Of a stretch of 64,000 nucleotides of DNA, positions 1-64,000 are shown one piece after another; the first letter of the stretch is position 1, and each line of letters begins with the position of its first letter. A model generated the notes under the pieces. The model searched no databases, was not told the origin of the DNA, and was given only the letters and a program-made list of their open reading frames with translations. The translations under genes were made by a program, and so were the position numbers. This stretch comes from Cyanobacteria bacterium M_surface_10_m1_298 (GTDB taxonomy: Bacteria > Cyanobacteriota > Cyanobacteriia > PCC-6307 > Cyanobiaceae), in contig VGPT01000003.1 of NCBI GenBank assembly GCA_016882485.1, forward strand, positions 1 through 64,000, given 5' to 3'.

Positions 1-779
1 GTTGTTTCGAGAACGACGACGTGATCCATGTGAGCGGCTCGGTGGGGCCGGCTCGCGATGCCGAAGTGATCAATCTGGAGCTCGGCCTGGCGGATCTGAG
101 CCAGGTCGAAAAACGGCGCGAACGGCTGAAGAAACAGGTGCGCACTAGCAAGGAAGCGCAACTGGAAGATGCTGCACTCGAGCGCATTCAGGCCGAGCTG
201 GAGCAGGGTGGGGCCGCCCGCAGCGTGGAGCTGAGTGAGGAGGAGGCGGTTCTGGTGAAGCCTCTGGGGCTGCTGACGGCCAAGCCGATCATCTATGCGA
301 CCAATGTGAGCGAAGACGATCTCGCCAGCGGCAATGCCTACTGCGAGGAAGTGGCGGCTCTGGCCGAGAAGGAGGGTGCCGGCACGGTGCGGATTTCAGC
401 GCAGGTGGAAGCAGAACTGATCGAGCTCCCCGAAGACGATCGCGCTGAATTCCTCGCCGGTCTGGGTGTCGAGGAAGGCGGTCTGCAGAGCCTGATCCGA
501 GCCACCTACAGCTTGCTGGGCTTGCGCACCTATTTCACCACTGGCGAGAAGGAGACCCGTGCCTGGACGATCAAAGCCGGCATGACGGCTCCCCAGGCTG
601 CAGGGGTCATTCACACCGACTTTGAGCGCGGTTTCATTCGCGCCCAAACCATTGGCTACAAGCAACTGCTTGAGGCGGGTTCACTTGCTGAAGCCCGCAA
701 CAAGGGCTGGCTGCGAGCAGAAGGCAAGGAGTACATCGTCGAAGAAGGCGATGTGATGGAATTTCTGTTTAACGTCTGA
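1..779 (+). CDS. ychF: Redox-regulated ATPase YchF/OLA1 (3' part)
   Basis: This is the C-terminal two-thirds of a YchF-type P-loop ATPase that binds ribosomes and is linked to stress and redox control. The reading frame is already open at base 3 (residues CFENDDVIHVSG), which is the usual YchF text after the G-domain, so the start lies outside the window and the GTG at 21 is not the true start. The central coiled-coil segment (ERRERLKKQV type) is followed by the TGS domain, with FTTGEKETRAWTI and the closing ERGFIRAQTIGY and EGDVMEFLFNV motifs. The stop is at 777-779. Confident family call; only the start is missing. Confidence 0.95.
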   Translation, partial: CFENDDVIHVSGSVGPARDAEVINLELGLADLSQVEKRRERLKKQVRTSKEAQLEDAALERIQAELEQGGAARSVELSEEEAVLVKPLGLLTAKPIIYATNVSEDDLASGNAYCEEVAALAEKEGAGTVRISAQVEAELIELPEDDRAEFLAGLGVEEGGLQSLIRATYSLLGLRTYFTTGEKETRAWTIKAGMTAPQAAGVIHTDFERGFIRAQTIGYKQLLEAGSLAEARNKGWLRAEGKEYIVEEGDVMEFLFNV

Positions 780-783
780 TCGC

Positions 784-1428
784 TTAGGCCATCAGTTCTG
801 GGAAGAGCAGGGCTGCAAAGCATTTCTCGATGACAGTATCAATTTCACTGTGGGCGGGGAGTTCAACGCTCTCTGATCGGATCGAGTTGATTACCGTCAG
901 CACCTTTCGGATTGTCGAGAAAATGTGCTTGTTCAGGCTTTCATTGAGAAAGAATTGCTGAGGTTGCTGTAGGCGGGCCAGGGCGGTGACGAGCGATGCA
1001 TTGTTGGGGCCCATGGCAAGAACGCGTTTGGCGATGGCCGTGGCATTGGCCTGAATGATGACCGCCGACATGTCAGTGGTCTCATAGGTTCGATCAACGG
1101 GTGGGTAGAACAGCATCGACTCCGAGCCGTTCATGACCAGCTGTTTCCCCTGGGAGTGGAACGTGTGTGTGCCTTTGATGGGTACAAACAGAGAGACACG
1201 CTCCAGGCTGCTCATCGCATCTTGACGTTGCCGGTGTGATGAGGCGGACCCGGCGATGATAGTGACGTGGTTGGCAGATGCTGCTACCCATTCCGAGCGG
1301 TAGTGGTGACCTGGGAGGCAGGAAAATTCAGAAATGGGGGCCAGTTTGGAGAAGTCTCGGGCTTGTTCATCAATGTCGGTGTTGATGATGGCTTGATGGG
1401 CGTGAAAGGGAAGGTATCGGTAGTTCAC
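784..1428 (-). CDS. AraC-type sensor-domain protein lacking an HTH
   Basis: A 214-residue protein whose middle (about residues 30-130) looks like the N-terminal AraC_binding_2 domain: an LPGHHYRSE strand, a VSLFVPIKGTHTF strand, then SMLFYPPVDRTYE. In AraC-family activators this is followed by about 100 residues holding two HTH motifs. Here the protein stops at FPELMA, 5 bp from the ychF stop, so no DNA-binding part exists. It starts with GTG 4 bp after the stop of the LysR-like gene and is probably co-transcribed with it. Base composition looks more AT-rich than ychF. It may be a truncated regulator or a ligand-sensing partner. The fold assignment is by motif resemblance only. Confidence 0.6.
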   Translation of the reverse strand: MNYRYLPFHAHQAIINTDIDEQARDFSKLAPISEFSCLPGHHYRSEWVAASANHVTIIAGSASSHRQRQDAMSSLERVSLFVPIKGTHTFHSQGKQLVMNGSESMLFYPPVDRTYETTDMSAVIIQANATAIAKRVLAMGPNNASLVTALARLQQPQQFFLNESLNKHIFSTIRKVLTVINSIRSESVELPAHSEIDTVIEKCFAALLFPELMA

Positions 1429-1432
1429 GGGG

Positions 1433-2311
1433 TCAAACGATGGTTAAGGTTGGAAACTGTTGCTTGGCACGCCGTAGGGCTGAGGAGATCTCGTCGCAGA
1501 GCTGTGCGGCGACCTCAGTATCGCAAGCTTCTTTGCGAATTGCGAGAGCCCACTCCCCTGTAAAACCAAGTTCAAGGTCCACTTTTTGCAGCTGTTGATG
1601 CAGGCTCAGGGGGATGACCTTGTCAAAACTGATGGCCTCTGTTTGTCTGGCTGATTGCTCCCAGTCACGCAAGAGATCTCGAGTGCTCATGGCGCGTGAG
1701 CCATTCCATAAGCCGTGCACTTGGAGATGCCTTTCAAAGCTTGGTAAGGCGCCCTCGGGCCAGCACTGAAGTAGATAGTGATGCAGCTGGTTGGGCTGCG
1801 TCAGCTTCATGCGCAAGGCTTCATGCTCTTGGTGCGCCATGGCACTGACCTGGAATTGGGCCAGGGCGATCACAGCGATGTCAGGGTCTTCGGCGCACAG
1901 CTCCCTTGAAGAGCTGCCAAAACGCGTGATGTAGGCATCGACCACCTTGTCTTTCAGAAGCTCGAGTGCTCGAGAAGGTCTTGCCTCTCCGCAGTAGCCG
2001 CTCTGCAGGTAAGGCAGCTGTTTGAGCTGCAATAGCTGACTGTCCCAAGGGTTGATTTCAGCGCGAATCTTCCTTTGCCCTCGTAATCGGGCCAGTTGAT
2101 GAACCGATCGCTCCAGCTCCAGCAGATAGGTGTTGCCTTCGGTGATCCAGTTGCGACCTTGCTTTTTAAGCTTGGTCCTGAAGGTGTGCGCGCAGTCTTT
2201 GGCTTGGCGTGAAATAGTTGGCTGTGACCGGTGGAGGATCTGAGCGGCACGCTCTCCACTACCCATCCAAACGAGAAGGTCGAGTGCCTCGAGTTGTTCA
2301 ATCGAGACCAA
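1433..2311 (-). CDS. LysR-like HTH transcriptional regulator
   Basis: A 292-residue protein with an N-terminal winged-HTH of LysR type (residues 3-40: IEQLEALDLLVW, GSGERAAQILHRSQPTISRQ). The rest, about 85-290, has the length of a LysR effector domain but only weak similarity to the usual periplasmic-binding fold text. TTG at 2309-2311 is taken as the start because an in-frame TAG lies five codons upstream and AGGA sits just before it. It heads a two-gene unit with the HTH-less AraC-sensor-like gene. Compared with ychF the region looks AT-richer and has more rare codons, which would fit an accessory or acquired origin. The target is unknown. Confidence 0.65.
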   Translation of the reverse strand: MVSIEQLEALDLLVWMGSGERAAQILHRSQPTISRQAKDCAHTFRTKLKKQGRNWITEGNTYLLELERSVHQLARLRGQRKIRAEINPWDSQLLQLKQLPYLQSGYCGEARPSRALELLKDKVVDAYITRFGSSSRELCAEDPDIAVIALAQFQVSAMAHQEHEALRMKLTQPNQLHHYLLQCWPEGALPSFERHLQVHGLWNGSRAMSTRDLLRDWEQSARQTEAISFDKVIPLSLHQQLQKVDLELGFTGEWALAIRKEACDTEVAAQLCDEISSALRRAKQQFPTLTIV

Positions 2312-2431
2312 CTTGTCCTGCTACATCTGGAGCAAAGACTAGAGACTTCGCCGGTCTTCGGCTGGAGTGTTGCGCTTCGTTGGTTCGTTCGGCGGCTGCG
2401 GCGCGACCCTGGCGCTTAGTCTGGAGGGCTT

Positions 2432-2671
2432 GTGGCCCTCTGGGCGGTGAGCGAACAGCTGCAGCAGTTCCTGGCAAGGGTCCAGCGGGATTCGCGGCTG
2501 CGCCGGGCTGTTCAGAACGCCACAACCGCTGATGAAGTATCCCTGCTGGCACAACGCTTGGGCTATCGGGTGTCAGGCAGCGACCTGCTCCGTTTTTCGG
2601 GGCAGAGCAGTGCGGGAATCCGGGTCACCCGCGTCGACCATCCCGGTGAGTATCCAGGTCGTTATTACTGA
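2432..2671 (+). CDS. Nif11 domain small protein
   Basis: A 79-residue protein matching the Nif11 (nitrogen-fixation-associated leader-like) domain: QLQQFLARVQRD, then a short helix with TADEVSLLAQRLGY, then VSGSDLLRF. In picocyanobacteria this domain occurs as the leader of prochlorosin lanthipeptides and also as stand-alone small proteins. Here the tail after the domain (about 20 residues ending PGRYY) has no Cys and no Gly-Gly type cleavage site, so it is not a lanthipeptide precursor. GTG at 2432 has GGAGG 4 bp upstream; GTG at 2447 (reading VSEQL) is an alternative that fits the family better. Function unknown. Confidence 0.7.
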   Translation: MALWAVSEQLQQFLARVQRDSRLRRAVQNATTADEVSLLAQRLGYRVSGSDLLRFSGQSSAGIRVTRVDHPGEYPGRYY

Positions 2672-2690
2672 TTTCTCGGCCTGCTTGATG

Positions 2691-3125
2691 TTATGAATCC
2701 TCCAGGCGAGGCTTCTGTTGGCGGGCTTTTTTCACTTCACCGCGCTGTTTTTTGCTCTCCACCCTGCGTTGGCTTGAGGCCCGTGTGGGCTTGGTGGGTT
2801 GCCTCGGTTTCGGATCGGCTTGCAGCGCTGACCGCAGGAGCGCTGCCATCTTTTCAAGGGCAACCAGGCGGTTCCGGTATTGAGAGCGGTGTTCGCTGGC
2901 CGTGACTCGCACCAGGCTGGACCCATCACGCAGCCCCAACTTGAGGAGCAAACGTTCGCGTTGAGACGCGCTCAGGCTCTGTGAAGCCTCCAGATCCAGG
3001 CTGAGCTCCACCGCCGTTTCCAGCTTGTTCACGTTCTGCCCCCCCGGGCCGCTACTGCGGAGAAAGCTCCAACGCAGCTCCCCGGCAGGGATCAGCAACC
3101 GTCGGTTGACGACTAAATCGAACAT
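2691..3125 (-). CDS. arfB: Peptidyl-tRNA hydrolase ArfB (RF-1 domain, GGQ)
   Basis: This 144-residue protein has the release-factor catalytic loop at residues 26-34 (GPGGQNVNK), which hydrolyses peptidyl-tRNA on stalled ribosomes. There is no codon-recognition domain. The C-terminus from about residue 105 is rich in Lys and Arg (KPTRASSQRR, KKQRGEVKKAR). That fits the ArfB/YaeJ tail that enters the empty mRNA channel of a ribosome stalled without a stop codon. Length agrees with the family. It is the last gene of a minus-strand group of tiny membrane-protein genes. Confidence 0.9.
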   Translation of the reverse strand: MFDLVVNRRLLIPAGELRWSFLRSSGPGGQNVNKLETAVELSLDLEASQSLSASQRERLLLKLGLRDGSSLVRVTASEHRSQYRNRLVALEKMAALLRSALQADPKPRQPTKPTRASSQRRVESKKQRGEVKKARQQKPRLEDS

Positions 3126-3154
3126 TTGGCCATGCTGATGCAGCCTCGGGGCGA

Positions 3155-3373
3155 TCAGCGCTGGGTGCCCATCACCATCGCCCTGATCCGCTGTGCCGGT
3201 CCGCTGAGTCGTAGGCGTTGCACGCTGTAGAACGCCACGCCGAAGGCCAAGGCTGCACGCACGCCGTACCAGCTCATGCTCCAGAGCAGGAAGCGTGCGA
3301 CCACCAGAAAGCCCAGTACCCAGGCCAGGCGCCAGAGTGCGCTGCGGGCGAACTGAGCTTGTGTGGGCGTCAT
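3155..3373 (-). CDS. Small two-helix membrane protein, unknown function
   Basis: A 72-residue hydrophobic protein with two likely membrane helices, about residues 12-30 (RLAWVLGFLVVARFLLW) and 35-52. The C-terminal tail is basic (QRLRLSG, QRIRAM). I do not recognise a family. It lies 29 bp upstream of arfB and 5 bp downstream of another small membrane-protein gene on the same strand, so the set is probably one transcript. Short length and lack of motifs limit confidence; reading-frame quality and tight spacing support it as real. Confidence 0.6.
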   Translation of the reverse strand: MTPTQAQFARSALWRLAWVLGFLVVARFLLWSMSWYGVRAALAFGVAFYSVQRLRLSGPAQRIRAMVMGTQR

Positions 3374-3378
3374 TCCCC

Positions 3379-3642
3379 TCAGGCCGCGCGCTGGGTGTCC
3401 TGCTCAGGCTTGTTGATGGATCTGCGCTTCAGGGGGACGACCCGCCGGCTGTGCCGTTGTTGATGCCGCCGGGTCTCTTCCACATACAGGGCCCAGCCCA
3501 GCGCGGCCGAGGCACCCAATACCGCGAGGGCGAGCAGGGTCCCAAAGCTCTCCATGGGCCGGTCTCCAGCAGCGGTGGCGATCTCGTTGCTATTTAACGG
3601 CTCCTGAGTTGGTGTCAACGCTGACCGTTTGTCGCCAGCCAT
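3379..3642 (-). CDS. Small single-pass membrane protein, unknown function
   Basis: An 87-residue protein with one membrane helix (about residues 33-52, FGTLLALAVLGASAALGWAL) followed by a strongly basic cytoplasmic tail (RRHQQRHSRR, PLKRRS). An internal ATG at residue 30 (MESFGTLL) would put the helix at the N-terminus and is a credible alternative start, at 3555. No domain is recognised. It lies 5 bp before the next small membrane gene. An inverted repeat separates it from the 51-residue gene upstream. Confidence 0.55.
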   Translation of the reverse strand: MAGDKRSALTPTQEPLNSNEIATAAGDRPMESFGTLLALAVLGASAALGWALYVEETRRHQQRHSRRVVPLKRRSINKPEQDTQRAA

Positions 3643-3645
3643 ATC

Positions 3646-3664
3646 CAGCTGAACTGTTCAGCTG
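3646..3664. repeat. Short inverted repeat between two small genes
   Basis: CAGCTGAA at 3646-3653 and TTCAGCTG at 3657-3664 form a perfect 8-bp inverted repeat with a 3-base centre. It lies between the stop of the 51-residue gene and the start of the 87-residue gene, both on the minus strand. No T-run follows on either strand, so it is not a standard intrinsic terminator. It could be an operator or an RNA hairpin controlling the downstream start codon 4 bp away. Function is inferred from position only. Confidence 0.35.
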
Positions 3665-3670
3665 AACACC

Positions 3671-3826
3671 TCAGCTGGATTGTTGCCACTGCCGCTCCAG
3701 GGCCGCTCTGATCGACTCTGCGGAGCGGCGCTCCTGCCGAAAGGGTTGGGTGAGTCTCCAAAATTTGATCCCCGCTGCCAGGGCAAACACACACCAGGGC
3801 ACCAACAGCCAGAGTTGCGAGGTCAT
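3671..3826 (-). CDS. 51-residue membrane-anchored small protein
   Basis: Reading the minus strand from ATG 3824-3826 to TGA 3671-3673 gives 51 residues: a hydrophobic N-terminal helix (LWLLVPWCVFALAAGIKFW), then a charged amphipathic tail (RQERRSAESIRAALERQW). The single helix plus charged coil is typical of small thylakoid or plasma-membrane proteins. No clear Shine-Dalgarno precedes the ATG. Spacing to the next gene on the same strand is 28 bp and contains an inverted repeat. Family and role unknown; conservation in relatives would decide whether it is real. Confidence 0.5.
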   Translation of the reverse strand: MTSQLWLLVPWCVFALAAGIKFWRLTQPFRQERRSAESIRAALERQWQQSS

Positions 3827-3907
3827 CGGAGGATCACGTCAGGCGCTGCGCCGGGTGGCATCGCCCACGATCATGCACGGTCTCAACGCTCACGGCTGCC
3901 TTCGGTG

Positions 3908-4018
3908 ATGGATGAAGAGTTGCGCTTTGTGCTGACGCTGCTGGTCTTGGCGATCGCCCCTGTGGCCTTGCTGTTTTGGGCCTGGATCCGTTTGTTGCCT
4001 CAACGGCGCCCCCACTGA
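3908..4018 (+). CDS. 36-residue single-helix membrane protein
   Basis: An ATG at 3908 opens a 36-residue frame: acidic start (MDEELRF), a long hydrophobic stretch (VLTLLVLAIAPVALLFWAW) and a basic end (PQRRPH). The size and topology resemble the tiny subunits of photosynthetic complexes, but the sequence does not match PetG, PetN, PetL, PetM or PsbX as I know them. The orientation is divergent from the 51-residue gene. No strong ribosome binding site is visible. A plausible but unproven gene. Confidence 0.4.
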   Translation: MDEELRFVLTLLVLAIAPVALLFWAWIRLLPQRRPH

Positions 4019-4069
4019 GCCTCCAAAGCGCATGGGCTGCTTCAGAATGGCCTCAGCCTCCGCCCATCC

Positions 4070-4246
4070 ATGACGGCTCAGCCTGCCCCTGCCACCAACG
4101 GAGACGAGCGGCAACCCCACGATTTCGACACTCAGAAGGAGCTGCATCAGCAGATTCGCAACGACCCGGACTACGACGACTGGGAGTACGGAACCGAACC
4201 CTTGCCCCATGAGGCCTGGGTGGAGCGTGCCAGCGAACGCCGTTGA
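4070..4246 (+). CDS. 58-residue acidic soluble protein, unknown function
   Basis: ATG at 4070 opens a 58-residue hydrophilic frame ending RASERR at TGA 4244-4246. It contains DTQKELHQQI and an acidic aromatic run DPDYDDWEYG. There are no membrane segments. The end overlaps the 3' end of the minus-strand MFS gene by about 76 bp, a tail-to-tail overlap. I do not recognise the family, but the composition is that of a real soluble protein and not of antisense shadow frames. Confidence 0.55.
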   Translation: MTAQPAPATNGDERQPHDFDTQKELHQQIRNDPDYDDWEYGTEPLPHEAWVERASERR

Positions 4247-5436
4247 ATCGGTCTGATTAGCAGCAGGCAGAGGCTGCAGAAGAGGGCGGTGAGCAGCCAC
4301 ACGCTCACCCCATGGCCATCCCCATCCAGCAGAACCCCAGCGAGGAGAGGGGCGGCAAAGGAGCTCAGGGCGAAGCACTGCGAGAACAGCGCCATGGCCA
4401 ACCCTCCGTGGCCTTGGGGGCTCAGTTCCACCACCGCTTCCGTGGCGGTGGGCAGAAAGGCTGCTTCGCCAAGAGCCACCAGCGTCAGCGCGATGGCAAC
4501 GAGGGCAACGCCCTGGGAGCTCAGGGCCGAGAGGGCCAGCAAGAGCGTGCCTCCGCTGAAGCTGAGCAGGCTGAGGGCGAGGCCGTGGGCCACAGGTCGC
4601 TTGGCCAGATGCTGGCCGACGGGCCACTGGATCAGCATCAGGAGACCCAGCTGCAGTCCGATCAGTAAGGCGCTGAGGCTTTCTGGCTGCGCTTCTCTCT
4701 GCAGGCCGCCGCGCACCAGATCCAAGGGCAAAGCGCTCTGCATCAGGGCTGGGATCGACGTAGCCACCACCGCCAACCCCAGCATCGGCAACAGATCCGG
4801 CAGCCAGCGCCGCAGGGGTATCGCTCCGAGACCGCTCTCTCGGCTGTTCACCGCTCTCGGCAAGGGCCGATGCAGCAGCAGGGCAGCCAACACTCCAATG
4901 GAGGCGATGTCGATCCAGTAGACCCCCCGCAAGATCCCCGCGGCCGCCAGCAGGGATCCGCAGAGTGTTCCGGCTGCCACGCCACAGGCATCGGCGCTGC
5001 GCACCAGGGCGTAGCCCCGGGCCGAAGGCAGTGGATCCGAGCAGAGTGGAACAGCTAGCTCCACCGCCGGCCAGTAGAGCCCACCCGCCAGGCCGAGGAA
5101 CAGCTGGCCAATGATGTAGCCCTGCAGCTCGTGGGCAGCCAGCAGGCAGCTGTCACCGATGCAGCCACTGAGGGCGGCCAGCAGCACAGGCACGCCACAG
5201 CTCCGGCCTTGATCCAGCAAGGCCCCGCTGACAAAGCGACCGATGGTCCCCGCCAGGGCGGCCAGAGCGAGGCCGAGACCCACGGCCGAGGCGCTGAAGT
5301 CCACCTGGTGAAAGACCATGGGGGTCAGGTAAAGAACACCCCCTGCCCCAAAGCTCGCCACCAAACGCACACTGGCCAGCTCCCGCAATGGCACGGGAAA
5401 CTGGTGCCACCAGGCCTCGATCCGTGGTTGTGCCAA
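4171..5436 (-). CDS. Major facilitator superfamily transporter
   Basis: A 421-residue polytopic protein with about 12 hydrophobic segments in two halves joined by a hydrophilic loop near residues 190-215. The first loop region shows an MFS-like pattern (GTIGRFVSGALLDQGR), the loop 2-3 signature GxxxDxxGRR in diverged form. The substrate cannot be told. The start is TTG at 5434-5436; the region just upstream belongs to the divergent hydrolase, whose start overlaps this one, so there is no separate promoter gap. Its 3' end runs into the convergent 58-residue gene. It could be a drug or metabolite exporter. Confidence 0.85.
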   Translation of the reverse strand: MAQPRIEAWWHQFPVPLRELASVRLVASFGAGGVLYLTPMVFHQVDFSASAVGLGLALAALAGTIGRFVSGALLDQGRSCGVPVLLAALSGCIGDSCLLAAHELQGYIIGQLFLGLAGGLYWPAVELAVPLCSDPLPSARGYALVRSADACGVAAGTLCGSLLAAAGILRGVYWIDIASIGVLAALLLHRPLPRAVNSRESGLGAIPLRRWLPDLLPMLGLAVVATSIPALMQSALPLDLVRGGLQREAQPESLSALLIGLQLGLLMLIQWPVGQHLAKRPVAHGLALSLLSFSGGTLLLALSALSSQGVALVAIALTLVALGEAAFLPTATEAVVELSPQGHGGLAMALFSQCFALSSFAAPLLAGVLLDGDGHGVSVWLLTALFCSLCLLLIRPIQRRSLARSTQASWGKGSVPYSQSS

Positions 5437-7109
5437 ACCGCTTGCGTCGCCGGGGAGCCGTTTTGGCCCGTCTGCTGCCCAGTCTGCTGGCCGGGCTGAT
5501 CGGTGTGGGATCGCTGCCCCTGGCCCCGCTGCAGGCGGCGGAGCAGTTGCAGATCCGCTTTGACGGTTTAGATCTCCCCCTGAACCTTCAGGAACTGGAG
5601 CGCTGGAGCGAGAACCCGGAGCGGGCCAGCGGTGAGCTCGCGAGCTGGTTGTCCCTGCTCGATCCAGCCAGTCAGCGGGAGTTGCGTCAGCTGTTGCAGG
5701 CCCCGTTGGTGCGGGAGCGCTCCTTCACGCAGCAACTGCTCCGCAGTTGGGCTGGCCGGCGGGTGGTCGAAGAGTTGGGGGTGTTGCTCAGCGCCGACAA
5801 CGGCAATGCGGGGCCGGTGCTGTTGAGCACGCTCAATGGCCTGCTGAAACAGCAGCAGCAGGTCACCACCCTGGATCTGCTGCGGGCGGTGCCGGCTGAA
5901 CGCCTGACCCTCAATCTCGATGGATTGCAGCGGTTGGCGAGCCGCTGGCGTCAGCAGTTGGATGAGCAGAAGCAGGCGCTGCTGGCGCTTCAGGGCTTAC
6001 CGCTCACGGCCCGCACTCCACTGCTTCCTCTCTCCGATGGCCTGTTGCTTGAGCAATCGGGCTCGCCAGCTGTGGATCGCGCCCCCGTTCCCCCGAGCGT
6101 GCGGCGGTTGCGGGTCGGTCACCGCCTTGAGCCACTGGATCTCGAGATCTGGCCCGTGCAGGGCTCCCACCCCTGGGTCTTGCTGATGCCGGGTCTGGGC
6201 GGCAGCACGTCGCAGTTGCGCTGGTTGGCCGAGGCCCTCCACCGACGCGGTTGGCCAGTGTTGCTGCTCGATCATCCCGGCAGCAATGAGCAGGCGGTGC
6301 GCGAGCTGCTGCAGGGCCGCCGTCTTCCCCCAGGAGCGGAGACCCTGCGCGGGCGGGTGCTTGATGTTCAGGCGGTGGTGGCCGCTGTGGACAACGGCTC
6401 CCTCCCTCGTTTGGGTGATCAGGTGGTGTTAATGGGGCACTCCCTCGGCGGCCTGACCGGTTTGTTGGCCGCGGGCTTGCGACCTGAACCTGGACTGGTG
6501 CGGCGCTGCAAGCGGGCCTTGGCGGATCTGCCCCTGATCAACCTCTCCCGCTTGCTGCAGTGCCAGCTGCCGGAGGTGCCTCTACCTCCGGTGCAACCCC
6601 TCGCGCAGCCTGTAGCGGCGCTTGTGAACTTCAACGGCTTCGGCAGCCTGCTCTGGCCGAATCGGGGTCTGCGGGGATTGGAGGCTCCCGCCTTGCTGGT
6701 GGGCGGCAGCCTCGATCTGATCACGCCTCCGGTCAGCGAACAGTTGCGCCTGTTTCTGCCGGAATCCAACCCCTCTAGCCGCTTGGTGCTTCTGGAGGGC
6801 GCCAGTCACTTCTCGCCGGTGCGCATCGCGAACCGAGATCAGCAGCCCCTGTTCAAGCTCGGCGACGATCTGGTGGGGGTGGATCCGGCTCGGGTTCAGG
6901 GGCTGATCCTCAGTCTCACCAGTGAGTTCCTGCTGGGACTGGTGCAGCCCGGAGGCCCCCGCGAGCTGCCTCCCCAGCGGCGACGCCTCGGTGGGGTGAC
7001 GGCCTATGTGCTTGATCGGCCCCAGGCTCGACAGTGGCAGCGGGAGATCTCCGCTAGAAGTTCACCCGTGGATCAAGAAGTGCCACCAGCAGATCCACCA
7101 GCACGCTGA
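5424..7109 (+). CDS. Exported alpha/beta hydrolase with DUF1400 domain
   Basis: After a basic N-terminus and a hydrophobic signal segment (LLPSLLAGLIGVGSLPLAP, cleavage near LQAAE) comes an alpha-helical DUF1400 region, about residues 35-200. An alpha/beta-hydrolase domain follows, about 225-520. The nucleophile elbow is GHSLGG with Ser near residue 340. The acid may be Asp in GGSLDLITPP and the base His in GASHFSPV. This cyanobacterial family is usually called lipase or dienelactone-hydrolase-like. GTG at 5424 is chosen because it places the signal peptide correctly; ATG 5388 is a longer option. The start overlaps the divergent MFS start, and the end overlaps the permease gene by 56 bp. Confidence 0.8.
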   Translation: MVVPNRLRRRGAVLARLLPSLLAGLIGVGSLPLAPLQAAEQLQIRFDGLDLPLNLQELERWSENPERASGELASWLSLLDPASQRELRQLLQAPLVRERSFTQQLLRSWAGRRVVEELGVLLSADNGNAGPVLLSTLNGLLKQQQQVTTLDLLRAVPAERLTLNLDGLQRLASRWRQQLDEQKQALLALQGLPLTARTPLLPLSDGLLLEQSGSPAVDRAPVPPSVRRLRVGHRLEPLDLEIWPVQGSHPWVLLMPGLGGSTSQLRWLAEALHRRGWPVLLLDHPGSNEQAVRELLQGRRLPPGAETLRGRVLDVQAVVAAVDNGSLPRLGDQVVLMGHSLGGLTGLLAAGLRPEPGLVRRCKRALADLPLINLSRLLQCQLPEVPLPPVQPLAQPVAALVNFNGFGSLLWPNRGLRGLEAPALLVGGSLDLITPPVSEQLRLFLPESNPSSRLVLLEGASHFSPVRIANRDQQPLFKLGDDLVGVDPARVQGLILSLTSEFLLGLVQPGGPRELPPQRRRLGGVTAYVLDRPQARQWQREISARSSPVDQEVPPADPPAR

Positions 7110-8073
7110 CCGCCACCACCAGGGCAGCCACCACCACCACAATGCCTTGCACGACCGGGTAATCCCGTTGGCTGATCGCTTCCTGCAGCCGGAAGGCGAT
7201 GCCCGGCCAGGAGTAGGTCACCTCAATCAAGAGTGCTCCTCCGATCAGGGAGGCGACCGTGATCCCGGCAATGGTCAGCACCGGTAACAGGGCATTCGGC
7301 AAGGCGTGGCGCAGCACCACCCGACGCTCCGAGAGACCACGGGATCGCGCCGCCTCGACGTAATCGGAATCGAGGGCGCGCCGCAGGTTGAGGCGCAGGG
7401 CGTTGGCGAAGATGCCGCTGAGCAGAAAGCCGAGGGTGCTGGCCGGCAGCACGAGATGCCGCACAGCGCCCCAGAACTGCGTACTGTCGCCGTTCCGCAG
7501 GCTGTCGAGGAGATAGAACCCGCTTCCCTCCGGAGGGATCAATGTGGCCGGGAAGCGCCCGCCCACGGGAAGCCAGCCAAGCCAGACCGCAAACACCAGT
7601 TGCACCAACATCGCGGCCCAGAACGGGGGCATGGCGTAGGTGCCGATCCCGAACAGACGCGCTGAGAGATCGAGTTTGCCCTCCGGCCTCGCGATGCCAC
7701 TGAAGCCCACCGCCAATCCCAGCCCAGCAGCCAGAAGCAGGGCCGTGAGGCCAAGCTCCAGGCTGGCGGGGAGGCTGCGGGCGATCACGGCGGACACCGG
7801 TTCCTGATTCGTCAGGGAGATCCCGAGTTGACCCTGCAGCAGGTCGCTGAGGTAGTGCCCGTACTGGGCCAGGAGGGATTGGTCCAGCCCGAGCTGTTGG
7901 CGCAAGGCATCCCGGGCAGCCTGGGGGGCCCGGGTCCCCAGCAGCGCATCGATCGGATCACCGGGTGCAACCCGCAACAGCAGAAACACCAGGCTGGCGA
8001 TCAGCCAGAGCATCACCGGTACCAGAGCCAGGCGACTGGCGATGTAGCCGATCAGATGGCGACGACGACTCAT
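7054..8073 (-). CDS. Peptide/nickel-type ABC transporter permease (DppB family)
   Basis: A 339-residue inner-membrane permease. The N-terminus is of DppB/OppB type (RRRHLIGYIASRLAL, then VFLLLRVAPGDP). The EAA-type cytoplasmic loop is near the C-terminus (DSDYVEAARSRGLSERRVVLRHALPN in pieces), the contact point for the ATPase. Its ATG overlaps the stop of the substrate-binding gene by the ATGA arrangement, so the two are translated together. No DppC permease and no DppD/F ATPase is in the window, so the partners must be encoded elsewhere. Confidence 0.92.
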   Translation of the reverse strand: MSRRRHLIGYIASRLALVPVMLWLIASLVFLLLRVAPGDPIDALLGTRAPQAARDALRQQLGLDQSLLAQYGHYLSDLLQGQLGISLTNQEPVSAVIARSLPASLELGLTALLLAAGLGLAVGFSGIARPEGKLDLSARLFGIGTYAMPPFWAAMLVQLVFAVWLGWLPVGGRFPATLIPPEGSGFYLLDSLRNGDSTQFWGAVRHLVLPASTLGFLLSGIFANALRLNLRRALDSDYVEAARSRGLSERRVVLRHALPNALLPVLTIAGITVASLIGGALLIEVTYSWPGIAFRLQEAISQRDYPVVQGIVVVVAALVVAVSVLVDLLVALLDPRVNF

Positions 8074-9662
8074 CGGTGTCGACTCTCCAGATCCTGCAGC
8101 AACAGTCGACCCGATCCATCAAAACGTGGTGGCTTGAGATGAGCCTGGGCCCAGGCTCGTGGTGTCACCTGCCAGATGGGGATGTAAGCCGCCCCTTCGG
8201 CCGCCAGCTGTTGCACCCGGCGCAGGCTGTCCCGGCGTGCTGCCCCGCTGCTCGCCTCACTCTCGCGCAGCAGAGCCTGCACGCCTGGCCCATCCCAGAA
8301 GCTGCCGAAGGCCACGCTGCTTCCCTCGAGGCAGTGGTCTCCGCTGCTGCGGCTGCAGGAGAGCATTGGAGAGAGGTAGACGTCGGGATCCGGATAGTCC
8401 CCCACCCAGTCAAGAACGATCATCGGGTAGACGCCCTGCTCGAGTTGGCGATAGGCGGTCGTCGACTCAACGCCAGTCACCTCTAGTTCAACGCAGTCAC
8501 CGAGATCTTTCTGCAGTTGGGCCTGCCATGTGAGGGCGAAGAGGCGATCCGAGGGCACATTGGATCGGAAGGTGAGGGGCAGTTTGAGGCGTTGTCCACT
8601 GCAGTAGCCCGCCTGCCGGTAGAGGGCCCGAGCGGCTTTGGGGTTGTAGCGAGGCCAGGCGGGTGGCTCGGCTCCCTCCAGCGGTGGGGGAACCAGGGAG
8701 CGCAGCGGTGGCCGCAGCCCGAAACTCACCCGTTGGCTGATCAAGGGCCTGTTCACGCTCAAGGCAACCGCCTGGCGCACGACCGCTTGATTAAACGGGG
8801 GCTGCTGACTCATCAACGTGAGGTAGCCGATTTCAGCGGCAGGTCCCTCACCCAGGGCCAGCTGGCCGCGTCGCGCCCGTGCGTTGAGGGCCTCCTGCTG
8901 ATCGCTTTCCAGGCCACTGGAGATCAACACATCCACCTCGCCGCTGAGCAAGGAGCCATAGAGAGCCGTGGAGTTGCTCAGCGTGATCAAATGAATGCCC
9001 TTGTTCTTGGGCTGAGGCCCCCAGTAGTTCTCAAACGGCAGCAGCTGCTGTTTCTGCGGGCTGAAGCTCGCCAGTCGGTAGGGGCCAGTCCCCACAAAGC
9101 GATTGGAGAGGGATCGCTTCGCAAAGTTTCGATAGGCGCTCGGTGACACCGGGGCCAGGTTGATCGAGCTGAGCAGAGAGGCCAGGGCGCGATAGGGGCG
9201 CTGAAGGCTCAGCTCCAGTTCGTAGGGGCCGCTAGCGCGAACGGCACGGATCCGGTCATCCAGCAGGTAGCTGAGCTTGCCGAGTTGGCGGAATCGCTCC
9301 AGGTTGAACACCATCGCCTCGGCGTCAAAGGGCGTTCCGTCGTGGAAGCGCACATCGCGGCGCAGGGGGATCCGGGCGGTCAGTCCATCGGCACTGAACT
9401 GGGGCAGCGCCGTCGCCAGACGCGGTTGCAATTGACCGCGGTGATCGGCGGCATACAGGGGGTCGCCGACGGCACTGAGAAGCTGGGTGCCGGCAAAACT
9501 GAACACGTCGACCGGGTCGACCGACTCCAGGGAGCTTTTGTTCGCCACCACCAGTTGCCCCTGCGGGTGGGGCGGCTGACAACCCATCAGCAGCTGCAGC
9601 GCTGGCAGCAGGGCGAGAAGACGGGATGCAGCGGTGAAGCGAGAAATGGATGCTGCAGCCAA
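8070..9662 (-). CDS. ABC transporter substrate-binding lipoprotein (SBP_bac_5)
   Basis: A 530-residue family-5 extracellular solute-binding protein, the type that binds peptides, nickel or glycosides. The N-terminus is a lipoprotein signal with lipobox LLMGC, the lipidated Cys being residue 28. The family pattern ADGLTARIPLRRDVRFHDGTPF (in pieces) is present near residue 95, followed by FNLERFRQLG. TTG at 9660-9662 is the only start that leaves a full signal peptide, because a stop codon lies a few codons upstream. It is coupled to the DppB-like permease by a 4-bp overlap. The ligand cannot be inferred. Confidence 0.92.
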   Translation of the reverse strand: MAAASISRFTAASRLLALLPALQLLMGCQPPHPQGQLVVANKSSLESVDPVDVFSFAGTQLLSAVGDPLYAADHRGQLQPRLATALPQFSADGLTARIPLRRDVRFHDGTPFDAEAMVFNLERFRQLGKLSYLLDDRIRAVRASGPYELELSLQRPYRALASLLSSINLAPVSPSAYRNFAKRSLSNRFVGTGPYRLASFSPQKQQLLPFENYWGPQPKNKGIHLITLSNSTALYGSLLSGEVDVLISSGLESDQQEALNARARRGQLALGEGPAAEIGYLTLMSQQPPFNQAVVRQAVALSVNRPLISQRVSFGLRPPLRSLVPPPLEGAEPPAWPRYNPKAARALYRQAGYCSGQRLKLPLTFRSNVPSDRLFALTWQAQLQKDLGDCVELEVTGVESTTAYRQLEQGVYPMIVLDWVGDYPDPDVYLSPMLSCSRSSGDHCLEGSSVAFGSFWDGPGVQALLRESEASSGAARRDSLRRVQQLAAEGAAYIPIWQVTPRAWAQAHLKPPRFDGSGRLLLQDLESRHR

Positions 9663-9672
9663 GCTGCGCTAT

Positions 9673-9927
9673 TCAAGCGTTCTTGATCCGTTCGAGCAGT
9701 GCTTCTTGGTCGTTGCTCTCGACCTGTTGCAGTGAAATTTCAAACACTGGGGAGCCATGGCGCTCGAGGGGCCAGCGCCGCACCCAGCAGCGGTCACGGG
9801 AGTCGTCGATCCCGATTACCTGATAAATCGTTTCGTCGCTGTCGAGGGTGACGCAGTCGCCTTGGTGAAGGGTGTGGGGTGGGCTTGCTCGAAATGAGCT
9901 CGAGCTACTCAGAGGAGTCATGGCCAT
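9673..9927 (-). CDS. Small conserved-looking protein, unknown function
   Basis: ATG at 9925-9927 (reading MAMTPLSSSSS) gives 84 residues; the frame can be extended to 9993 but the extra residues are Arg/Cys-rich and unlike protein. The body has a beta-rich look: LHQGDCVTLDSDETIYQVIGID, DRCWVRRWPLE, VFEISLQQVE (pieces). This resembles a small SH3-like barrel, but I cannot name a family. It lies 10 bp upstream of the binding-protein gene on the same strand. About 140 bp without a gene separates it from hom. Confidence 0.6.
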   Translation of the reverse strand: MAMTPLSSSSSFRASPPHTLHQGDCVTLDSDETIYQVIGIDDSRDRCWVRRWPLERHGSPVFEISLQQVESNDQEALLERIKNA

Positions 9928-10066
9928 GAATGCATGTGCCGTCGGGCTGAGCGTTCCGCATCGACGCCGGCGCATATGTCCGCAGCGATACAAATCAAGG
10001 CTTGGGTCAGCGGAGCCGGACGTGGTCGTTCCCTCAGCCTGGCCCAGGCTGTTGCCTGCCTGCCAG

Positions 10067-11377
10067 TCAGAGGGTGGGAAGGCAGGCGGAGACAGCGTTC
10101 ACATCCGGCAGAGCTTTGATCGCCGCAAGGGCCTGACGGAAGTTGCGTTCCTGCACCTCATGGGTGATTACCACGATCTCCGCGTCAGCCGGATCAGCGC
10201 TGGTCTCGAACTGCACGATGGAGCGGATCGAGACCCCCTGATCGCCAAAGCAGGTGCCGATTCGTCCGATCACCCCGGCCTGGTCACCGGTTTGTAGGCG
10301 CACATAGTTGCGTTGCAGGGTCTCCCCGGGATCCACCAGCTGACAGGAGCGCCAGCGGTTCGCGGCCAGCAGCGGATCGAGTTGTCCGCTCGCCCCCGTG
10401 GCCGCGCGGATCCCGGCGATATTGAGGATGTCGGCGACCACCGCGGAGGCGGTGGGGCCCGCCCCTGCTCCAGGCCCGTAGAACATCACGCGGCCCACTG
10501 GGTCGCCCTCCACAAGGATGGCGTTGTTCACGCCATGCACGCCGGCCAGGGGGTGCTCCTTGGGCAGCAGGGTGGGGCTGACGCGAACATCAAGCTGCAC
10601 GCAACCCTGTGCATCAAGCCCTTGGTATTGGGCCTTGGCCACCAGTTTCACCACGTAGCCGAGTTGGGCTGCGTAGTTCACATCGCGGGCGTCGAGGTTG
10701 TTGATGCCCTGCGTGGGGATCGCCGTGCGCTCAATCGATCCACCGAAGGCCAGCCCCGTGAGAATCGCGATCTTGTCGGCGGCATCGCCCCCTTCCACGT
10801 CTGCCGCGGGATCGGCTTCGGCGTAGCCCAGGCGCTGGGCATCGGCCAGCACGTCGTCGTAGGCGGCGCCCTCATCCGCCATGCGGCTGAGGATGTAATT
10901 GGTCGTGCCGTTGATGATGCCGCTCACCCGCTGGATGCGGTTGCCACCCAACGACTGCTTCAGCGGTTCGATGATCGGGATGCCACCGCCGACGGCGGCC
11001 TCGATCAGCACATAGACCCCGCTCTGGGCCGCGGCCTCAGCGATTTCCTCGCCGTAGCGCGCAATCACCGCCTTGTTGGCGGTGACCACAGGCTTGCCGG
11101 CGGCGATGGCCGCGAGGATCAGGCTGCGGGCGGGCTCCAGGCCTCCCATGACCTCAACCACGATGTCGACGGCTGGATCGTTCACCACCGCCAGGGGATC
11201 CGTGCAGAGGATGTCAGCGGGCAGATCCACGGGCCGTGCCCGGTTCAGGTCGCGCACGGCCACGCGCGTGAGGGCCAGATCGGCTACCAGGGGATGCCGT
11301 CCCTGGGGGGTCTGCAGGATCTCGGCAACGCCTGCTCCCACTGTGCCAAGCCCGAGCAAGCCGATGCCGATGGTCAT
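10067..11377 (-). CDS. hom: Homoserine dehydrogenase
   Basis: A 436-residue enzyme that reduces aspartate semialdehyde to homoserine with NAD(P)H, the branch to threonine and methionine. Residues 5-15 hold the dinucleotide-binding GLLGLGTVGAG. The catalytic region includes VVTANKAVIA, EAAVGGGIPII and NGTTNYILSRM. LGYAEADPAADVEG is the substrate-binding signature. The C-terminal 85 residues form an ACT regulatory domain (DQAGVIGRIGTCFGDQGVSI), which suggests feedback control by threonine. The length is typical of the monofunctional bacterial enzyme. It follows sufE on the same strand after 42 bp. Confidence 0.97.
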   Translation of the reverse strand: MTIGIGLLGLGTVGAGVAEILQTPQGRHPLVADLALTRVAVRDLNRARPVDLPADILCTDPLAVVNDPAVDIVVEVMGGLEPARSLILAAIAAGKPVVTANKAVIARYGEEIAEAAAQSGVYVLIEAAVGGGIPIIEPLKQSLGGNRIQRVSGIINGTTNYILSRMADEGAAYDDVLADAQRLGYAEADPAADVEGGDAADKIAILTGLAFGGSIERTAIPTQGINNLDARDVNYAAQLGYVVKLVAKAQYQGLDAQGCVQLDVRVSPTLLPKEHPLAGVHGVNNAILVEGDPVGRVMFYGPGAGAGPTASAVVADILNIAGIRAATGASGQLDPLLAANRWRSCQLVDPGETLQRNYVRLQTGDQAGVIGRIGTCFGDQGVSIRSIVQFETSADPADAEIVVITHEVQERNFRQALAAIKALPDVNAVSACLPTL

Positions 11378-11419
11378 GCCGCCACTGCGCGAAAGGCTGA
11401 TCCTAGAAATCGACCCGGA

Positions 11420-11839
11420 TTAACCCGCCGCCAGGGCCTGAGCCTGGGCTTGCATCATTTTCAGGATGTTGAGAAAGCCATTGGCCCGTGAGGGGGTCAG
11501 GCTGGCCTGCAGGCCTGTTTCGCTGAGGAAGCCTGGATCGATGCTGGCGGCGGTGGCGGGCTCCAGCCCCTCCAGGCCCTCGATCAGCAGGGCCAACAGC
11601 CCCTTGGTGATGGCGGCATCGGAGTCGCCCTGCCAGTGCAGTTTCCCATCCACGAGCTGTCCCACCACATACACCTGGGAGACACAGCCCTTCACCTTGA
11701 AGGCGTCGTTGCGATAGTCATCTGGCAGAGGCTCGAGCTTTTTTGCCAGCCAGAGCACGTATTCGTAGCGGCGTTTGGGATCCGCGGTGCCCTTGAGGCG
11801 TTCAACGATTTGATCGAGCTTCTCGCTGCCGGTGGCCAT
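11420..11839 (-). CDS. sufE: Cysteine desulfuration protein SufE
   Basis: SufE takes the persulfide sulfur from SufS and passes it to the SufBCD scaffold for iron-sulfur cluster assembly. From ATG 11837-11839 the product has 139 residues, typical for SufE. The acceptor cysteine is Cys52 in FKVKGCVSQVY, matching the known active-site position. WLAKKLEPLP and ITKGLLALLIEGL are family text. The start overlaps the stop of the upstream gene (TGATG), showing translational coupling. The frame remains open far upstream, but that part overlaps the neighbour and is not coding. Confidence 0.95.
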   Translation of the reverse strand: MATGSEKLDQIVERLKGTADPKRRYEYVLWLAKKLEPLPDDYRNDAFKVKGCVSQVYVVGQLVDGKLHWQGDSDAAITKGLLALLIEGLEGLEPATAASIDPGFLSETGLQASLTPSRANGFLNILKMMQAQAQALAAG

Positions 11840-12321
11840 CAACGGGGGCGACGGATGCGCTGGAGTCCCAGCAGCATGGCAGTTGCCCCGACCGCACTGA
11901 GCCAGGCCCATGGATGGCTTGGGCGGCGATGTTCGCTGATCTGATCCAACTGGGCCTGGCCGCTCTTCACGGGCATCTCCAGGTAGTCGCGGTGGCCCGG
12001 CCCCCCATCCACCTGCAGCTCCCACTCCCCCGTGGCCTGCTTCGGCAGAGCGAAGCTCAGCTGCCCTTTGGCATCGGTGCGGCCCAACTCCTGAGCCTTG
12101 CCATCAGGAGACACGAGGCGCACGATGGCGTCCGAGGTGGGTTCCCCGTTCGAGAACTGGCTTTGCAGCATCAGTTGGGAGCTCAGGGCCTCCAGCCGGG
12201 TAATGCTGCTTTCGATGCCATGGGCGCTGGCAGGGCTGCCACTGAGGGCCATCAGGGCCGAGGCCAGAAGGCCTGCAGACGTCCAGCTTCTCCAAGGCCG
12301 TTGGCGACTGCCCTGTTGCAT
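11839..12321 (-). CDS. Secreted Ig-like protein with C-terminal membrane anchor
   Basis: A 160-residue protein with a Sec signal peptide (LLASALMALSGSPASAHG, mature start likely at AHGIES). A beta-sandwich region follows with SDAIVRLVSPDG, GRTDAKGQLSFALP and GEWELQVDGGPGHRDYLE. A single membrane helix lies at the end (WAWLSAVGATAMLLGL) before a basic tail. The middle resembles the accessory domains of nickel/cobalt uptake proteins (NikL/CbiL-like) or carboxypeptidase-regulatory folds. No cognate transporter is next to it. It is coupled to sufE by a TGATG overlap. Confidence 0.6.
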   Translation of the reverse strand: MQQGSRQRPWRSWTSAGLLASALMALSGSPASAHGIESSITRLEALSSQLMLQSQFSNGEPTSDAIVRLVSPDGKAQELGRTDAKGQLSFALPKQATGEWELQVDGGPGHRDYLEMPVKSGQAQLDQISEHRRPSHPWAWLSAVGATAMLLGLQRIRRPR

Positions 12322-12379
12322 GGCGGTGGTGCTGAGCTCAGCAGTTAGTGAAGCGCGGCTGTTGCCTCTGTCCAGCGGA

Positions 12380-12622
12380 TCAGGCTGACCAGCGGCTGGA
12401 GGCTTTGGTCTTGCCGGCTTGCACCATGTGCACCATCGAGCTGACCATCATCGACAGGGCACTGCTGGAGTCATCCCGGCCCTGCAGCTCGGAGGCCAGC
12501 ACCTGTTCTGCGGCCGTGCCCCGGCTGAGGGACAAGCTGGGGCCGCGGCGGGTCAGTTCAGCGTCGTGCTGATGGCCGGCGTTGATCGCTGAGAGGAACG
12601 CGTCGTTGACCTCGAGATCCAC
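12380..12622 (-). CDS. 80-residue protein, unknown function
   Basis: GTG at 12620-12622 gives a sensible N-terminus (VDLEVNDAFLSAINAG) and 80 residues. Charged text follows (HQHDAELTRRGPSLSLSRG), then an amphipathic helix with many Met and Ser (SALSMMVSSMVHMVQAG). The frame extends upstream to 12703, but the added residues look non-coding. There is no membrane segment and no recognised domain. It lies in the minus-strand run between the formyl-THF cyclo-ligase and the Ig-like secreted protein, with 81 bp and 58 bp gaps. Confidence 0.5.
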   Translation of the reverse strand: MDLEVNDAFLSAINAGHQHDAELTRRGPSLSLSRGTAAEQVLASELQGRDDSSSALSMMVSSMVHMVQAGKTKASSRWSA

Positions 12623-12703
12623 CGTGCCCTGATGTAGTGCCCCAATCCTGCCAAATGCCAACGAACTCTGCGCTCGATCCCACCAGCACTCAACAGCTTG
12701 CAA

Positions 12704-13273
12704 TCAAGATCGGATCCAGTGCAGACCGTGCTCATCGATCCAGCCGCTGAAGGGCACATCCCAGGGATCAGCCGGCAGCGCTTCCACCAGGCAGGCCGAG
12801 GGCAGCACCGCCAGGGCCGGCACGGCTCGCCAAGTGGGGTCGGCCCGCAGGCGGTCAAACCAGCCGCCGCCGTAGCCCAGGCGGATTCCTTGGTGGTCGA
12901 GGGCCAGAGCAGGCACCAGCAGCAGGCTCATCTGCTCGGCACTGAGCACCGTCTGGCCCTGCGGTGCGGGGATGCCGGTTTCATCTGGATCCAGAGGAGC
13001 CTGCGGGCTCCAAGGGCAGTACTCAAGGGCACCTCCCCGCACCCTCGGTAGAGCCAGGCGCGCATCCCAGAGTGTTTCTGAGGCGACAGGCCGCAGATCC
13101 GCTTCCCCCTGCAGGGGCCAGTAAAGACCGATGCGGCCGGGCGCAGCTGCGGCAGAGGGCAGTTGCTGCTGGGCGATCTGCAGCAGTGAGGCGCTCACGT
13201 CGGTCAGAGCGACGCGGCGCTGCTGTTGGAACCGAAGCCGAAGCTCTCGCTTTGTGGTGCCAGAGAAGGACAT
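12704..13273 (-). CDS. 5-formyltetrahydrofolate cyclo-ligase
   Basis: The enzyme converts 5-formyl-THF to 5,10-methenyl-THF using ATP, recovering folate from a storage form. The 189-residue product ends with the family signature GIRLGYGGGWFDR (about residues 130-142), which forms the phosphate and folate site. The N-terminal K-R-E-L-R-L-R-F ATP-binding helix is also present. Length is standard. It lies 14 bp downstream of ruvC on the same strand, and folD, the next enzyme in folate C1 interconversion, is elsewhere in this window. Confidence 0.92.
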   Translation of the reverse strand: MSFSGTTKRELRLRFQQQRRVALTDVSASLLQIAQQQLPSAAAAPGRIGLYWPLQGEADLRPVASETLWDARLALPRVRGGALEYCPWSPQAPLDPDETGIPAPQGQTVLSAEQMSLLLVPALALDHQGIRLGYGGGWFDRLRADPTWRAVPALAVLPSACLVEALPADPWDVPFSGWIDEHGLHWIRS

Positions 13274-13287
13274 CGCGAGTGATCGCC

Positions 13288-13761
13288 TCAGCGCTGAAAC
13301 CAGCCCGTCAGGGCCACGGCGAGGGCATCGGCTGCGTCATCGGGGCGCGGCGGGCTGTCGAGCTGCAGTTCGCGCATGACGGCATCCAGCACGTCGTCTT
13401 TGTCGGCATGGCCGTGACCAGCGAGGGCCAGCTTGATCTGCATCGGTGGAAATTCCACCACCGGGATCTTGAAGCGGGCGAGGGTCATCATCAACACACC
13501 CCGCGCCTGAACCACGGAGATCGTGGTGCTTGAGCGGTAGAAGAAAAATTTCTCCACCGCCGCCAGTTGGGGTTGCCAGGTGCGGATCAGCAGGCGTAGA
13601 TCCCGGGCAATCTCCACCATCCGCTCGCCGTCACTGCGGCCGGGATCGGTGCGGATGATGCCGCAGTCGAGCATGCGCTGAGCGCCCCCGGGCCCCTCCT
13701 CCACATCGATCACGCCGTAGCCCACGCGGGCCAGGCCTGGATCGATGCCGAGGATGCGCAT
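13288..13761 (-). CDS. ruvC: Holliday junction resolvase RuvC
   Basis: RuvC cuts four-way DNA junctions together with RuvAB. The 157-residue product starts with [15 protein letters not shown]; Asp7 is the first metal-binding acid. [11 protein letters not shown] holds the second acid (Glu). [12 protein letters not shown] and [14 protein letters not shown] supply the remaining acids of the RNase H-like active site. Length is standard. The start ATG overlaps the chlI stop (TGATG), so it is translated behind chlI. Confidence 0.97.
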
Positions 13762-14849
13762 CAGGCAGCCAGGGCCAGTTCGAAGGCGCCGCGGTCGCTG
13801 GTTTCGGGGCGTTCGAACACTTTGCAGAACACCTTCACTACGCGGTCGCCGGAGTCGATCTGCTCGAGGGGGTCCTTGCGCAGGCGGTGGCGCAGGCAGC
13901 AGGCGGCCACGCGGGCCACGTCGTCTTCGGTGACTTCGGTGCGGCCCTCGAAGGCAGCCAGGGCGCGGGCGGCGCGGTTGGTCACGATGTCGCCCCGTAG
14001 GCCATCCACATCCAGCTCACCGCAGATGGCGGAGATGCGGATGCGCAGGTCGTCGTCAATCTGGACTTGTGGAAGGCGGTTTTGGGCCTCCACCACCCGG
14101 GCTTGCAGCCCGTCTTGGGTGGTTTGCACCGCGTTGTTGAAGCCGTCGGGATCGTTGTCGAAGGCGGTGCGCTGATCCACCACCTGCACGCGTAGCTCAG
14201 GATCACGCACGGTGCGCACCTCCACGCTCATGCCAAAGCGATCGAGCAGCTGGGGGCGCAGCTCACCCTCTTCCGGGTTGCCGGAGCCAATCAGCACGAA
14301 ACGGGCGGGGTGGCGCACGCTCACGCCTTCACGCTCCACCGTGTTCCAACCGGAGGCGGCCGAATCGAGCAGCACGTCCACCAGGTGGTCGTCGAGCAGG
14401 TTCACCTCATCCACATAGAGCAGGCCGCGGTTGGCCTTGGCCAGCAAGCCCGGCTCAAACGCGCGCACGCCCTCGCTCAGGGCCTTCTCGATGTCGATGG
14501 TGCCGCAGAGGCGATCTTCGGTGGCGCCCAGGGGCAGGTCCACCATCGGCACCTGGCGCTTTTCGGTGGGCAGTTGCTCGCCGTGCTCGGCCCGTTGACG
14601 CACCTCAGCGCTCTGCAGGTCGGGATCGGTGGCGGAGCTGTTGTAGGGATCTCCCGCCACCACATCGATCTCGGGCAGCAGATCGGCCAGGGCGCGGATC
14701 GTAGTGCTCTTGCCGGTGCCCCGGTCCCCCATGATCATCACCCCGCCAATGCGGGGGTCGATCACGTTCAGCAGCAGGGCGAGTTTCATCTCCTCCTGGC
14801 CCACGATGGCGGTGAAGGGAAAGACCCTGCGCTTGCGGGCTTGCGTCAC
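13761..14849 (-). CDS. chlI: Magnesium chelatase subunit ChlI (AAA+ ATPase)
   Basis: ChlI forms the ATPase ring that, with ChlD and ChlH, inserts Mg into protoporphyrin IX, the first committed step of chlorophyll synthesis. The 362-residue protein has Walker A at residues 41-48 (GDRGTGKS), Walker B near [15 protein letters not shown], and the sensor region [21 protein letters not shown] in pieces. The start is GTG 14847-14849, overlapping the stop of the upstream DUF3370 gene. ChlD and ChlH are not in the window. Confidence 0.97.
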
Positions 14850-16231
14850 GGCTGGAGGCTGGCTGGCGGTGCTGGCGATTGTTTCACAGGCGCCTCGGGA
14901 GCCTGCGGTAGCAGGCTCAGCACCTGGGGAGGGGTCGCGTCGGCCGGGTAGATCAACCGCACCCGCAGCTGCCGCTGGCCCCCTGGAGCCAGGCTGATGC
15001 TGCCGAGGTTGGGCCCCTGCTGACCGGAGCGCTGCACCAGGTGAAAGCTCTGGCGGCCAGGGCTGCCATCGAGGCCGCTCAGCTCCACCGTTCCGCGGAA
15101 CATCACCGCCGCACCCGGTTTGGTGTTGAAGCGCAATCCGCCGATAGGCAGATCGGTTTTCAAGGGGGTTTCCAGGGCCACGTTTAGGGCCACCGGCTGC
15201 TTGGAGCGGTTGCAGAGGGGGATGGAGATGTCATAGGCAACGCCGTAGTTGCCATGGGCGGCCCAGGCGGTGCCTGGGTAGTAGGCCTTGAGCTCGGCGG
15301 TTTGCACCTGGCCGGTGCCCAGACGACCGCGTTCGAGCGCAGCGATCGGCCAGGAGATGGGCGCGCGGCTGGTGGAGAGGCAGCCGCTCTTGGGGTCGGT
15401 GATGGTGCTGCTCCAGGTGCTGCCGAGTTGCACACCACTGACCCGGGAATACACCATCCGACCGCTGGCGCCCCTGGGGGTGGGTTCGTGTTCCTTCGGG
15501 CTGAGGACCCCCGACCGCAGCATGGCTTGCAGCGCTGCGGCGTTGGGCGGCTGATCGTTCTCCCCAAAGGCGGCGAGCGTGGCCAGGCTCACGGGGCCAT
15601 CACTCTGAAGGCGCAACTGCAGGTTGCGTCCATTGAGCAGGGGATCGAGACCGCGAACCGGCAAGGGCAACAGCACCAGCGTTGAGGCCTCTCCGGGTTG
15701 GAGTGTCCAGCGGTTTGGAAGCACCGGGTTGCGTTGCCTGAGCAAGAGCTCTGTGGCCACGCGGCTGCCGGGGCCTGCATAGGTGGAACCGTCTTGCCGC
15801 ATCAGCTCCGGAAGCGGCAGGAATGGAGCCTGGGGTTGGATGGAATCCGTGGCCTGGGAGAGGGCGGTCGAGCCCGCCAGCAGGGTCAGCGTGACCGGTT
15901 GCGGGCCGCGCGGTTCCGCCAGAACGGCGAGCCAGAGCGTGGAATCGAGACTCTCGGGCTTGCCGGCATACACGTGGTGGCTGAACAGATCAAAGCGTCC
16001 GTTCAGGGCGACATCGAGATGGGCTGAACCGCTGGCGCTTGTCCCCTTGGGGAAAGTGGAAAGCAGGATCCCCGGGCCGCTGATCAATTCAGGGTTGTTG
16101 TCGTTGACCAGCAGCACCCCGTCGAGCTGGCCCGGGAGTGCTTCAACCGCCTGGGGGCGAAGAACGGGTTCGGGCTTTTTGGCGGGGGGGGCGGCCGCGG
16201 GAGTGGCCGCCAGCAACAGGGGCAGGATCAT
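14846..16231 (-). CDS. DUF3370 secreted protein
   Basis: A 461-residue protein with a short hydrophobic start (ILPLLLAATPAAAPP) consistent with export, followed by a Pro-rich linker and a long beta-rich body. The body carries the DUF3370 pattern known from cyanobacteria: ALPGQLDGVLLVNDNNPE near the N-terminus, AHGNYGVAYDISIPLCNRS (in part) and the closing RVRLIYPADATPPQ. It is probably periplasmic or in the outer layer. The start overlaps the serine-hydrolase stop (ATGA) and the end overlaps chlI, so it belongs to the same transcript. The biochemical role is unknown. Confidence 0.8.
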   Translation of the reverse strand: MILPLLLAATPAAAPPAKKPEPVLRPQAVEALPGQLDGVLLVNDNNPELISGPGILLSTFPKGTSASGSAHLDVALNGRFDLFSHHVYAGKPESLDSTLWLAVLAEPRGPQPVTLTLLAGSTALSQATDSIQPQAPFLPLPELMRQDGSTYAGPGSRVATELLLRQRNPVLPNRWTLQPGEASTLVLLPLPVRGLDPLLNGRNLQLRLQSDGPVSLATLAAFGENDQPPNAAALQAMLRSGVLSPKEHEPTPRGASGRMVYSRVSGVQLGSTWSSTITDPKSGCLSTSRAPISWPIAALERGRLGTGQVQTAELKAYYPGTAWAAHGNYGVAYDISIPLCNRSKQPVALNVALETPLKTDLPIGGLRFNTKPGAAVMFRGTVELSGLDGSPGRQSFHLVQRSGQQGPNLGSISLAPGGQRQLRVRLIYPADATPPQVLSLLPQAPEAPVKQSPAPPASLQP

Positions 16232-17328
16232 GGCGCTGCAGGGGCAGGTTTGGCGGCAGCGGCAGGTTTGATCAGGGTCTTGGCGATTTCGCCGGCCATG
16301 GCCCGGATCAAGTTGGTGGAACGAGGGTCATTGAACGGGCCTTTGACCATGAACGCCGCCACGGCTCGCTTGCCGTCGGGCAGCTCAATCAGGCCGGCAT
16401 CGGCGTAGGCGATACCGATGTCTCCGGTTTTGTTGAGCACGGTCACCCCACGCGCTAGAAGCTCACTGTCGGGGTCAGCGGAATCACCCCCAAGGCCCAT
16501 CAGCAGACCCAGGGGCAGGAGGGTGTTGGTGCGGGACTTGCCCATCACCTCGCGGAAGAGGTCGCGGGCCCGCGGGCTCAATTTCTCTCCGGTGTCCACC
16601 AGGGCGATCGAGCGGGCCAGGTCATAGGAGCTGGTGGTGTTGGTGCCATCGAGATCCGGTAGCCAGTTGTTCACCACGGTGCTGGTGAGCCCCAGGGCCT
16701 GAAAACGGGCATTCAGAGCGGTTTTGCCCCCCAGTCGCTTGATCAGGAGATTGGTCGCACTGTTGTCGCTCACCCGGATCATTTCCATGGCGGCCTCCCA
16801 GAAGGGGAAACGGGTGCCGATCGGCTTGTTGGCCATCCAGCCGGCGCCGCCGCCCACCACCTCTTTGGTTAGGGGCAGGGGTTCGTTCCAGCGCAACTTG
16901 CCGGCATCGAGATCTTCAAGGCCCGCCAACAGGATCGGGGTTTTGATTGAGCTGGCCGCCGGTTGAGGGCGTTGTGCGGCCAGCTCGGCGTAGCGGCCGT
17001 CATCGAGCACCAGCAGATAGCCGCTCACCTGCAGATCCTTTTGGGTGGCGGCCAGTTGTGCCCATCTCTGGCTGAGGGCCTTCAGTTCCAGCTTCGGCTC
17101 AAACCGCCCCAGAGGGAGCCCCGCCGGCAGCGTGGGGGCCGGTCCGCTGAGCAGCGACTTCGGTTTGCTGGCTTCGGTGGCGGTCTCACTGAACTTGGGT
17201 GCCAGCAGTTTCAAGCTGGTGCCGGCGATCACCCCAAGACCCAGGCCCATCACCAGCAGGCGCAGCACCAGGCGCATTGGGGCTGCCAGGCCATTGCTGC
17301 TGGATCGTGGAGGGCGGCTGGCGCTCAC
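16228..17328 (-). CDS. Class A beta-lactamase-fold serine hydrolase lacking Glu166
   Basis: A 366-residue membrane-anchored protein (helix about 19-42) with a penicillin-recognising serine hydrolase domain. S126-S-I-K129 is the SxxK nucleophile motif, S187-D-N189 the SDN loop and K300-T-G302 the KTG strand. The omega-loop position that reads WEPELN in class A beta-lactamases reads W222-L-P-D-L-D227 here. The deacylating Glu is thus Leu, so efficient beta-lactam hydrolysis is unlikely. A peptidoglycan-directed or other esterase role is more probable. Overlaps the DUF3370 start; 27 bp after the methyltransferase gene. Confidence 0.85.
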   Translation of the reverse strand: MSASRPPRSSSNGLAAPMRLVLRLLVMGLGLGVIAGTSLKLLAPKFSETATEASKPKSLLSGPAPTLPAGLPLGRFEPKLELKALSQRWAQLAATQKDLQVSGYLLVLDDGRYAELAAQRPQPAASSIKTPILLAGLEDLDAGKLRWNEPLPLTKEVVGGGAGWMANKPIGTRFPFWEAAMEMIRVSDNSATNLLIKRLGGKTALNARFQALGLTSTVVNNWLPDLDGTNTTSSYDLARSIALVDTGEKLSPRARDLFREVMGKSRTNTLLPLGLLMGLGGDSADPDSELLARGVTVLNKTGDIGIAYADAGLIELPDGKRAVAAFMVKGPFNDPRSTNLIRAMAGEIAKTLIKPAAAAKPAPAAP

Positions 17329-17355
17329 GGGCTGTTGGAAGGCTGGGCCCAGACG

Positions 17356-18081
17356 TTAAGGGCAGTGCCGCTGTGCTGCCCAGCGCAGTTGCCGCACCAT
17401 CCCCCGCAGCAGGGCCACTTCCTCGTCGCGCACCTGCCCCCTCTGCAACAGGGCCCGCAGTTTGGCCATCCGAGCCTCTGCGGTGTGGGGGTAGAGAAAG
17501 CCCACCTCCAGCAGCAGATCTTCCGCATCGCTGAGGGCTGCCTCCAGGTTGCCGCGCGCGCAGGGCTCGGCGCTGGCGTTGGTGGGCGCTGCCTCTGCGG
17601 ATGTTCTGCTCTGTTGCAGCTCATGCAGGCAGATCCCCACGGCATGGGAGAGGTTGAGGGAGGCATAGCTCTCGCTGGTGGAGAGCCGCAGCAGGCGTCC
17701 CGCCTGGAGGAGCTCCTGATTGCTCAGGCCGCGATCTTCTCGGCCAAACACCAGCGCGGCCTGGTGCTCGGGGGGGGTGGCGGCCAGCCAGCTCAGGCAG
17801 TCTTGAGCACTGCTCAGGGGTAGGGCTTCTTCTTCGGTGCGGCCACTGGTGGCTACCACCCGCCGGCAGTCCGCCAGGGCTGCGGGGAGGTCGGGGAACA
17901 GTTGGGCTTGCTCGAGCAGCGCTTCGGCGTGCACGGCCATGCGCCTGGCTTCCTCGCCCAGGTGGTCACAACGGGGGGCCACCAGGCGCAGGTTGGAAAG
18001 GCCGAAATTGGCGCACAGGCGCGCCACGCTTCCCACATTCAGCGGGCCTGCCGGCTCTACCAGAACAACCGCAAGGCTCAC
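17356..18081 (-). CDS. SpoU-family tRNA/rRNA 2'-O-methyltransferase (TrmJ-like)
   Basis: A 241-residue SPOUT-fold enzyme that methylates the ribose 2'-OH of RNA with SAM. Motif 1 is VEPAGPLNVGSVARLCANFG at the N-terminus, motif 2 is VFGREDRGLSNQEL, and motif 3 is SYASLNLSHAVGICLHEL, the SAM-binding knot. The C-terminal helical extension (about 180-241) is the TrmJ type, which acts on position 32 of tRNA; assignment to TrmJ and not another SpoU member is by length and extension. GTG start overlaps the cytochrome gene stop. Confidence 0.88.
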   Translation of the reverse strand: MSLAVVLVEPAGPLNVGSVARLCANFGLSNLRLVAPRCDHLGEEARRMAVHAEALLEQAQLFPDLPAALADCRRVVATSGRTEEEALPLSSAQDCLSWLAATPPEHQAALVFGREDRGLSNQELLQAGRLLRLSTSESYASLNLSHAVGICLHELQQSRTSAEAAPTNASAEPCARGNLEAALSDAEDLLLEVGFLYPHTAEARMAKLRALLQRGQVRDEEVALLRGMVRQLRWAAQRHCP

Positions 18082-18479
18082 GTGAGGGTGTGGAGATAGG
18101 CGAGCAGATCGGCCATCGCCTGGGGTTCCGGTTGGAACCGGGGCATGGGGGGAGTGCGGCCGCTCACCACTTGCTGAATCAGCTGGCGCTCGGATTTGCG
18201 CGAATCGACGCGATGCAGATTCGGGCCCACCAGACCCTGGGCGGCAATGCCATGGCAGCCGGCGCAGTTGATCAGAAACAACTGCTCGCCCTGTTCCACC
18301 GAGCCCGAGAGCTGCAGGGTGCTGCGGGTGTAGGGATCGCTGCGGGCCGCCGGCAGGAAGACGGCCCCCACCACCACAGCCACACAGAGCAGGGCTGCCA
18401 GCACCAGAGCTGAGATCAGGCCGCGCTGCTGGCCGGCAGCCGTTGCCGGCGCTTCAACGGATGGAGGCTGGGCAGTCAC
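18078..18479 (-). CDS. cytM: Cytochrome cM-like membrane-anchored c-type cytochrome
   Basis: From GTG 18477-18479 this is a 133-residue protein with a single N-terminal membrane helix ([20 protein letters not shown]) and a c6-like haem domain. CAGCH is the covalent haem site, preceded by GEQLFLIN, and PMPRF near the C-terminus supplies the axial Met. The anchor and class-I fold match cyanobacterial cytochrome cM, which modulates electron flow between photosynthesis and respiration. TTG at 18536 would add 19 residues. It is translationally coupled to the methyltransferase gene and divergent from petG. Confidence 0.8.
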
Positions 18480-18553
18480 AGTTGGTAGAGATCGATCACG
18501 GCGACCGCCAGGCACGTGGGAGAATTGTGCAACCAAAGCTGGCAGCTCTATCC

Positions 18554-18667
18554 ATGATCGAACCCCTGCTCTGCGGCATCGTGCTCGGTCTGATTCCCGT
18601 GACCCTGGCGGGTCTGTTCGTTGCCGCCTGGAACCAATACCGCCGTGGCAGCGCCCTGGGCGGCTGA
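18554..18667 (+). CDS. petG: Cytochrome b6f complex subunit PetG
   Basis: A 37-residue protein starting [20 protein letters not shown] and ending RRGSALGG. It is the PetG small subunit, a single transmembrane helix at the rim of the cytochrome b6f complex needed for complex stability. The match to the family is over the whole length. The gene lies 74 bp from the divergent cytochrome cM start used here. Its stop is only 2 bp from the end of the convergent rsmD. A strong intrinsic terminator in the petG direction lies inside rsmD. Confidence 0.97.
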
Positions 18668-18669
18668 GT

Positions 18670-19218
18670 TCAGCCTTGGCTGAGCAGCATCAGGCTGCTG
18701 CCTCCATAGTTTTTCTGCTTCACAAGAGTCCAACCCGCCGGTCGCTCCGGCGGTTTTTTTGTGGCGTACTCGAGCAGTACTAAACCCTCGGGCTGGAGCC
18801 AACCGCGCTCGCTGATCACCTGGAGCACGGGGCCGTAGAGCTCAGCCGCATAAGGCGGGTCGGCATAGATCAGATCGAAGGGGGTCACCGCTGCTGTTCT
18901 GAGCCAATGCCGCACCTCCTGGTTGACCACGCTCACCTCAGGATCCGAGGCCAGGCCGGAACACACCAGCTGCAGGTTGCTGCGGGCCACCTGACTGATC
19001 GCTCGGTCTTCCTCCACGGCCACCACCCGTGCCGCCCCCCGCTGGAGGGCTTCGCAGCCCATGACCCCGCTGCCGCAGAACAACTCCAGCCAGGAGGCCT
19101 GAGGAATCTCGGCGGCCAGCATGTTCATCACCGCCAACCGAACCCGTGAGGCGGTGGGTCTGGCCTTGTCACCCGGTGGGCTCTGCAGCTTGCGGCCGCC
19201 GCTGAGGCGAAGGCTCAT
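18670..19218 (-). CDS. rsmD: 16S rRNA G966 N2-methyltransferase RsmD
   Basis: A 182-residue class-I SAM methyltransferase that modifies G966 of 16S rRNA in the P-site region. Motif I is LELFCGSGVMGCEAL, VVAVEEDR is the SAM-ribose acid, and YADPPYA is the catalytic NPPY-type motif (DPPY). Family start SGGRKLQSPPG is present. Its start overlaps the hisH stop by 4 bp. The 3' end carries a K-K-P-P-E-R-P-A-G stretch whose DNA doubles, on the other strand, as a terminator hairpin with a T-run for petG. Confidence 0.94.
   Translation of the reverse strand: MSLRLSGGRKLQSPPGDKARPTASRVRLAVMNMLAAEIPQASWLELFCGSGVMGCEALQRGAARVVAVEEDRAISQVARSNLQLVCSGLASDPEVSVVNQEVRHWLRTAAVTPFDLIYADPPYAAELYGPVLQVISERGWLQPEGLVLLEYATKKPPERPAGWTLVKQKNYGGSSLMLLSQG
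18735..18760 (+). terminator. Intrinsic terminator of petG, inside rsmD
   Basis: Stem CCGCCGG (18735-18741) pairs perfectly with CCGGCGG (18747-18753) across a 5-base loop and is followed directly by seven T (18754-18760). It reads in the plus direction, 67 bp past the petG stop. It lies wholly within the coding sequence of the convergent rsmD gene. It would stop petG transcripts before they run antisense through rsmD. Confidence 0.8.
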
Positions 19219-19841
19219 GGGCGCTGTTCAACCCAGCGCAGCCAGCGCCGCAGGATCTGCTCTCCGGCCAGTCCTGATTTCTCCGGGTGAAACTGACAGG
19301 CCCCCACGCTCCCGCTCCAGACCGCCGCCGTGACCTGGCGATCGGCGAAGCGCACCGAGGTGGTGATGCAGCGTGGATCCTTGGGTTCGGCGGCAAAGGA
19401 GTGCACGAAATAGACCCAACTTGCGTCCCCATCGGCGGGGAATAACGGCGAGGGGTTGACCCGCTGCAGGGGTTCCCAGCCCATATGGGGAATGGGATGT
19501 CCGCTGACCCGCGGCAGGGCAGCAATGTGCCCGCTCAGCAGTCCGAGCCCGCGCGCTTGACCCTCATCGCTGCTGTCAAAGAGCAGTTGCAGGCCCAGGC
19601 AGATGCCCAGCAGAGGGCGATCGGCGCGGCACCAGCTTTTGATCGCGGGCACCATCCCCGAGGCCTCGAGCCGCTCCATCGCTGGATCGAAGGCTCCCAC
19701 TCCCGGAAGCACGAGCGCCTGGCAACCCTGCATCTGCTCCGGGCTCTGCACGCTGATCACCGTGCAGCCCAGACGCTCGAGGGCCCGCTGCACGGAATGA
19801 AGGTTCCCCATGCCGTAGTCGATCAGGCCGATGCAGGTCAT
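19215..19841 (-). CDS. hisH: Imidazole glycerol phosphate synthase glutaminase subunit HisH
   Basis: HisH releases ammonia from glutamine for HisF in histidine biosynthesis. The 208-residue protein starts GLIDYGMGNLHSV and has the class-I amidotransferase nucleophile elbow LLGICLGLQLLF (Cys). The catalytic His-Glu pair is at CQFHPEKSG. VLPGVGAF is the oxyanion strand. It sits between the LOG-family gene and rsmD with 4-bp overlaps at both ends. HisF is elsewhere, as usual for cyanobacteria. Confidence 0.97.
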   Translation of the reverse strand: MTCIGLIDYGMGNLHSVQRALERLGCTVISVQSPEQMQGCQALVLPGVGAFDPAMERLEASGMVPAIKSWCRADRPLLGICLGLQLLFDSSDEGQARGLGLLSGHIAALPRVSGHPIPHMGWEPLQRVNPSPLFPADGDASWVYFVHSFAAEPKDPRCITTSVRFADRQVTAAVWSGSVGACQFHPEKSGLAGEQILRRWLRWVEQRP

Positions 19842-20905
19842 GGGCAGGGGGGCAGGCTGCAGACACGTTGGCCAGGTTGCTCGATCGCGGGGGCCACCTC
19901 CACGGGCAGGTCATTGAGGCGATCAATCAGGCGATAAAGCAGGCCGATGCGGCGTCGATCCAGGTGAAAGCGTAGGCAGGGCCGCAGGATCCCATTGCTG
20001 TCGCAGCTCTCTCCCTGACTGATGTTGCCTTCATCCACTAGATCATCGAACTCCCGATTGAGGGTGTTCAGGATGTCGCTGGGAATGGGGCTGTGCAGCA
20101 ACAGCTCCATGCGGTCTTCCGCGAACTGGGCGATGTGAAACACCCGATAGAAATGGCAGATATGCTCCATCGCCTCGGCGGCTGTGCTGGCCTGCTTGAG
20201 CAGGCTGGTGTCCTCCGGTGAGATCAGGCCGCGGCTGGCGAGGTCCTGCTGAATGTCCTGTAGCCAGTCCGGCCAGAAGCGATCACCGCTGGGGGCGAGC
20301 ATCACCAGGGGGATCGGCGGGGTCCGACCGGTCTGGATCAGGGTGAGGGATTCGAACAGTTCATCAAAGGTGCCGAAGCCCCCCGGCATGACCACCAGGG
20401 CGTCGCTCTCCCGCAGGAAGAACAGTTTTCGGGTGAAGAAGTAGCGGAAGTGCAGCAGCCTGCCGTCGCACGCGTTCACATAGCGATTGGCGTGTTGCTC
20501 GAAGGGAAGATCCACATTGAGGCCAATGCTGTTTTCGCATCCGGCTCCACGATTGGCGGCTTCCATGATTCCGCCGCCGGCTCCGGTCATCACCTCGAAG
20601 CCACGCGACACGGCCTCCACCGCCAGCTCCTGAGCCAGGCGGTAGGCGGCCTCTTCAGGAGCCGTGCGGGCGGAACCAAACACCGTCACCTTGCGGGTCT
20701 GGCGGTGGGGGGCAAACACGCTGAGGCCGTCTCGGATGTCGGCGAGCGCCCCATTGATCAGACGCCATTCATCGGCATCCCCGCTGTTGCGGGCGATCTC
20801 CAGCAGGCTCACGACGCTGCGCTCGATCGCCCGACGCTGGGGGTGATCCTGCAGGGCAGCGGCCAGGGCCTGTAGGGGGCTTTGCTCCATTGGCAGAGGA
20901 TGCAC
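19838..20905 (-). CDS. LOG-family nucleotide phosphoribohydrolase-like protein
   Basis: A 355-residue protein with the LOG/TIGR00730 Rossmann-type domain in the middle (about 70-260): TVFGSARTAPEE, MTGAGGGIMEAANRGA and the hallmark PGGFGTFDE at 174-182. LOG enzymes release cytokinin-type bases from nucleotides, and bacterial members act as nucleosidases. The family was long misnamed lysine decarboxylase. The N-terminal 70 and C-terminal 95 residues are additional to a minimal LOG protein. GTG at 20903-20905 is used; ATG at 20890 is possible. Overlaps hisH by 4 bp. The true substrate is unknown. Confidence 0.85.
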   Translation of the reverse strand: MHPLPMEQSPLQALAAALQDHPQRRAIERSVVSLLEIARNSGDADEWRLINGALADIRDGLSVFAPHRQTRKVTVFGSARTAPEEAAYRLAQELAVEAVSRGFEVMTGAGGGIMEAANRGAGCENSIGLNVDLPFEQHANRYVNACDGRLLHFRYFFTRKLFFLRESDALVVMPGGFGTFDELFESLTLIQTGRTPPIPLVMLAPSGDRFWPDWLQDIQQDLASRGLISPEDTSLLKQASTAAEAMEHICHFYRVFHIAQFAEDRMELLLHSPIPSDILNTLNREFDDLVDEGNISQGESCDSNGILRPCLRFHLDRRRIGLLYRLIDRLNDLPVEVAPAIEQPGQRVCSLPPCP

Positions 20906-20922
20906 GGCCAGCGTGGATGGCC

Positions 20923-20950
20923 AATAAAAAGCCCGGCATCAGCCGGGCTT
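20923..20950 (-). terminator. Intrinsic terminator of trxA
   Basis: AAGCCCGGC (20929-20937) and GCCGGGCTT (20942-20950) form a 9-bp stem with a 4-base loop. On the minus strand the stem is followed by TTTTTATT (20923-20930). It lies 23 bp past the trxA stop and before the LOG gene start, so it separates these two minus-strand units. Confidence 0.88.
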
Positions 20951-20972
20951 GGAGACTACCGGGCGGTTGTGC

Positions 20973-21296
20973 TCAGAGGTATTTAGAGATGGTGCCGGAG
21001 AGGGTGGTCTTGGGCACGGCTCCCACGACGGTGTCGACCTTCTGGCCGTCTTTGAACACCATCAGGGTGGGGATGCTGCGGATCCCGTACTGGCTGGCCA
21101 CGTTGGGATTCTCGTCGGTGTTCAGTTTGAACACCTTGATTTTGCCCTCGAATTCCTTGGCGATCTCGTCAACGATCGGGGCCACCATGCGGCAGGGGCC
21201 GCACCAAGGGGCCCAGAAATCAACCAGCACGGGCACATCGCTCTTGAGCACGTCTTGCTCGAAGGAAGCGTCGGTGACGGCTGCAGCGCTGGACAT
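20973..21296 (-). CDS. trxA: Thioredoxin TrxA
   Basis: A 107-residue m-type thioredoxin that passes electrons from thioredoxin reductases to target disulfides in the cytoplasm. The redox site is W31-C32-G-P-C35 within [26 protein letters not shown] contains the cis-Pro, and the start [13 protein letters not shown] is standard. Single gene unit with its own terminator downstream and a 183-bp upstream gap. Confidence 0.98.
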
Positions 21297-21403
21297 CCGG
21301 TAGAGGATCAGGGTTTTTGGAATGTAGCAACGAGTTTTGGCGTTGGCCCAGGCCTGCCGAAACTCGTTACCGGCCCGGTGGGCCGGAATCTGGATAAGTG
21401 AAA

Positions 21404-21420
21404 GCCCGGACGCGCCGGGC
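21404..21420 (-). terminator. Probable weak terminator after guaB3
   Basis: GCCCGG (21404-21409) and CCGGGC (21415-21420) pair around a 5-base loop and are followed on the minus strand by TTTCACTT. The T-run is short. It lies about 60 bp past the guaB3 stop in the 183-bp gap upstream of trxA. A second GC-rich inverted repeat (21370-21386) lies nearby. The rest of this gap shows no gene. Confidence 0.4.
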
Positions 21421-21479
21421 CAGGGGGTGTGAGGAGTGTGAGGGCCGAAGCCCGCACATCCGGAGGCTAACGCGGTCGC

Positions 21480-22643
21480 CTACTTGCCCATACCCAATTG
21501 CTGGGCCTTCTGATAAACCTTGCCCTCGGTGAGCAGAGAGGGGGCCACCACCACCTCGACCTGCTGCATCTCTTTGAGGGTGCGGGCGCCAAGGGTTCCC
21601 ATGGAGGTCTTGATGCAGCCCAGCAGGTTCTGGGTGCCGTCATCAAGGGAGGCGGGGCCCCGCAGGATCTTCTCGAGGCTGCCGGTGGTGCCCACCTTGA
21701 TGCGGGTGCCACGGGGCAGCACGGGGCTGGGGGTGGCCATGCCCCAGTGGAATCCGCGGCCGGGAGCTTCGGAGGCGCGGGCGATGGGTGAGCCGATCAT
21801 CACGGCGTCGGCGCCGCAGGCGAGGCACTTGCAGATGTCACCGCCGGTGACGATGCCGCCGTCGGCCACGATCGGCACGTAGCGGCCGCTCTCCTTCATG
21901 TAGTCGTCGCGGGCGGCGGCGCAGTCGGCCACGGAGGTGGCCTGGGGGATGCCGATGCCCAGCACGCCGCGGCTGGTGCAGGCGGCGCCAGGCCCGATGC
22001 CGACCATCACACCGGCTGCACCGGCACGCATCAGCTTGAGAGACACGTCATAGGTGACGCAGTTGCCGATGATCACCGGCACGCCGAAATCGCGGCAGAG
22101 GGCTTCGAGATCAAGGCTTTCCTGACCCTCGGGCCCCACATGCTCGGTGCTCACCACCGTGGCCTGCACGAAGAACAGATCGGCGCCGGCTTCGGCGATG
22201 GCCTTGCCGAACTTGAGGGCCGCCACAGGGGTTGCGCTCACGGCAGCGATGCCGCCGCGCTCCTTGATTTCAGCGATCCGCTTGCGGATCAGGTCTTCCC
22301 GAACCGGCTGGCTGTAGAGCTCCTGCATCAGGGGCACGAACTCGTCCTTGCCTACCGAGGCGATGCGATCCAGAGCGGGGTTGGGGTCGTCGTAGCGGCA
22401 CTGAACCCCCTCCAGGTTGAGCACGCCGAGGGCCCCTTGCTTGGCCAGCTCGACGCACATCCCGACATCCACCACGCCATCCATGGCGCTGGCGATGATC
22501 GGGATCTCACGGCTGATGCCGCCCAGGGTCCAGCTGCTGTCCGTCACGGCCGGATCGACCGTGCGACCACCGGGCACTAGGGCGATTTCGTCAATGCCGT
22601 AGGCGCGGCGCACAGTACGGGAACGGCCGAGCTGAATGTCCAC
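21480..22643 (-). CDS. guaB3: GuaB3 family IMP dehydrogenase-related protein
   Basis: GTG at 22641-22643 gives VDIQLGRSRTVRRAYGIDEI, the usual GuaB3 N-terminus, and 387 residues, the normal length; the frame continues upstream to 22679. It is a TIM-barrel enzyme without the CBS (Bateman) domain of canonical GuaB. GIGPGAACTSRGV holds the catalytic Cys loop and VADGGIVTGGDICK the phosphate site. Cyanobacterial GuaB3 is described as an IMP dehydrogenase-type enzyme outside the usual CBS-mediated control. It would act in guanine nucleotide synthesis. Confidence 0.9.
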   Translation of the reverse strand: MDIQLGRSRTVRRAYGIDEIALVPGGRTVDPAVTDSSWTLGGISREIPIIASAMDGVVDVGMCVELAKQGALGVLNLEGVQCRYDDPNPALDRIASVGKDEFVPLMQELYSQPVREDLIRKRIAEIKERGGIAAVSATPVAALKFGKAIAEAGADLFFVQATVVSTEHVGPEGQESLDLEALCRDFGVPVIIGNCVTYDVSLKLMRAGAAGVMVGIGPGAACTSRGVLGIGIPQATSVADCAAARDDYMKESGRYVPIVADGGIVTGGDICKCLACGADAVMIGSPIARASEAPGRGFHWGMATPSPVLPRGTRIKVGTTGSLEKILRGPASLDDGTQNLLGCIKTSMGTLGARTLKEMQQVEVVVAPSLLTEGKVYQKAQQLGMGK

Positions 22644-22712
22644 CTGAGACTTTTTGACGCAATCGAGACAAGCTATCAACCGGTCGGTTGTGGCCTGGCT
22701 CGTCGGCTGGCC

Positions 22713-23336
22713 TCAGCGTTGGCCCCGGAAGCTCTTCCAGCGCTGCTTGAGGCTGCTGATCACCTGATGGCGGTCATCGCTGCGCACCAGTCGAGTCAGG
22801 CTGAACTGCACCACAGCGATCACACCGGCCAGCTCCAGCAGGCCAGGCAGCAGGGGGATGCTGTCCAGCACGCCCAGCAGCGCCGAGTAAATCCGCAGCA
22901 CCAAGAGCACGGCGATCAGACCGGCCCCCCAGGTGATCGGGGTGCGGGCTGACTGCCATTGCTGTTGCAGTTGGCCACTGCCCAGCCAGTCTTTGATTTT
23001 CTGAACCAGCAACTCCCACTCCCCGCCTTCGCCACTGTCTTCAAGGCTCGTGGTGGGGGTGAGGCTGGCGGGCACCTCAGTGGTGCTGGCCACACTGGGC
23101 ACGCTGCTGCTGATCGCCGTGGGCTCCGGCTCTGCGGCTGGAGCGATGGTGGTGCTGAAACTCACGGCCGTTTCAGGGGCCTGAGGCTCCTCTGTTTGAG
23201 GTTCTTCGGCTTCTGCGGGTGGGGCGTCGGCTGGAGCGCTGCTGGCTTCCTCGTTCACAACCTCTGGCGCCACCTCTTGCGCAACCTCGGCAGGCTGCTG
23301 CTCGGCATCCGGCTGGGGGGCAGGAGCATCAGCCAT
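22713..23336 (-). CDS. Stand-alone CAAD-domain membrane protein
   Basis: A 207-residue protein. The first 100 residues are Pro/Glu/Ala-rich and disordered. An amphipathic helix follows (VQKIKDWLGSGQLQQQW), then two membrane helices (WGAGLIAVLLVLRIYSALLG and LLPGLLELAGVIAVVQFSL) and a basic tail (SLKQRWKSFRGQR). This is the CAAD module found in some cyanobacterial aminoacyl-tRNA synthetases and, alone, in thylakoid curvature-type (CURT1-like) proteins. No synthetase domain is attached here. A thylakoid membrane location is likely. Confidence 0.8.
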   Translation of the reverse strand: MADAPAPQPDAEQQPAEVAQEVAPEVVNEEASSAPADAPPAEAEEPQTEEPQAPETAVSFSTTIAPAAEPEPTAISSSVPSVASTTEVPASLTPTTSLEDSGEGGEWELLVQKIKDWLGSGQLQQQWQSARTPITWGAGLIAVLLVLRIYSALLGVLDSIPLLPGLLELAGVIAVVQFSLTRLVRSDDRHQVISSLKQRWKSFRGQR

Positions 23337-23410
23337 GGGTCTGTCTTAAAGCGTGAAAACGGGAGCTTACGGCCGTTTCCACCGGTCTGCAGGCCCCAGT
23401 TTCCGTGTTC

Positions 23411-24562
23411 TCAGGGTCGTTCGTTCAGCCCGCGCGGGCTACTGCGCTCCGGCAAGGCTGCAAACGGCAGGCGCAGGGGAAAGGCTCCGCTGCGCAGCTG
23501 ATGGCTCAAGCACTCGGCGATCTCGGCAGCCAGTCTCGGACTGTGGGCTGGAGCCACCAGTAGCTGCTGCTCACCCCAGCGGATCGAGCCCTTGGAGAGT
23601 TCGCCGTAGCTGACGCTGGTGGGGCTGGGTCGTACGCGCCGGGGTACGCCGTAATCGATCAACGGCACCTCCAGCTCGTCCGGGTTGACCGCCAGCTGTT
23701 CGGCCTGCTGCAGGGTCAACAGGAGCACGGGGGCGGCCATCGCCACCATCAGCCCGGTGCTGCCGTCCGGCAGTCGGGTCGCGCGCAGCCACTGGGGTTG
23801 CAGGTCGTGCAGGTTCACATCCACGGCACAGCAGGCTCCAGGGCTGAGGGCATGGCCAAGTGCTGAGCGTTTGGGATTGGGTTGATGGCCACTGCCGGCG
23901 CCACTGACCCAGCCGATCGCACCGGCCACCATCACCGGAGAGCCAAGACCCAGTTGCTGGAGGCCCGGCATCGACAGGCCGATGCTCCCCGGACCTGGAG
24001 AGCTGACCAAGCCACTCCCCCAGGGTCCGAGCACCGGCCCCCAGGGGGTTGGGGTGATGCCTTCTCGGCTGCTGAAGGCCACCACTCCGTTTTCATTGAT
24101 GCCCCGGTGCAGCAGCAGGCGTCCGCCGTCGATCTGATCGAGGCGCAATTCTGTTTCCAGCTCAAGCCTCGGTTGCTGCCTGGAGGGGTTCCCGCTGAGG
24201 ACAAGGGGGAGTGCGCGGCCGGCCAACAGATCGCCTAAGGCGGTGGCGCCCCCCTGGTTGATCGGTACCACCAGGTCGGTGTTGCCATGGCCTCCGCTGC
24301 CTTCAGCGCTGCCGAGCCGAAACTGACGCACGCGAATCGGCGGATCGCTCGGGCCGAGGTGCAGGATCAGGGTCGCTTGGTGGGTGAGACAGGCTTCGCT
24401 GGCCACCACCACGTGCGTGCTGCGAAAGGCTGCCTCCAAGCCTTTGGAGCGCACTTGCTCCCGGAACTCGGCTGCAGGAAGCACCTGCAGGTCGCCGCTG
24501 CGTTGCAGCTGATGCAGCTCGGCCTCACTCCGGTTGGGTGGTTTCCCGCGGGAGGAGGACAT
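23411..24562 (-). CDS. DUF39/HcyBio family protein (homocysteine biosynthesis-like)
   Basis: A 383-residue protein that fits the DUF39 (COG1900) family. It has a Cys in an N-terminal strand (VVVASEACLTHQ, Cys58), a conserved core GLGSPVMVAGAIGWVSGAGSGH in pieces, LSPGACCAVDVNLHDLQPQWL, and the C-terminal LEVPLIDYGVPRR. In methanogens and some anaerobes this family takes part in making homocysteine from aspartate semialdehyde and a sulfur donor. Whether picocyanobacterial members do this is not known to me. It is divergent from gyrA with 45 bp between start codons. Homoserine dehydrogenase and sufE are also in this window. Confidence 0.65.
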   Translation of the reverse strand: MSSSRGKPPNRSEAELHQLQRSGDLQVLPAAEFREQVRSKGLEAAFRSTHVVVASEACLTHQATLILHLGPSDPPIRVRQFRLGSAEGSGGHGNTDLVVPINQGGATALGDLLAGRALPLVLSGNPSRQQPRLELETELRLDQIDGGRLLLHRGINENGVVAFSSREGITPTPWGPVLGPWGSGLVSSPGPGSIGLSMPGLQQLGLGSPVMVAGAIGWVSGAGSGHQPNPKRSALGHALSPGACCAVDVNLHDLQPQWLRATRLPDGSTGLMVAMAAPVLLLTLQQAEQLAVNPDELEVPLIDYGVPRRVRPSPTSVSYGELSKGSIRWGEQQLLVAPAHSPRLAAEIAECLSHQLRSGAFPLRLPFAALPERSSPRGLNERP

Positions 24563-24607
24563 AGGCGCAACTACCGATAAAATGGTTTCTAATCAAAGCT
24601 GTCACGA

Positions 24608-27226
24608 ATGGCGGATCCAACCGAACCCCGTGAGTTGCCCTCGGGGGACGGAGAAGGACCTGGCGGATCCGACGGCCGAATTATTCAGGCTGATCTTCGC
24701 AACGAGATGTCGCGCTCCTATCTGGAGTACGCGATGAGTGTGATCGTGGGACGGGCGCTGCCCGATGCCCGCGACGGTCTCAAACCGGTGCATCGCCGCA
24801 TCCTCTATGCGATGTACGAACTGGGGCTCACCAGTGACCGCCCTTACCGCAAATGCGCCCGTGTGGTGGGTGAGGTGCTGGGTAAGTACCACCCCCATGG
24901 CGACACCGCGGTGTATGACGCCCTAGTGCGGATGGCGCAGGACTTTTCCATGCGCATGCCGTTGATCGACGGCCACGGGAATTTCGGGTCTGTGGATAAC
25001 GATCCACCGGCCGCCATGCGATACACCGAGTCGCGGCTTCAGGCGCTCACAACCGACAGTCTTCTTGAAGACATCGAGAGCGAAACCGTCGATTTCATCG
25101 ACAACTTCGACGGGTCTCAGCAAGAGCCCACGGTGATGCCGGCGCGCGTCCCGCAGTTGTTGCTCAACGGCTCCACCGGGATCGCCGTGGGGATGGCGAC
25201 CAACATCCCCCCCCACAACCTCACGGAGCTAATCGACGGACTGCTGGCCCTGATCGCCAATCCTGAGCTGAGCGATCGGGAGTTGATGGGAATCATCCCC
25301 GGTCCCGACTTCCCCACCGGTGGCCAGATTCTGGGTCGACGCGGGATCCGGGAGATGTACGAAACCGGCCGCGGTTCCGTGACGATGCGCGGCGTCGCTT
25401 CGATTGAAACGATCGAGGCCAAGGGACGGCCCGATCGTGATGCGGTGATTATCACCGAGCTTCCTTATCAGACCAACAAGGCGGCGCTGATCGAGCGCAT
25501 CGCTGAATTAGTCAACGACAAGAAGCTCGAGGGGATCGCCGATATTCGCGATGAATCCGATCGCGATGGCATGCGCATCGTGATCGAGTTGCGCCGTGAT
25601 GCCTACCCCCAGGTTGTGCTCAACAACCTGTTCAAGCTCACGCCGCTGCAGAGCAACTTCAGCGCCTACATGTTGGCGTTGGTCAAGGGAGAGCCGATCC
25701 TGCTCACCTTGCGCAAGATGCTTGAGGTGTTCCTCGACTTCCGGGTCGAGACGATCGAGCGGCGCACCCGCTACCTGCTGCGCAAGGCGGAAGAACGCGA
25801 CCACATCCTGCTGGGCCTGCTGATTGCGCTCGACAATCTCGACGCGATCATCGCCTTGATCCGCGGCGCAGCTGACACCGCTTCGGCGCGGGCTGAGTTG
25901 GTCAGTCAGTTCGGTCTGAGCGAGATCCAGGCTGACGCCATCCTGCAGATGCAGCTGCGTCGTCTCACCGCGCTTGAGGCCGACAAGATCCGGCTCGAGC
26001 ACGAGGATCTGCTGGCCAAGATCACCGACTACAACGACATCCTGGCCCGCAAGGAGCGGGTCTTCGGCTTGATCACCGAGGAGCTCGGTGTGATCCGTTC
26101 GCGCTACGACTCGCCCAGGCGCACCGAAATTCTCGACGTTGAAGGCGGCCTCGAGGACATCGATCTGATCGCCAATGAGCGCTCAGTGGTGCTCCTCACC
26201 GAGAACGGCTATCTCAAGCGGATGCCGGTGAGCGAGTTCGAAGCCACCAGTCGCGGCACCCGTGGCAAGGCCGGCACCAAAACCCAGGGCGAGGAGGCCG
26301 TGCGCCTCTTCATCAGCTGCAACGACCACGATTCGTTGTTGCTTTTCTCGGATCGTGGTGTCGTTTACACGGTGCCTGCCTATCGCGTGCCGATCTGCAG
26401 CCGCGCCGCCAAGGGAACGCCGATCGTGCAGTTGCTGCCCATCCCCCGCGAGGAGCAGATCACCTCGCTGCTTGCGGTGAGTGAGTTTGCAGAGGATGCC
26501 GTGCTGGTGATGCTCACCAGTGGGGGCTTCATTAAACGCACCCGACTCTCGGCCTTCGCCAACATCCGCTCCAACGGTCTGATCGCCATCTCCCTTGAGG
26601 AGGGTGATGCCCTCACCTGGGTTCGCTTGGCCCAGCCCGGCGACAGCGTGTTGATCGGATCGCGCAATGGCATGACCATCCACTTCCGCCTCAGCGACGA
26701 GGAGCTGCGTCCGCTGGGCCGCACCGCCCGCGGGGTGCGCGCGATGAACCTTCGCCCTGGTGATCAGCTCGTGAGCATGGATGTGCTCCCGGTTGAACTG
26801 GCGGATCGTGTCGAAGGCAGTGCGGCCGCCGGTGATGACGACGACGCGGAAGAGGTGGCTCCGAGCGATGGTCCCTGGGTGCTGGTGGCTTCGGCCAGCG
26901 GCTTGGGCAAACGGGTGCCTGTCGATCAGTTCCGTCTGCAGAAGCGGGCTGGGATGGGCCTGCGCTGCATGAAGTTCCGCCGGGATGGCGATGTGCTCGT
27001 GGGCCTCAAGGTGCTTGGCACTGGTGAGGAGTTGCTGCTCGTCAGCGAGCGTGGCGTGATTGTGCGGATGCAGGCCGACGCGGTGCCCCAACAGTCCCGC
27101 GCCGCCACCGGTGTTCGTCTCCAGCGCCTGGATGCCGGCGATCGCCTCTCGGAGGTGGTGTTGGTGCCCCCTGCTCCTGAGGAGGACGAGGAAGACGCCT
27201 CGGCCGATGCCGCCGCCGATGCCTGA
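24608..27226 (+). CDS. gyrA: DNA gyrase subunit A
   Basis: An 872-residue type II topoisomerase A subunit that cuts and rejoins the DNA gate segment. The winged-helix breakage domain is at 30-160 with the catalytic Tyr139 in [10 protein letters not shown], and the [17 protein letters not shown] helix is intact. The tower and coiled-coil gate reach to about residue 500. The C-terminal beta-pinwheel contains a GTRGKAGTK stretch close to the GyrA-box position. The end is acidic ([15 protein letters not shown]). The -10-like TAAAAT lies at 24578-24583. Its stop overlaps the next gene's start by 8 bp. Confidence 0.96.
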
Positions 27227-28352
27227 TCACCGCGGCGATCTTTGGATCGCCAACACGGTGTCAGATCTGATCGAGGGAGATGTGCAGGAGCACCTCCCGC
27301 TGGAGGCCATTCCTCTTGCAGGTGATGTGCTCGGCCTTGGCACCACCACCAGCATCGACAATGGGGAGCTCACCTTTTTACCCAACGAAACGGGTAACAC
27401 CACCATCTGGAAGTGCCAGGCCTCCGATGGAGGCATTCGCCGATTGATGTCAGGCGATGGGGGCTCTCACTTCCCCTATGTCTGCTTCAGTGCCGATGTC
27501 TCGGGTTTAAAGGTCAACGTTGATCTTGAGCAACTGCGGCCAGAGCCCGGCGCTCCGTTGCAGGCCGTGGTGGCTGAGGCCATTGATTGGCTGCGCCATC
27601 AGAACCGACTGCCGGAAGCCCCGATCTATGGCCTGCGGGCTGAGTTGGAGTGGGACAGTTTGATCATCACCGTGGCCTCGAAGTTGTGCATGGGGCAGCA
27701 GCGCCGCAATGTTCGGCTGGCCACGAGTGAAAGCAGTGGCTCCTTGGCCGCCCTCAGCATTTACCAACTGCTTCAGCACTACCGCTTGGCGCCCACCGAT
27801 CCTGGTGATGCCAGTGATCCGATTCGCTACCTCGGGGCCTCGTTGCACTGGGATTGCTGCGGTTTCTATGACACCCAACCTGAGTTGGGCCGGGTCACCG
27901 TTCCTCAGCCCAATGCCCATTTGCATCTGCATGGCTGCAGTCAGGACCTGCGCTTTGGCGGCCATCTCCACCACGAACACCCCGGCACCCGCCTGCGGCG
28001 CGTGAAGCGATTGGCGATCTATCCCCTGCAGCAGCTCCATACCCTGGCCAGTGATCTGGCCATTGAGCAGGTCAGCTTCGCGAATGGATCGCTTCAGTTC
28101 CGCGTCGTGAACCACGGGGCGATGGATGTCAGCTCTGTGGGGGTCGCCATTGTTGTCGATGACAGCTACACCACCCATCGCTATCTGCGTTTGCCATGGC
28201 TCTCTGCTGGAGGCAGTGAACAATTCAGCGTGCCTCTGGAGTTGGCCAAGGGAGAGCACCGCCTTGAGGTGATCGCTGATCCCCAGAGGCAGATTCTGGA
28301 GACAGCTGATCTTCAGGCCAACAACCGTGCTGTGTTGGCGGTCAGGATCTAA
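27219..28352 (+). CDS. Acetolactate decarboxylase-like domain fused to CARDB domain
   Basis: A 377-residue protein starting at ATG 27219 inside the gyrA stop region. Residues about 12-268 resemble alpha-acetolactate decarboxylase: the start [27 protein letters not shown], then GFYDTQPE and the metal-site segment HLHLHG (234-239) with FGGHL (246-250). This corresponds to the HxH...GGH zinc ligands of BudA. Residues about 280-377 form a CARDB-type Ig fold ([34 protein letters not shown]). No signal peptide is visible. The fusion is unusual; the product could act on acetolactate or on another keto acid. Confidence 0.7.
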
Positions 28353-28374
28353 AAGTTCTCCAGCCAACCGGCGC

Positions 28375-29382
28375 TCAGCGCGACGCCAGAGCCCAGCACA
28401 ACAGCGTGCTGTAGCCGGCGATGCTCGCTAACTGGAGCACATTTTCCAGCCGATCAATCTGACGTCCAACCTGTTGCGGGAGCGCATCACCCGATCGGCT
28501 GATCAAGTTGGCGCACCAGATGAACTCGCAGAAAAACACCAGAGTGACCAAGTACGAGAAGGCGTAGAGCCCATCGATCTCCGTGAGATAAGGCAGTGAT
28601 GGCAGGGACTCGCGATAGGCCTGTTGCATGAACACCAGCGTCAGCAGGATGACCGGCGGAATGGCAAGACGTTCTGAGCTGAAGCTGCTGCGCAGATTCG
28701 AGCTCAGCAGCATGACTGACATGGTGATGGCCAGAGGTAAAAGCCATTTCACCAGCGCCGACCAGACAATCGGCCGGTAGATCAGCTCCATTTCCAGACC
28801 GGAAGCGGTGCTGAATAGGCGCCACTGGAGAAGTCTGTAGCCATTCATGTTGCTTCGGGTGCTGACGCCAGAGTGCTTGGCATCGGGGCGGAGAACGATG
28901 CTCGGCGGCGGCGTTAGCTCGGCCTGAACACTGGGACTGGGCTGGAGTGTGAGTTGGAGTGGGAGTGGATCGAACGGGTAGCCGCGAAAGTCAATTTCGT
29001 CGGAATAAAAGGTGCCATGAAAGCGGTAGCTCCGCTCCAGACGCGGGCCATGGCGGATCGGGCTGCGGATCGCTTCGAGCTGGGCATCCCATGGTGTGAC
29101 CTGGTTCTGAAACCGAATCAAGCTGACTGGATCGATGCCGGCTTCAAGCCAAGTCCGCATTACGGGTTCTGGGGCTGACAGGTGCAGGATCCCTTCGATG
29201 TTGTAGGTCTTGCTCTGAGAGGAGAAGCCGTAGACGTTGTCCACATTGAGAGCAACCTCTACCGGCACCGCTGGAGCCGATGGGTTGGAAGCCTCTGCTG
29301 GCCATCCCACCAGCAATGCAGTGCTGAGGACGAGGCAGAGAAGAAGCCGCTGCACTGCCTGAAGCCAGCGCCTCGATCCCAT
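28375..29382 (-). CDS. Pentameric ligand-gated ion channel homologue
   Basis: From ATG 29380-29382 the product has 335 residues: signal peptide (LLLCLVLSTALLVGWPAEA), an extracellular beta-sandwich (about 35-205) and four membrane helices (about 207-227, 238-257, 270-292, 314-333). YPFDPLPLQL at 135-144 matches the conserved FPFD strand, and LPSLPYLTEIDGLYAFSYLV matches the M2-M3 loop/M3 text of the Gloeobacter channel GLIC. M1 has its conserved Pro. The Cys-loop cysteines are absent, as in other prokaryotic members. M2 contains a Pro-Pro pair (242-243). ATGs at 29388 and 29412 are alternatives. Ligand unknown. Confidence 0.75.
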   Translation of the reverse strand: MGSRRWLQAVQRLLLCLVLSTALLVGWPAEASNPSAPAVPVEVALNVDNVYGFSSQSKTYNIEGILHLSAPEPVMRTWLEAGIDPVSLIRFQNQVTPWDAQLEAIRSPIRHGPRLERSYRFHGTFYSDEIDFRGYPFDPLPLQLTLQPSPSVQAELTPPPSIVLRPDAKHSGVSTRSNMNGYRLLQWRLFSTASGLEMELIYRPIVWSALVKWLLPLAITMSVMLLSSNLRSSFSSERLAIPPVILLTLVFMQQAYRESLPSLPYLTEIDGLYAFSYLVTLVFFCEFIWCANLISRSGDALPQQVGRQIDRLENVLQLASIAGYSTLLCWALASR

Positions 29383-29425
29383 CTCCATGGAAGTGGTGCA
29401 GGATGAGCCCAAACCTAGAGGCGGT

Positions 29426-30685
29426 ATGTCGATTGAGGTGCTGGTGATCGGGGCAGGCCCCGCTGCCCTCTGCCTTGCCGCTGCCCTGGCTGAGCGTGGT
29501 GTTCAGGTTCAGGGTCTTGCACCCGATGATCCCGCTGCGCTCTGGCCCAACACCTATGGCATTTGGGGCCCAGAGGTGGATGACCTTGGTTTGGGGCATT
29601 TGCTGGGCCATCGCTGGAGTGACACCCGCAGCTACTTCGGTGATGGCCTCAGCACGGCCGCCGTTACCCATGGCATCGACTACGGCCTTTTCGACAAAAC
29701 AGCGCTGCAGCAGCACTGGTGGCGTATCTGCCAGGCGGCTGGGGTGACCTGGGAGCGAGGTCGGGCAGACGCCATCGAGCACAACGCCGATGGCTCCATC
29801 GTGATCACTGAGGCAGGCGAGCGCCTTCAGGCTCGCTTGGTGATCGATGCCAGCGGTCATCACTCTCGCTTTGTTAAGCGCCCCGATGAGGGCCCTGTGG
29901 CGGGTCAGGCGGCCTATGGCATCGTTGGCCGTTTTTCAGCACCGCCGGTGGACCCGGGCCAATTCGTGCTGATGGATTACCGCAGTGATCACCTCAGCGA
30001 GGCCGAACGGCGCTGTGGACCAGCCACCTTCCTTTACGCCATGGATTTCGGCGAAGGGGTGTTTTTTGTGGAAGAGACCTCCCTCGCCCTCGCCCCAGCG
30101 GTGCCCTATGAGGTGCTCAAAGATCGATTGTTGCGCCGCTTGCACCATCGCGGCATTGAGGTTGAAACGATTGAACATGAGGAGTTGTGCCTGTTTCCGA
30201 TGAACCTTCCTCTGCCAGATTTGCAGCAGAGAGTTGTGGCGTTTGGTGGATCCGCCTCCATGGTTCATCCCGCCTCCGGCTACATGGTGGGTGGCCTGTT
30301 GCGCCGTGCTCCTGCATTGGCTGCAGCGGTCGCACGCGGTTTGCAGATGCAAGCCATGGATGGAGAGCAGTTATCGCGTCTCGCCTGGGATTCCCTTTGG
30401 CCTCTTGAGCTGCAGCGCAAACGTGCTCTCTACTGCTTTGGATTGGAGAAGTTGATGCGCTTTTCTGAGCCTCAACTTCGTGCTCACTTCACGACCTTTT
30501 TTAGCCTCCCGCAACCGGATTGGTATGGCTTTCTCACCAATACCCTCACGCTCTCTGAATTGGTGATGGCCATGGTGCGTTTGTTTGTGCAAGCCCCCTG
30601 GGCTGTGAAATTCGGTTTGATGGGCATGCAGGGCCGCGAGCTCCAGCTCGGGCTGAGGTTGGTGTGGCCTGGGGCTGGCCGATAG
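29426..30685 (+). CDS. crtL: Lycopene beta-cyclase (CrtL type)
   Basis: This FAD-dependent enzyme closes the beta-ionone rings of lycopene to make beta-carotene. The start ATG 29426 has GAGG 5 bp upstream and opens with the dinucleotide fold VLVIGAGPAALCLAAAL. NTYGIWGPE, LVIDASGHHSRF, MDYRSDH and GFGGSASMVHPASGYMVGG-type text (FGGSASMVHPASGYM) are family signatures. Length of 419 residues is typical. It is flanked on both sides by minus-strand genes that look accessory (channel and transporter fusion). Confidence 0.95.
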   Translation: MSIEVLVIGAGPAALCLAAALAERGVQVQGLAPDDPAALWPNTYGIWGPEVDDLGLGHLLGHRWSDTRSYFGDGLSTAAVTHGIDYGLFDKTALQQHWWRICQAAGVTWERGRADAIEHNADGSIVITEAGERLQARLVIDASGHHSRFVKRPDEGPVAGQAAYGIVGRFSAPPVDPGQFVLMDYRSDHLSEAERRCGPATFLYAMDFGEGVFFVEETSLALAPAVPYEVLKDRLLRRLHHRGIEVETIEHEELCLFPMNLPLPDLQQRVVAFGGSASMVHPASGYMVGGLLRRAPALAAAVARGLQMQAMDGEQLSRLAWDSLWPLELQRKRALYCFGLEKLMRFSEPQLRAHFTTFFSLPQPDWYGFLTNTLTLSELVMAMVRLFVQAPWAVKFGLMGMQGRELQLGLRLVWPGAGR

Positions 30686-30697
30686 AGGCCAATGCTC

Positions 30698-32848
30698 TCA
30701 ACCTTGCCGTTGCGGGCTGCGCATTTCGATCCAGTAGCGTTCAAGCGCGTCCAGCGCTCCACTGGAGCGAGTGCGCGCCAGCCATGTGTTGAGATACAGC
30801 AGTAGTGAAGAGTCATTCCCTCCGACGAGGATCACCATCTGCCCCGCTAGATCGCCTCGGAATGGAGTAATCAAGGTTGTCTGCGGATAAAGCACCGACC
30901 AGGCGGCGCCTCCCTCAGCTGTGGTGAGTAGGGCATCAACCTGTTTGAAGCCATCCTCAGCAAAGAAGCGACGTTTGTCGCTGATGGGCTCTAACACCAA
31001 CGGAGCTGGTTTTCCCGGTGCCCCCAAACGCTCGGCGAGTTGTTCCTGCAGCAGACGGTTGATCAGTTGCGGGTCGCTAACAGCAATGCGCAGCGGCCGT
31101 GCCAGAGGCTTTCCCGGCAAGGTCTGGATCATTGACACCTTTTGATCAGGCACCACCAGGGCGAGATGCACGGTTTGGTAGCCGTTGCTCACTTGATGAC
31201 GAGCTGCCCGCACTGGACTGTCTTGGATTCCTCCAACGGCCAGGTCGATCTCCTGCCGATCCAACAGGAGCTCCAATGCGCTGAAGCTAGCGGGATGAAG
31301 GCTGACGCGTACCCCAAGGCTCTCCGCCAGTTCTTCCATCAGATCCACATCCAGACCAATCCAGCGGCCGCTGCGATTGCGGTAGGCCCAGGGCAGTCCG
31401 TCGCTGCGGATTCCCACCCTCAGTACGCCCCGTTGACGAATCGCCGCCAGCGTCACCGCCTGGGACGTGCCTTCGCTCTCCACGTTTTGGATAGAGCGGC
31501 TCCAAAGGGGTTGACGGGTCAACACCACATCGTCGTTGCTGTAGCGCCCAGCTAACGATTGGCTCAGCAGATGCCGGCTCCCCTGCCCCAGCGACAGAGA
31601 GGCAGCTGCCGTCAGGCCCGCGGTCGCCACGATGCGCAGGGGACGGATTCTTAGACAGTGGCTGCTGGCGCAGAAGCTGCCGACCGCCAGCACGATCAAG
31701 CCCTCGAGGGTGAGAACTTTTTCAAACCGGTAGAGCCACTCGCCGCTGAGGTGCACCAGTTGCAGGAGGTCTAGAGGCAGCCCTGCCTGAAGCAGGCCCG
31801 CACGGGCTGCAGTTTTGATCCCCCCCACCACAGTCGGGATTCCAGTGCCGAGTAACCCCGCTACCGCGGTGGTGCTCAGAGGTTGTCCAACAAACCAAGC
31901 AGCAAAGGGCAAAAAACTGAGGGCCATGATTTGGCCAAGGCCCGGTAAGGCAAAGCCCACCGACAGGCTGGGCACCAGTTCATCAAAGGCCTCCTGAGGA
32001 GCATCTGGGCACGCCGCCGCCAGCTCTTCGCGCAGATTGGAGGCGAGCACAGGAAGGGTGATCAAGACATTGGCACTGCTGGCCGTCAGGGCCAGAGGGC
32101 CACGGCAGATACGCCACAGCTGCCGTGCATTCAAGGGGGTGCAGCTGAGGATCAGGCCGGCCAGAGCAATGGTCATGGCCAACAGACCGACGAGTCCCAT
32201 CAGGAAGAAGCCCTGAACGCGGATCAATTGCTCCAGCTGAAAGCTGGCCGCATTGCGTGCACTCAGCGCAAGGATTCCCAGTGGAATGATGCGTGCCACC
32301 AGTCGGTTCAGACGACTGAACAACGTGCGAAGAACACTGAGAGGCTCCAGCAGCTGTCTGCGTTCTGGCAATTGCTGCAGCAGAACTCCGCAGATCCCAC
32401 TGAACAGAACAACTGCTGGAAAGTTGTCCGCGGCAAGAGCTGAAAAAATATTGTCTGGGATGTAGGTGTTGATCAGGTTGACCGGTTCAACGGGTTGGAG
32501 AAGATCCCGGCTAAAGAAGGCTGAGTAGACAACAGGTGGCAAGACGCCAGGCATCATCACGACCGCCAGGCATCCCAGCAGCCAGAGGCCGCTGAGAAGG
32601 GCGAGTCCACTGCGCAGAAGGATGCGTAAGCCTCGTTCTTCGAGGCTCCCCAAGGCGACAACCAGCTCGCAGATGATGAAGGGCATCACCACGATCTGAG
32701 AGGTTTGGAGAAAGATCGCTCCGAGGGGTTGAAGAATCTGGGTGAATCCGGGTGCCAGCCGACCGATCAGGCATCCGAGCACGAGTGCAGCTAGGCATTG
32801 ATTCCCCAGGTGCTGCAGGCCTGCCCGCTGGATCAGCCGCCAGACCAT
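30698..32848 (-). CDS. SLC1-type symporter fused to periplasmic amino-acid-binding domain
   Basis: A 716-residue protein. Residues 1-420 are an SLC1/glutamate-aspartate symporter-like membrane domain with about eight helices; TASSANVLITLPV (255-267) fits the first re-entrant hairpin and GTGIPTV the second. The NMDGT sodium motif of helix 7 is replaced by a FALPGLGQ segment (299-306), and the helix-8 Asp/Arg/Asn set is not apparent. Residues about 466-715 are a type-2 periplasmic binding protein (RGVLRVGIRSDGLPWAYRN, WIGLDVDLMEELAESLG, DLAVGG), as in glutamine-binding proteins and ionotropic glutamate receptors. Start overlaps the arsS stop (TAATG). Confidence 0.85.
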   Translation of the reverse strand: MVWRLIQRAGLQHLGNQCLAALVLGCLIGRLAPGFTQILQPLGAIFLQTSQIVVMPFIICELVVALGSLEERGLRILLRSGLALLSGLWLLGCLAVVMMPGVLPPVVYSAFFSRDLLQPVEPVNLINTYIPDNIFSALAADNFPAVVLFSGICGVLLQQLPERRQLLEPLSVLRTLFSRLNRLVARIIPLGILALSARNAASFQLEQLIRVQGFFLMGLVGLLAMTIALAGLILSCTPLNARQLWRICRGPLALTASSANVLITLPVLASNLREELAAACPDAPQEAFDELVPSLSVGFALPGLGQIMALSFLPFAAWFVGQPLSTTAVAGLLGTGIPTVVGGIKTAARAGLLQAGLPLDLLQLVHLSGEWLYRFEKVLTLEGLIVLAVGSFCASSHCLRIRPLRIVATAGLTAAASLSLGQGSRHLLSQSLAGRYSNDDVVLTRQPLWSRSIQNVESEGTSQAVTLAAIRQRGVLRVGIRSDGLPWAYRNRSGRWIGLDVDLMEELAESLGVRVSLHPASFSALELLLDRQEIDLAVGGIQDSPVRAARHQVSNGYQTVHLALVVPDQKVSMIQTLPGKPLARPLRIAVSDPQLINRLLQEQLAERLGAPGKPAPLVLEPISDKRRFFAEDGFKQVDALLTTAEGGAAWSVLYPQTTLITPFRGDLAGQMVILVGGNDSSLLLYLNTWLARTRSSGALDALERYWIEMRSPQRQG

Positions 32849-33918
32849 TAGGCCGTCGCTCCAGCGCAGGAGCTGCCCTGGCCAGCGGTGCAGCCGAAAC
32901 AGTGATTGCCCCAGTGAATGGCTCGCCCCTGGAGCTGTTCGCGAGTGATTGTCTCAATCGTGGGAGGTGTCTTCTGCACTGATGCCTCCTCCAGAGAGTC
33001 ATGCCCTAAAGGCAGAGCCAGCATCTGGTTGAAGTCGCAGTCATAAAGGGATCCATCGGCCGCAACTGAGAGGGTGTCCCGGCACATCAGCCCGCTGAGG
33101 GCCGCTGGGTTGAAGGCTCCCTGCAGCAACTTGAGGTAGCAATTCACGTGTCCATCACGCTGCAGCTGCTCAAGGAATCGGGCGATCGGCATGTTGTTGA
33201 GGCCGATCAGTCGATCGAAGCGCACCCCGGCCTGCTCCATCAAGCGTGTTTTCCAGGCCTGCTCATCGCAGGGCGTGAGCTGTTGCAGCCGGGTGCCGGC
33301 GGGGTTGCTCATCAAGGTCAGCTGCCGCTGGGGATCACCATGGCCGTAGCCCAGCTGGTTGAGCCGCTGCAGCGCTTGGATCGAAGCGTCCCAGGTGCCA
33401 GTGCCGCGCTGGGCATCGGTGCTCCCGGCTTCTGGTTGGGGCAGGCTCGCGACGATTTCCACCTGCTGCTCGGCCAGGAAACCCGTCAGATCCGCCAGCG
33501 GTGGCAGCAGCAGCACGGTGAGGTTGCAGCGATCGATCACATGGCAGCCCTGCTGTCGTGCCGCGATCACCAGATCGCGGAACCGGTGGTGCAGCTCCGG
33601 AGCACCGCCGGTGAGATCCACGACCTCGGGTTGCAACCGTTCGATCGCTGCGATGCAGGCCTCCACCACCCGATCGCTCATCTGGCTGTGGCCCTGATGG
33701 GGGCCCGCATCCACATGGCAGTGGGAGCACTGCATGTTGCAGAGCTTGCCCAGGTTGAGTTGCAACACACGCAACGCGCTGCGTCGCGGTGGCACCAGGC
33801 CGGCGGCAGTGAGGCTGGCGCTGAACGCATGCTCGTCGCCAAGGGCGGCGTTCAGGAGTTGTTGCTGCGCTGCGGGCTCCAGCAGGGGGGAGCGGGGATC
33901 GGCGGCGCTCAGGCTCAT
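32848..33918 (-). CDS. arsS: Arsenosugar biosynthesis radical SAM protein ArsS
   Basis: A 356-residue radical SAM enzyme. The cluster motif is C60-NMQ-C64-SH-C67 followed by HVDAGP; TGGAPELH is the SAM GGE-like motif. The C-terminal part (GLMCRDTLSVAADGSLYDCDFNQM, HCFGCTAGQGSSC, in pieces) is the Cys-rich DUF3641 region. ArsS adds the deoxyadenosyl group to dimethylated arsenic on the way to arsenosugars. ATG 33918 is chosen for its 4-bp overlap with the GH57 stop; the frame extends to 33963. No arsM methyltransferase gene is in the window. Confidence 0.88.
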   Translation of the reverse strand: MSLSAADPRSPLLEPAAQQQLLNAALGDEHAFSASLTAAGLVPPRRSALRVLQLNLGKLCNMQCSHCHVDAGPHQGHSQMSDRVVEACIAAIERLQPEVVDLTGGAPELHHRFRDLVIAARQQGCHVIDRCNLTVLLLPPLADLTGFLAEQQVEIVASLPQPEAGSTDAQRGTGTWDASIQALQRLNQLGYGHGDPQRQLTLMSNPAGTRLQQLTPCDEQAWKTRLMEQAGVRFDRLIGLNNMPIARFLEQLQRDGHVNCYLKLLQGAFNPAALSGLMCRDTLSVAADGSLYDCDFNQMLALPLGHDSLEEASVQKTPPTIETITREQLQGRAIHWGNHCFGCTAGQGSSCAGATA

Positions 33919-35540
33919 CTCTGGCTGGAGGAGGCGGGGATCGCTGCTGGCATCCGGGCCCAATCCGCCGCGTTGATCCGAGGGAAGAGACCATCTTCTC
34001 GCTGCACCTCCTCAAGCCAGTCGGCCGGTAGGGGTTCCTGCTGGTTGATGGCCTCGAGCAGTGTCCAGAAACGCTCGAGATGGCGATGGATGCGTTCCTT
34101 GGCCAGTTCGGTGGTGGTGCCGGCCCGCAGGATGAAGCTCCAGTCCGAGCTCTGCGCCAGCAGCAGCTCGCGGCCCGCCTGATTCAGCAAGGTCCGATCC
34201 TGTTCACTGCCCACACCTCGGCTGACCCGTTCAACCATGGCCCTGGAGGCCCGATTCCACTCGGGGATCACCCAGGAATTGCTGTCGTTTAACCAATAGG
34301 TGTGGTAACCGCCCTGTCCCCAGCTCGAGGGGGAGGGTTGGCAGAGCTGCAGGGCATCGCCGCGGCTGAGGGTGTCCCGCAGGGTGGCGAGCCCCACCCC
34401 TTGCTGAGGTGCCTGACGGAACAACTCCGCCAGGAACTGCGGCCCCTCATACCACCAGTGTCCGAATAGTTCCGCATCAAACGGTGCCACCAGCAGAGGG
34501 CGGCGCTGCATCGATCCGCTCAGCTCCTCCAGTTGCTGAGCGCGGCCCTGGAGGTAGTGCAATACATCGCGATGGATTGCTTCGGAAGCGGCTGCAGGGT
34601 CGTAGGGCTGTTTCTCCTCAAGGCTGCTCTGCCTGCCGCTGACCCTGTGGAGCTTGAGGCCCAGGGGCCGGGCGCAACCAATCCCCTTCCGTTCCAGCTC
34701 GGCTGCTGGCAGATCCCAGCCCAGATCCCGATGAAATTCTCGGTAGCGGGCATCGCCGGGATAGCCATCGCGGGCGCTCCACACCGGCAGGGTGGCTTCG
34801 CTATCGCGGGCGAAGAAGGCCATCCCCCCCGGGCTGCAGATGGGGGCATAAACCCCATAGCGGGGTCTTGGCTGGCCGTGCAGCAAGCCGTGGGCATCAA
34901 GGATGGCGTAGCGCAACCCGCAGGCCACCAGCTGGCGATCGAGCCCTTCGTAGTAGGCGCATTCCGGCAGCCAGATGCCCTGGGGGCGCACCCCGAGCAG
35001 GCGTTCATGCTCCCGAACCGCCGTGAGCAACTGCGCGCGCACCGCCTCCGGGCAGTCCCGCAGCAGGGGCAGGTAGCCGTGGGTGGCTGCGCAGGTCAGC
35101 AGATCGAGAACCCCGCGCTGCTGCAGGGCCTGGAAGCGGGGCAGCAGATTGCCCTCGCAGCGTTGCCAGGCCTTGAGGGCCCCGCCCAGTTGCTGGGCCA
35201 GGTCAGCGGCAGCGGCCTCGTAACCCTTGGGAGCCTGCTGCAGCAGAGACTGCCGCACTTTCAGCCAGGGAATGAAGCGCCGGCTGAGCTCCGCGTTGCT
35301 CAGGAGCGAGAGCAGGGTGGGCGAGAGCCCCATGCTCAGACGCGGCCTTTGGCTGGGATCGGCCGCGGCGGCCTCCAGCACATCCAGGAGTGGCAGATAG
35401 CACTCCAGCAGGGCCTGGAAATACCAGTCTTCTTCCAGCGAGCCGGGCGCACTGGAGTGCACGTACGGCAGATGGGCGTGCAGAACGAGCGCTAGGTCAC
35501 CCGAGGGCAGGGTTCCAGAGGCCAGATCTCCCGCGGCCAA
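33915..35540 (-). CDS. GH57 family glucan-branching-like glycoside hydrolase
   Basis: A 541-residue GH57 enzyme with the five conserved regions: HAHLPYV (21-27), GIWLPECAYY with the nucleophile Glu193, and LLVAPFDAELFGHWWYEG with the acid Asp356. The C-terminal helical region has the DUF1957 look of 1,4-alpha-glucan branching enzymes (WSFILRAGTTTELAKERIHRHLERF, in parts). It probably acts on glycogen in the cytoplasm. First gene of the minus-strand unit followed by arsS and the SLC1-PBP fusion. Confidence 0.88.
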   Translation of the reverse strand: MAAGDLASGTLPSGDLALVLHAHLPYVHSSAPGSLEEDWYFQALLECYLPLLDVLEAAAADPSQRPRLSMGLSPTLLSLLSNAELSRRFIPWLKVRQSLLQQAPKGYEAAAADLAQQLGGALKAWQRCEGNLLPRFQALQQRGVLDLLTCAATHGYLPLLRDCPEAVRAQLLTAVREHERLLGVRPQGIWLPECAYYEGLDRQLVACGLRYAILDAHGLLHGQPRPRYGVYAPICSPGGMAFFARDSEATLPVWSARDGYPGDARYREFHRDLGWDLPAAELERKGIGCARPLGLKLHRVSGRQSSLEEKQPYDPAAASEAIHRDVLHYLQGRAQQLEELSGSMQRRPLLVAPFDAELFGHWWYEGPQFLAELFRQAPQQGVGLATLRDTLSRGDALQLCQPSPSSWGQGGYHTYWLNDSNSWVIPEWNRASRAMVERVSRGVGSEQDRTLLNQAGRELLLAQSSDWSFILRAGTTTELAKERIHRHLERFWTLLEAINQQEPLPADWLEEVQREDGLFPRINAADWARMPAAIPASSSQR

Positions 35541-35607
35541 GGTCCCTGCTCAGAGTCCGGCAACTTTAGGTGCAACTTCTAGGCTCGAAGCAGAGAGGTG
35601 GTGGTTG

Positions 35608-36135
35608 ATGCAGCTCGCTCTGGCGGTCGATGGCCACAGCATGTTCTACGTGCAGCAAAAGCTGGGCTGGTTTTTCGACCCCCGCCGTCTGCTCGAGTTC
35701 GCCACCGCGGCTCCTGGCAGGGAGGTGGCCTCTGCCTTCTGGTACACGGGTCTGAAGGACGCCACCGATCAGAGGCCCTTCCGTGATGCCCTCACCAGCC
35801 TTGGCTTTACCGTGCGTACCAAGCCGTTGCGGGAATTCGGACAGGATCCGGATCAGAGGCAATACGGCCGGGCCAACCTCGATGTGGAGATCGCCATTGA
35901 TCTGATGGCCGTGGCCCACCGCATTGATGAGGTTTGGCTGTTGAGCGGCAGCCGTGATCTGGAGCGGCTGGCGGAGGTACTCCGGATTCGTGGCCTGAAG
36001 GTGGTGGTGATGAGCACCGACGGCATGGTGCCGAGGGAACTGCGCAATGCCGCCGATCGCTTCGTCGATCTCTCTGATCTCAGGCCACAGCTGGAGAAAA
36101 GCGAGGCACCTCTGGCCAGCGTTGGTCGCAGCTGA
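35608..36135 (+). CDS. NYN-domain (LabA/DUF88-like) protein
   Basis: A 175-residue PIN-like NYN protein. The N-terminal strand ALAVDGHSMFY carries the first acid, DVEIAIDLMAV the central acids, and WLLSGSRDLERLAEVLR the third metal-site region. The family includes putative RNases and the circadian modulator LabA of Synechococcus elongatus. The start ATG 35608 has GAGG upstream; TTG 35605 is the adjacent alternative. Divergent from the GH57 gene. A nuclease activity is inferred from the acids only. Confidence 0.82.
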   Translation: MQLALAVDGHSMFYVQQKLGWFFDPRRLLEFATAAPGREVASAFWYTGLKDATDQRPFRDALTSLGFTVRTKPLREFGQDPDQRQYGRANLDVEIAIDLMAVAHRIDEVWLLSGSRDLERLAEVLRIRGLKVVVMSTDGMVPRELRNAADRFVDLSDLRPQLEKSEAPLASVGRS

Positions 36136-36188
36136 GGCCTCACCCCTAGGATGGGGCTAACTCATAACCATTCCGACTTGTAGCCGTC

Positions 36189-37829
36189 ATGGCCCGCGAT
36201 CCCGGCCGGGTATTGATTTTCGATACCACCCTGCGCGATGGGGAGCAGTCCCCTGGCGCCAGCCTCAATCTCGAGGAAAAGCTGGCGATCGCTCAGCAGC
36301 TGGCTCGCCTGGGTGTTGACATCATTGAAGCCGGCTTCCCCTTCGCCAGCCCTGGCGACTTCAACGCCGTTCAGCGCATTGCCTCCACCGTTGGCACCAC
36401 CGATGGACCGGTGATTTGCGGCCTGGCCCGCGCGGCCAAGGGCGACATCAAGGCCTGCGCCGATGCCGTGGCTCCGGCCGCCCATAAACGCATCCATACC
36501 TTCATCGCCACCAGCGACATCCATCTCGAGCACAAGCTGCGCAAAAGCCGCTCAGAGGTGTTGCAGATCGCCGGAGAGATGGTGGCCTATGCCCGCTCCC
36601 TCGTCGACGACGTGGAGTTCTCCTGCGAAGACGCCGGTCGCTCCGATCCGGAGTTCATGTATCAGGTGATCGAAGCGGCGATCGCTGCCGGTGCCACCAC
36701 GATCAACATCCCCGACACCGTTGGCTACGCCACGCCAACTGAATTCGGTGCCTTGATCGATGGCATCAACCGCCACGTGCCCAACATCGATCAGGCCGTG
36801 ATCTCCGTGCACGGCCACAACGACCTGGGGTTGGCCGTGGCCAACTTCCTTGAGGCGGTGAAAAACGGTGCGCGTCAGCTTGAGTGCACGATCAATGGCA
36901 TCGGCGAGCGGGCGGGCAACGCCTCGCTTGAAGAGCTGGTGATGGCGCTGCATGTGCGGCGCAGTTACTACAACCCCTTCCTGGGTCGGCCGGCGGAGAG
37001 CACCGAGTCGTTGACAGGGGTGCGCACCGAGGAGATCTACAAAACCTCCCGTCTGGTGAGCAAGCTCACCGGCATGGCGGTGCAGCCCAACAAGGCGATC
37101 GTGGGAGCCAACGCCTTCGCCCATGAGAGCGGCATCCACCAGGACGGCGTGCTCAAGAACCGCCTCACCTACGAAATCATTGATGCCCGCACCATCGGCC
37201 TGGCCGATAACCGCATCTCCCTGGGCAAGCTGAGCGGCCGCAGCGCCTTCCGAGCCCGCCTCGAAGAGCTCGGCTACCACCTCGAGCGCGACGATCTCGA
37301 CGATGCCTTCGCCCGCTTCAAGGAGCTGGCTGATCGCAAGCGGGAGATCACCGATCGCGATCTCGAAGCGATCGTGAGCGAGCAGGTGCGTCTGCAGGAT
37401 GAGGCCCGCTACAGCCTCAAGCTGGTGCAGGTCAGCACCGGTACCAATCTGCAGCCCACTGCCACCGTCACCTTGGTGAACAGCGATGGTGCAGAGCTCA
37501 CCGAGGCCGCCATTGGCACCGGACCTGTGGATGCGGTGTGTCAGGCCCTCAATCAGTTGGCCCGCGTGCCGAATGAGTTGGTGGAGTTCTCGGTGAAGTC
37601 GGTCACGGAGGGCATCGATGCCATGGGTGAAGTCACGATTCGCCTGCGGGCCGATGGCGTGCTCTATTCCGGTCATGCCGCCGACACCGACATCGTGGTG
37701 GCGGCAGCCCAGGCCTTCGTGAATGCCCTCAACCGCTTGGTGGTTGGCACGCACCTCGCGCCGTTGCACCCCCAGAAGGCTCCTCTGCCCGTGGGCGACC
37801 TGGCTCCCTCTGATCGTCCGAGGCTCTGA
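36189..37829 (+). CDS. leuA: 2-Isopropylmalate synthase
   Basis: First committed enzyme of leucine synthesis, condensing acetyl-CoA with 2-ketoisovalerate. The 546-residue product has the TIM-barrel start [17 protein letters not shown] with the metal Asp, [11 protein letters not shown] with metal His residues, and [13 protein letters not shown]. The C-terminal LeuA regulatory domain (about 400-530) implies leucine feedback. The stop overlaps the next ATG (TGATG), coupling it to an ABC permease gene. Confidence 0.97.
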
Positions 37830-38677
37830 TGGCACAACCCATCAGTGGCCGTCGGCGTTCGTTGTTGGCCTCCGCTTTGCAGCTGACCCTGCTGGTGCTG
37901 GTGGCCATCGCCATGCTCATTCCGCTGCTCTGGCTGGTGAGCACCTCCCTGAAGGGCCCCACCGAGGACATCTTCACCAGTCCCCCGGCACTCTTCCCGA
38001 GCCAACCGAGCCTGGATGCCTACCTGCGCCTGTTTGAGGACAACCCGATGTGGGGTTACATCCTCAACAGCTCGATCGTCAGCGGCCTGGCGGTGCTGGC
38101 CAACCTGTTGTTCTGCTCCCTGGCGGCCTATCCGCTAGCGCGACTGCGCTTCGCCGGTCGCGGTCTGGTGCTGGCTCTCGTGGTGGCGACGATCCTGATC
38201 CCCTTCCAGGTGGTGATGATTCCGCTCTACCTGTTGATGGTGCAGCTGGGTTTGCGCAACACCCTCTGGGCCCTGATCATTCCCCAGGCCGCCACGGCGT
38301 TTGGCATCTTCCTGCTGCGTCAGAGCTTTGCGGGCGTTCCGGTGGAGTTGGAGGAGGCGGCCCGCATCGATGGCTGCAGTCGCCTCGGGGAGTGGTGGAA
38401 CGTGATGATTCCCGCCGCCCGGGCTGACCTGATCACCCTGGCGATGTTCGTGTTCATCGGCACCTGGAGCGACTTCCTCTGGCCGCTGGTAATCCTTGAC
38501 GACCGCAACCTCTACACCCTGCCGCTCGGTTTGCAGCAGCTCGCCAGCAGCTTCTCGCTGGATTGGCGCCTGGTGGCCGCAGGGGCGGTGGTGTCGATTC
38601 TGCCGGTGCTCGCCTTGTTCATCGGCCTGCAGCGTTACATCCTCCCCAGCGCCACCGGTGATGCCGTGAAGGGCTGA
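37829..38677 (+). CDS. Carbohydrate ABC transporter permease (MalG family)
   Basis: A 282-residue permease with six membrane helices. The EAA loop is EEAARIDGCSRLGEWWNVMIP, the ATPase contact, typical of the sugar (CUT1) group; WLVSTSLKGPTEDIF and the terminal LQRYILPSATGDAVKG are also family-like. In cyanobacteria such permeases serve glucosylglycerol, trehalose or sucrose uptake. No binding protein, second permease or ATPase is nearby. It is coupled to leuA by TGATG, an odd partner. The substrate is unknown. Confidence 0.92.
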   Translation: MAQPISGRRRSLLASALQLTLLVLVAIAMLIPLLWLVSTSLKGPTEDIFTSPPALFPSQPSLDAYLRLFEDNPMWGYILNSSIVSGLAVLANLLFCSLAAYPLARLRFAGRGLVLALVVATILIPFQVVMIPLYLLMVQLGLRNTLWALIIPQAATAFGIFLLRQSFAGVPVELEEAARIDGCSRLGEWWNVMIPAARADLITLAMFVFIGTWSDFLWPLVILDDRNLYTLPLGLQQLASSFSLDWRLVAAGAVVSILPVLALFIGLQRYILPSATGDAVKG

Positions 38678-38678
38678 G

Positions 38679-39854
38679 CTACAGCTCCGCTGCCGCCATC
38701 AGACCCTCTTCCAAGCGCCGCAGGGCTTCCTCGAGGTCGCTGCGATCGAGCATGCCGTAGCTCAGTCTTAGGCAGCTGCGCTCCTGAAGACCAAAGCTCG
38801 AACCGCTCGCCAACGCCACACCGTGCTGGCGGATCAGACGCTCCATCAGCGCATCCGAGCTCAGCGCCGAGCTGAGTTCGATCAGGGCATAAAAGGCTCC
38901 ATCGGCCGGTCCGATCAGACGCCAGGGGGCGCCGGGTACATCCAGGGCGCTGAGCACCTGCTGCCGCTGCTCCCCCAGTGCGTGGATCCGGATGCGGCAC
39001 CACTCTGGCCCGGCCGCCAGTGCCCCCAGAGCAGCCCGTTGATTCAGCCGGGGCGGGCAGATCAGAACCGTGTCTTGCACCTTGGTCAGGGCCGGCAGAA
39101 GCGCCTGCGGGATCACGGCCCAGCCCACTCTCCAGCCCGCCATGCCATGGCTTTTGGAGAGCGACCCCAGGGTGATCGTGTGGCTCCCGCTGCCCGGGGC
39201 TGCCCCTGGACTCCAGGGTCGCTCGTCCCCGTAGTGGAAGAGGGCATAGGCCTCATCGCTGATGTGGATCAGTCCCCGTTTGGCGCAGCAGTGGTTGATG
39301 GCTTCCAGCACCGAGCGCGGGATGACGGCACCGCTCGGATTGTTCGGAGAGACGGTGACAATCGCCCGGGTGCGCGGGGTGATGGCCGCAGTCAGGCGAT
39401 CGGGATCGGGGATCACGCCCGCTTCAACGGCGATCGGGCGACCACCGGCGAGTCGGACCGCCATCTCATGGTTGAAGTAGTAGGGAACCGGCAGGATGAC
39501 CTCATCGCCCGGGTCGCAGAGGCTCTGAATCACCGCGTGGAAGGCCATGTTGCTGCCGGCGGTGACCACCAGCTCAGACCCGCATTGATCGAGCTGATGC
39601 TCCGCAGCCAGCCAAGTGCCCAGAGCGGCTTGCAACTCCGGGTCTCCGCCCATCGGTCCGTAGCTGTTCAGATCGACACCGCTCTGGAGTGCCGCAGCAA
39701 CGGCCTCGAGGGCCTCTGCAGGAGGTCCCCATCGCGCCATGCCTTGGCCGAGGGAGAGGGTGCCGGGGGTCTGCCGGATCAACTGCGCCATCACCGGAAT
39801 CACCGGTGTCTGGATCTGCTCAAAGCGCTGGGCGGGTGCTGGCAGCGGGAGCAT
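38679..39854 (-). CDS. Class I/II PLP-dependent aminotransferase
   Basis: A 391-residue fold-type I aminotransferase. PNNPSGAVIP carries the conserved Asn, DEAYALFHY the Asp and Tyr that contact PLP, and SLSKSHGMAGWRVGW the Schiff-base Lys. LRLSYG near the end holds the substrate-carboxylate Arg. The amino acid substrate cannot be fixed from sequence; the family covers aspartate, aromatic and alanine enzymes. Start overlaps the stop of the coiled-coil gene upstream (TGATG). It is convergent with the permease gene, with 1 bp between stops. Confidence 0.92.
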   Translation of the reverse strand: MLPLPAPAQRFEQIQTPVIPVMAQLIRQTPGTLSLGQGMARWGPPAEALEAVAAALQSGVDLNSYGPMGGDPELQAALGTWLAAEHQLDQCGSELVVTAGSNMAFHAVIQSLCDPGDEVILPVPYYFNHEMAVRLAGGRPIAVEAGVIPDPDRLTAAITPRTRAIVTVSPNNPSGAVIPRSVLEAINHCCAKRGLIHISDEAYALFHYGDERPWSPGAAPGSGSHTITLGSLSKSHGMAGWRVGWAVIPQALLPALTKVQDTVLICPPRLNQRAALGALAAGPEWCRIRIHALGEQRQQVLSALDVPGAPWRLIGPADGAFYALIELSSALSSDALMERLIRQHGVALASGSSFGLQERSCLRLSYGMLDRSDLEEALRRLEEGLMAAAEL

Positions 39855-40267
39855 CAGCGACTGCCCGGGAGTCTCGGCAGGGCGGGGGGACGACTGGGCG
39901 GCGTTGGTGTTGGTTCGAGATCGGGCTCAACCGGGAAGAAACTGGATGGGCGAGAACGCAGCTGACGCAGGCTCTGCACTTCGCTGCTCAGGCTCTGCAC
40001 CTGCTGCTCCACCCCTTCGAGGGCCTGCAGACGCTCCACCGTGGAGCGCAACTGATCCTCCAGGGCGTTGGTGCGCTCCAGATCGTTGGCGTTCTCCAGG
40101 GTCTGCACCTTGTCCTGCAGTTGCTGCAGCCGCTGACCTTGGTCACGGGTTTGCAGAAGCACCACCACGAACAGCACCGCCAGGCAGCCCGTCAGCCCTG
40201 CCCCCAGCAGACGCATCGAGCGGGGCAATGGCCGGACCCCGTCACGGTTTGAGGCTGATTGGGCCAT
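39854..40267 (-). CDS. Membrane-anchored coiled-coil protein, unknown function
   Basis: A 137-residue protein: basic N-terminus, one membrane helix (about 19-40, LLGAGLTGCLAVLFVVVLL), then a long coiled coil (about 44-103, LQQLQDKVQTLENANDLE and similar heptads) and a Pro-rich end (TPTPPSRPPALPRLP). This layout is seen in cell-envelope or division-associated scaffolds, but no family is recognised. It is translationally coupled to the downstream aminotransferase. Confidence 0.65.
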   Translation of the reverse strand: MAQSASNRDGVRPLPRSMRLLGAGLTGCLAVLFVVVLLQTRDQGQRLQQLQDKVQTLENANDLERTNALEDQLRSTVERLQALEGVEQQVQSLSSEVQSLRQLRSRPSSFFPVEPDLEPTPTPPSRPPALPRLPGSR

Positions 40268-40384
40268 GTCTGCCTGTTGCGCTTCAGCAAGTCTGATTGG
40301 CGATGCGCGCTTTGACGAGTGGCCGCCACCCTCCCCTGCTCAGCCGATGGATCTTTAGACCTGGGGGCACGTTGGGTTTTGCTT

Positions 40385-40630
40385 GTGTCGCTGCAACAGC
40401 TGGATGCGTTCCTGGCCTTTGCCCGCGGGGATGCAGACCTGTCTGTACGTCTCCAGCAACCGATGGATCTGGCGGATCTGCTCAGCCTGGCGGCCCAGAC
40501 CGGCTATGCGGTGGAGGAGGCTGACGTGATCGCCGCGATGGTGCGCGAAGACGACAAATTGAGCGATCGGGATCTGCAGCGCCGGGCGGGTGAAGAAGCT
40601 CGGAAGCTGCGCAATTTCATCCCGGGTTAA
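40385..40630 (+). CDS. Nif11 domain small protein (second copy)
   Basis: From GTG 40385 this is an 81-residue protein with the Nif11 pattern: SLQQLDAFLAFARGDADL, MDLADLLSLAAQTGYAV, then EEADVIAAM. The tail is charged (KLSDRDLQRRAGEEARKL) and has no Cys and no double-Gly site, so it is not a prochlorosin-type precursor. The frame is open upstream to 40319, but those residues do not look like protein. It lies 2 bp before the DUF427 gene, so the two may be one unit. Role unknown. Confidence 0.65.
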   Translation: MSLQQLDAFLAFARGDADLSVRLQQPMDLADLLSLAAQTGYAVEEADVIAAMVREDDKLSDRDLQRRAGEEARKLRNFIPG

Positions 40631-40632
40631 CG

Positions 40633-41109
40633 ATGGCGCAGCCGATCGAAAGGGTCTGCGACTACCCCAGACCCCCAGCCCTGGTTGCCAGTGCAGATCA
40701 CATCCTGATCCGTGCCGGCGGTGCTCTGTTGGCGGAATCGCGGCGAAGTTATCGGGTTCTTGAAACCTTTCATCCCCCCACCTACTACCTGCCTCCTGAC
40801 GCCTTTTGTGAGCGGCGCCTGCGGGTGGCGCAGGGCCGCAGTTTCTGTGAATGGAAGGGGATCGCGGCGTATTACGACGTGGTGTGCGAGCACAGCAGCA
40901 TTGCTCGGGCCGCCTGGAGCTACCCCCAACCCACCGCCGCGTTTGCGGTGATTGCCGGATGGGTGGCGGTGTATCCGGCTTTGATGGATGGCTGCTGGAT
41001 TGATGGTGAGCGCGTGCAGCCACAGCCAGGTGGCTTTTATGGCGGTTGGATCACTTCCGCAGTGCAGGGCCCCTTTAAGGGAGACCCCGCGCATCCTCAA
41101 CTGATCTGA
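40633..41109 (+). CDS. DUF427 protein
   Basis: A 158-residue single-domain DUF427 protein. The family pattern is clear: an RAGGALLAESRRSYRVLET strand pair, FHPPTYYLPPDAF, CEWKGIAAYYDV and AWSYPQPTAAFAVIAGWVAVYP. DUF427 folds as a small beta-tent barrel; its biochemical activity is not established. Length is typical of the cyanobacterial form. It follows the Nif11 gene with a 2-bp gap. It is convergent with a small gene on the other strand. Confidence 0.88.
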   Translation: MAQPIERVCDYPRPPALVASADHILIRAGGALLAESRRSYRVLETFHPPTYYLPPDAFCERRLRVAQGRSFCEWKGIAAYYDVVCEHSSIARAAWSYPQPTAAFAVIAGWVAVYPALMDGCWIDGERVQPQPGGFYGGWITSAVQGPFKGDPAHPQLI

Positions 41110-41119
41110 GGGGGGCGCC

Positions 41120-41302
41120 TCAGCCCCCGAGGAGCCGACAGCCGATTTGAATCACCCCTTCATCGAGCAGACGGCCCAGCTTGAGTACCATCGCTTCTTC
41201 CTGCCGATCGAACTGGATCTGCTTGCTGGTGATCCAGTCAATTTCTTCGGCAGTGATCACGCCAGTCGAGACACTCTCGAGAAAGACTTCGCCAACGATC
41301 AT
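41120..41302 (-). CDS. 60-residue conserved-looking protein, unknown function
   Basis: ATG 41300-41302 gives a 60-residue protein: MIVGEVFLESVSTGVITAEE, a helix DWITSKQIQFDRQEEA and an end LGRLLDEGVIQIGCRLLGG. The composition and helix pattern look like a compact soluble protein. The frame extends to 41380, but the extra residues (CMKRHCTLQTT) are unlikely. It is divergent from cyAbrB with a 137-bp gap. I recall no named family. Confidence 0.65.
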   Translation of the reverse strand: MIVGEVFLESVSTGVITAEEIDWITSKQIQFDRQEEAMVLKLGRLLDEGVIQIGCRLLGG

Positions 41303-41439
41303 GGTGGGCTTGTGTTTCTGAAGGAACAGTAGGGAGCTCGCCCGGGTTGTCTGGAGTGTGCAATGTCTCTTCATGCACACCTGGGGGTGGATTGGAGGAG
41401 GTCTGGAGAGCTATCTTTTGAAGTAGCAAATTTCCTTCA

Positions 41440-41799
41440 ATGCTCACCGGATCTGATCTCCTCGCCAAAGTCAAAGAACTGGGCGATGTCAGCAAGTCTG
41501 ACCTTGTTCGCTCCTGCGGGTATGTGAGCACCAAAAAGGATGGCTCTGAGCGCCTGAACTTCACAGCCTTCTACGAGGCTCTGCTGGAAGCCAAGGGCCT
41601 GAATCTCGGTGGCGGTGGTGCCGGCACTGGCAAAGGTGGTCGCAAGCTGAGCTATGTGGCGACTGTGCAGGGCAATGGCAACCTGCTGGTGGGCAAGGCT
41701 TATACCGCCCTCCTCGGTTTGCAGCCTGGCGATGAGTTCGAAATCAAACTCGGTCGCAAGCAGATCAAGCTGATTCCCGCCGGCGCCGAAGAAGAGTGA
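41440..41799 (+). CDS. cyAbrB family transcriptional regulator
   Basis: A 119-residue cyanobacterial AbrB-type DNA-binding protein. The N-terminal helical region is LTGSDLLAKVKELGDVSKSD with SCGYVSTKKDGSERLNFTAFYEALL. The C-terminal swapped-hairpin domain is GRKLSYVATVQGNGNLLVG to LQPGDEFEIKLGRKQIKL. Cyanobacterial cyAbrB proteins control carbon, nitrogen and hydrogenase genes and are near-essential; in these organisms the DNA-binding domain is at the C-terminus. A strong terminator follows. Confidence 0.93.
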   Translation: MLTGSDLLAKVKELGDVSKSDLVRSCGYVSTKKDGSERLNFTAFYEALLEAKGLNLGGGGAGTGKGGRKLSYVATVQGNGNLLVGKAYTALLGLQPGDEFEIKLGRKQIKLIPAGAEEE

Positions 41800-41835
41800 G
41801 TCTGGTCTGAACGAGATCAATTGATCTGGATTTTT

Positions 41836-41863
41836 GGGCAGTGCTAGCAGCACTGCCCTTTTT
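41836..41863 (+). terminator. Intrinsic terminator of cyAbrB
   Basis: GGGCAGTGCT (41836-41845) pairs with AGCACTGCCC (41849-41858), a perfect 10-bp stem with a 3-base loop, followed by five T (41859-41863). It lies 37 bp after the cyAbrB stop and ends that transcript. Confidence 0.92.
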
Positions 41864-41926
41864 CATGCTCAGCTTGCTGTCGTGTGTGGGGTTCCTCCTA
41901 GGGTGAGGGGTCACTGGCAGGGCGGC

Positions 41927-42229
41927 GTGACTTTCTACGAGTTGTTGTGGCAGGGAGAGAACTGCGGGGATGCGGCTGATCTGGAGGAAGCACTGACCAC
42001 CTTCCAGGAGATGCGCCCGCAAGGGATGAGCTGGGAGGAGGTTTGCAGTGATGCTCAGTACAGCCCCACGATCTGCAGATACCGCTCCTTTGAGGCCTTC
42101 CTCGACAACGAAGATGCCATCGAAACGATCGAACCCACTGCCGAACTGTTGCAGCGTTTTCAGCCGGAGGAGGAGTCTGACGCTCAGGGCGATGCCGCTG
42201 ATGATCCAGAGCTGGCATCAGAGCGTTAA
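41927..42229 (+). CDS. 100-residue acidic protein, unknown function
   Basis: GTG 41927 with an AGGG box just upstream opens a 100-residue protein: MTFYELLWQGENCGDAADLE, then PQGMSWEEVCSDAQYSP and ICRYRSFEAFLDNEDAIETI, ending in an acidic tail. The frame is open further upstream across the cyAbrB terminator, which argues against the longer version. There are no membrane segments. No family is recognised. Confidence 0.6.
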   Translation: MTFYELLWQGENCGDAADLEEALTTFQEMRPQGMSWEEVCSDAQYSPTICRYRSFEAFLDNEDAIETIEPTAELLQRFQPEEESDAQGDAADDPELASER

Positions 42230-42282
42230 CGCTCCGCACCAGGGCTCTGGTGCGGAGACCAGATTCTCGTCAGGCTGGTGTC

Positions 42283-42570
42283 ATGGAACCGTTCTCCCCT
42301 AGCCCTGGTCTTGAGCCGAATTCCTCCGCTTGGGGGGCGGAAATGGTGGTGCTCCACCCCAGGGATTTTGAGGCGGTTCAGGAGGCTGTGGCTTCCCTCA
42401 GGGATCAGGCCACGGTGCTGCTCAATGTCAGTGCTCTTCCTGAGCATCAGTTGCAGAGGGCCGTTGATTTCATGGCCGGTGCGGCCTTCGCCCTCGACAG
42501 CCAGCAGGTGCGCTTGGGAGAGCATGTGTTGCTCTATGCCCCGCACTATGTGCAGCTGAATCAGGCTTAA
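42283..42570 (+). CDS. Short SepF-like (DUF552) protein
   Basis: ATG 42283 opens a 95-residue protein. After 20 flexible residues comes a complete SepF core: EMVVLHPRDFEAVQEAVASL, TVLLNVSALPEHQLQRAVDFM, AGAAFALDSQQVRLGEHVLLY. In SepF/Cdv2 this core dimerises and links FtsZ to the membrane, which requires an N-terminal amphipathic helix and linker; cyanobacterial SepF is about twice this length. The N-terminal anchor is missing here, so this looks like a paralogue. It is the first of two close plus-strand genes. Confidence 0.75.
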   Translation: MEPFSPSPGLEPNSSAWGAEMVVLHPRDFEAVQEAVASLRDQATVLLNVSALPEHQLQRAVDFMAGAAFALDSQQVRLGEHVLLYAPHYVQLNQA

Positions 42571-42594
42571 GCCCAGCGGGAGCAGAGTGCAGGG

Positions 42595-42912
42595 ATGGAC
42601 GTGTTCGATCTGGATCTGGCCGCCTGTGAGCCGGTGAACCATCTCTGGCCCGACTTGGTCGAGCGCCTCGGTCTGGAGCGCAGTGCCCAGGCCATCCGTC
42701 AGGCCCTTGATCTGGCGGCCATGCGCGGCAGATCGGATCAGCTGCCGGCGCTCCTGATGGAAACCTGCGGCGTGGCTCTGGTGGATCGTGATCAACTGCG
42801 CAGAGCCACCGCCTTGCCCGTGCCGCAGGACTGTGCCTTGGTGCTGTTGCTCAGTCGGCGCTCGAACGCCATTCAGCTTCTGGTTTGGCAGCAGAGCACC
42901 GCTGATACCTAA
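42595..42912 (+). CDS. 105-residue protein, unknown function
   Basis: ATG 42595 has AGGG directly upstream and lies 24 bp after the SepF-like gene. The 105 residues are soluble and mixed helix/strand: MDVFDLDLAACEPVNHLW, LVERLGLERSAQAIRQALDL, then DCALVLLLSRRSNAIQLLVW. No recognised domain. The 3' end overlaps the convergent neighbour by 4 bp. Confidence 0.6.
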   Translation: MDVFDLDLAACEPVNHLWPDLVERLGLERSAQAIRQALDLAAMRGRSDQLPALLMETCGVALVDRDQLRRATALPVPQDCALVLLLSRRSNAIQLLVWQQSTADT

Positions 42913-43283
42913 TCAAAACGGCAGGTGGGAGTCAGGCCTGGAACGCTGAACTCCATGAACCAGAGGTATTCCCGGCTGCGCCAGCCCAAGTCAAACGGTT
43001 CGGTGGCCTGCCATTCCTCGGGGCTGAGGCCAAAGGCTTCTTCCAGGAATCCCGGCACCAGGGCTTCCACCGCCTCCTGGCCGGGCTCCCCTTCTTCAAA
43101 GAGACGATCGGTGTAGATCGCTGCGAAGATTTCGTTCTCCTCGTCGCAGATCACCACTTCAAAGCCACAGCCTCCCCCTGTGGGCAAGGTGTTGAGCTCA
43201 AAGAATTCATCACGCTCCAGAGGATCGCTTGGGGCGCGATCGAGAAGCGAGGCCAGAGCCTGTTTGAAACGGTCGAGAGCCAT
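42909..43283 (-). CDS. 124-residue acidic protein, unknown function
   Basis: A soluble, Glu/Asp-rich protein starting MALDRFKQALASLLDRA. It contains FELNTLPTGGGCGFEVVICD, IFAAIYTDRLFEEGEPG and a C-terminal WRSREYLWFMEFSVPGL. The pattern suggests an alpha/beta fold, but I cannot name the family. It is convergent with the 105-residue gene (4-bp overlap) and divergent from the pseudouridine synthase gene, 35 bp apart. Confidence 0.62.
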   Translation of the reverse strand: MALDRFKQALASLLDRAPSDPLERDEFFELNTLPTGGGCGFEVVICDEENEIFAAIYTDRLFEEGEPGQEAVEALVPGFLEEAFGLSPEEWQATEPFDLGWRSREYLWFMEFSVPGLTPTCRFD

Positions 43284-43318
43284 GGCCCGGCTAGTACTGG
43301 AGTCAGTGTGGCCAGGTT

Positions 43319-43963
43319 TTGTCTCTCGTGCCCGAGCTGTTCGATGCGCGTTGGCTCGTTCATTCGGATGCGGAGCTGCTGGTGCTCGACAAGCCCTCGG
43401 GATTGCTGTGCCAGCCGGGTCTGGGGGCGGAGCTCTCGGATTCGCTGATCACGCGGGTGCAGGGGATCTGGCCTGAGGCACGCTTGGTGCATCGCCTCGA
43501 TCGAGATACCTCCGGCTTGATGCTTCTGGCCCTCAGCGCGGAGTGTCATCGCGCCCTGAGTCAGCTGTTCGCCGCGCGTCAGGTGCAGAAGCACTATCTG
43601 GCTGATGTGGAGGGGGTGCCGGATCGCGGCGAGGGGGTGATTGCCTTGCCGATCGCCAAGCGTCAGCATCGCCCGCCCCTCTATGGCGTGGATCCTGTGG
43701 GGAAACCCTGTTTCACGGCCTGGCGCTTGCTGCATCAGAGCGCTGCCTTCAGCCGCCTCGAGCTGGAGCCCCGCACGGGTCGCTCCCACCAGCTGCGGGT
43801 GCATCTGCAAGCGATCGGGCATCCGATCGTCGGCGATCCTCTCTACGGGCAGGTCGCTGATCGCTTGCATCTCCATGCAGCGGCCCTGGGCTTCAGGCAC
43901 CCTGGCAGTGGGCAGGAGCTGATGTTTCAGAGACCCTGCCCGTTCGATCTCCCCATGCCATGA
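43319..43963 (+). CDS. RluA-family pseudouridine synthase
   Basis: A 214-residue enzyme that isomerises uridine in rRNA or tRNA. The catalytic motif is ARLVHRLDRDTSGLML with the nucleophile Asp, LLVLDKPSGLLC is the strand before it, and LEPRTGRSHQLRVHLQAIGHPIVGD (parts) is the RluA C-terminal signature. There is no S4 domain, so it is a minimal RluA/RluE-like form. TTG 43319 or GTG 43328 can be the start. Its stop overlaps the SemiSWEET start by 4 bp. Confidence 0.9.
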   Translation: MSLVPELFDARWLVHSDAELLVLDKPSGLLCQPGLGAELSDSLITRVQGIWPEARLVHRLDRDTSGLMLLALSAECHRALSQLFAARQVQKHYLADVEGVPDRGEGVIALPIAKRQHRPPLYGVDPVGKPCFTAWRLLHQSAAFSRLELEPRTGRSHQLRVHLQAIGHPIVGDPLYGQVADRLHLHAAALGFRHPGSGQELMFQRPCPFDLPMP

Positions 43964-44277
43964 GCGCTCATCCCCCCGCTATTGCAGCCCTCGGCTACAC
44001 CGCTGCGAGCCTCACCACCTTGAGCTTCATCCCCCAGGCGATCAAAACGCTGCGCACCGGCGACACCCGTGGCATCTCCCTGCGCATGTATGCCCTGTTT
44101 ACGGCCGGCATTGCCCTCTGGGGCCTCTATGGGCTGCTCACCGGCGACGGCCCGCTGATCGCTGCCAATGCCATCACCTTGGTGGCAGCAGGTTTCATCC
44201 TCGATCGCAAATGGCGAGCCTGGTGGGGGGAGCGCCAGGCGGCTCAGCGGTTGCGCGGAGGTCGGCCGCTTCCGTAA
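43960..44277 (+). CDS. SemiSWEET-type sugar transporter (PQ-loop)
   Basis: A 105-residue protein with three membrane helices forming one triple-helix bundle. The PQ motif is in helix 1 (LTTLSFIPQAIKTLRTGDTRGIS), followed by helix 2 (LFTAGIALWGLYGLLTGD) and helix 3 (LIAANAITLVAAGFILDR). SemiSWEETs work as dimers moving sugars down a gradient. Coupled by ATGA to the pseudouridine synthase. The 3' end overlaps the convergent Rieske gene by 34 bp. Confidence 0.85.
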   Translation: MSAHPPAIAALGYTAASLTTLSFIPQAIKTLRTGDTRGISLRMYALFTAGIALWGLYGLLTGDGPLIAANAITLVAAGFILDRKWRAWWGERQAAQRLRGGRPLP

Positions 44278-45542
44278 CGGAGCAGCTCCAGCCAGCTGCC
44301 GATGCGCAGCCCGGCGGCTGTGGCCGCCAGCGCCAGCAGCAGAGCCAGAGCGCCCCAGGCTCCAGGCCCGAGCCAAGCCGCGCTCACCAGCGCAATGCCA
44401 ACGACGGCCCAACTGATGGGTTGCAGCTTCCGCAGCCGGCGATCGGCGCCAGAGCAACTGTGGCAATGGCGGGTGTGGGCCTCGTAGCGCTCCATCAGCG
44501 CCTGGCGGGTTTGGCGCTCTGGTAGCGGTTGTCCGGCGAATGGCTCTCCGCCGTAGCGGTTCACCCAGTCGTGCAGCGCTCGGATGTAGAGATCCGCCTT
44601 GGTGGGAAGGTGATAGCTCCGCAACGCGCCATGGCGGCCTCCACGCTCGGCTACCACCCGCTCCTGCCAGTGCAGGAAGAGTTGATCGTCCTCCAGCACC
44701 ACGTGGTTGCCGATGTGTTGCAACCACTGGGGCCGCAGCCGCAGCAAACGAGCGGGCCAGGGGGAGGCGAACTGGAACGGGAAGCGGGCGATCAAGCGGC
44801 ATTCCCCGGCTCGGATGGGCGTGGCATAAACCACCGTGAGGATCCGCGCAAAGCCCTTGGCGCTGAGGTCGTGCCACATCAGGCCAGGGGCGACATAGGT
44901 GGTGAACTGGCTGCCCAGCTTTCCTCGGCGCGGCCCTTCCTTCCACAGGCCTGTGAATCCTTCGGGCCCGAAGCTGCTCAGTTCCAGCTCCACCGGCCCG
45001 GCGTTCTCGCGGCGGCCCACGGTGGCGTGGTGGGTGAAGGGCACATGGCTCACATCGAGCACGTTCTCCAGCAGGGTCAGGGCATCCATCGGCAGGTCCC
45101 GGAAGGTGTCCTGCACCACCCAGCCCGGCTCTTCCAGCTGCGGGACCAGGGGTAAGGGATGCTCCTCCGCTGAGGCGGGGTCGCCGCTGAAGACAAACAG
45201 CAGGCCCTGGCCGCTGGCGGTGGCGTAGCTGCGGCATTGGCTGCGCTGAGAGAGGCTGCTGCCCTCCGGGGCCTGGGGGATGGCGGTGCACTGACCGTTG
45301 CCCGCAAAACTCCAGCCGTGATACGGGCACTCCAGCTCGCCGGCTTCATTGAGGCGGCCATCGGAGAGCGGCACCAAACGGTGCGGGCAGACATCGGCAA
45401 AGGCCCGCCACTGCTGGGCTGCGCGATCGAACCACAGCACCAGGTCTTGCCCCATCAGGGTGAAGGGGGTCGGTCGCGCGGGATCGAGATCCTGCAGAAA
45501 GGCCACGGGGTACCAGGCCTGGTGCCAGCGCTGACGCTCCAT
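44244..45542 (-). CDS. Rieske oxygenase of the PaO/TIC55/PTC52 type
   Basis: ATG 45540-45542, overlapping the stop of the gene before it, gives 432 residues. The Rieske cluster ligands are C52-P-H54 (VCPHRLVPLSDGRL) and C72-P-Y-H75 (ECPYHGWSF). The mononuclear iron region includes NVLDVSHVPFTHHATVG. The C-terminal CxxC-like HCHSCSGADRR and two membrane helices are those of pheophorbide a oxygenase relatives. In cyanobacteria these enzymes act on chlorophyll-type or other cyclic substrates. The frame continues upstream to 45608 inside the HD gene. Confidence 0.88.
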   Translation of the reverse strand: MERQRWHQAWYPVAFLQDLDPARPTPFTLMGQDLVLWFDRAAQQWRAFADVCPHRLVPLSDGRLNEAGELECPYHGWSFAGNGQCTAIPQAPEGSSLSQRSQCRSYATASGQGLLFVFSGDPASAEEHPLPLVPQLEEPGWVVQDTFRDLPMDALTLLENVLDVSHVPFTHHATVGRRENAGPVELELSSFGPEGFTGLWKEGPRRGKLGSQFTTYVAPGLMWHDLSAKGFARILTVVYATPIRAGECRLIARFPFQFASPWPARLLRLRPQWLQHIGNHVVLEDDQLFLHWQERVVAERGGRHGALRSYHLPTKADLYIRALHDWVNRYGGEPFAGQPLPERQTRQALMERYEAHTRHCHSCSGADRRLRKLQPISWAVVGIALVSAAWLGPGAWGALALLLALAATAAGLRIGSWLELLRYGSGRPPRNR

Positions 45543-47671
45543 CAGGCGCTGTAGCCCTTTCGGGCTGGGATCGGGTAGGGGATGCGGCGATGGCGCATGC
45601 GACGCCACACCCGCACGAAGGCTCGCACCAGCAGCTCCAGCTCCGCCAGGCTCAGACCGCTGTCGCTCAGTTGTCCATCGCGCCAGCGGGCCTCCACGAT
45701 GCTGCGGACCACATCCCGAGCCTGGTGTTCGCTGGTGTCTGGGGGTAGTGAGCGCAGGGCCGCCTCGCAGCCATCAGCCAGCATCAACACGGCTGTTTCA
45801 CGGCTGCGGGGGGTGGGCCCGCGGTAGCGGAAGTCCGCTTCCCGCACAGCTGGATCGCGGCGCCGGGCTTCATGCAGGAAGTAGCCCATCTTCAACGTGC
45901 CTTGATGCTCCGGGATGAAATCCGAGAGGGGTTTCGGCAGCCGGTAACGCCGGGCCAGTTTCAAGCCTTCATCCACGTGCGCTTGGAGGATGCCGGCACT
46001 GAGATGGGGATCGTCGAGCTTGTCGTGGGGGTTGTCTCCACGGTCTTGATTCTCGATGAACCACTGGGGCCCATGGAGTTTGCCCACATCGTGATAGAGG
46101 GCTCCGGTGCGGATCAGATCCACATCGGCTTCGATCGCTCGCGCCCCTTCTTCGGCTAAGCCGCAGATCATCAGGGTGTGCTCAAAGGTGCCCGGGGCTT
46201 CGCAGGAGAGGCGCCTCAGCAGGGGCCGCTCCAGGTCGGCCAGCTCCATCAGGCGGGTGCGGGTGAGCAGGTCAAAGAAGCTCTCGACCATCGGACTCAG
46301 CAGCAACACCCCCAACAGCAGGCCCCCCAGCACGAGAGCCTCGCCGGAGAGATCGGCTCCGATCGGGAGACGTGCATCCGCTTCTCCGCGATACAGGGTG
46401 AGCTGAAGCAGCAACCATTCCGCCGCCAGGGCCGCCAGGGGCACCAGCAGGGCGAGCTGCAGCAATTGGGCTCGGTTGCGCTGCCGGTCTGCCAGCACCG
46501 CGGTGATGGCCGCCACGATGGCGGCAATCAGGATGCGCTGGTCGAAAAAGGCGGAGACCGGCATGGGCCAAAGCAGCGAGGCGATGGCCAGCCAGGACAG
46601 GCCAGCTGTGGTGCCGAGTCCCTGGGCCAGCAGCAGCGTGGGAGGCACCAGCAGAGCCAGGGGGCTGGCCGCTGCCCCCAGCCACAACTTCAGGCTTTGC
46701 ACCAACGCCAACAAGCCCAGGGCCAGCAGAGCCTGCCGGGCTTCGAGGCTGACCCGGCGACTGCGGATCACCAGCAGCATCACCATCGCCCCTGCCAAAG
46801 CCTCGGCGAAATGCTGCAGCCAGGCACCAATCAGGGGGCGGCGGTTCACCAGACCGAAGTAATCGAGCACCGCATAGGACTGCGTGCTGATCGGTTCGCC
46901 CTGCCTTGTGATCAATTCCCCTTTGCTCACTGCGATCGTTGGGATCCCCTGTTGGGTGAGGAGGTCTTCAAGCATCCGCTGACTCAGGGCCGCGTCGATG
47001 CGCAGATTGCTGTGGCCCTGCAGGGAGCTGGCCACCACCCGGGCCCCGAGATCGCGGCCTTGCTCGGGGGTTCCCTCGAGCTGGAACGCAGCTGCTTTCA
47101 CCAGCTGCAGTCGGGCCACGCTGCCCACCACGCCCTGCTGCAACATCCGCTTTTGGGCTAGCCGCAGGTCGTCTTCCCATCGCTGCAGCGCGCGTGGGCT
47201 GAGGCTGCTCAACCAGTTGCGCTCATCGGGGCTCACATTGATCGGAGCCACCTGCACTTGATCACTGTCCGCCAGACGGGTGATGGCCTTGAGCTGGCGT
47301 TCGAGGCGTTGCTCGAGATCGCGGCTCAGCCGTTCATCCACCACCTGCACATGGGTGCGCAAACCAAGCTGGGAGCGACGCTGCTCGAGGGCTTCGGAAT
47401 CCACCACCGTGGCGGCCTTCGGGGCCGTGACGGTGAAGGGTGCTGGGATGCCCGGCCTGAGGCTCGGCTCCACCAGCCAGGGCCAGCTGGAGATCAGGGC
47501 CACCAGCAGACAAAGCAGGACCACAGCGGTTGTGCCCGAGGCTTTCCAGCTGGTGAGCGCTTGCCGCGGCATCTCCAGCCGAAGCAGCTGCTGCCAGAGG
47601 CGCTTTAGCAGTCGCCAGAGCTCTTGCGCTTGGCTCGGGCGACCCACCGCAGCTTCATGTCGGACTACCAC
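45542..47671 (-). CDS. 7TM-HD phosphodiesterase (PgpH family)
   Basis: A 709-residue membrane receptor-type phosphodiesterase, likely for c-di-AMP. N-terminal helix, an extracellular 7TMR-HD ectodomain (about 70-285), seven membrane helices (about 290-480), then an HD domain with APGTFEHTLMICGLAEEGARA, TGALYHDVGKLHGPQWF and DFIPEHQGTLKMGYF carrying metal ligands. Length agrees with PgpH. Coupled by TGATG to the Rieske gene downstream. Divergent from folD with a 47-bp gap. Confidence 0.92.
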   Translation of the reverse strand: MVVRHEAAVGRPSQAQELWRLLKRLWQQLLRLEMPRQALTSWKASGTTAVVLLCLLVALISSWPWLVEPSLRPGIPAPFTVTAPKAATVVDSEALEQRRSQLGLRTHVQVVDERLSRDLEQRLERQLKAITRLADSDQVQVAPINVSPDERNWLSSLSPRALQRWEDDLRLAQKRMLQQGVVGSVARLQLVKAAAFQLEGTPEQGRDLGARVVASSLQGHSNLRIDAALSQRMLEDLLTQQGIPTIAVSKGELITRQGEPISTQSYAVLDYFGLVNRRPLIGAWLQHFAEALAGAMVMLLVIRSRRVSLEARQALLALGLLALVQSLKLWLGAAASPLALLVPPTLLLAQGLGTTAGLSWLAIASLLWPMPVSAFFDQRILIAAIVAAITAVLADRQRNRAQLLQLALLVPLAALAAEWLLLQLTLYRGEADARLPIGADLSGEALVLGGLLLGVLLLSPMVESFFDLLTRTRLMELADLERPLLRRLSCEAPGTFEHTLMICGLAEEGARAIEADVDLIRTGALYHDVGKLHGPQWFIENQDRGDNPHDKLDDPHLSAGILQAHVDEGLKLARRYRLPKPLSDFIPEHQGTLKMGYFLHEARRRDPAVREADFRYRGPTPRSRETAVLMLADGCEAALRSLPPDTSEHQARDVVRSIVEARWRDGQLSDSGLSLAELELLVRAFVRVWRRMRHRRIPYPIPARKGYSA

Positions 47672-47718
47672 GCTAGCCCTGCCGTTGCATGCTGAGGGGG
47701 AGATGGTTTGCCTCAGCC

Positions 47719-48615
47719 ATGGCTACGCGCCTGGACGGTCGTCAACTGGCTTCCGAGCTGGAAGCGCGTTTGCAAGCGGTGGTGTCGGAGCGCTTGAGCC
47801 GGGCCGGCCGCCCGCCGGGGCTGGCGGTGCTGCGGGTGGGCGATGACCCCGCCAGTGGGGTGTATGTGGCCAATAAAGAGAAGGCCTGTAGCCGCATCGG
47901 CATCACCAACCTTGGGGCCCACCTTCCCGCAGATACCCCTGCGGCCGAGGTGCTGGCCACCATCCAACGCTTGAACGCCGATCCTGCGGTTGATGGCATC
48001 CTCTTGCAGTTGCCCCTGCCGGCGGGTCTCGATGAGCGCCCTTTGCTGGCGGTGATTGATCCAGAGAAGGATGCCGATGGCTTGCACACCCTCAACCTGG
48101 GTCGGTTGCTGAAGGGCGAGCCCGGGCCCCGCAGCTGTACGCCCGCCGGGGTGATGGCGTTGCTGGCTTCCGCTGGTGTCGAGCTGGCCGGGAAGCGAGC
48201 GGTGGTGGTGGGGCGCAGCATCCTGGTGGGGCAGCCCATGGCCCTGATGCTGCAGGCGGCGAATGCGACGGTGACCATCGCCCATTCCCGCACGTCCAAC
48301 CTGCCTGAGCTCACCCGACAGGCGGATGTGCTGGTGGTGGCGGCGGGCAAGCCGCTGATGATCGGAGCGGAGCACGTCAAGCCCGGTGCGGTGGTGGTGG
48401 ATGTGGGCATTCACCGCCTCGAGGCCGAGCCCGGTGCCAAGGCCAAGCTCTGCGGGGATGTGCGCTTTGACGAGGTGGAACCCCTGGCCAGCGCCATCAG
48501 CCCGGTGCCCGGTGGTGTGGGCCCGATGACGGTCACCCTGCTGCTGGTGAATACGGTGGCCAGCTGGTGTCAGCGCTGCGGCCTCGATCAGCCGTTGGCG
48601 GATCTGCTCCCCTAA
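47719..48615 (+). CDS. folD: Bifunctional methylene-THF dehydrogenase/cyclohydrolase FolD
   Basis: FolD oxidises 5,10-methylene-THF with NADP and hydrolyses the product to 10-formyl-THF. The 298-residue protein contains [22 protein letters not shown] with the catalytic Lys, [10 protein letters not shown], and the Rossmann motif [35 protein letters not shown] is the end signature. The last 15 bases (encoding DLLP-stop) and the 12 after them recur exactly after hicA, marking one edge of an inserted segment. Confidence 0.97.
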
Positions 48616-48627
48616 GGAGGCCCTGGC
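48601..48627 (+). repeat. 27-bp direct repeat, left copy (folD 3' end)
   Basis: The 27 bases at 48601-48627 begin GATCTGCTCCCC and end GGCCCTGGC. They contain the last folD codons, its TAA stop and an AAGGAGG box. An identical copy lies at 49074-49100. The two copies bracket hicBA exactly, with a repeat period of 473 bp. Confidence 0.95.
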
Positions 48628-48667
48628 TGCTGTTTCTATCTAGCCTGGTCGAAACAAAACAGGGTCG

Positions 48668-48886
48668 ATGAAGGGCGAGTTGACGGCGGTGATTGAACCT
48701 GCTGAGGAGGGGGGCTTTTGGGCGATTTGCATCGAGGTCCCCGGCGCCAATGGTCAGGGTGAAACCCGTGATGAAGCCAAGGCCAATCTGCTCGAGGCTG
48801 TTCAGCTGATCCTTCAGGACCGCCAGGACGACATCCTGCGCAGCTTGCCAAGCGATGCGGTCTGTGAACCCCTGCTGGTCGGTTAG
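48668..48886 (+). CDS. hicB: HicB-type antitoxin (short form)
   Basis: A 72-residue protein with the partial RNase H-like fold of HicB antitoxins: TAVIEPAEEGGFWAICIEVPG, then GQGETRDEAKANLLEAVQLIL. HicB neutralises the HicA RNase by masking its active-site His. The C-terminal DNA-binding module (HTH or RHH) of longer HicB proteins is missing; the protein ends LPSDAVCEPLLVG. Start ATG 48668 follows the folD-derived repeat by 40 bp. hicA begins 9 bp after its stop. Confidence 0.88.
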   Translation: MKGELTAVIEPAEEGGFWAICIEVPGANGQGETRDEAKANLLEAVQLILQDRQDDILRSLPSDAVCEPLLVG

Positions 48887-48895
48887 GTCGTTCCC

Positions 48896-49075
48896 GTGAA
48901 GCGGAGAGACCTGGAGCGTCAATTGCGCCGTGGTGGCTGCTTGCTCAAGCGGGAAGGGGCTAGTCATGCGCTTTGGATCAATCCCGCCACCGGCATCCAA
49001 GAAGCGATCCCCCGCCATGTGGAGATTAAGGAGCAGCTGGCGCGCAAGATCCTGCGTTCCCTGCTGGGATCTTGA
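48896..49075 (+). CDS. hicA: HicA-type mRNA interferase toxin
   Basis: GTG 48896 to TGA 49073-49075 encodes 59 residues: KRRDLERQLRRGGCLLKREG, then GASHALWINPATG with the catalytic His, then EAIPRHVEIKEQLARKIL. This is the double-stranded-RNA-binding-like HicA fold, which cuts translated mRNA when HicB is lost. The order hicB-hicA is the reverse of the classic operon. The last two bases of its stop codon are already part of the right-hand 27-bp repeat. Confidence 0.87.
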   Translation: MKRRDLERQLRRGGCLLKREGASHALWINPATGIQEAIPRHVEIKEQLARKILRSLLGS

Positions 49076-49100
49076 TCTGCTCCCCTAAGGAGGCCCTGGC
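49074..49100 (+). repeat. 27-bp direct repeat, right copy (after hicA)
   Basis: Identical to 48601-48627. It starts at the second base of the hicA TGA stop and ends 42 bp before the crtE start at 49143. Without the intervening 473 bp, folD would run directly into the crtE leader, which suggests the ancestral folD-crtE order before hicBA was inserted. Confidence 0.95.
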
Positions 49101-49142
49101 CTGAGAGAATCCGGCTCAGCGATGGCCCCTGGCCCTGCCCCC

Positions 49143-50081
49143 ATGACCGCGGCCGTCACAAGTACCGACAGTCCCTCCACTGGTGACGCGCCCGGGTTTG
49201 ACTTCGCGGCCTACCTCGAACAGGCACGCCTGAGCGTGGAGAGAGCCCTCGATGGCTCCCTCGGGCCGGAGCGTCCCGAGAGCCTGAGGGAAGCGATGCG
49301 TTACTCCCTGCTGGCGGGCGGTAAGCGCTTGCGCCCGATCCTCTGCCTGGCCGCCTGCGAACTGGCCGGTGGCGACAGCGCTCTGGCGATGCCCACAGCG
49401 GTGGCGTTGGAGATGATCCACACCATGTCGCTGATCCATGACGATCTCCCCGCCATGGACAACGACGATCTGCGCCGTGGCATGCCCACCAATCACAAGG
49501 TGTATGGAGAGGCCAACGCGATCCTGGCCGGCGATGCCCTGCTCACCCGCGCCTTCGAGATGGTGGCGCTGCGCAGCCCCGGCGTTCCGGCGGAGCAGCT
49601 GCTGAAAGTGGTTGGAGAGCTTTCCCTGGCCTCCGGTGCCCCGGGCCTGGTGGGCGGTCAGGTGGTGGATCTGGAGTGCGAGGGGAAGGATGTGGATCTC
49701 GACACGCTCGAGTACATCCACCTCCACAAAACCGGAGCACTGCTGCGCTCCTGCGTGCTCACCGGTGCCCTGATCGCCGGTGCCCCTGAGGCTCTGCTGG
49801 AGGCTCTGCGCACCTATGCCCGCGGCATCGGCCTGGCTTTCCAGATCATCGACGACATCCTCGATGTGACCGCCAGCAGCGAGGTGCTCGGCAAAACTGC
49901 TGGCAAGGACCTCACCGCCGACAAGACCACCTATCCCAAGCTTCTGGGCCTGGAGGAATCCCGCCAGCGCGCCGATGCCCTGGTAGCTGAGGCCAAGGCG
50001 GCCCTGGAGCCCTTCAACGGTGGCGGCAAAGCAGCTCCACTGCTGGCCCTAGCGGACTACATCACCAGTCGCGACCGATGA
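49143..50081 (+). CDS. crtE: Geranylgeranyl diphosphate synthase CrtE
   Basis: A 312-residue trans-prenyltransferase making GGPP for carotenoids, phytol and quinones. The first Asp-rich motif is [15 protein letters not shown] and the second [20 protein letters not shown] is the IPP-binding site and LHKTGAL the conserved Lys. ATG 49143 (MTAAVTST) is preferred; ATG 49122 adds seven residues. Its stop overlaps the next start by 4 bp. A folD-crtE transcript is likely interrupted or extended by the hicBA insertion upstream. Confidence 0.95.
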
Positions 50082-50593
50082 GTGAAGCGGTTCTGACCGG
50101 TCTGTTGGACAACGGGCCTCTCTGGTGGGGCCTGGCGGCCTGCGGCAGCGCCCAGCTCTCCAAGTTGTTGATTGAACTGGTGGTCCATCGCCGCTGGAAC
50201 CCCAAGGTGCTGGTGGAAACCGGTGGAATGCCCTCCAGTCATTCAGCCCTGCTGACTGGCACCGCAGCGGCTCTCGGCTGGCAGCAGGGATTTGATTCGC
50301 CGGTTTTCGCCCTGGCGGCCACCTTGTGTTTTGTGGTGCTCTACGACGCCTCCGGTGTGCGTCGTGCGGCCGGCATCACCGCCCAGCGGGTGAATGCCCT
50401 GCCCGATGCCCTTTGGAGCAGCGGGGCCGAGACGGCCGATCCGCTCAAGCCCCTCAAGGAGAACCTTGGACACACCCGCCTTGAGGTGCTGGTGGGCAGC
50501 CTGATGGGCCCGCTGGTGGCCCTGCCCGGGCTGGTCTGGCTCGGATCCCCCTGGGTGTTGGCGCAGCACTGGGGCTGGGTAGCGGTTGGCTGA
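50078..50593 (+). CDS. Divergent PAP2-family (DUF212) membrane protein
   Basis: A 171-residue integral membrane protein of the DUF212 group (acid phosphatase/vanadium haloperoxidase related). [20 protein letters not shown] contains the SxxSH-type phosphatase motif. [21 protein letters not shown] and [17 protein letters not shown] carry other conserved residues. It could dephosphorylate a lipid phosphate, which would suit its coupling (ATGA) to the prenyl diphosphate synthase. The activity is not established for this family. Confidence 0.87.
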
Positions 50594-52040
50594 GGAGCTC
50601 ACCGCCGGGCAGGCGCAGGCGGCTGAGTCGTTCGCGGCCTGGCTGAAGGCCCCTTACGACGGCACCCCGTTTGTGCTCAGTGGCTATGCGGGCACGGGCA
50701 AGACCTACCTCTCGCGCCATCTGCTCCAGCAGGTGGAGCAACGCGATCTCTGCTGGACCGTGGTCGCCCCCACCCACAAGGCGGTGGGGGTGCTGCGGCA
50801 GCATCTGGCCTGGGCTGGCCTGCAGCCCACCTGGTACCCCAGCACGATTCACCGCCTGCTGCGCCTGAAGCTCAAGCGTCAGGGGGATCTCGAGCGCTGT
50901 GAGGAGACCGAGCAGACGGCGGGATCGCTCGAAAACCTCGCCCTGGTGCTGGTGGATGAGGCCTCGATGGTTGACAGCAGCCTGCTGGAGATCGCCCTGC
51001 GCTGCGCCCATCCCTTCAAGACCCGTCTGGTGTTTGTCGGCGATCCGGCCCAGTTGCCCCCGGTGGGAGAAGAGCGCAGCCCCGTGTTCGCGATGGGGCG
51101 TTCCATGCGTGCAGCCCTCACGGAAGTGGTGCGTCATCAGGGGCCCGTGCTGCAGCTCGCCACTGGCCTGCGCCATGGCGATCTTCCCTGCCGCCAGCCT
51201 CCGGCCCTTGGTCCGGTGCGCGATGAGCAGGGCCAAGTGGCGGTACTTCCCCGCAACGATTGGCTTGCCGCCGCTCAGGCGGCCCTGCGACGCGGCGCGG
51301 AGCTCGACAATCCCGACCACGCCCGCATCCTTTGCTACACCAACCGAGCCCTTGAGCAGCTGGTGCCCCTGGCGCGGCGGGCCATTCATGGCGAGATGGC
51401 CGATCAGGTGCCGGTGTTGCCCGGGGAGGTGTTGATCACCCGTGCGGCGGTGATGGCCCCGGCCTGCCGCGCGGGAGAAGAAGCCGCCGAAGAGCCCGAC
51501 ATGGTGCTTGGCTCCAACCGGGAATTGGTGGTGCGCGATGTCACTCCAGAGCGCATCGATCTGGCCGACTTCGGGGTCGGCAGTGACGATGGACTCACGC
51601 CCGCGGTGATCGACACCCTTTGCGCGGATGTCGAGGCCGGTGAGACCCGGCTCAGCCTGCGCCTGCTGCCACCGGCGGGTAGTGCCCCACGCCAGGAACT
51701 CGATGCTGTGTTGAACCGTCTGCGCCTGCAGGCCAGGGAGGCTGGTAAGCAGCAGGGGCGCAGCCTCTGGCGGCGCTACTTTCTGGTGCGCGACGCCTTC
51801 GCCTCCCTCGGGCCTGCCGCGGTGCTCACCGTGCACCGAAGTCAGGGCAGCACGTTTGGGGAGGTGTTTGTCGCCGGTGATGTGTTCTGGCCCAGCGACG
51901 AAACCCTGCGGCGGCAACTGGTCTACGTGGCGGTCAGCCGAGCCAGTCAGGCGGTCTGGCTCTCTGCGGATCAACGCCTCTCTGGGGAGGCCGCCCAGCG
52001 GGATCGCCAGGCCTGGATGTCTTGGCTTTCGGCTAGCTGA
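50586..52040 (+). CDS. RecD/Dda-like SF1B DNA helicase
   Basis: A 484-residue superfamily 1 helicase. Walker A is GYAGTGKTYL (about 33-42), motif II is LVLVDEASMVD, motif III is VFVGDPAQLPPVGE, and the late motifs are ILCYTNRALEQL and VLTVHRSQGSTF with VYVAVSRAS. The layout resembles phage T4 Dda and stand-alone RecD-like helicases, without RecBC partners here. TTG 50586 start overlaps the DUF212 stop by 8 bp. A DNA repair or fork-restart role is likely. Confidence 0.88.
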   Translation: MAEELTAGQAQAAESFAAWLKAPYDGTPFVLSGYAGTGKTYLSRHLLQQVEQRDLCWTVVAPTHKAVGVLRQHLAWAGLQPTWYPSTIHRLLRLKLKRQGDLERCEETEQTAGSLENLALVLVDEASMVDSSLLEIALRCAHPFKTRLVFVGDPAQLPPVGEERSPVFAMGRSMRAALTEVVRHQGPVLQLATGLRHGDLPCRQPPALGPVRDEQGQVAVLPRNDWLAAAQAALRRGAELDNPDHARILCYTNRALEQLVPLARRAIHGEMADQVPVLPGEVLITRAAVMAPACRAGEEAAEEPDMVLGSNRELVVRDVTPERIDLADFGVGSDDGLTPAVIDTLCADVEAGETRLSLRLLPPAGSAPRQELDAVLNRLRLQAREAGKQQGRSLWRRYFLVRDAFASLGPAAVLTVHRSQGSTFGEVFVAGDVFWPSDETLRRQLVYVAVSRASQAVWLSADQRLSGEAAQRDRQAWMSWLSAS

Positions 52041-52719
52041 GCTGAAGACCCTCGATGCCCTGCCAGCCCAGGTAACCCGCGAGCACGAGGCTCAGAGCCC
52101 CCACCAGTAGGTCCCCCTTGGCGAATAGCAGGGCTTTGCCGCGCTCCAGCAGCGGAAGTACCCGATCGCGGCCCACCAGCACCGCCAGGAAAGGCACCAG
52201 CAAGGCAGCGCTGCACGCCACGGTGAAGACACTGGTGTACAGCACTTCCTGCAGGCGGCTCAGACCGGAGGAGAGCAGCGCTGAGGCGGTCTTGGCAAAC
52301 AGGAACAGATCGTCGGGGCTGACCACCTCCAGGGCGCAACTGGCCCCTAACAGCAGGGGCAGGGGCATGGCGCAGAAGCGATCGAGGCTGTGGGTCCAGG
52401 CTGGTGGCTCATCCCCCTCCTCGCGGCGATCCAGCAGCTCCTTGAGCCCGAGCGCCAGCAGGCCGCCCGCCGCCAGCAGGTCGAGCCCGGTGCGATGGCT
52501 CGTGCCCTTCTCCATGGTCAGCAGCAGACCATGGCCCACGGTGAGCAGGAGCACCACCATCAGAGTGACGGTGACCATCCAGCTCAGCACGAACAGTCCG
52601 CCTCGCTGCAGGGGTTTCGGGCCCAGCAGCAGCAGGAACAGGAGGCCGATATGAATCGGGCTGATGGCGATCCCACTGCCGTAGGCCAGCAGTTCGGCCC
52701 AGAGGGTCCCGTTGAGCAT
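52033..52719 (-). CDS. GAP-family integral membrane protein
   Basis: A 228-residue protein with six hydrophobic helices. The start LLAYGSGIAISPIHIGLLFLLLLGPK and middle LEVVSPDDLFLFAKTASALL fit the GAP (Sap/SfLAP, PF11139) family, a LysE-like fold named after a mycobacterial sulfolipid-related protein. Cyanobacterial members have no known substrate. It overlaps the convergent helicase by 8 bp and lies 9 bp after the acylphosphatase gene. Confidence 0.75.
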   Translation of the reverse strand: MLNGTLWAELLAYGSGIAISPIHIGLLFLLLLGPKPLQRGGLFVLSWMVTVTLMVVLLLTVGHGLLLTMEKGTSHRTGLDLLAAGGLLALGLKELLDRREEGDEPPAWTHSLDRFCAMPLPLLLGASCALEVVSPDDLFLFAKTASALLSSGLSRLQEVLYTSVFTVACSAALLVPFLAVLVGRDRVLPLLERGKALLFAKGDLLVGALSLVLAGYLGWQGIEGLQLS

Positions 52720-52728
52720 CGCGGTGGC

Positions 52729-53139
52729 TCAGTGGCGAATTTCGAACCAGTCTTCCTTGAGAGGCGCCAGGTGGCCATGGCTCACCCCCAGCACCTCCGC
52801 GCCGCGGGGACCCCGCTCGCACCAGAGGCGCAGCTCCGTGAGCAGGTGGGCTGGTCCCTCAGCCTGCACCTCCACCGAGCCATCCCCCAGGTTGCGCACC
52901 CAGCCGCTCAGGCCAAGCTCCTTGGCTTTGCGACAGCAGCTGGCCCGGTAGCCCACGCCCTGCACGCGCCCGCGAATTAGCAGTTGCCAGCGTTCGTTGC
53001 GGGGTGGGTTCGCCTCAGATCGCTCTGATTTGATCCACTGCCGCACCTTGGTGGTGCGGTTGCCGCGTCCCAGGGGGCGGGTGTCAGCAATTAACCAGCG
53101 CGGTGCTGAGTGACGGTCCGAGCCATGGTCGTTTTCCAT
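52729..53139 (-). CDS. acyP: Acylphosphatase
   Basis: The C-terminal 90 residues form a complete acylphosphatase: LLIRGRVQGVGYRASCC with the catalytic Arg, then LGLSGWVRNLGDGSVEVQAEG with the catalytic Asn. The enzyme hydrolyses acyl phosphates such as carbamoyl and acetyl phosphate. ATG 53137-53139 with AGGGA upstream gives 136 residues, leaving about 45 extra basic residues at the N-terminus; GTG 53046 gives a more usual 105. Downstream is the GAP-family gene. Confidence 0.88.
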   Translation of the reverse strand: MENDHGSDRHSAPRWLIADTRPLGRGNRTTKVRQWIKSERSEANPPRNERWQLLIRGRVQGVGYRASCCRKAKELGLSGWVRNLGDGSVEVQAEGPAHLLTELRLWCERGPRGAEVLGVSHGHLAPLKEDWFEIRH

Positions 53140-53193
53140 TCATCCCTGGCGCAACTCTCCTGATCTCAAGCTGCCACGCTTCGCCCATTTCGG

Positions 53194-53775
53194 CTACGGG
53201 CGGCAGACCGGGGCATTCCAGTGCTGAATCACCCGCTGCTCCCGCTCGAATCCCAGCACGCAGTAGCTGCCGGTGGCCAGGGTCAGCAGGGCTCCTCCTT
53301 GGGCCCCCAGGCCGAGCCAGCAACCGGCTAGGCAGCGCAACAGATGCCCATGGGCAAACAAAGCCACGGCTCCCTCCAGATCCAGTAGCTCGGCGATCAA
53401 GGCCTCACAGCGGCTCTGCACCTGGAGCAGGGTTTCTCCACCAGGGCAGGGATGGCTGAACACGGTCCAATCCGGAACCGAGCGGCGGATTTCGGCGGTG
53501 GTAATGCCCTCGTAGTCGCCGTAATCCCATTCCAGCAGCCGTGGCTCCAGCTCTGCCAGTCCCCCAAGACCCGCCAGCTCGCAGGTGCGACGGGCGCGCT
53601 GCAGTGGGCTGGTGAGCACCCGTGTGAACTGCTGTTGCGCCAGCAGGGGAGCCAGGCGCCTGGCCTCCTCCTCGCCTTGGGGCAGCAGGGGCAGATCGGT
53701 GCGTCCGGTGTGACGTCCGTTCACGGCCCACTCCGTCGCACCGTGGCGCAGCAGCCAAAGTTGGGGGTGGGCCAT
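53194..53775 (-). CDS. Histidine phosphatase family protein
   Basis: ATG 53773-53775 gives 193 residues of the phosphoglycerate-mutase-like clan. LWLLRHGATEWAVNGRHTGRTD is the RHG motif with the phospho-acceptor His, LTSPLQRARRTCELAG the phosphate pocket, LLEWDYGDYEG the acid region and ALFAHGHLLRCL the second His. Substrate unknown (alpha-ribazole phosphate or sugar phosphates are possible). The alpha-ribazole option is of interest because cbiA lies 5 bp upstream on the same strand. Confidence 0.9.
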   Translation of the reverse strand: MAHPQLWLLRHGATEWAVNGRHTGRTDLPLLPQGEEEARRLAPLLAQQQFTRVLTSPLQRARRTCELAGLGGLAELEPRLLEWDYGDYEGITTAEIRRSVPDWTVFSHPCPGGETLLQVQSRCEALIAELLDLEGAVALFAHGHLLRCLAGCWLGLGAQGGALLTLATGSYCVLGFEREQRVIQHWNAPVCRP

Positions 53776-53780
53776 GGGTG

Positions 53781-55133
53781 TCAGGGTGAAAGAGGGCGGC
53801 GGGCGGCGGCGGCCAGGCGTTGGGGAATCTGGGGGCACCCGCCCCAGTGCAAATGCAGCCAGCTGGCGTGGAGGCTTGCACCGCCCCAGCCCTCTGGGCG
53901 CCGGGGGCTTCCCCATCCTTCAAGCTGCCACAGGCTCTCCGCTTCGGCTGCGCTTGAGTCCAGCTGCCAGCGGTGGAACTCATGGCCGCAGACCACCTCA
54001 CCGGCCTTCAGCACCAGCGTGTTGCGGCTGACCTCGGCGTCGCGGTAGCCCAGGCTCAAGCTGCCCCTGCGGGCGTTGAAGGGAAGCACTCCGGCCATGG
54101 CATGAGCCTCTCCCTGCTGATCAAGCAGGCTGCGGCCCAGCAGCAGCAGACCTCCGCATTCGGCGTAGAGCGGCAGTCCATCGCGGGCTGCCATTCGCAA
54201 GGCACCCAGGCTCCGCTGGCTGCAGGCCAGTTGTTCGGCGTGCAGCTCCGGGTAGCCCCCGGGAAGGATCACCCCGCGGCAGTGCTGCGGCAGGTCTTCA
54301 TCGGCCAGGGGCGACCAGGGCACCACCTCCAGACCCTGCTCCTCCAGTAACTCTGTGGCCTCTGGATAGCGGAAGTGAAAGGCGGCATCGCTGGCGAGGG
54401 CGACCAGCGCGGCTTCCCCCGATGGCCTGGCTGCGCTGCTGGCGAGCGAGGTTGGGGCAGGGGCCTCCAGCAGGGGCCAGAGGGCCTCGATCGCCAGGTG
54501 GCGCTCCGCCAGGTCAGCCCAGGCGTCGAGACGCGCATTCAGGTCGGAGAGCTCGTGGGCCGGAAGCAGCCCCAGATGCCGCGATGGCAGCTCCAGGCAC
54601 GGATGGCGGGGCAGGGCTCCGAGCACCGGCATGGCGAGGCTGGCCAGGGCTTCCCGCAGCAGGGCTTCATGGCGTTCGCTCCCCACGCCATTGAGCACAA
54701 CCCCCGCCAGGGAGAGATCGCTCTGGTGGTCACGGAACCCCCGCACCAGGGCGGCTAGGGAGCCGGCCTGACGGCTCGCTTCCACCACCAGCACCACCGG
54801 AAGGTTGAGGAGCTGGGCCACATGGGCGGAGCTGCCCTCACTGCTGGGACCCTTGCCGTCGAAGAGGCCCATCACCCCCTCCACCAGGCACAGCTCGCTG
54901 GCCCCTCCGTGGAGCGAGAAGCTCCGTTTGACCCAGCTCTCCCCGCACAACAGGGGGTCGAGATTGCGGCAGGGTCTGCCGCTCGCGGCACTGAGCAGCT
55001 GGGGATCGAGGTAGTCAGGCCCCACCTTGAAGGTTTGGATGCTGCACTGGCGCCGCCGGGCGAGGGCACTCAGGGCAAGGGTCACCAGGGTTTTGCCGCT
55101 GCCGCTTGCGGGGGCCGCGATCAGGCAGGGCAT
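53781..55133 (-). CDS. cbiA: Cobyrinic acid a,c-diamide synthase CbiA
   Basis: The enzyme amidates two carboxylates of cobyrinate in (pseudo)cobalamin synthesis. ATG 55131-55133 gives 450 residues: the N-terminal ATPase starts with the P-loop APASGSGKT and continues TFKVGPDYLDP and VEGVMGLFDG. The C-terminal class-I-like glutamine amidotransferase has PLYAECGGLLLLG with the nucleophile Cys. The frame is open to 55349, but that part overlaps opcA. Followed by a histidine phosphatase that might act in nucleotide-loop assembly. Confidence 0.94.
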   Translation of the reverse strand: MPCLIAAPASGSGKTLVTLALSALARRRQCSIQTFKVGPDYLDPQLLSAASGRPCRNLDPLLCGESWVKRSFSLHGGASELCLVEGVMGLFDGKGPSSEGSSAHVAQLLNLPVVLVVEASRQAGSLAALVRGFRDHQSDLSLAGVVLNGVGSERHEALLREALASLAMPVLGALPRHPCLELPSRHLGLLPAHELSDLNARLDAWADLAERHLAIEALWPLLEAPAPTSLASSAARPSGEAALVALASDAAFHFRYPEATELLEEQGLEVVPWSPLADEDLPQHCRGVILPGGYPELHAEQLACSQRSLGALRMAARDGLPLYAECGGLLLLGRSLLDQQGEAHAMAGVLPFNARRGSLSLGYRDAEVSRNTLVLKAGEVVCGHEFHRWQLDSSAAEAESLWQLEGWGSPRRPEGWGGASLHASWLHLHWGGCPQIPQRLAAAARRPLSP

Positions 55134-55141
55134 GGTGAGGC

Positions 55142-56449
55142 TCAGCTGGGCAGCAGCTTGGCAGCCAGGGCTGCGGCGGAGGCCATCAGGGGATTGGTGC
55201 TGTCGTGGCCGCCGCTGAGCAGTCGAGCCATCTCCATCTCTTCGCTTTCGTTGGGAAGCGGCACCACCTCCTCCACCAACTCCATGGAGGCCACGCCGCC
55301 GGCCTCCAGCCGCATGCAGCCGCCCGATTCCGAGCAGAGGATCACGCACAGGGGAGCGCGGCCCTCCGGGGCACAGATCATCCTCAGGCCCACCAGGGCT
55401 CCCGGGTGGATCTTGGAGACCCCCACCGGTACGGGCATCAGGCGCAATTGCACGCTCTGCCCGTCCTGGCGCTGGAACTCCGCTCCGACGCCCCGCCCCT
55501 CGTGCAGGGCATCGGCCTCGATCCAGTAGCTGTTCTGCAGATGCCAGCCGAGCCGATCGGCCACCCAGGCGGCCAGCAGCAGTCCCTTCACGGGATGGGC
55601 CCCCTCCACATCGATGTCCAGTTGCACCACCTGATCCAGGGCGACCTGACGGCTGGGGGGGTCAAACACCATCGCCAGGGATTGACGCCAGGTGCGCAGC
55701 CGCAGCCAGTTCAGGTCATTCACCGCCTGCCCCAGCTCGATGCGCTGCACCATCAGATCGAGGCAGCGGCGCGGATGGCCGATGGAGCTGTCCACCACCA
55801 GGCGTCTCGGTGGCACCGACAGGGCTTCCAGCAGTTCCGGTGATTCATCCAGGCTCCCGTTCCACCAGATCCAGCACGGCAACTCCGAGGGAATCAAGGC
55901 CTGAAGCATCGCCAGACCCTGCTGCATCGCTCCCATGCCCCCCCGCAGCACCACCACATCGCCGCAGGCATCGCTGTTCACCCCACGTTCTTCCGAGAGG
56001 GGGCAGTAGGCGGCCACCAGGGTCTCCAGGGGCTTGTCCGCCGCCAGGGTGGGGGCGAGGGTGATCAGGCGGCGGGGTTGGTGCACGCTGATCGCGCGAT
56101 CCACGAACTGCCCACGCAGATCCTCGGCTCCATGGCTTCCGCTCTGGTGACCGAGGGCCCAGGCCAGCTCGGGTGCGGTGGGCGCGGTGCTGCTGGGTAG
56201 TCCGAGTTCCCCCGCCGCCTGCCGCGCCGCCTGCAACAGAGTCTCGCTCAGCAGACCACTCAGGGGACCATCGACGCGGCCCGTGCGGATCAACTGCTGC
56301 TCCAGCCAGGAGGGCTCCCACACCAGCAGGGTGAAGGTGGCGGCGCTGTGGGAGTCCTGCAGGGTGTCCGACCAGAGCCGGTTCAGATAGGCGGGAACCT
56401 CATCCGGGGGCAGAGCCAGTGGTGCCTGCAGGGTGAGTTGGGGAGCCAT
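55142..56449 (-). CDS. opcA: Glucose-6-phosphate dehydrogenase assembly protein OpcA
   Basis: OpcA allosterically activates cyanobacterial glucose-6-phosphate dehydrogenase. The 435-residue product fits OpcA throughout, including ATFTLLVWEPSWLEQQLI, LPCWIWWNGSLDESP, VVDSSIGHPRRCLDLM and NDLNWLRLRTWRQSLA. Cys residues that mediate thioredoxin control in other species cannot be assigned with certainty. It lies 60 bp downstream of zwf on the same strand, the usual cyanobacterial order. Confidence 0.93.
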   Translation of the reverse strand: MAPQLTLQAPLALPPDEVPAYLNRLWSDTLQDSHSAATFTLLVWEPSWLEQQLIRTGRVDGPLSGLLSETLLQAARQAAGELGLPSSTAPTAPELAWALGHQSGSHGAEDLRGQFVDRAISVHQPRRLITLAPTLAADKPLETLVAAYCPLSEERGVNSDACGDVVVLRGGMGAMQQGLAMLQALIPSELPCWIWWNGSLDESPELLEALSVPPRRLVVDSSIGHPRRCLDLMVQRIELGQAVNDLNWLRLRTWRQSLAMVFDPPSRQVALDQVVQLDIDVEGAHPVKGLLLAAWVADRLGWHLQNSYWIEADALHEGRGVGAEFQRQDGQSVQLRLMPVPVGVSKIHPGALVGLRMICAPEGRAPLCVILCSESGGCMRLEAGGVASMELVEEVVPLPNESEEMEMARLLSGGHDSTNPLMASAAALAAKLLPS

Positions 56450-56509
56450 GGCAGAGCAGACGGCGAAGAATCAGAGCGGATCAGCTGAAACAGGGAAGGC
56501 TGGGCGTGG

Positions 56510-58033
56510 TCAGGGGCGCCGCCACATCAGTCCGTCATCTGCCAGCAGGTTGTCGGCGGCACTGGGTCCCCAGGTGCCGGCTTCGTAGCTGTGGATGGGA
56601 AGTGGTGAGGTGGGATCCTCGATCATCTCCAGCAGGGGGGTGTAGACACGCCAGGCGGCTTCCACCTCATCGCTGCGGGTGAACAGGGTGGGATCGCCGA
56701 GCATGGCGTCGGCAAGCAGGCGCACATAGCCCTCATCCGAGGGTTCGCCAAAGCTTTCGTCGTAGCTGAAGTGCATGTCCACCGGCCTGCTGCGCATGCC
56801 TGAACCGGGGGCCTTCACATCGAACACAAAGCCCGCCCCTTCATCCGGCTGAATGCGCAGCACCAGTTGGTTCGCGGTCGGGCTGCCACCGGCGGCGTCA
56901 AACAGCTGCACCGGTGCCTTGCGGAAGGTGAGCACCACCTCCGAGAGGCGCTTGGGTAGGCGCTTGCCGGTGCGCAGATAGAAAGGCACCCCCTGCCAGC
57001 GCCAGTTGTCAATGAACAGCTTCATCGCCACATAGGTTTCGGTGGTGCTGTTGGGATTGACTCCCGGTTCTTCGCGGTAGCCCGCCATCGGCCGGGCTGG
57101 ACTGCCACCGCGGGAATACTGGCCCCTCACACAGCACTTCCAGGGCTCCTCCTCGTTGGCCAGGCGCGCCGCCTGCAACACCTTCGCTTTCTCGTTGCGG
57201 ATCGCTTCGGGGTCAAAGTGCCCCGGAGCCTCCATGGTGGTTAGGGCGAGCATCTGGGTCAGGTGGTTTTGCACCATGTCCCTCAGGGCTCCGCTGGTTT
57301 CGTAGTAGCCGGCTCGCTCCTCAACCCCCACCGTTTCGGCCGCGGTGATCTGCACGTTGGAGATGTAGTTCCGGTTCCAGATCGGTTCGAAGATGGCGTT
57401 GGCAAAACGCAGAACCAGGATGTTCTGCACCGTCTCCTTGCCGAGGTAGTGGTCGATCCGGAAGATCTGCTGCTCCTGGCCGCAGCTCTGCACAACCCGA
57501 TTGAGCTGCTGGGCACTGCTGTAGTCGGTGCCGAAGGGCTTCTCGATCACCAGGCGGCTGCGGTTGGGATCCGCCAGAAGCCCCGCGTTGGCCAGCGCCC
57601 GGGCACCGCTGCCATAGAAGGCCGGTGAAACCGACAGATAAAACGTGCGATTGCCGCGGGTGGCCTTGAGTCGATCGATGGCCTCCAGCCGGGTGCCGAG
57701 GCGCACCACGTCGGCCTCGCTTTGCAGATCGACGGGCTCGTAGAAGAGGCAGGCGGCGAATTGCTGCCAGGCGCTGGGGTGCTCTTTCACCTCATCGGCG
57801 AGGGCCTCCTCCATCCGTTGCCGGAAGTCCTCATCACTCCAGGGGCGCCGCGCACAGCCGAGCACGGCGAATTCACTGGGCAAGCGTCGTTGCCGGAACA
57901 GCTCAAACAGCGCTGGGATCAGTTTCCGGTGGGTGAGATCCCCGCTGGCTCCAAAGATCACCAGGCATTGCGGAGAGATCACGCGTTCCTGGCGCAGGCC
58001 CACGCGCAGGGGATTGGTGGCTGTGGCCGGCAT
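56510..58033 (-). CDS. zwf: Glucose-6-phosphate 1-dehydrogenase
   Basis: Zwf oxidises glucose-6-phosphate with NADP as the first step of the oxidative pentose phosphate pathway, the main night-time NADPH source. The 507-residue protein has the nucleotide fold LVIFGASGDLTHRKLIPALF, the active-site RIDHYLGKETVQN, and VIEKPFGTD. Length is standard. It lies in the order petH-zwf-opcA-cbiA on the minus strand, with a terminator between petH and zwf. Confidence 0.98.
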   Translation of the reverse strand: MPATATNPLRVGLRQERVISPQCLVIFGASGDLTHRKLIPALFELFRQRRLPSEFAVLGCARRPWSDEDFRQRMEEALADEVKEHPSAWQQFAACLFYEPVDLQSEADVVRLGTRLEAIDRLKATRGNRTFYLSVSPAFYGSGARALANAGLLADPNRSRLVIEKPFGTDYSSAQQLNRVVQSCGQEQQIFRIDHYLGKETVQNILVLRFANAIFEPIWNRNYISNVQITAAETVGVEERAGYYETSGALRDMVQNHLTQMLALTTMEAPGHFDPEAIRNEKAKVLQAARLANEEEPWKCCVRGQYSRGGSPARPMAGYREEPGVNPNSTTETYVAMKLFIDNWRWQGVPFYLRTGKRLPKRLSEVVLTFRKAPVQLFDAAGGSPTANQLVLRIQPDEGAGFVFDVKAPGSGMRSRPVDMHFSYDESFGEPSDEGYVRLLADAMLGDPTLFTRSDEVEAAWRVYTPLLEMIEDPTSPLPIHSYEAGTWGPSAADNLLADDGLMWRRP

Positions 58034-58095
58034 GGGCGATGGGCACCTGATCCTTGTTTACCGAGCCTGGTTGCCCCTGGCATGGGCTAGTCACA

Positions 58096-58121
58096 AAAAA
58101 AGCTCGCCGCCGGCGAGCTTT
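58096..58121 (-). terminator. Intrinsic terminator of petH
   Basis: AAGCTCGCCG (58100-58109) and CGGCGAGCTT (58111-58120) form a GC-rich palindromic hairpin. On the minus strand it is followed by a T-run (the complement of AAAAAAA at 58095-58101). It lies 40 bp past the petH stop and 62 bp before the zwf start. The plus-strand T-run is shorter. Confidence 0.85.
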
Positions 58122-58160
58122 TGTGGATTTGCAAACCGGAGCTGATCCGATGCTGAGGCT

Positions 58161-59354
<1,194 letters not shown>

Positions 59355-59448
59355 TCATAGGTAATCCGAAGAGCAACAAGCTTTTCCGTCACATGCCCGG
59401 TGGCGTTAAGTTGTCCCCACGACCGCGCCTGAGTCAGCGGCTCAATCC

Positions 59449-59988
59449 GTGACGCAGCTTTCGGCACCACCGCTTAGCCAGGCCTGCCAGCTCGACACCA
59501 TCCAACAGGTGATGGAGCGTTTGCCCGGTGGCTGCAGGCGCCTGGCTGTTCAGTTGCGCCTGGATCTCGATCCCGAAGCGATCTGGGCGGTGCTCACGGA
59601 TTACGACCGACTCAGTTCCTTTATTCCCAACCTCCAGTCGTCGCGGCTGCTTTGGCGCCGTGATGCGGTGGTTGGCCTGGAGCAGGAGGGGGCGCAGCGG
59701 TTCATGGGCATGCAGTTCAAAGCCCGTGTGCAGCTGCAACTCACCGAGCAGCTCGACCAGTGGACCCTCAGCTTTGTGATGCTCAAGGGTGACTTCCGGC
59801 GCTTCGAAGGGGCCTGGAAGATCTGTCACAACGATTCCGGCACCAGCCTTCTCTATGAGCTCACCGTGCAGGGTTGCGTGGGCATGCCGATCGGTCTGAT
59901 CGAGCAGCGGCTGCAGGAAGATCTCGCCGCCAACCTGCGAGCTGTGCAGCAGGAAGTGCACCGCCGCCAGGGACAGGACCAGGGCTAG
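59449..59988 (+). CDS. SRPBCC (START-like) lipid-binding family protein
   Basis: A 179-residue protein of the polyketide cyclase/coenzyme Q-binding type (SRPBCC fold): VQLRLDLDPEAIWAVLTDYDRLSSFIPNL (parts) opens the helix-grip cavity and ICHNDSGTSLLYELTVQGCVGMPIGLIEQRL closes it. Such proteins carry hydrophobic ligands such as pigments or quinones in cyanobacteria. GTG 59449 start. Divergent from petH with a 124-bp gap holding both promoters. Ligand unknown. Confidence 0.85.
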   Translation: MTQLSAPPLSQACQLDTIQQVMERLPGGCRRLAVQLRLDLDPEAIWAVLTDYDRLSSFIPNLQSSRLLWRRDAVVGLEQEGAQRFMGMQFKARVQLQLTEQLDQWTLSFVMLKGDFRRFEGAWKICHNDSGTSLLYELTVQGCVGMPIGLIEQRLQEDLAANLRAVQQEVHRRQGQDQG

Positions 59989-60007
59989 ACCCAGGAGCTG
60001 CAAGCAC

Positions 60008-60032
60008 AAAAAAAGGGCGGCCTTGGCCACCC
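60008..60032 (-). terminator. Intrinsic terminator after tRNA-Glu
   Basis: GGGCGGCC (60015-60022) and GGCCACCC (60025-60032) pair (one G-T) with a 2-base loop; on the minus strand seven T follow (complement of 60008-60014). It lies 7 bp past the tRNA 3' end and also faces the convergent SRPBCC gene. Confidence 0.8.
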
Positions 60033-60039
60033 TGATCAA

Positions 60040-60112
60040 TACCCCCAAGGGGATTCGAACCCCTGTCGCCTCCGTGAAAGGGAGGTGTCCTAGGCCTCTA
60101 GACGATGGGGGC
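60040..60112 (-). tRNA. trnE: tRNA-Glu (anticodon UUC)
   Basis: The minus strand gives a 73-nt cloverleaf. The 7-bp acceptor stem starts GCCCCCA and ends TGGGGGT with discriminator A; G1 faces U72 as in chloroplast and cyanobacterial tRNA-Glu. The D-arm contains TCGTCTAGAGGCCTAGGA, the anticodon arm CCTCC-CTTTCAC-GGAGG reads UUC, and the T-arm holds GGTTCGAATCC. CCA is not encoded. This tRNA also feeds 5-aminolevulinate and thus chlorophyll synthesis. Confidence 0.97.
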
Positions 60113-60226
60113 TAGGACTCGGATCTCAGGAATCGAGAGCAAAGCTTCGCTTCCGTTGCAGCGCTTGGCCTTTCGCCTGCGCCTCCGATGCGTTTGAAAT
60201 TACGGGCCGGAGGGTCCCTTCGTCAA

Positions 60227-61426
60227 TCAACCGGCTCCCTGGCCGTCCCAGACCGGAACCGTGAAGTTGAAGCAGGCGCCCTCCCCGGGTTCCGAGACCA
60301 CCCAAATCCGTCCACCGTGCACGTCGGTGATCCGCCGGCAGACCGAGAGCCCCACGCCAAAGCCGGAGGTGGACGATGAGGTCTGGGGCAGCCTGACCCG
60401 CTCTTGAAAGATCCGCTCCTGCTCGTCGCGGGGGATGCCCGGCCCGGAATCACAAATGCTGACCTGAAGCCACTGATTGGTGCGGTGGAGGATCGAGAGG
60501 CTCACGGTGCCCCGATCGGGGGTGTATTTGAAGGCGTTTTCGAGCAGGTTGAGGAACACCTGCCGCATCCGCCTTCGATCGGCATACACATCCGGTAGGT
60601 CGGAGGGAATATCGGTGACGAGCTCGAGGCCGCGGCCCACCCAGAGCTTCTCCAGCTCGAGGATCGCCTCGGCGGCTACCGGTCCGAGGGCGAGGCGCTG
60701 CGGGTTGAACAGGGCTTCCCAGCGGGTGGTGCCCACCTCCAGCAGATCTTTCGAGAGCTGCTCGATGTCATCGAGGCGCCGGCCCAGCACATCGTGGAAG
60801 CGGGTCTCATCGATCTGGCCGAGGTTGAGGCTCTGCAGGGCGAGCTTGGAGGCGGTGAGCGGGGTGCGCAGCTCGTGGGCCACCATCCGCAACAGGCGCT
60901 CCTGGGCCCGCAGCCGTTCGATCAGGGCTTCGTTCTCCTGGCGCAGCACCAGCAGCTGATCTTCCAGCTGCAGCTCCCGCTGGGTGCGGCTGCCATCGCT
61001 TTCCGCTGGCCTCAGGCTCATCCCCAGACCGCTCACCACCGCCTGTTGCTGCCAGCGGGGCAGCCAGTTGCGCAGTTGCTGCAACAGGGTGTTGCCGGCA
61101 AACACCTGGCGTGGCGTGGGTTCCAGCTTGATCAGAGCCGGGGTTGCCACCAGGCGGTGTAGCTCCAGCAGTTCGGGGCGCTGGGCGGGGTCGGCCAGCT
61201 CCAGGCTCACATCGAACCCAAAATCCTCCTTCTCCAGAAAGGCCACCAGGCTGCGCACATCGGCGCTGGCGCGGTGGTGCGAGGCGGCCACCAGCAGCAA
61301 TTTCAGCTGACGCCGTTCGGTCGACTCAGCCAGTGGTGCTGCAGCGCGATCCCATTCCGTCAGGACATCACCTGGCGGACGCGTGGATGGGGTCTCGTCG
61401 GGGCCTGCATCCCCTGCGGACTGCAC
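60227..61426 (-). CDS. sasA: Circadian-clock output histidine kinase SasA
   Basis: A 399-residue kinase. Residues about 40-125 are the KaiB-like thioredoxin-fold sensor that binds KaiC ([35 protein letters not shown]). A coiled coil leads to the H-box [10 protein letters not shown] with phospho-acceptor His184. The ATPase domain has [24 protein letters not shown] and [12 protein letters not shown]. Start is GTG 61424-61426. SasA relays clock phase to RpaA. The kai genes are not in the window. Confidence 0.95.
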
Positions 61427-61496
61427 CGGCGGGCTGAATCCTGGAGAAATTGTGGTTTCACCCTATGGGGTTTGTTCAGGGCTGTGTGCATTCGCT

Positions 61497-62120
61497 ATGA
61501 CGACTGTGACGAGTCGTTGTTCAGGTGATCCTGCTGTGATCCACCACCGAGAGCTATCGACTCGCGTGCATCCGGTCTCATCGAGCGGGGCCAGCCCCCG
61601 CGGCAACCGGATTCAGTTCGACACCACCTTGCGTCGTTGGTTCAACCGCAACCTGGGTTTGTGGCGCTCCCGCCGCCAGTACTTCTTCCCCGACGACGAG
61701 GTGCTGCGGGTCGACATGCTGCTGCGGGTGCAGACCTTTGAGGATCAGGCGGAAGCCGAGCCGCGCTATCGCTTCACGTGGTGGCCGGAGAAGGAATACG
61801 ACTTCTTTGAGCTCAAGCCCCGCTACGTCCGCGAAGGCACGATGGATGCCTCCCTCTGCGGCCATCAGCTGCGGCGCAGCCGGGGGTATCTGTGTGGATC
61901 GCCCACCAAGAGTCAGATCCGCCAGGCGGACGAGCACGAGGTGGTGTTTGAGTCTCACTACCAGCAATGGGACATCCTTGAGCACATCCGGCTCGTGGAT
62001 CAGGACCGCTTCCGGGCCCGCTCGATCTACTCCTGGTGTGACGGGAACCTCGAACTGGTGGAGATGCACCACGAGATCCGGCTGGAGGAAGCGGGCCCGC
62101 CATTGCCCGCCGATGCCTGA
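61497..62120 (+). CDS. CpcS/CpeS-like lipocalin-fold protein
   Basis: From ATG 61497 the product has 207 residues; GTGs at 61506, 61536 and 61566 are other possible starts, and the first 40 residues look unstructured. The body (about 40-200) is beta-rich: RWFNRNLGLWRSRRQYFF resembles the opening F-x-x-S-x-G-x-W-x-S-x-R strand of phycobiliprotein lyases of the CpcS/CpeS lipocalin group, and later strands (FESHYQQWDILEHIRL, RARSIYSWCDGNLELVE) follow the barrel pattern. If right, it could attach or carry a bilin. Assignment is tentative. Confidence 0.5.
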   Translation: MTTVTSRCSGDPAVIHHRELSTRVHPVSSSGASPRGNRIQFDTTLRRWFNRNLGLWRSRRQYFFPDDEVLRVDMLLRVQTFEDQAEAEPRYRFTWWPEKEYDFFELKPRYVREGTMDASLCGHQLRRSRGYLCGSPTKSQIRQADEHEVVFESHYQQWDILEHIRLVDQDRFRARSIYSWCDGNLELVEMHHEIRLEEAGPPLPADA

Positions 62121-62167
62121 TCGCCGTTTGTGCTGCAGGATTGGTCAGACCTGACATCCGTTGTCGC

Positions 62168-62581
62168 GTGCGCCTGAACGCTGGCCGCCTGGGCCTGTTG
62201 CTGTTGCCTCTGGTGCTCTGGTTGGCGCCCCTCTCTGCTGAGGCGGCTCCGGCCTCGGAGGCCGACATGAGCCTCTACACCAGGATTGCGGCCCTCAACG
62301 TCTGCATCGCCCGGGCGGCGGGTACGGATTTCGATAAGGCCGTCGCCATTGCCGGAGAAACCATTGCTCAGGTGATTCAGGGGCAGCATGAAGGGCAGAT
62401 CGCCCAGGTGGGCCCGAAAGCGCTGTCGATGGATGAACTGCGCCGCGGTTCGATCAACTCGGCGGTGCTCGGGGCTGTTGAGGTCTGCCCGAAGGAGGTG
62501 CCTGACGATGTCCGCAAGAAAGTGGATGAGGCGATCAAAAACAGGGGAGCTCAGCCCTCTGCCCCTGCCAAGAAGCGCTGA
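62168..62581 (+). CDS. Small exported protein, unknown function
   Basis: GTG 62168 gives a 137-residue protein with a Sec signal (LGLLLLPLVLWLAPLSAEAAP, cleavage near AEA-AP). The mature part is helical with two Cys (LNVCIARAAG and VEVCPKEVP) that could form a disulfide. ISSUE of start: ATG 62141 adds nine residues before the signal. The tail is Lys/Pro-rich (PSAPAKKR). No family recognised. pepN begins 8 bp after its stop on the same strand. Confidence 0.65.
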   Translation: MRLNAGRLGLLLLPLVLWLAPLSAEAAPASEADMSLYTRIAALNVCIARAAGTDFDKAVAIAGETIAQVIQGQHEGQIAQVGPKALSMDELRRGSINSAVLGAVEVCPKEVPDDVRKKVDEAIKNRGAQPSAPAKKR

Positions 62582-62589
62582 GCCCCTTC

Positions 62590-64000
62590 ATGGCGACCGT
62601 GCGTCTCGCGGACTACCGTCCGAGCCCTGTCCTGATCGAGCACACCCAGCTGCTGTTTCAGCTGCAGGCCGATCACACCCTGGTGGAGGCCGAGCTTCAG
62701 CTCGCCCCGAACCCTGCCGCCACCGGTGCTGATCCGTGGCTGTTTCGAGGTGAGCACCTGGAGTTGCTGGAGCTGTCGCTTGATGGTCTGCCGGTGCCTC
62801 CTCAGGCCTACCGCCTCGATGAGACCGGCCTGACCCTGCTGGATCCCCCCCGCCAAGCCTGCGTGCTGCGCAGCCGCGTGAAGATTCAACCCCACAGCAA
62901 CACCAGCCTCGAGGGGTTGTATGTGAGCGGGGGGTTGTTCACCACCCAGTGCGAGGCCGAGGGGTTCCGCAGGATCACCTTCCATCCCGATCGCCCCGAT
63001 CTACTCAGCCGTTTTTGGGTGCGGATTGAGGCGGATCAGGGCCATTGCCCCGTGCTGCTCTCCAATGGCAATTGCCTCGAAACAGGTGAGCTGCCCGAGG
63101 GGCGCCACTACGCCGTGTGGGATGACCCCTTCCCCAAACCCTCCTATCTGTTTGCCCTGGTGGCGGGTCAGCTGGAGGAGGTTCGCGATCAGTTCGTGAC
63201 CGCCAGCGGCCGCACGGTGCAACTCCGCATTCATGTGGAGCCTGGCGATGGGCCCTACACCGCCCACGCGATGGAATCGCTCAAGCGCTCCATGGCCTGG
63301 GATGAGCAGCGCTACGGCCTCGAATACGACCTTGAGGAATTCAACCTGGTCGCTGTGCGCCACTTCAACATGGGGGCGATGGAGAACAAGAGCCTCAATA
63401 TCTTCAACTCCAAGCTAGTGCTCGCCGACGCCGAGACCGCAACCGATGCCGAGCTTGAACGCATCGAAAGTGTGATTGCCCACGAGTATTTCCACAATTG
63501 GACTGGTAACCGAATTACCTGCCGTGACTGGTTTCAGCTCTCTCTCAAAGAGGGGCTTACGGTGTTTCGCGATGCCAGTTTTACAGCCGATCTTCACTCC
63601 GCAGCGGTGAAGCGAATCGAGGATGTGTCTCTTCTGCGCAATACCCAGTTTCGGGAGGATGCCGGGCCGACAGCGCACCCGATTCAGCCGGATCACTATC
63701 AGGCGATTGATAACTTCTACACCACCACGATCTATGAAAAGGGCTCGGAGGTGATCCGCGTGCTCCACACCCTGCTGGGTGAGGAGACGTTCATGGCGGG
63801 AATGGCTCTCTACGTGAGTCGTCATGACGGCACGGCCGCCACCTGCAACGACTTTGTGCAGGCCATGCAGGATGCGGCGGAGCAGGCCTGGCAGCAGGGC
63901 GCAGCACGACCCCGCTTTGACTTCCAGCAATTCCGCCATTGGTATCACCAGGCGGGAACACCGGTGCTTGAGATCGAGCGGCACTGGGATGGAGAAGCCG
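62590..64000 (+). CDS. pepN: Aminopeptidase N (5' part)
   Basis: An M1-family zinc aminopeptidase that trims N-terminal residues from peptides; the frame is open to the end of the window (470 residues read, about half the usual 870). The exopeptidase motif is G262-A-M-E-N266. The zinc site is H298-E-Y-F-H302 with Glu321 nineteen residues after Glu299... in the SLKEGLTVF segment. YEKGSEVIRVLHTLLG carries the transition-state Tyr. ATG 62590 starts the family-typical beta-barrel domain. The 3' part lies outside. Confidence 0.95.
   Translation, partial: MATVRLADYRPSPVLIEHTQLLFQLQADHTLVEAELQLAPNPAATGADPWLFRGEHLELLELSLDGLPVPPQAYRLDETGLTLLDPPRQACVLRSRVKIQPHSNTSLEGLYVSGGLFTTQCEAEGFRRITFHPDRPDLLSRFWVRIEADQGHCPVLLSNGNCLETGELPEGRHYAVWDDPFPKPSYLFALVAGQLEEVRDQFVTASGRTVQLRIHVEPGDGPYTAHAMESLKRSMAWDEQRYGLEYDLEEFNLVAVRHFNMGAMENKSLNIFNSKLVLADAETATDAELERIESVIAHEYFHNWTGNRITCRDWFQLSLKEGLTVFRDASFTADLHSAAVKRIEDVSLLRNTQFREDAGPTAHPIQPDHYQAIDNFYTTTIYEKGSEVIRVLHTLLGEETFMAGMALYVSRHDGTAATCNDFVQAMQDAAEQAWQQGAARPRFDFQQFRHWYHQAGTPVLEIERHWDGEA

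Follow-up and report, generated by a model that had tools for sequence, protein, structure and literature searches.

The pentameric ligand-gated ion channels (pLGICs) GLIC, from the cyanobacterium Gloeobacter (PDB 3eam), and ELIC are studied models for which, to our knowledge, no native ligand has been settled. Loop B of ELIC binds amines, and the GABA-A beta subunits bear a Cys-loop disulfide and a long cytoplasmic loop. Bacterial pLGICs, a Synechococcus member among them, and their binding-protein neighbours have been known since 2004: the prokaryotic ART-LGIC set of Tasneem et al. (2004, PMC549065) includes members from a Synechococcus sp. and from Methylococcus, and those authors described fusions to PBP-I as well as stand-alone PBP-II genes in conserved neighbourhoods, and proposed a role in solute chemoreception; urea and UrtA are not mentioned there.

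The window analysed here, a stretch of 64,000 nucleotides from Cyanobacteria bacterium M_surface_10_m1_298, contains a gene whose product, P0001, had been taken in a sequence-only reading for a Cys-loop receptor homologue. On the strength of sequence profiles and a predicted structure, P0001 is assigned to the pLGIC superfamily as a pentameric-channel subunit of the Pro-loop type, without the animal disulfide. P0001 alone matched ELIC at E 5.4e-5 (phmmer against the PDB); a profile of 27 cyanobacterial sequences matched ELIC at E 3.3e-19 and GLIC at about 1e-12, with almost the entire chain aligned, and a profile of 74 relatives matched ELIC at E 1.7e-25 and GLIC at 8.5e-18 along their length. 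Profile searching thus puts P0001 inside the superfamily, as had been proposed, and judged by sequence its nearest solved relative is ELIC, ahead of GLIC. The curated models are less sensitive: PF02932 gives P0001 11.8 bits, below its cut-off of 28.1, the Pfam ectodomain model Neur_chan_LBD does not match it, and NCBIfam fails to recognise it (NF033918, 18 bits against a cut-off of 500).

The predicted fold agrees with this assignment. A single-chain AlphaFold2 model built from the deep alignment of 74 sequences (pLDDT 92.2, pTM 0.80) contains the pLGIC ectodomain and superposes on GLIC with Z 23.4 and an rmsd of 2.5 Å over 276 aligned residues (VIA-align). A shallower model had already given a Foldseek E of 7.8e-19 with GLIC chains as the best structural matches, and Z of at least 8 for all 1000 re-aligned chains, with pLGICs on top; the Foldseek rmsd of 5.5 Å obtained with it was rejected as a true misfit, since the deeper model fits at 2.5 Å. 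The signal peptide, beta-sandwich, YPFD strand and four transmembrane helices of the earlier reading could all be located (Table 1). Cysteine is absent from residues 32–284, so that there is no Cys-loop disulfide pair, and P0001 is no Cys-loop receptor in the strict sense.

Table 1. Features of the channel gene, its product and the neighbouring genes, in window coordinates
Feature	Position	Strand	Basis
pLGIC (Pro-loop receptor) subunit gene, 335 aa, P0001	28375..29382	-	ORF, profile and structure matches
Signal peptide, residues 1-31, AEA/SN	29290..29382	-	sequence; model helix 3-24; hydrophobic peak 7-25
Periplasmic ligand-binding-type beta-sandwich (predicted), residues 38-205	28768..29271	-	model strands E38-54 to E196-204; aligns with ELIC ectodomain
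Pro-loop motif YPFD, residues 135-138	28969..28980	-	Pro136 invariant in family
M1 helix, residues 206-227	28702..28767	-	DSSP of model; Pro216 invariant
M2 pore helix, residues 232-257	28612..28689	-	DSSP of model
Glu237, M2 -1'	28672..28674	-	corresponds to the Glu of SERL in ELIC (intermediate ring of charge)
Pro242-Pro243, M2 4'/5'	28654..28659	-	4' invariant in subfamily
M3 helix, residues 268-296	28495..28581	-	DSSP of model; Asp270 invariant
M4 helix, residues 303-333	28384..28476	-	DSSP of model
gyrA	24608..27226	+	sequence; conserved flank of clade
CARDB-containing protein, start uncertain, convergent neighbour	27222..28352	+	PF07705 E 2.1e-7; kept in two relatives
crtL lycopene beta-cyclase, divergent neighbour	29426..30685	+	NF045687 E 3.5e-190; synteny
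Sodium:dicarboxylate symporter (PF00375) fused to SBP_bac_3 (PF00497), 716 aa	30698..32848	-	domain matches

The open reading frame runs from an ATG at 29380–29382 to a stop at 28375–28377. Alternative in-frame starts upstream (ATG 29388, TTG 29412) would only lengthen the N-terminus, which has the form of an export signal, with an Arg-Arg pair, a hydrophobic core and a cleavage site between MGSRRWLQAVQRLLLCLVLSTALLVGWPAEA and SN. A single copy was found in its own genome (1.99 Mb, 93% complete). Values of dN/dS for 12 pairs of relatives lie between 0.05 and 0.21, so these are real genes under purifying selection.

P0001 shares with ELIC homology over the full length, the lack of a Cys-loop disulfide, SERL at M2 positions -2' to 1', the PFD block and the M2-M3 text LPxLPY.T..D, but differs from it in Pro 4'/5', Phe13', Gln15'-Gln16', a loop-B Gln-Pro-Ser and its cyanobacterial host. 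With GLIC it has in common a cyanobacterial origin, the simple architecture of signal peptide, ectodomain and four transmembrane helices, and the fold (Z 23, 2.5–2.7 Å) at about 18% identity; the sequence match is weaker than that of ELIC, His11' of GLIC is replaced by Leu, and Pro4' is not known from GLIC. The M2-M3 text of P0001 had been singled out as resembling GLIC, and that resemblance is real, but ELIC and GABA-A beta resemble the text just as closely, and GABA-A beta gives its best single-sequence match (E 0.018–0.2). At the start of M2, however, the GABA-A beta subunits, which form an anion channel, have SAAR where P0001 has SSER.

Hallmark residues were checked against the frequencies that Jaiteh et al. 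(2016, PMC4795631) tabulated for the superfamily, where the proline of the beta6-beta7 loop occurs at 100%, the acid of [F/Y]PxD at 93% and the pre-M1 arginine at 94%. Among 74–79 relatives of P0001 the Pro-loop proline, the M1 proline, Arg0', Leu9' and Thr10' of M2 and the M2-M3 proline are invariant, and P0001 itself carries the three superfamily prolines, all invariant in the subfamily, as Pro136, Pro216 and Pro261. The salt bridge is more variable. The Pro-loop acid is Asp138 in P0001, and the position is occupied across the subfamily by D (22%), E (26%) or G (25%). Arg203 aligns with the pre-M1 arginine of sister sequences (YRP versus SRP), at a spacing of 13 residues from the M1 proline against 12, so that on alignment P0001 keeps the acidic partner and probably also the basic one. 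The charge pair was held to be universal among ART-LGICs (Tasneem et al. 2004, PMC549065), whereas in the 89 non-redundant members with Pro4' a pre-M1 R or K is present in 34 and both halves of the pair in 21. A claim that acid and base co-vary in the subfamily was dropped (Fisher p 0.083, a value that ignores kinship). With the supposedly universal bridge missing from many of its members, the subfamily is a natural experiment in coupling.

The register of M2 was set by an ungapped match to the text of ELIC and GABA-A beta3, from Arg0' to Pro23'. The helix of P0001 reads S-2' E-1' R0' L1' A2' I3' P4' P5' V6' I7' L8' L9' in its first half and T10' L11' V12' F13' M14' Q15' Q16' A17' Y18' R19' E20' in its second; which of these side chains face the pore is suggested by analogy with known pLGICs. 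Arg0', Pro4', Leu9', Thr10', Gln15' and Pro23' are invariant in the 74 relatives. ELIC has Ser at position 4' and GABA-A beta3 has Gly, and the alignments mark Pro4' as the invariant signature of the P0001 subfamily. The Pro-Pro pair had been called unusual for a pore helix; it is indeed there, but only the second proline (5') is restricted, to 27% of members. The Pro4'/Gln15' combination was absent from 13 more distant cyanobacterial pLGICs, and on a tree from which the M2 columns had been left out it requires two changes, either a gain in both cases or a gain and a loss, between which the tree does not distinguish. The model built from 27 sequences had shown a break in M2 before Pro4' (helices 232–238 and 241–258, pLDDT 69), which is absent from the 74-sequence model, where the helix is continuous over 232–257.

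Of the 89 Pro4' members, 87 have an acidic residue at -2' or -1'. In P0001 it is Glu237, which lies at -1' in the register of ELIC SERL and of the GABA-A beta text, near the intracellular mouth at a position linked to cation selectivity, just as the sequence-only reading had it; in ELIC the Glu at this position forms an 'intermediate ring of charge' that shapes conductance (PMC3119659). Cation selectivity of the channel is thus the likely reading. In the clade of the window gene the residues at 2' (Ala) and 6' (Val) are apolar, and in the family as a whole 6' is Thr in 79%. Cation channels are usually polar at 2' and 6', so the window-clade pore may be a poor conductor. The invariant Pro4', together with the apolar 2' and 6' of the window clade, makes the subfamily a natural experiment in pore design.

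On present evidence P0001 probably forms a homopentameric, cation-selective pLGIC that sits in the plasma (or thylakoid) membrane and is opened by a ligand from the periplasm. The cleaved signal peptide would export the protein and five copies would assemble into a ring; the beta-sandwiches of that ring would bind a small solute in the periplasm, either free or delivered by a solute-binding protein; the Pro-loop and the M2-M3 loop would relay the motion to M2; and the hydrophobic gate at Leu9'/Phe13' would then open and let cations pass the Glu-1' ring, shifting the membrane potential. The most economical idea is that a captured nutrient would trigger ligand-dependent cation entry and so a change in membrane potential or ion balance. 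If the channel were instead gated by protons, as GLIC is, periplasmic pH would be the stimulus and an organic ligand would be unneeded. That GLIC chains are the best structural matches and that GLIC is itself cyanobacterial speak for this, but we hold it to be unlikely, given that the pore histidine H11' of GLIC (named in the title of PDB 3tlt) is Leu in P0001, that the sequence is closer to ELIC, and that the binding-protein genes next to the channel gene in related clades point to an organic ligand. Gating by amines, as in ELIC, would fit ELIC being the closest solved sequence and the blocks RF.G.F....DFR..PFD and SERL that the two have in common; it is nonetheless very improbable, because the loop-B Glu-Pro-Phe of ELIC aligns with Gln-Pro-Ser in P0001 and the position of its Glu is variable (Q, V, E) even within the window clade. 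With both His11' and Glu-Pro-Phe replaced, neither known agonist class is favoured for the periplasmic ligand of the preferred reading. The chemotaxis receptor proposed by Tasneem et al. was also considered and set aside: an MCP signalling domain was not found in the window genome, although control genomes were positive, which makes a role in motility unlikely.

A candidate ligand for such channels is suggested by a sister clade, in which the channel gene adjoins a gene for an UrtA-like urea-binding lipoprotein at 21 loci (L045–L049, L052–L062, L070, L085, L089, L091 and L095), on the same strand in 20 of them and convergently in L070. The hosts belong to four phyla, Cyanobacteria, Gammaproteobacteria, Myxococcota and Verrucomicrobia. 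The UrtA gene lies upstream of the channel in the proteobacterial, myxobacterial and verrucomicrobial loci, and stop and start codons overlap as ATGA in L085, L089 (Synechococcus WH7803) and L095. Five UrtA-like products that were tested scored 437 to 558 bits on TIGR03407 (cut-off 493), one, tested against PF13433, gave E 9e-132, and for two the closest proteins of solved structure were urea-binding UrtA. In alignments, the urea-holding residues described for Prochlorococcus UrtA (PMC10392092) appear conserved, within FGGWTS, YEGQE, GSDYV and NTLNGD. The adjacency and these residues together suggest that urea, or a near analogue of it, is what the UrtA-linked clade senses via the binding protein, and the pair names both a candidate ligand (urea) and a mechanism (hand-over from a binding protein) for bacterial pLGICs. 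The pairing is not evidence on the ligand of P0001 itself: in the tree without M2 columns P0001 lies in another clade, and UrtA was rejected as its partner, with no UrtA match in the neighbourhood or in its own genome (93% complete). In the literature searched, which left subscription papers and preprints outside, no paper was found that joined pLGICs to UrtA, or Cys-loop receptors to picocyanobacteria. Nor does that literature appear to describe the Pro4'/Gln15' subfamily itself, the variability of its salt bridge or its pairing with UrtA.

The neighbourhood of the window clade is different. Neighbouring genes were kept only if confirmed by profile or tblastn, antisense shadow ORFs having cluttered the first clustering. 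The order gyrA, [CARDB protein], channel on the opposite strand, crtL is kept in most of the clade; channel and crtL diverge, their ATGs lying 43 bp apart if MSIEV is the start of crtL. The N-terminus of the CARDB protein matches acetolactate decarboxylase weakly. In the window and two further genomes the gene for the symporter fused to a solute-binding (SBP) domain comes after crtL, and in two relatives (L009/L132 and L035) the channel is directly divergent from it. Strong matches to the fusion occur in 7 of the 10 window-clade genomes and in 4 of the 141 others (Fisher 1.2e-7), and the association with the window clade is seen within channel holders as well (Fisher 0.0015), kinship and genome size being ignored in both figures. 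In most clade members the fusion is not adjacent to the channel, and several genomes have the two at a great distance from each other. Homologues of the fusion were seen in 18 of the 151 family genomes, split into several frames in L035 and L043.

The SBP-fused symporter is a candidate functional partner of P0001. Such a partner would be central if P0001 were a receptor of pLGIC fold that conducts little or nothing and acts through conformational coupling to it; the unusually apolar pore (A2', V6', L9', F13'), the prolines 4'/5' in its cytoplasmic part and the co-occurrence of 7/10 against 4/141 genomes would all suit this. We give that account little credence, since the gate and the acid ring are conserved, as expected of a conducting pore, and the co-occurrence takes no account of kinship and genome size. 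Returning to a conducting, ligand-gated channel, it is tempting to suggest, as a tentative generalisation, that the Pro4'/Gln15' subfamily comprises widely transferred solute-sensing channels assisted by binding proteins, with urea-loaded UrtA-like lipoproteins gating one clade and the SBP domain of the symporter the window clade. If so, the channel would be an electrical read-out of nutrient capture.

Such channels had been described as rare and patchy in bacteria. For the phylum this stands, the subfamily profile matching 36 of 386 cyanobacterial genomes; it is less true of the window's own taxonomic family, in which matches were found in 40 of 151 genomes, with up to six matching stretches per genome, so that the gene is indeed present in related genomes. 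PF02932 yields matches above its cut-off in 3 of the 386, and Pfam-based annotation misses the subfamily. PF02932 matches of about 20 bits in ORFs of about 508 aa from one phylum-level group were not counted as pLGICs, since they align to another part of the profile (about 60–200). A search of 84,980 species genomes yielded 143 confirmed loci, of which 80 were retained; these counts are lower bounds biased to members with a conserved M2, as the search needed one peptide pattern. The cyanobacterial hosts are Synechococcus, Cyanobium, Vulcanococcus and Aphanothece, and the others belong to Methylococcales, Luminiphilus/Halieaceae, Myxococcota and Verrucomicrobia. Most of the listed small genomes of the family (1.3–1.9 Mb) have no match, G074 and G105 being exceptions, and this absence is consistent with loss in genome streamlining. 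At L095:133-2542, G106:C47, G279:C92 and G331:C57 two pLGIC genes lie in tandem or nearly so, hinting at heteromeric bacterial channels. Finally, a cyanobacterial subclade (L021, L022, L024–L026 and L028–L030) has about 100 extra residues before the ectodomain, with a hydrophobic segment that is possibly an uncleaved fifth membrane anchor.
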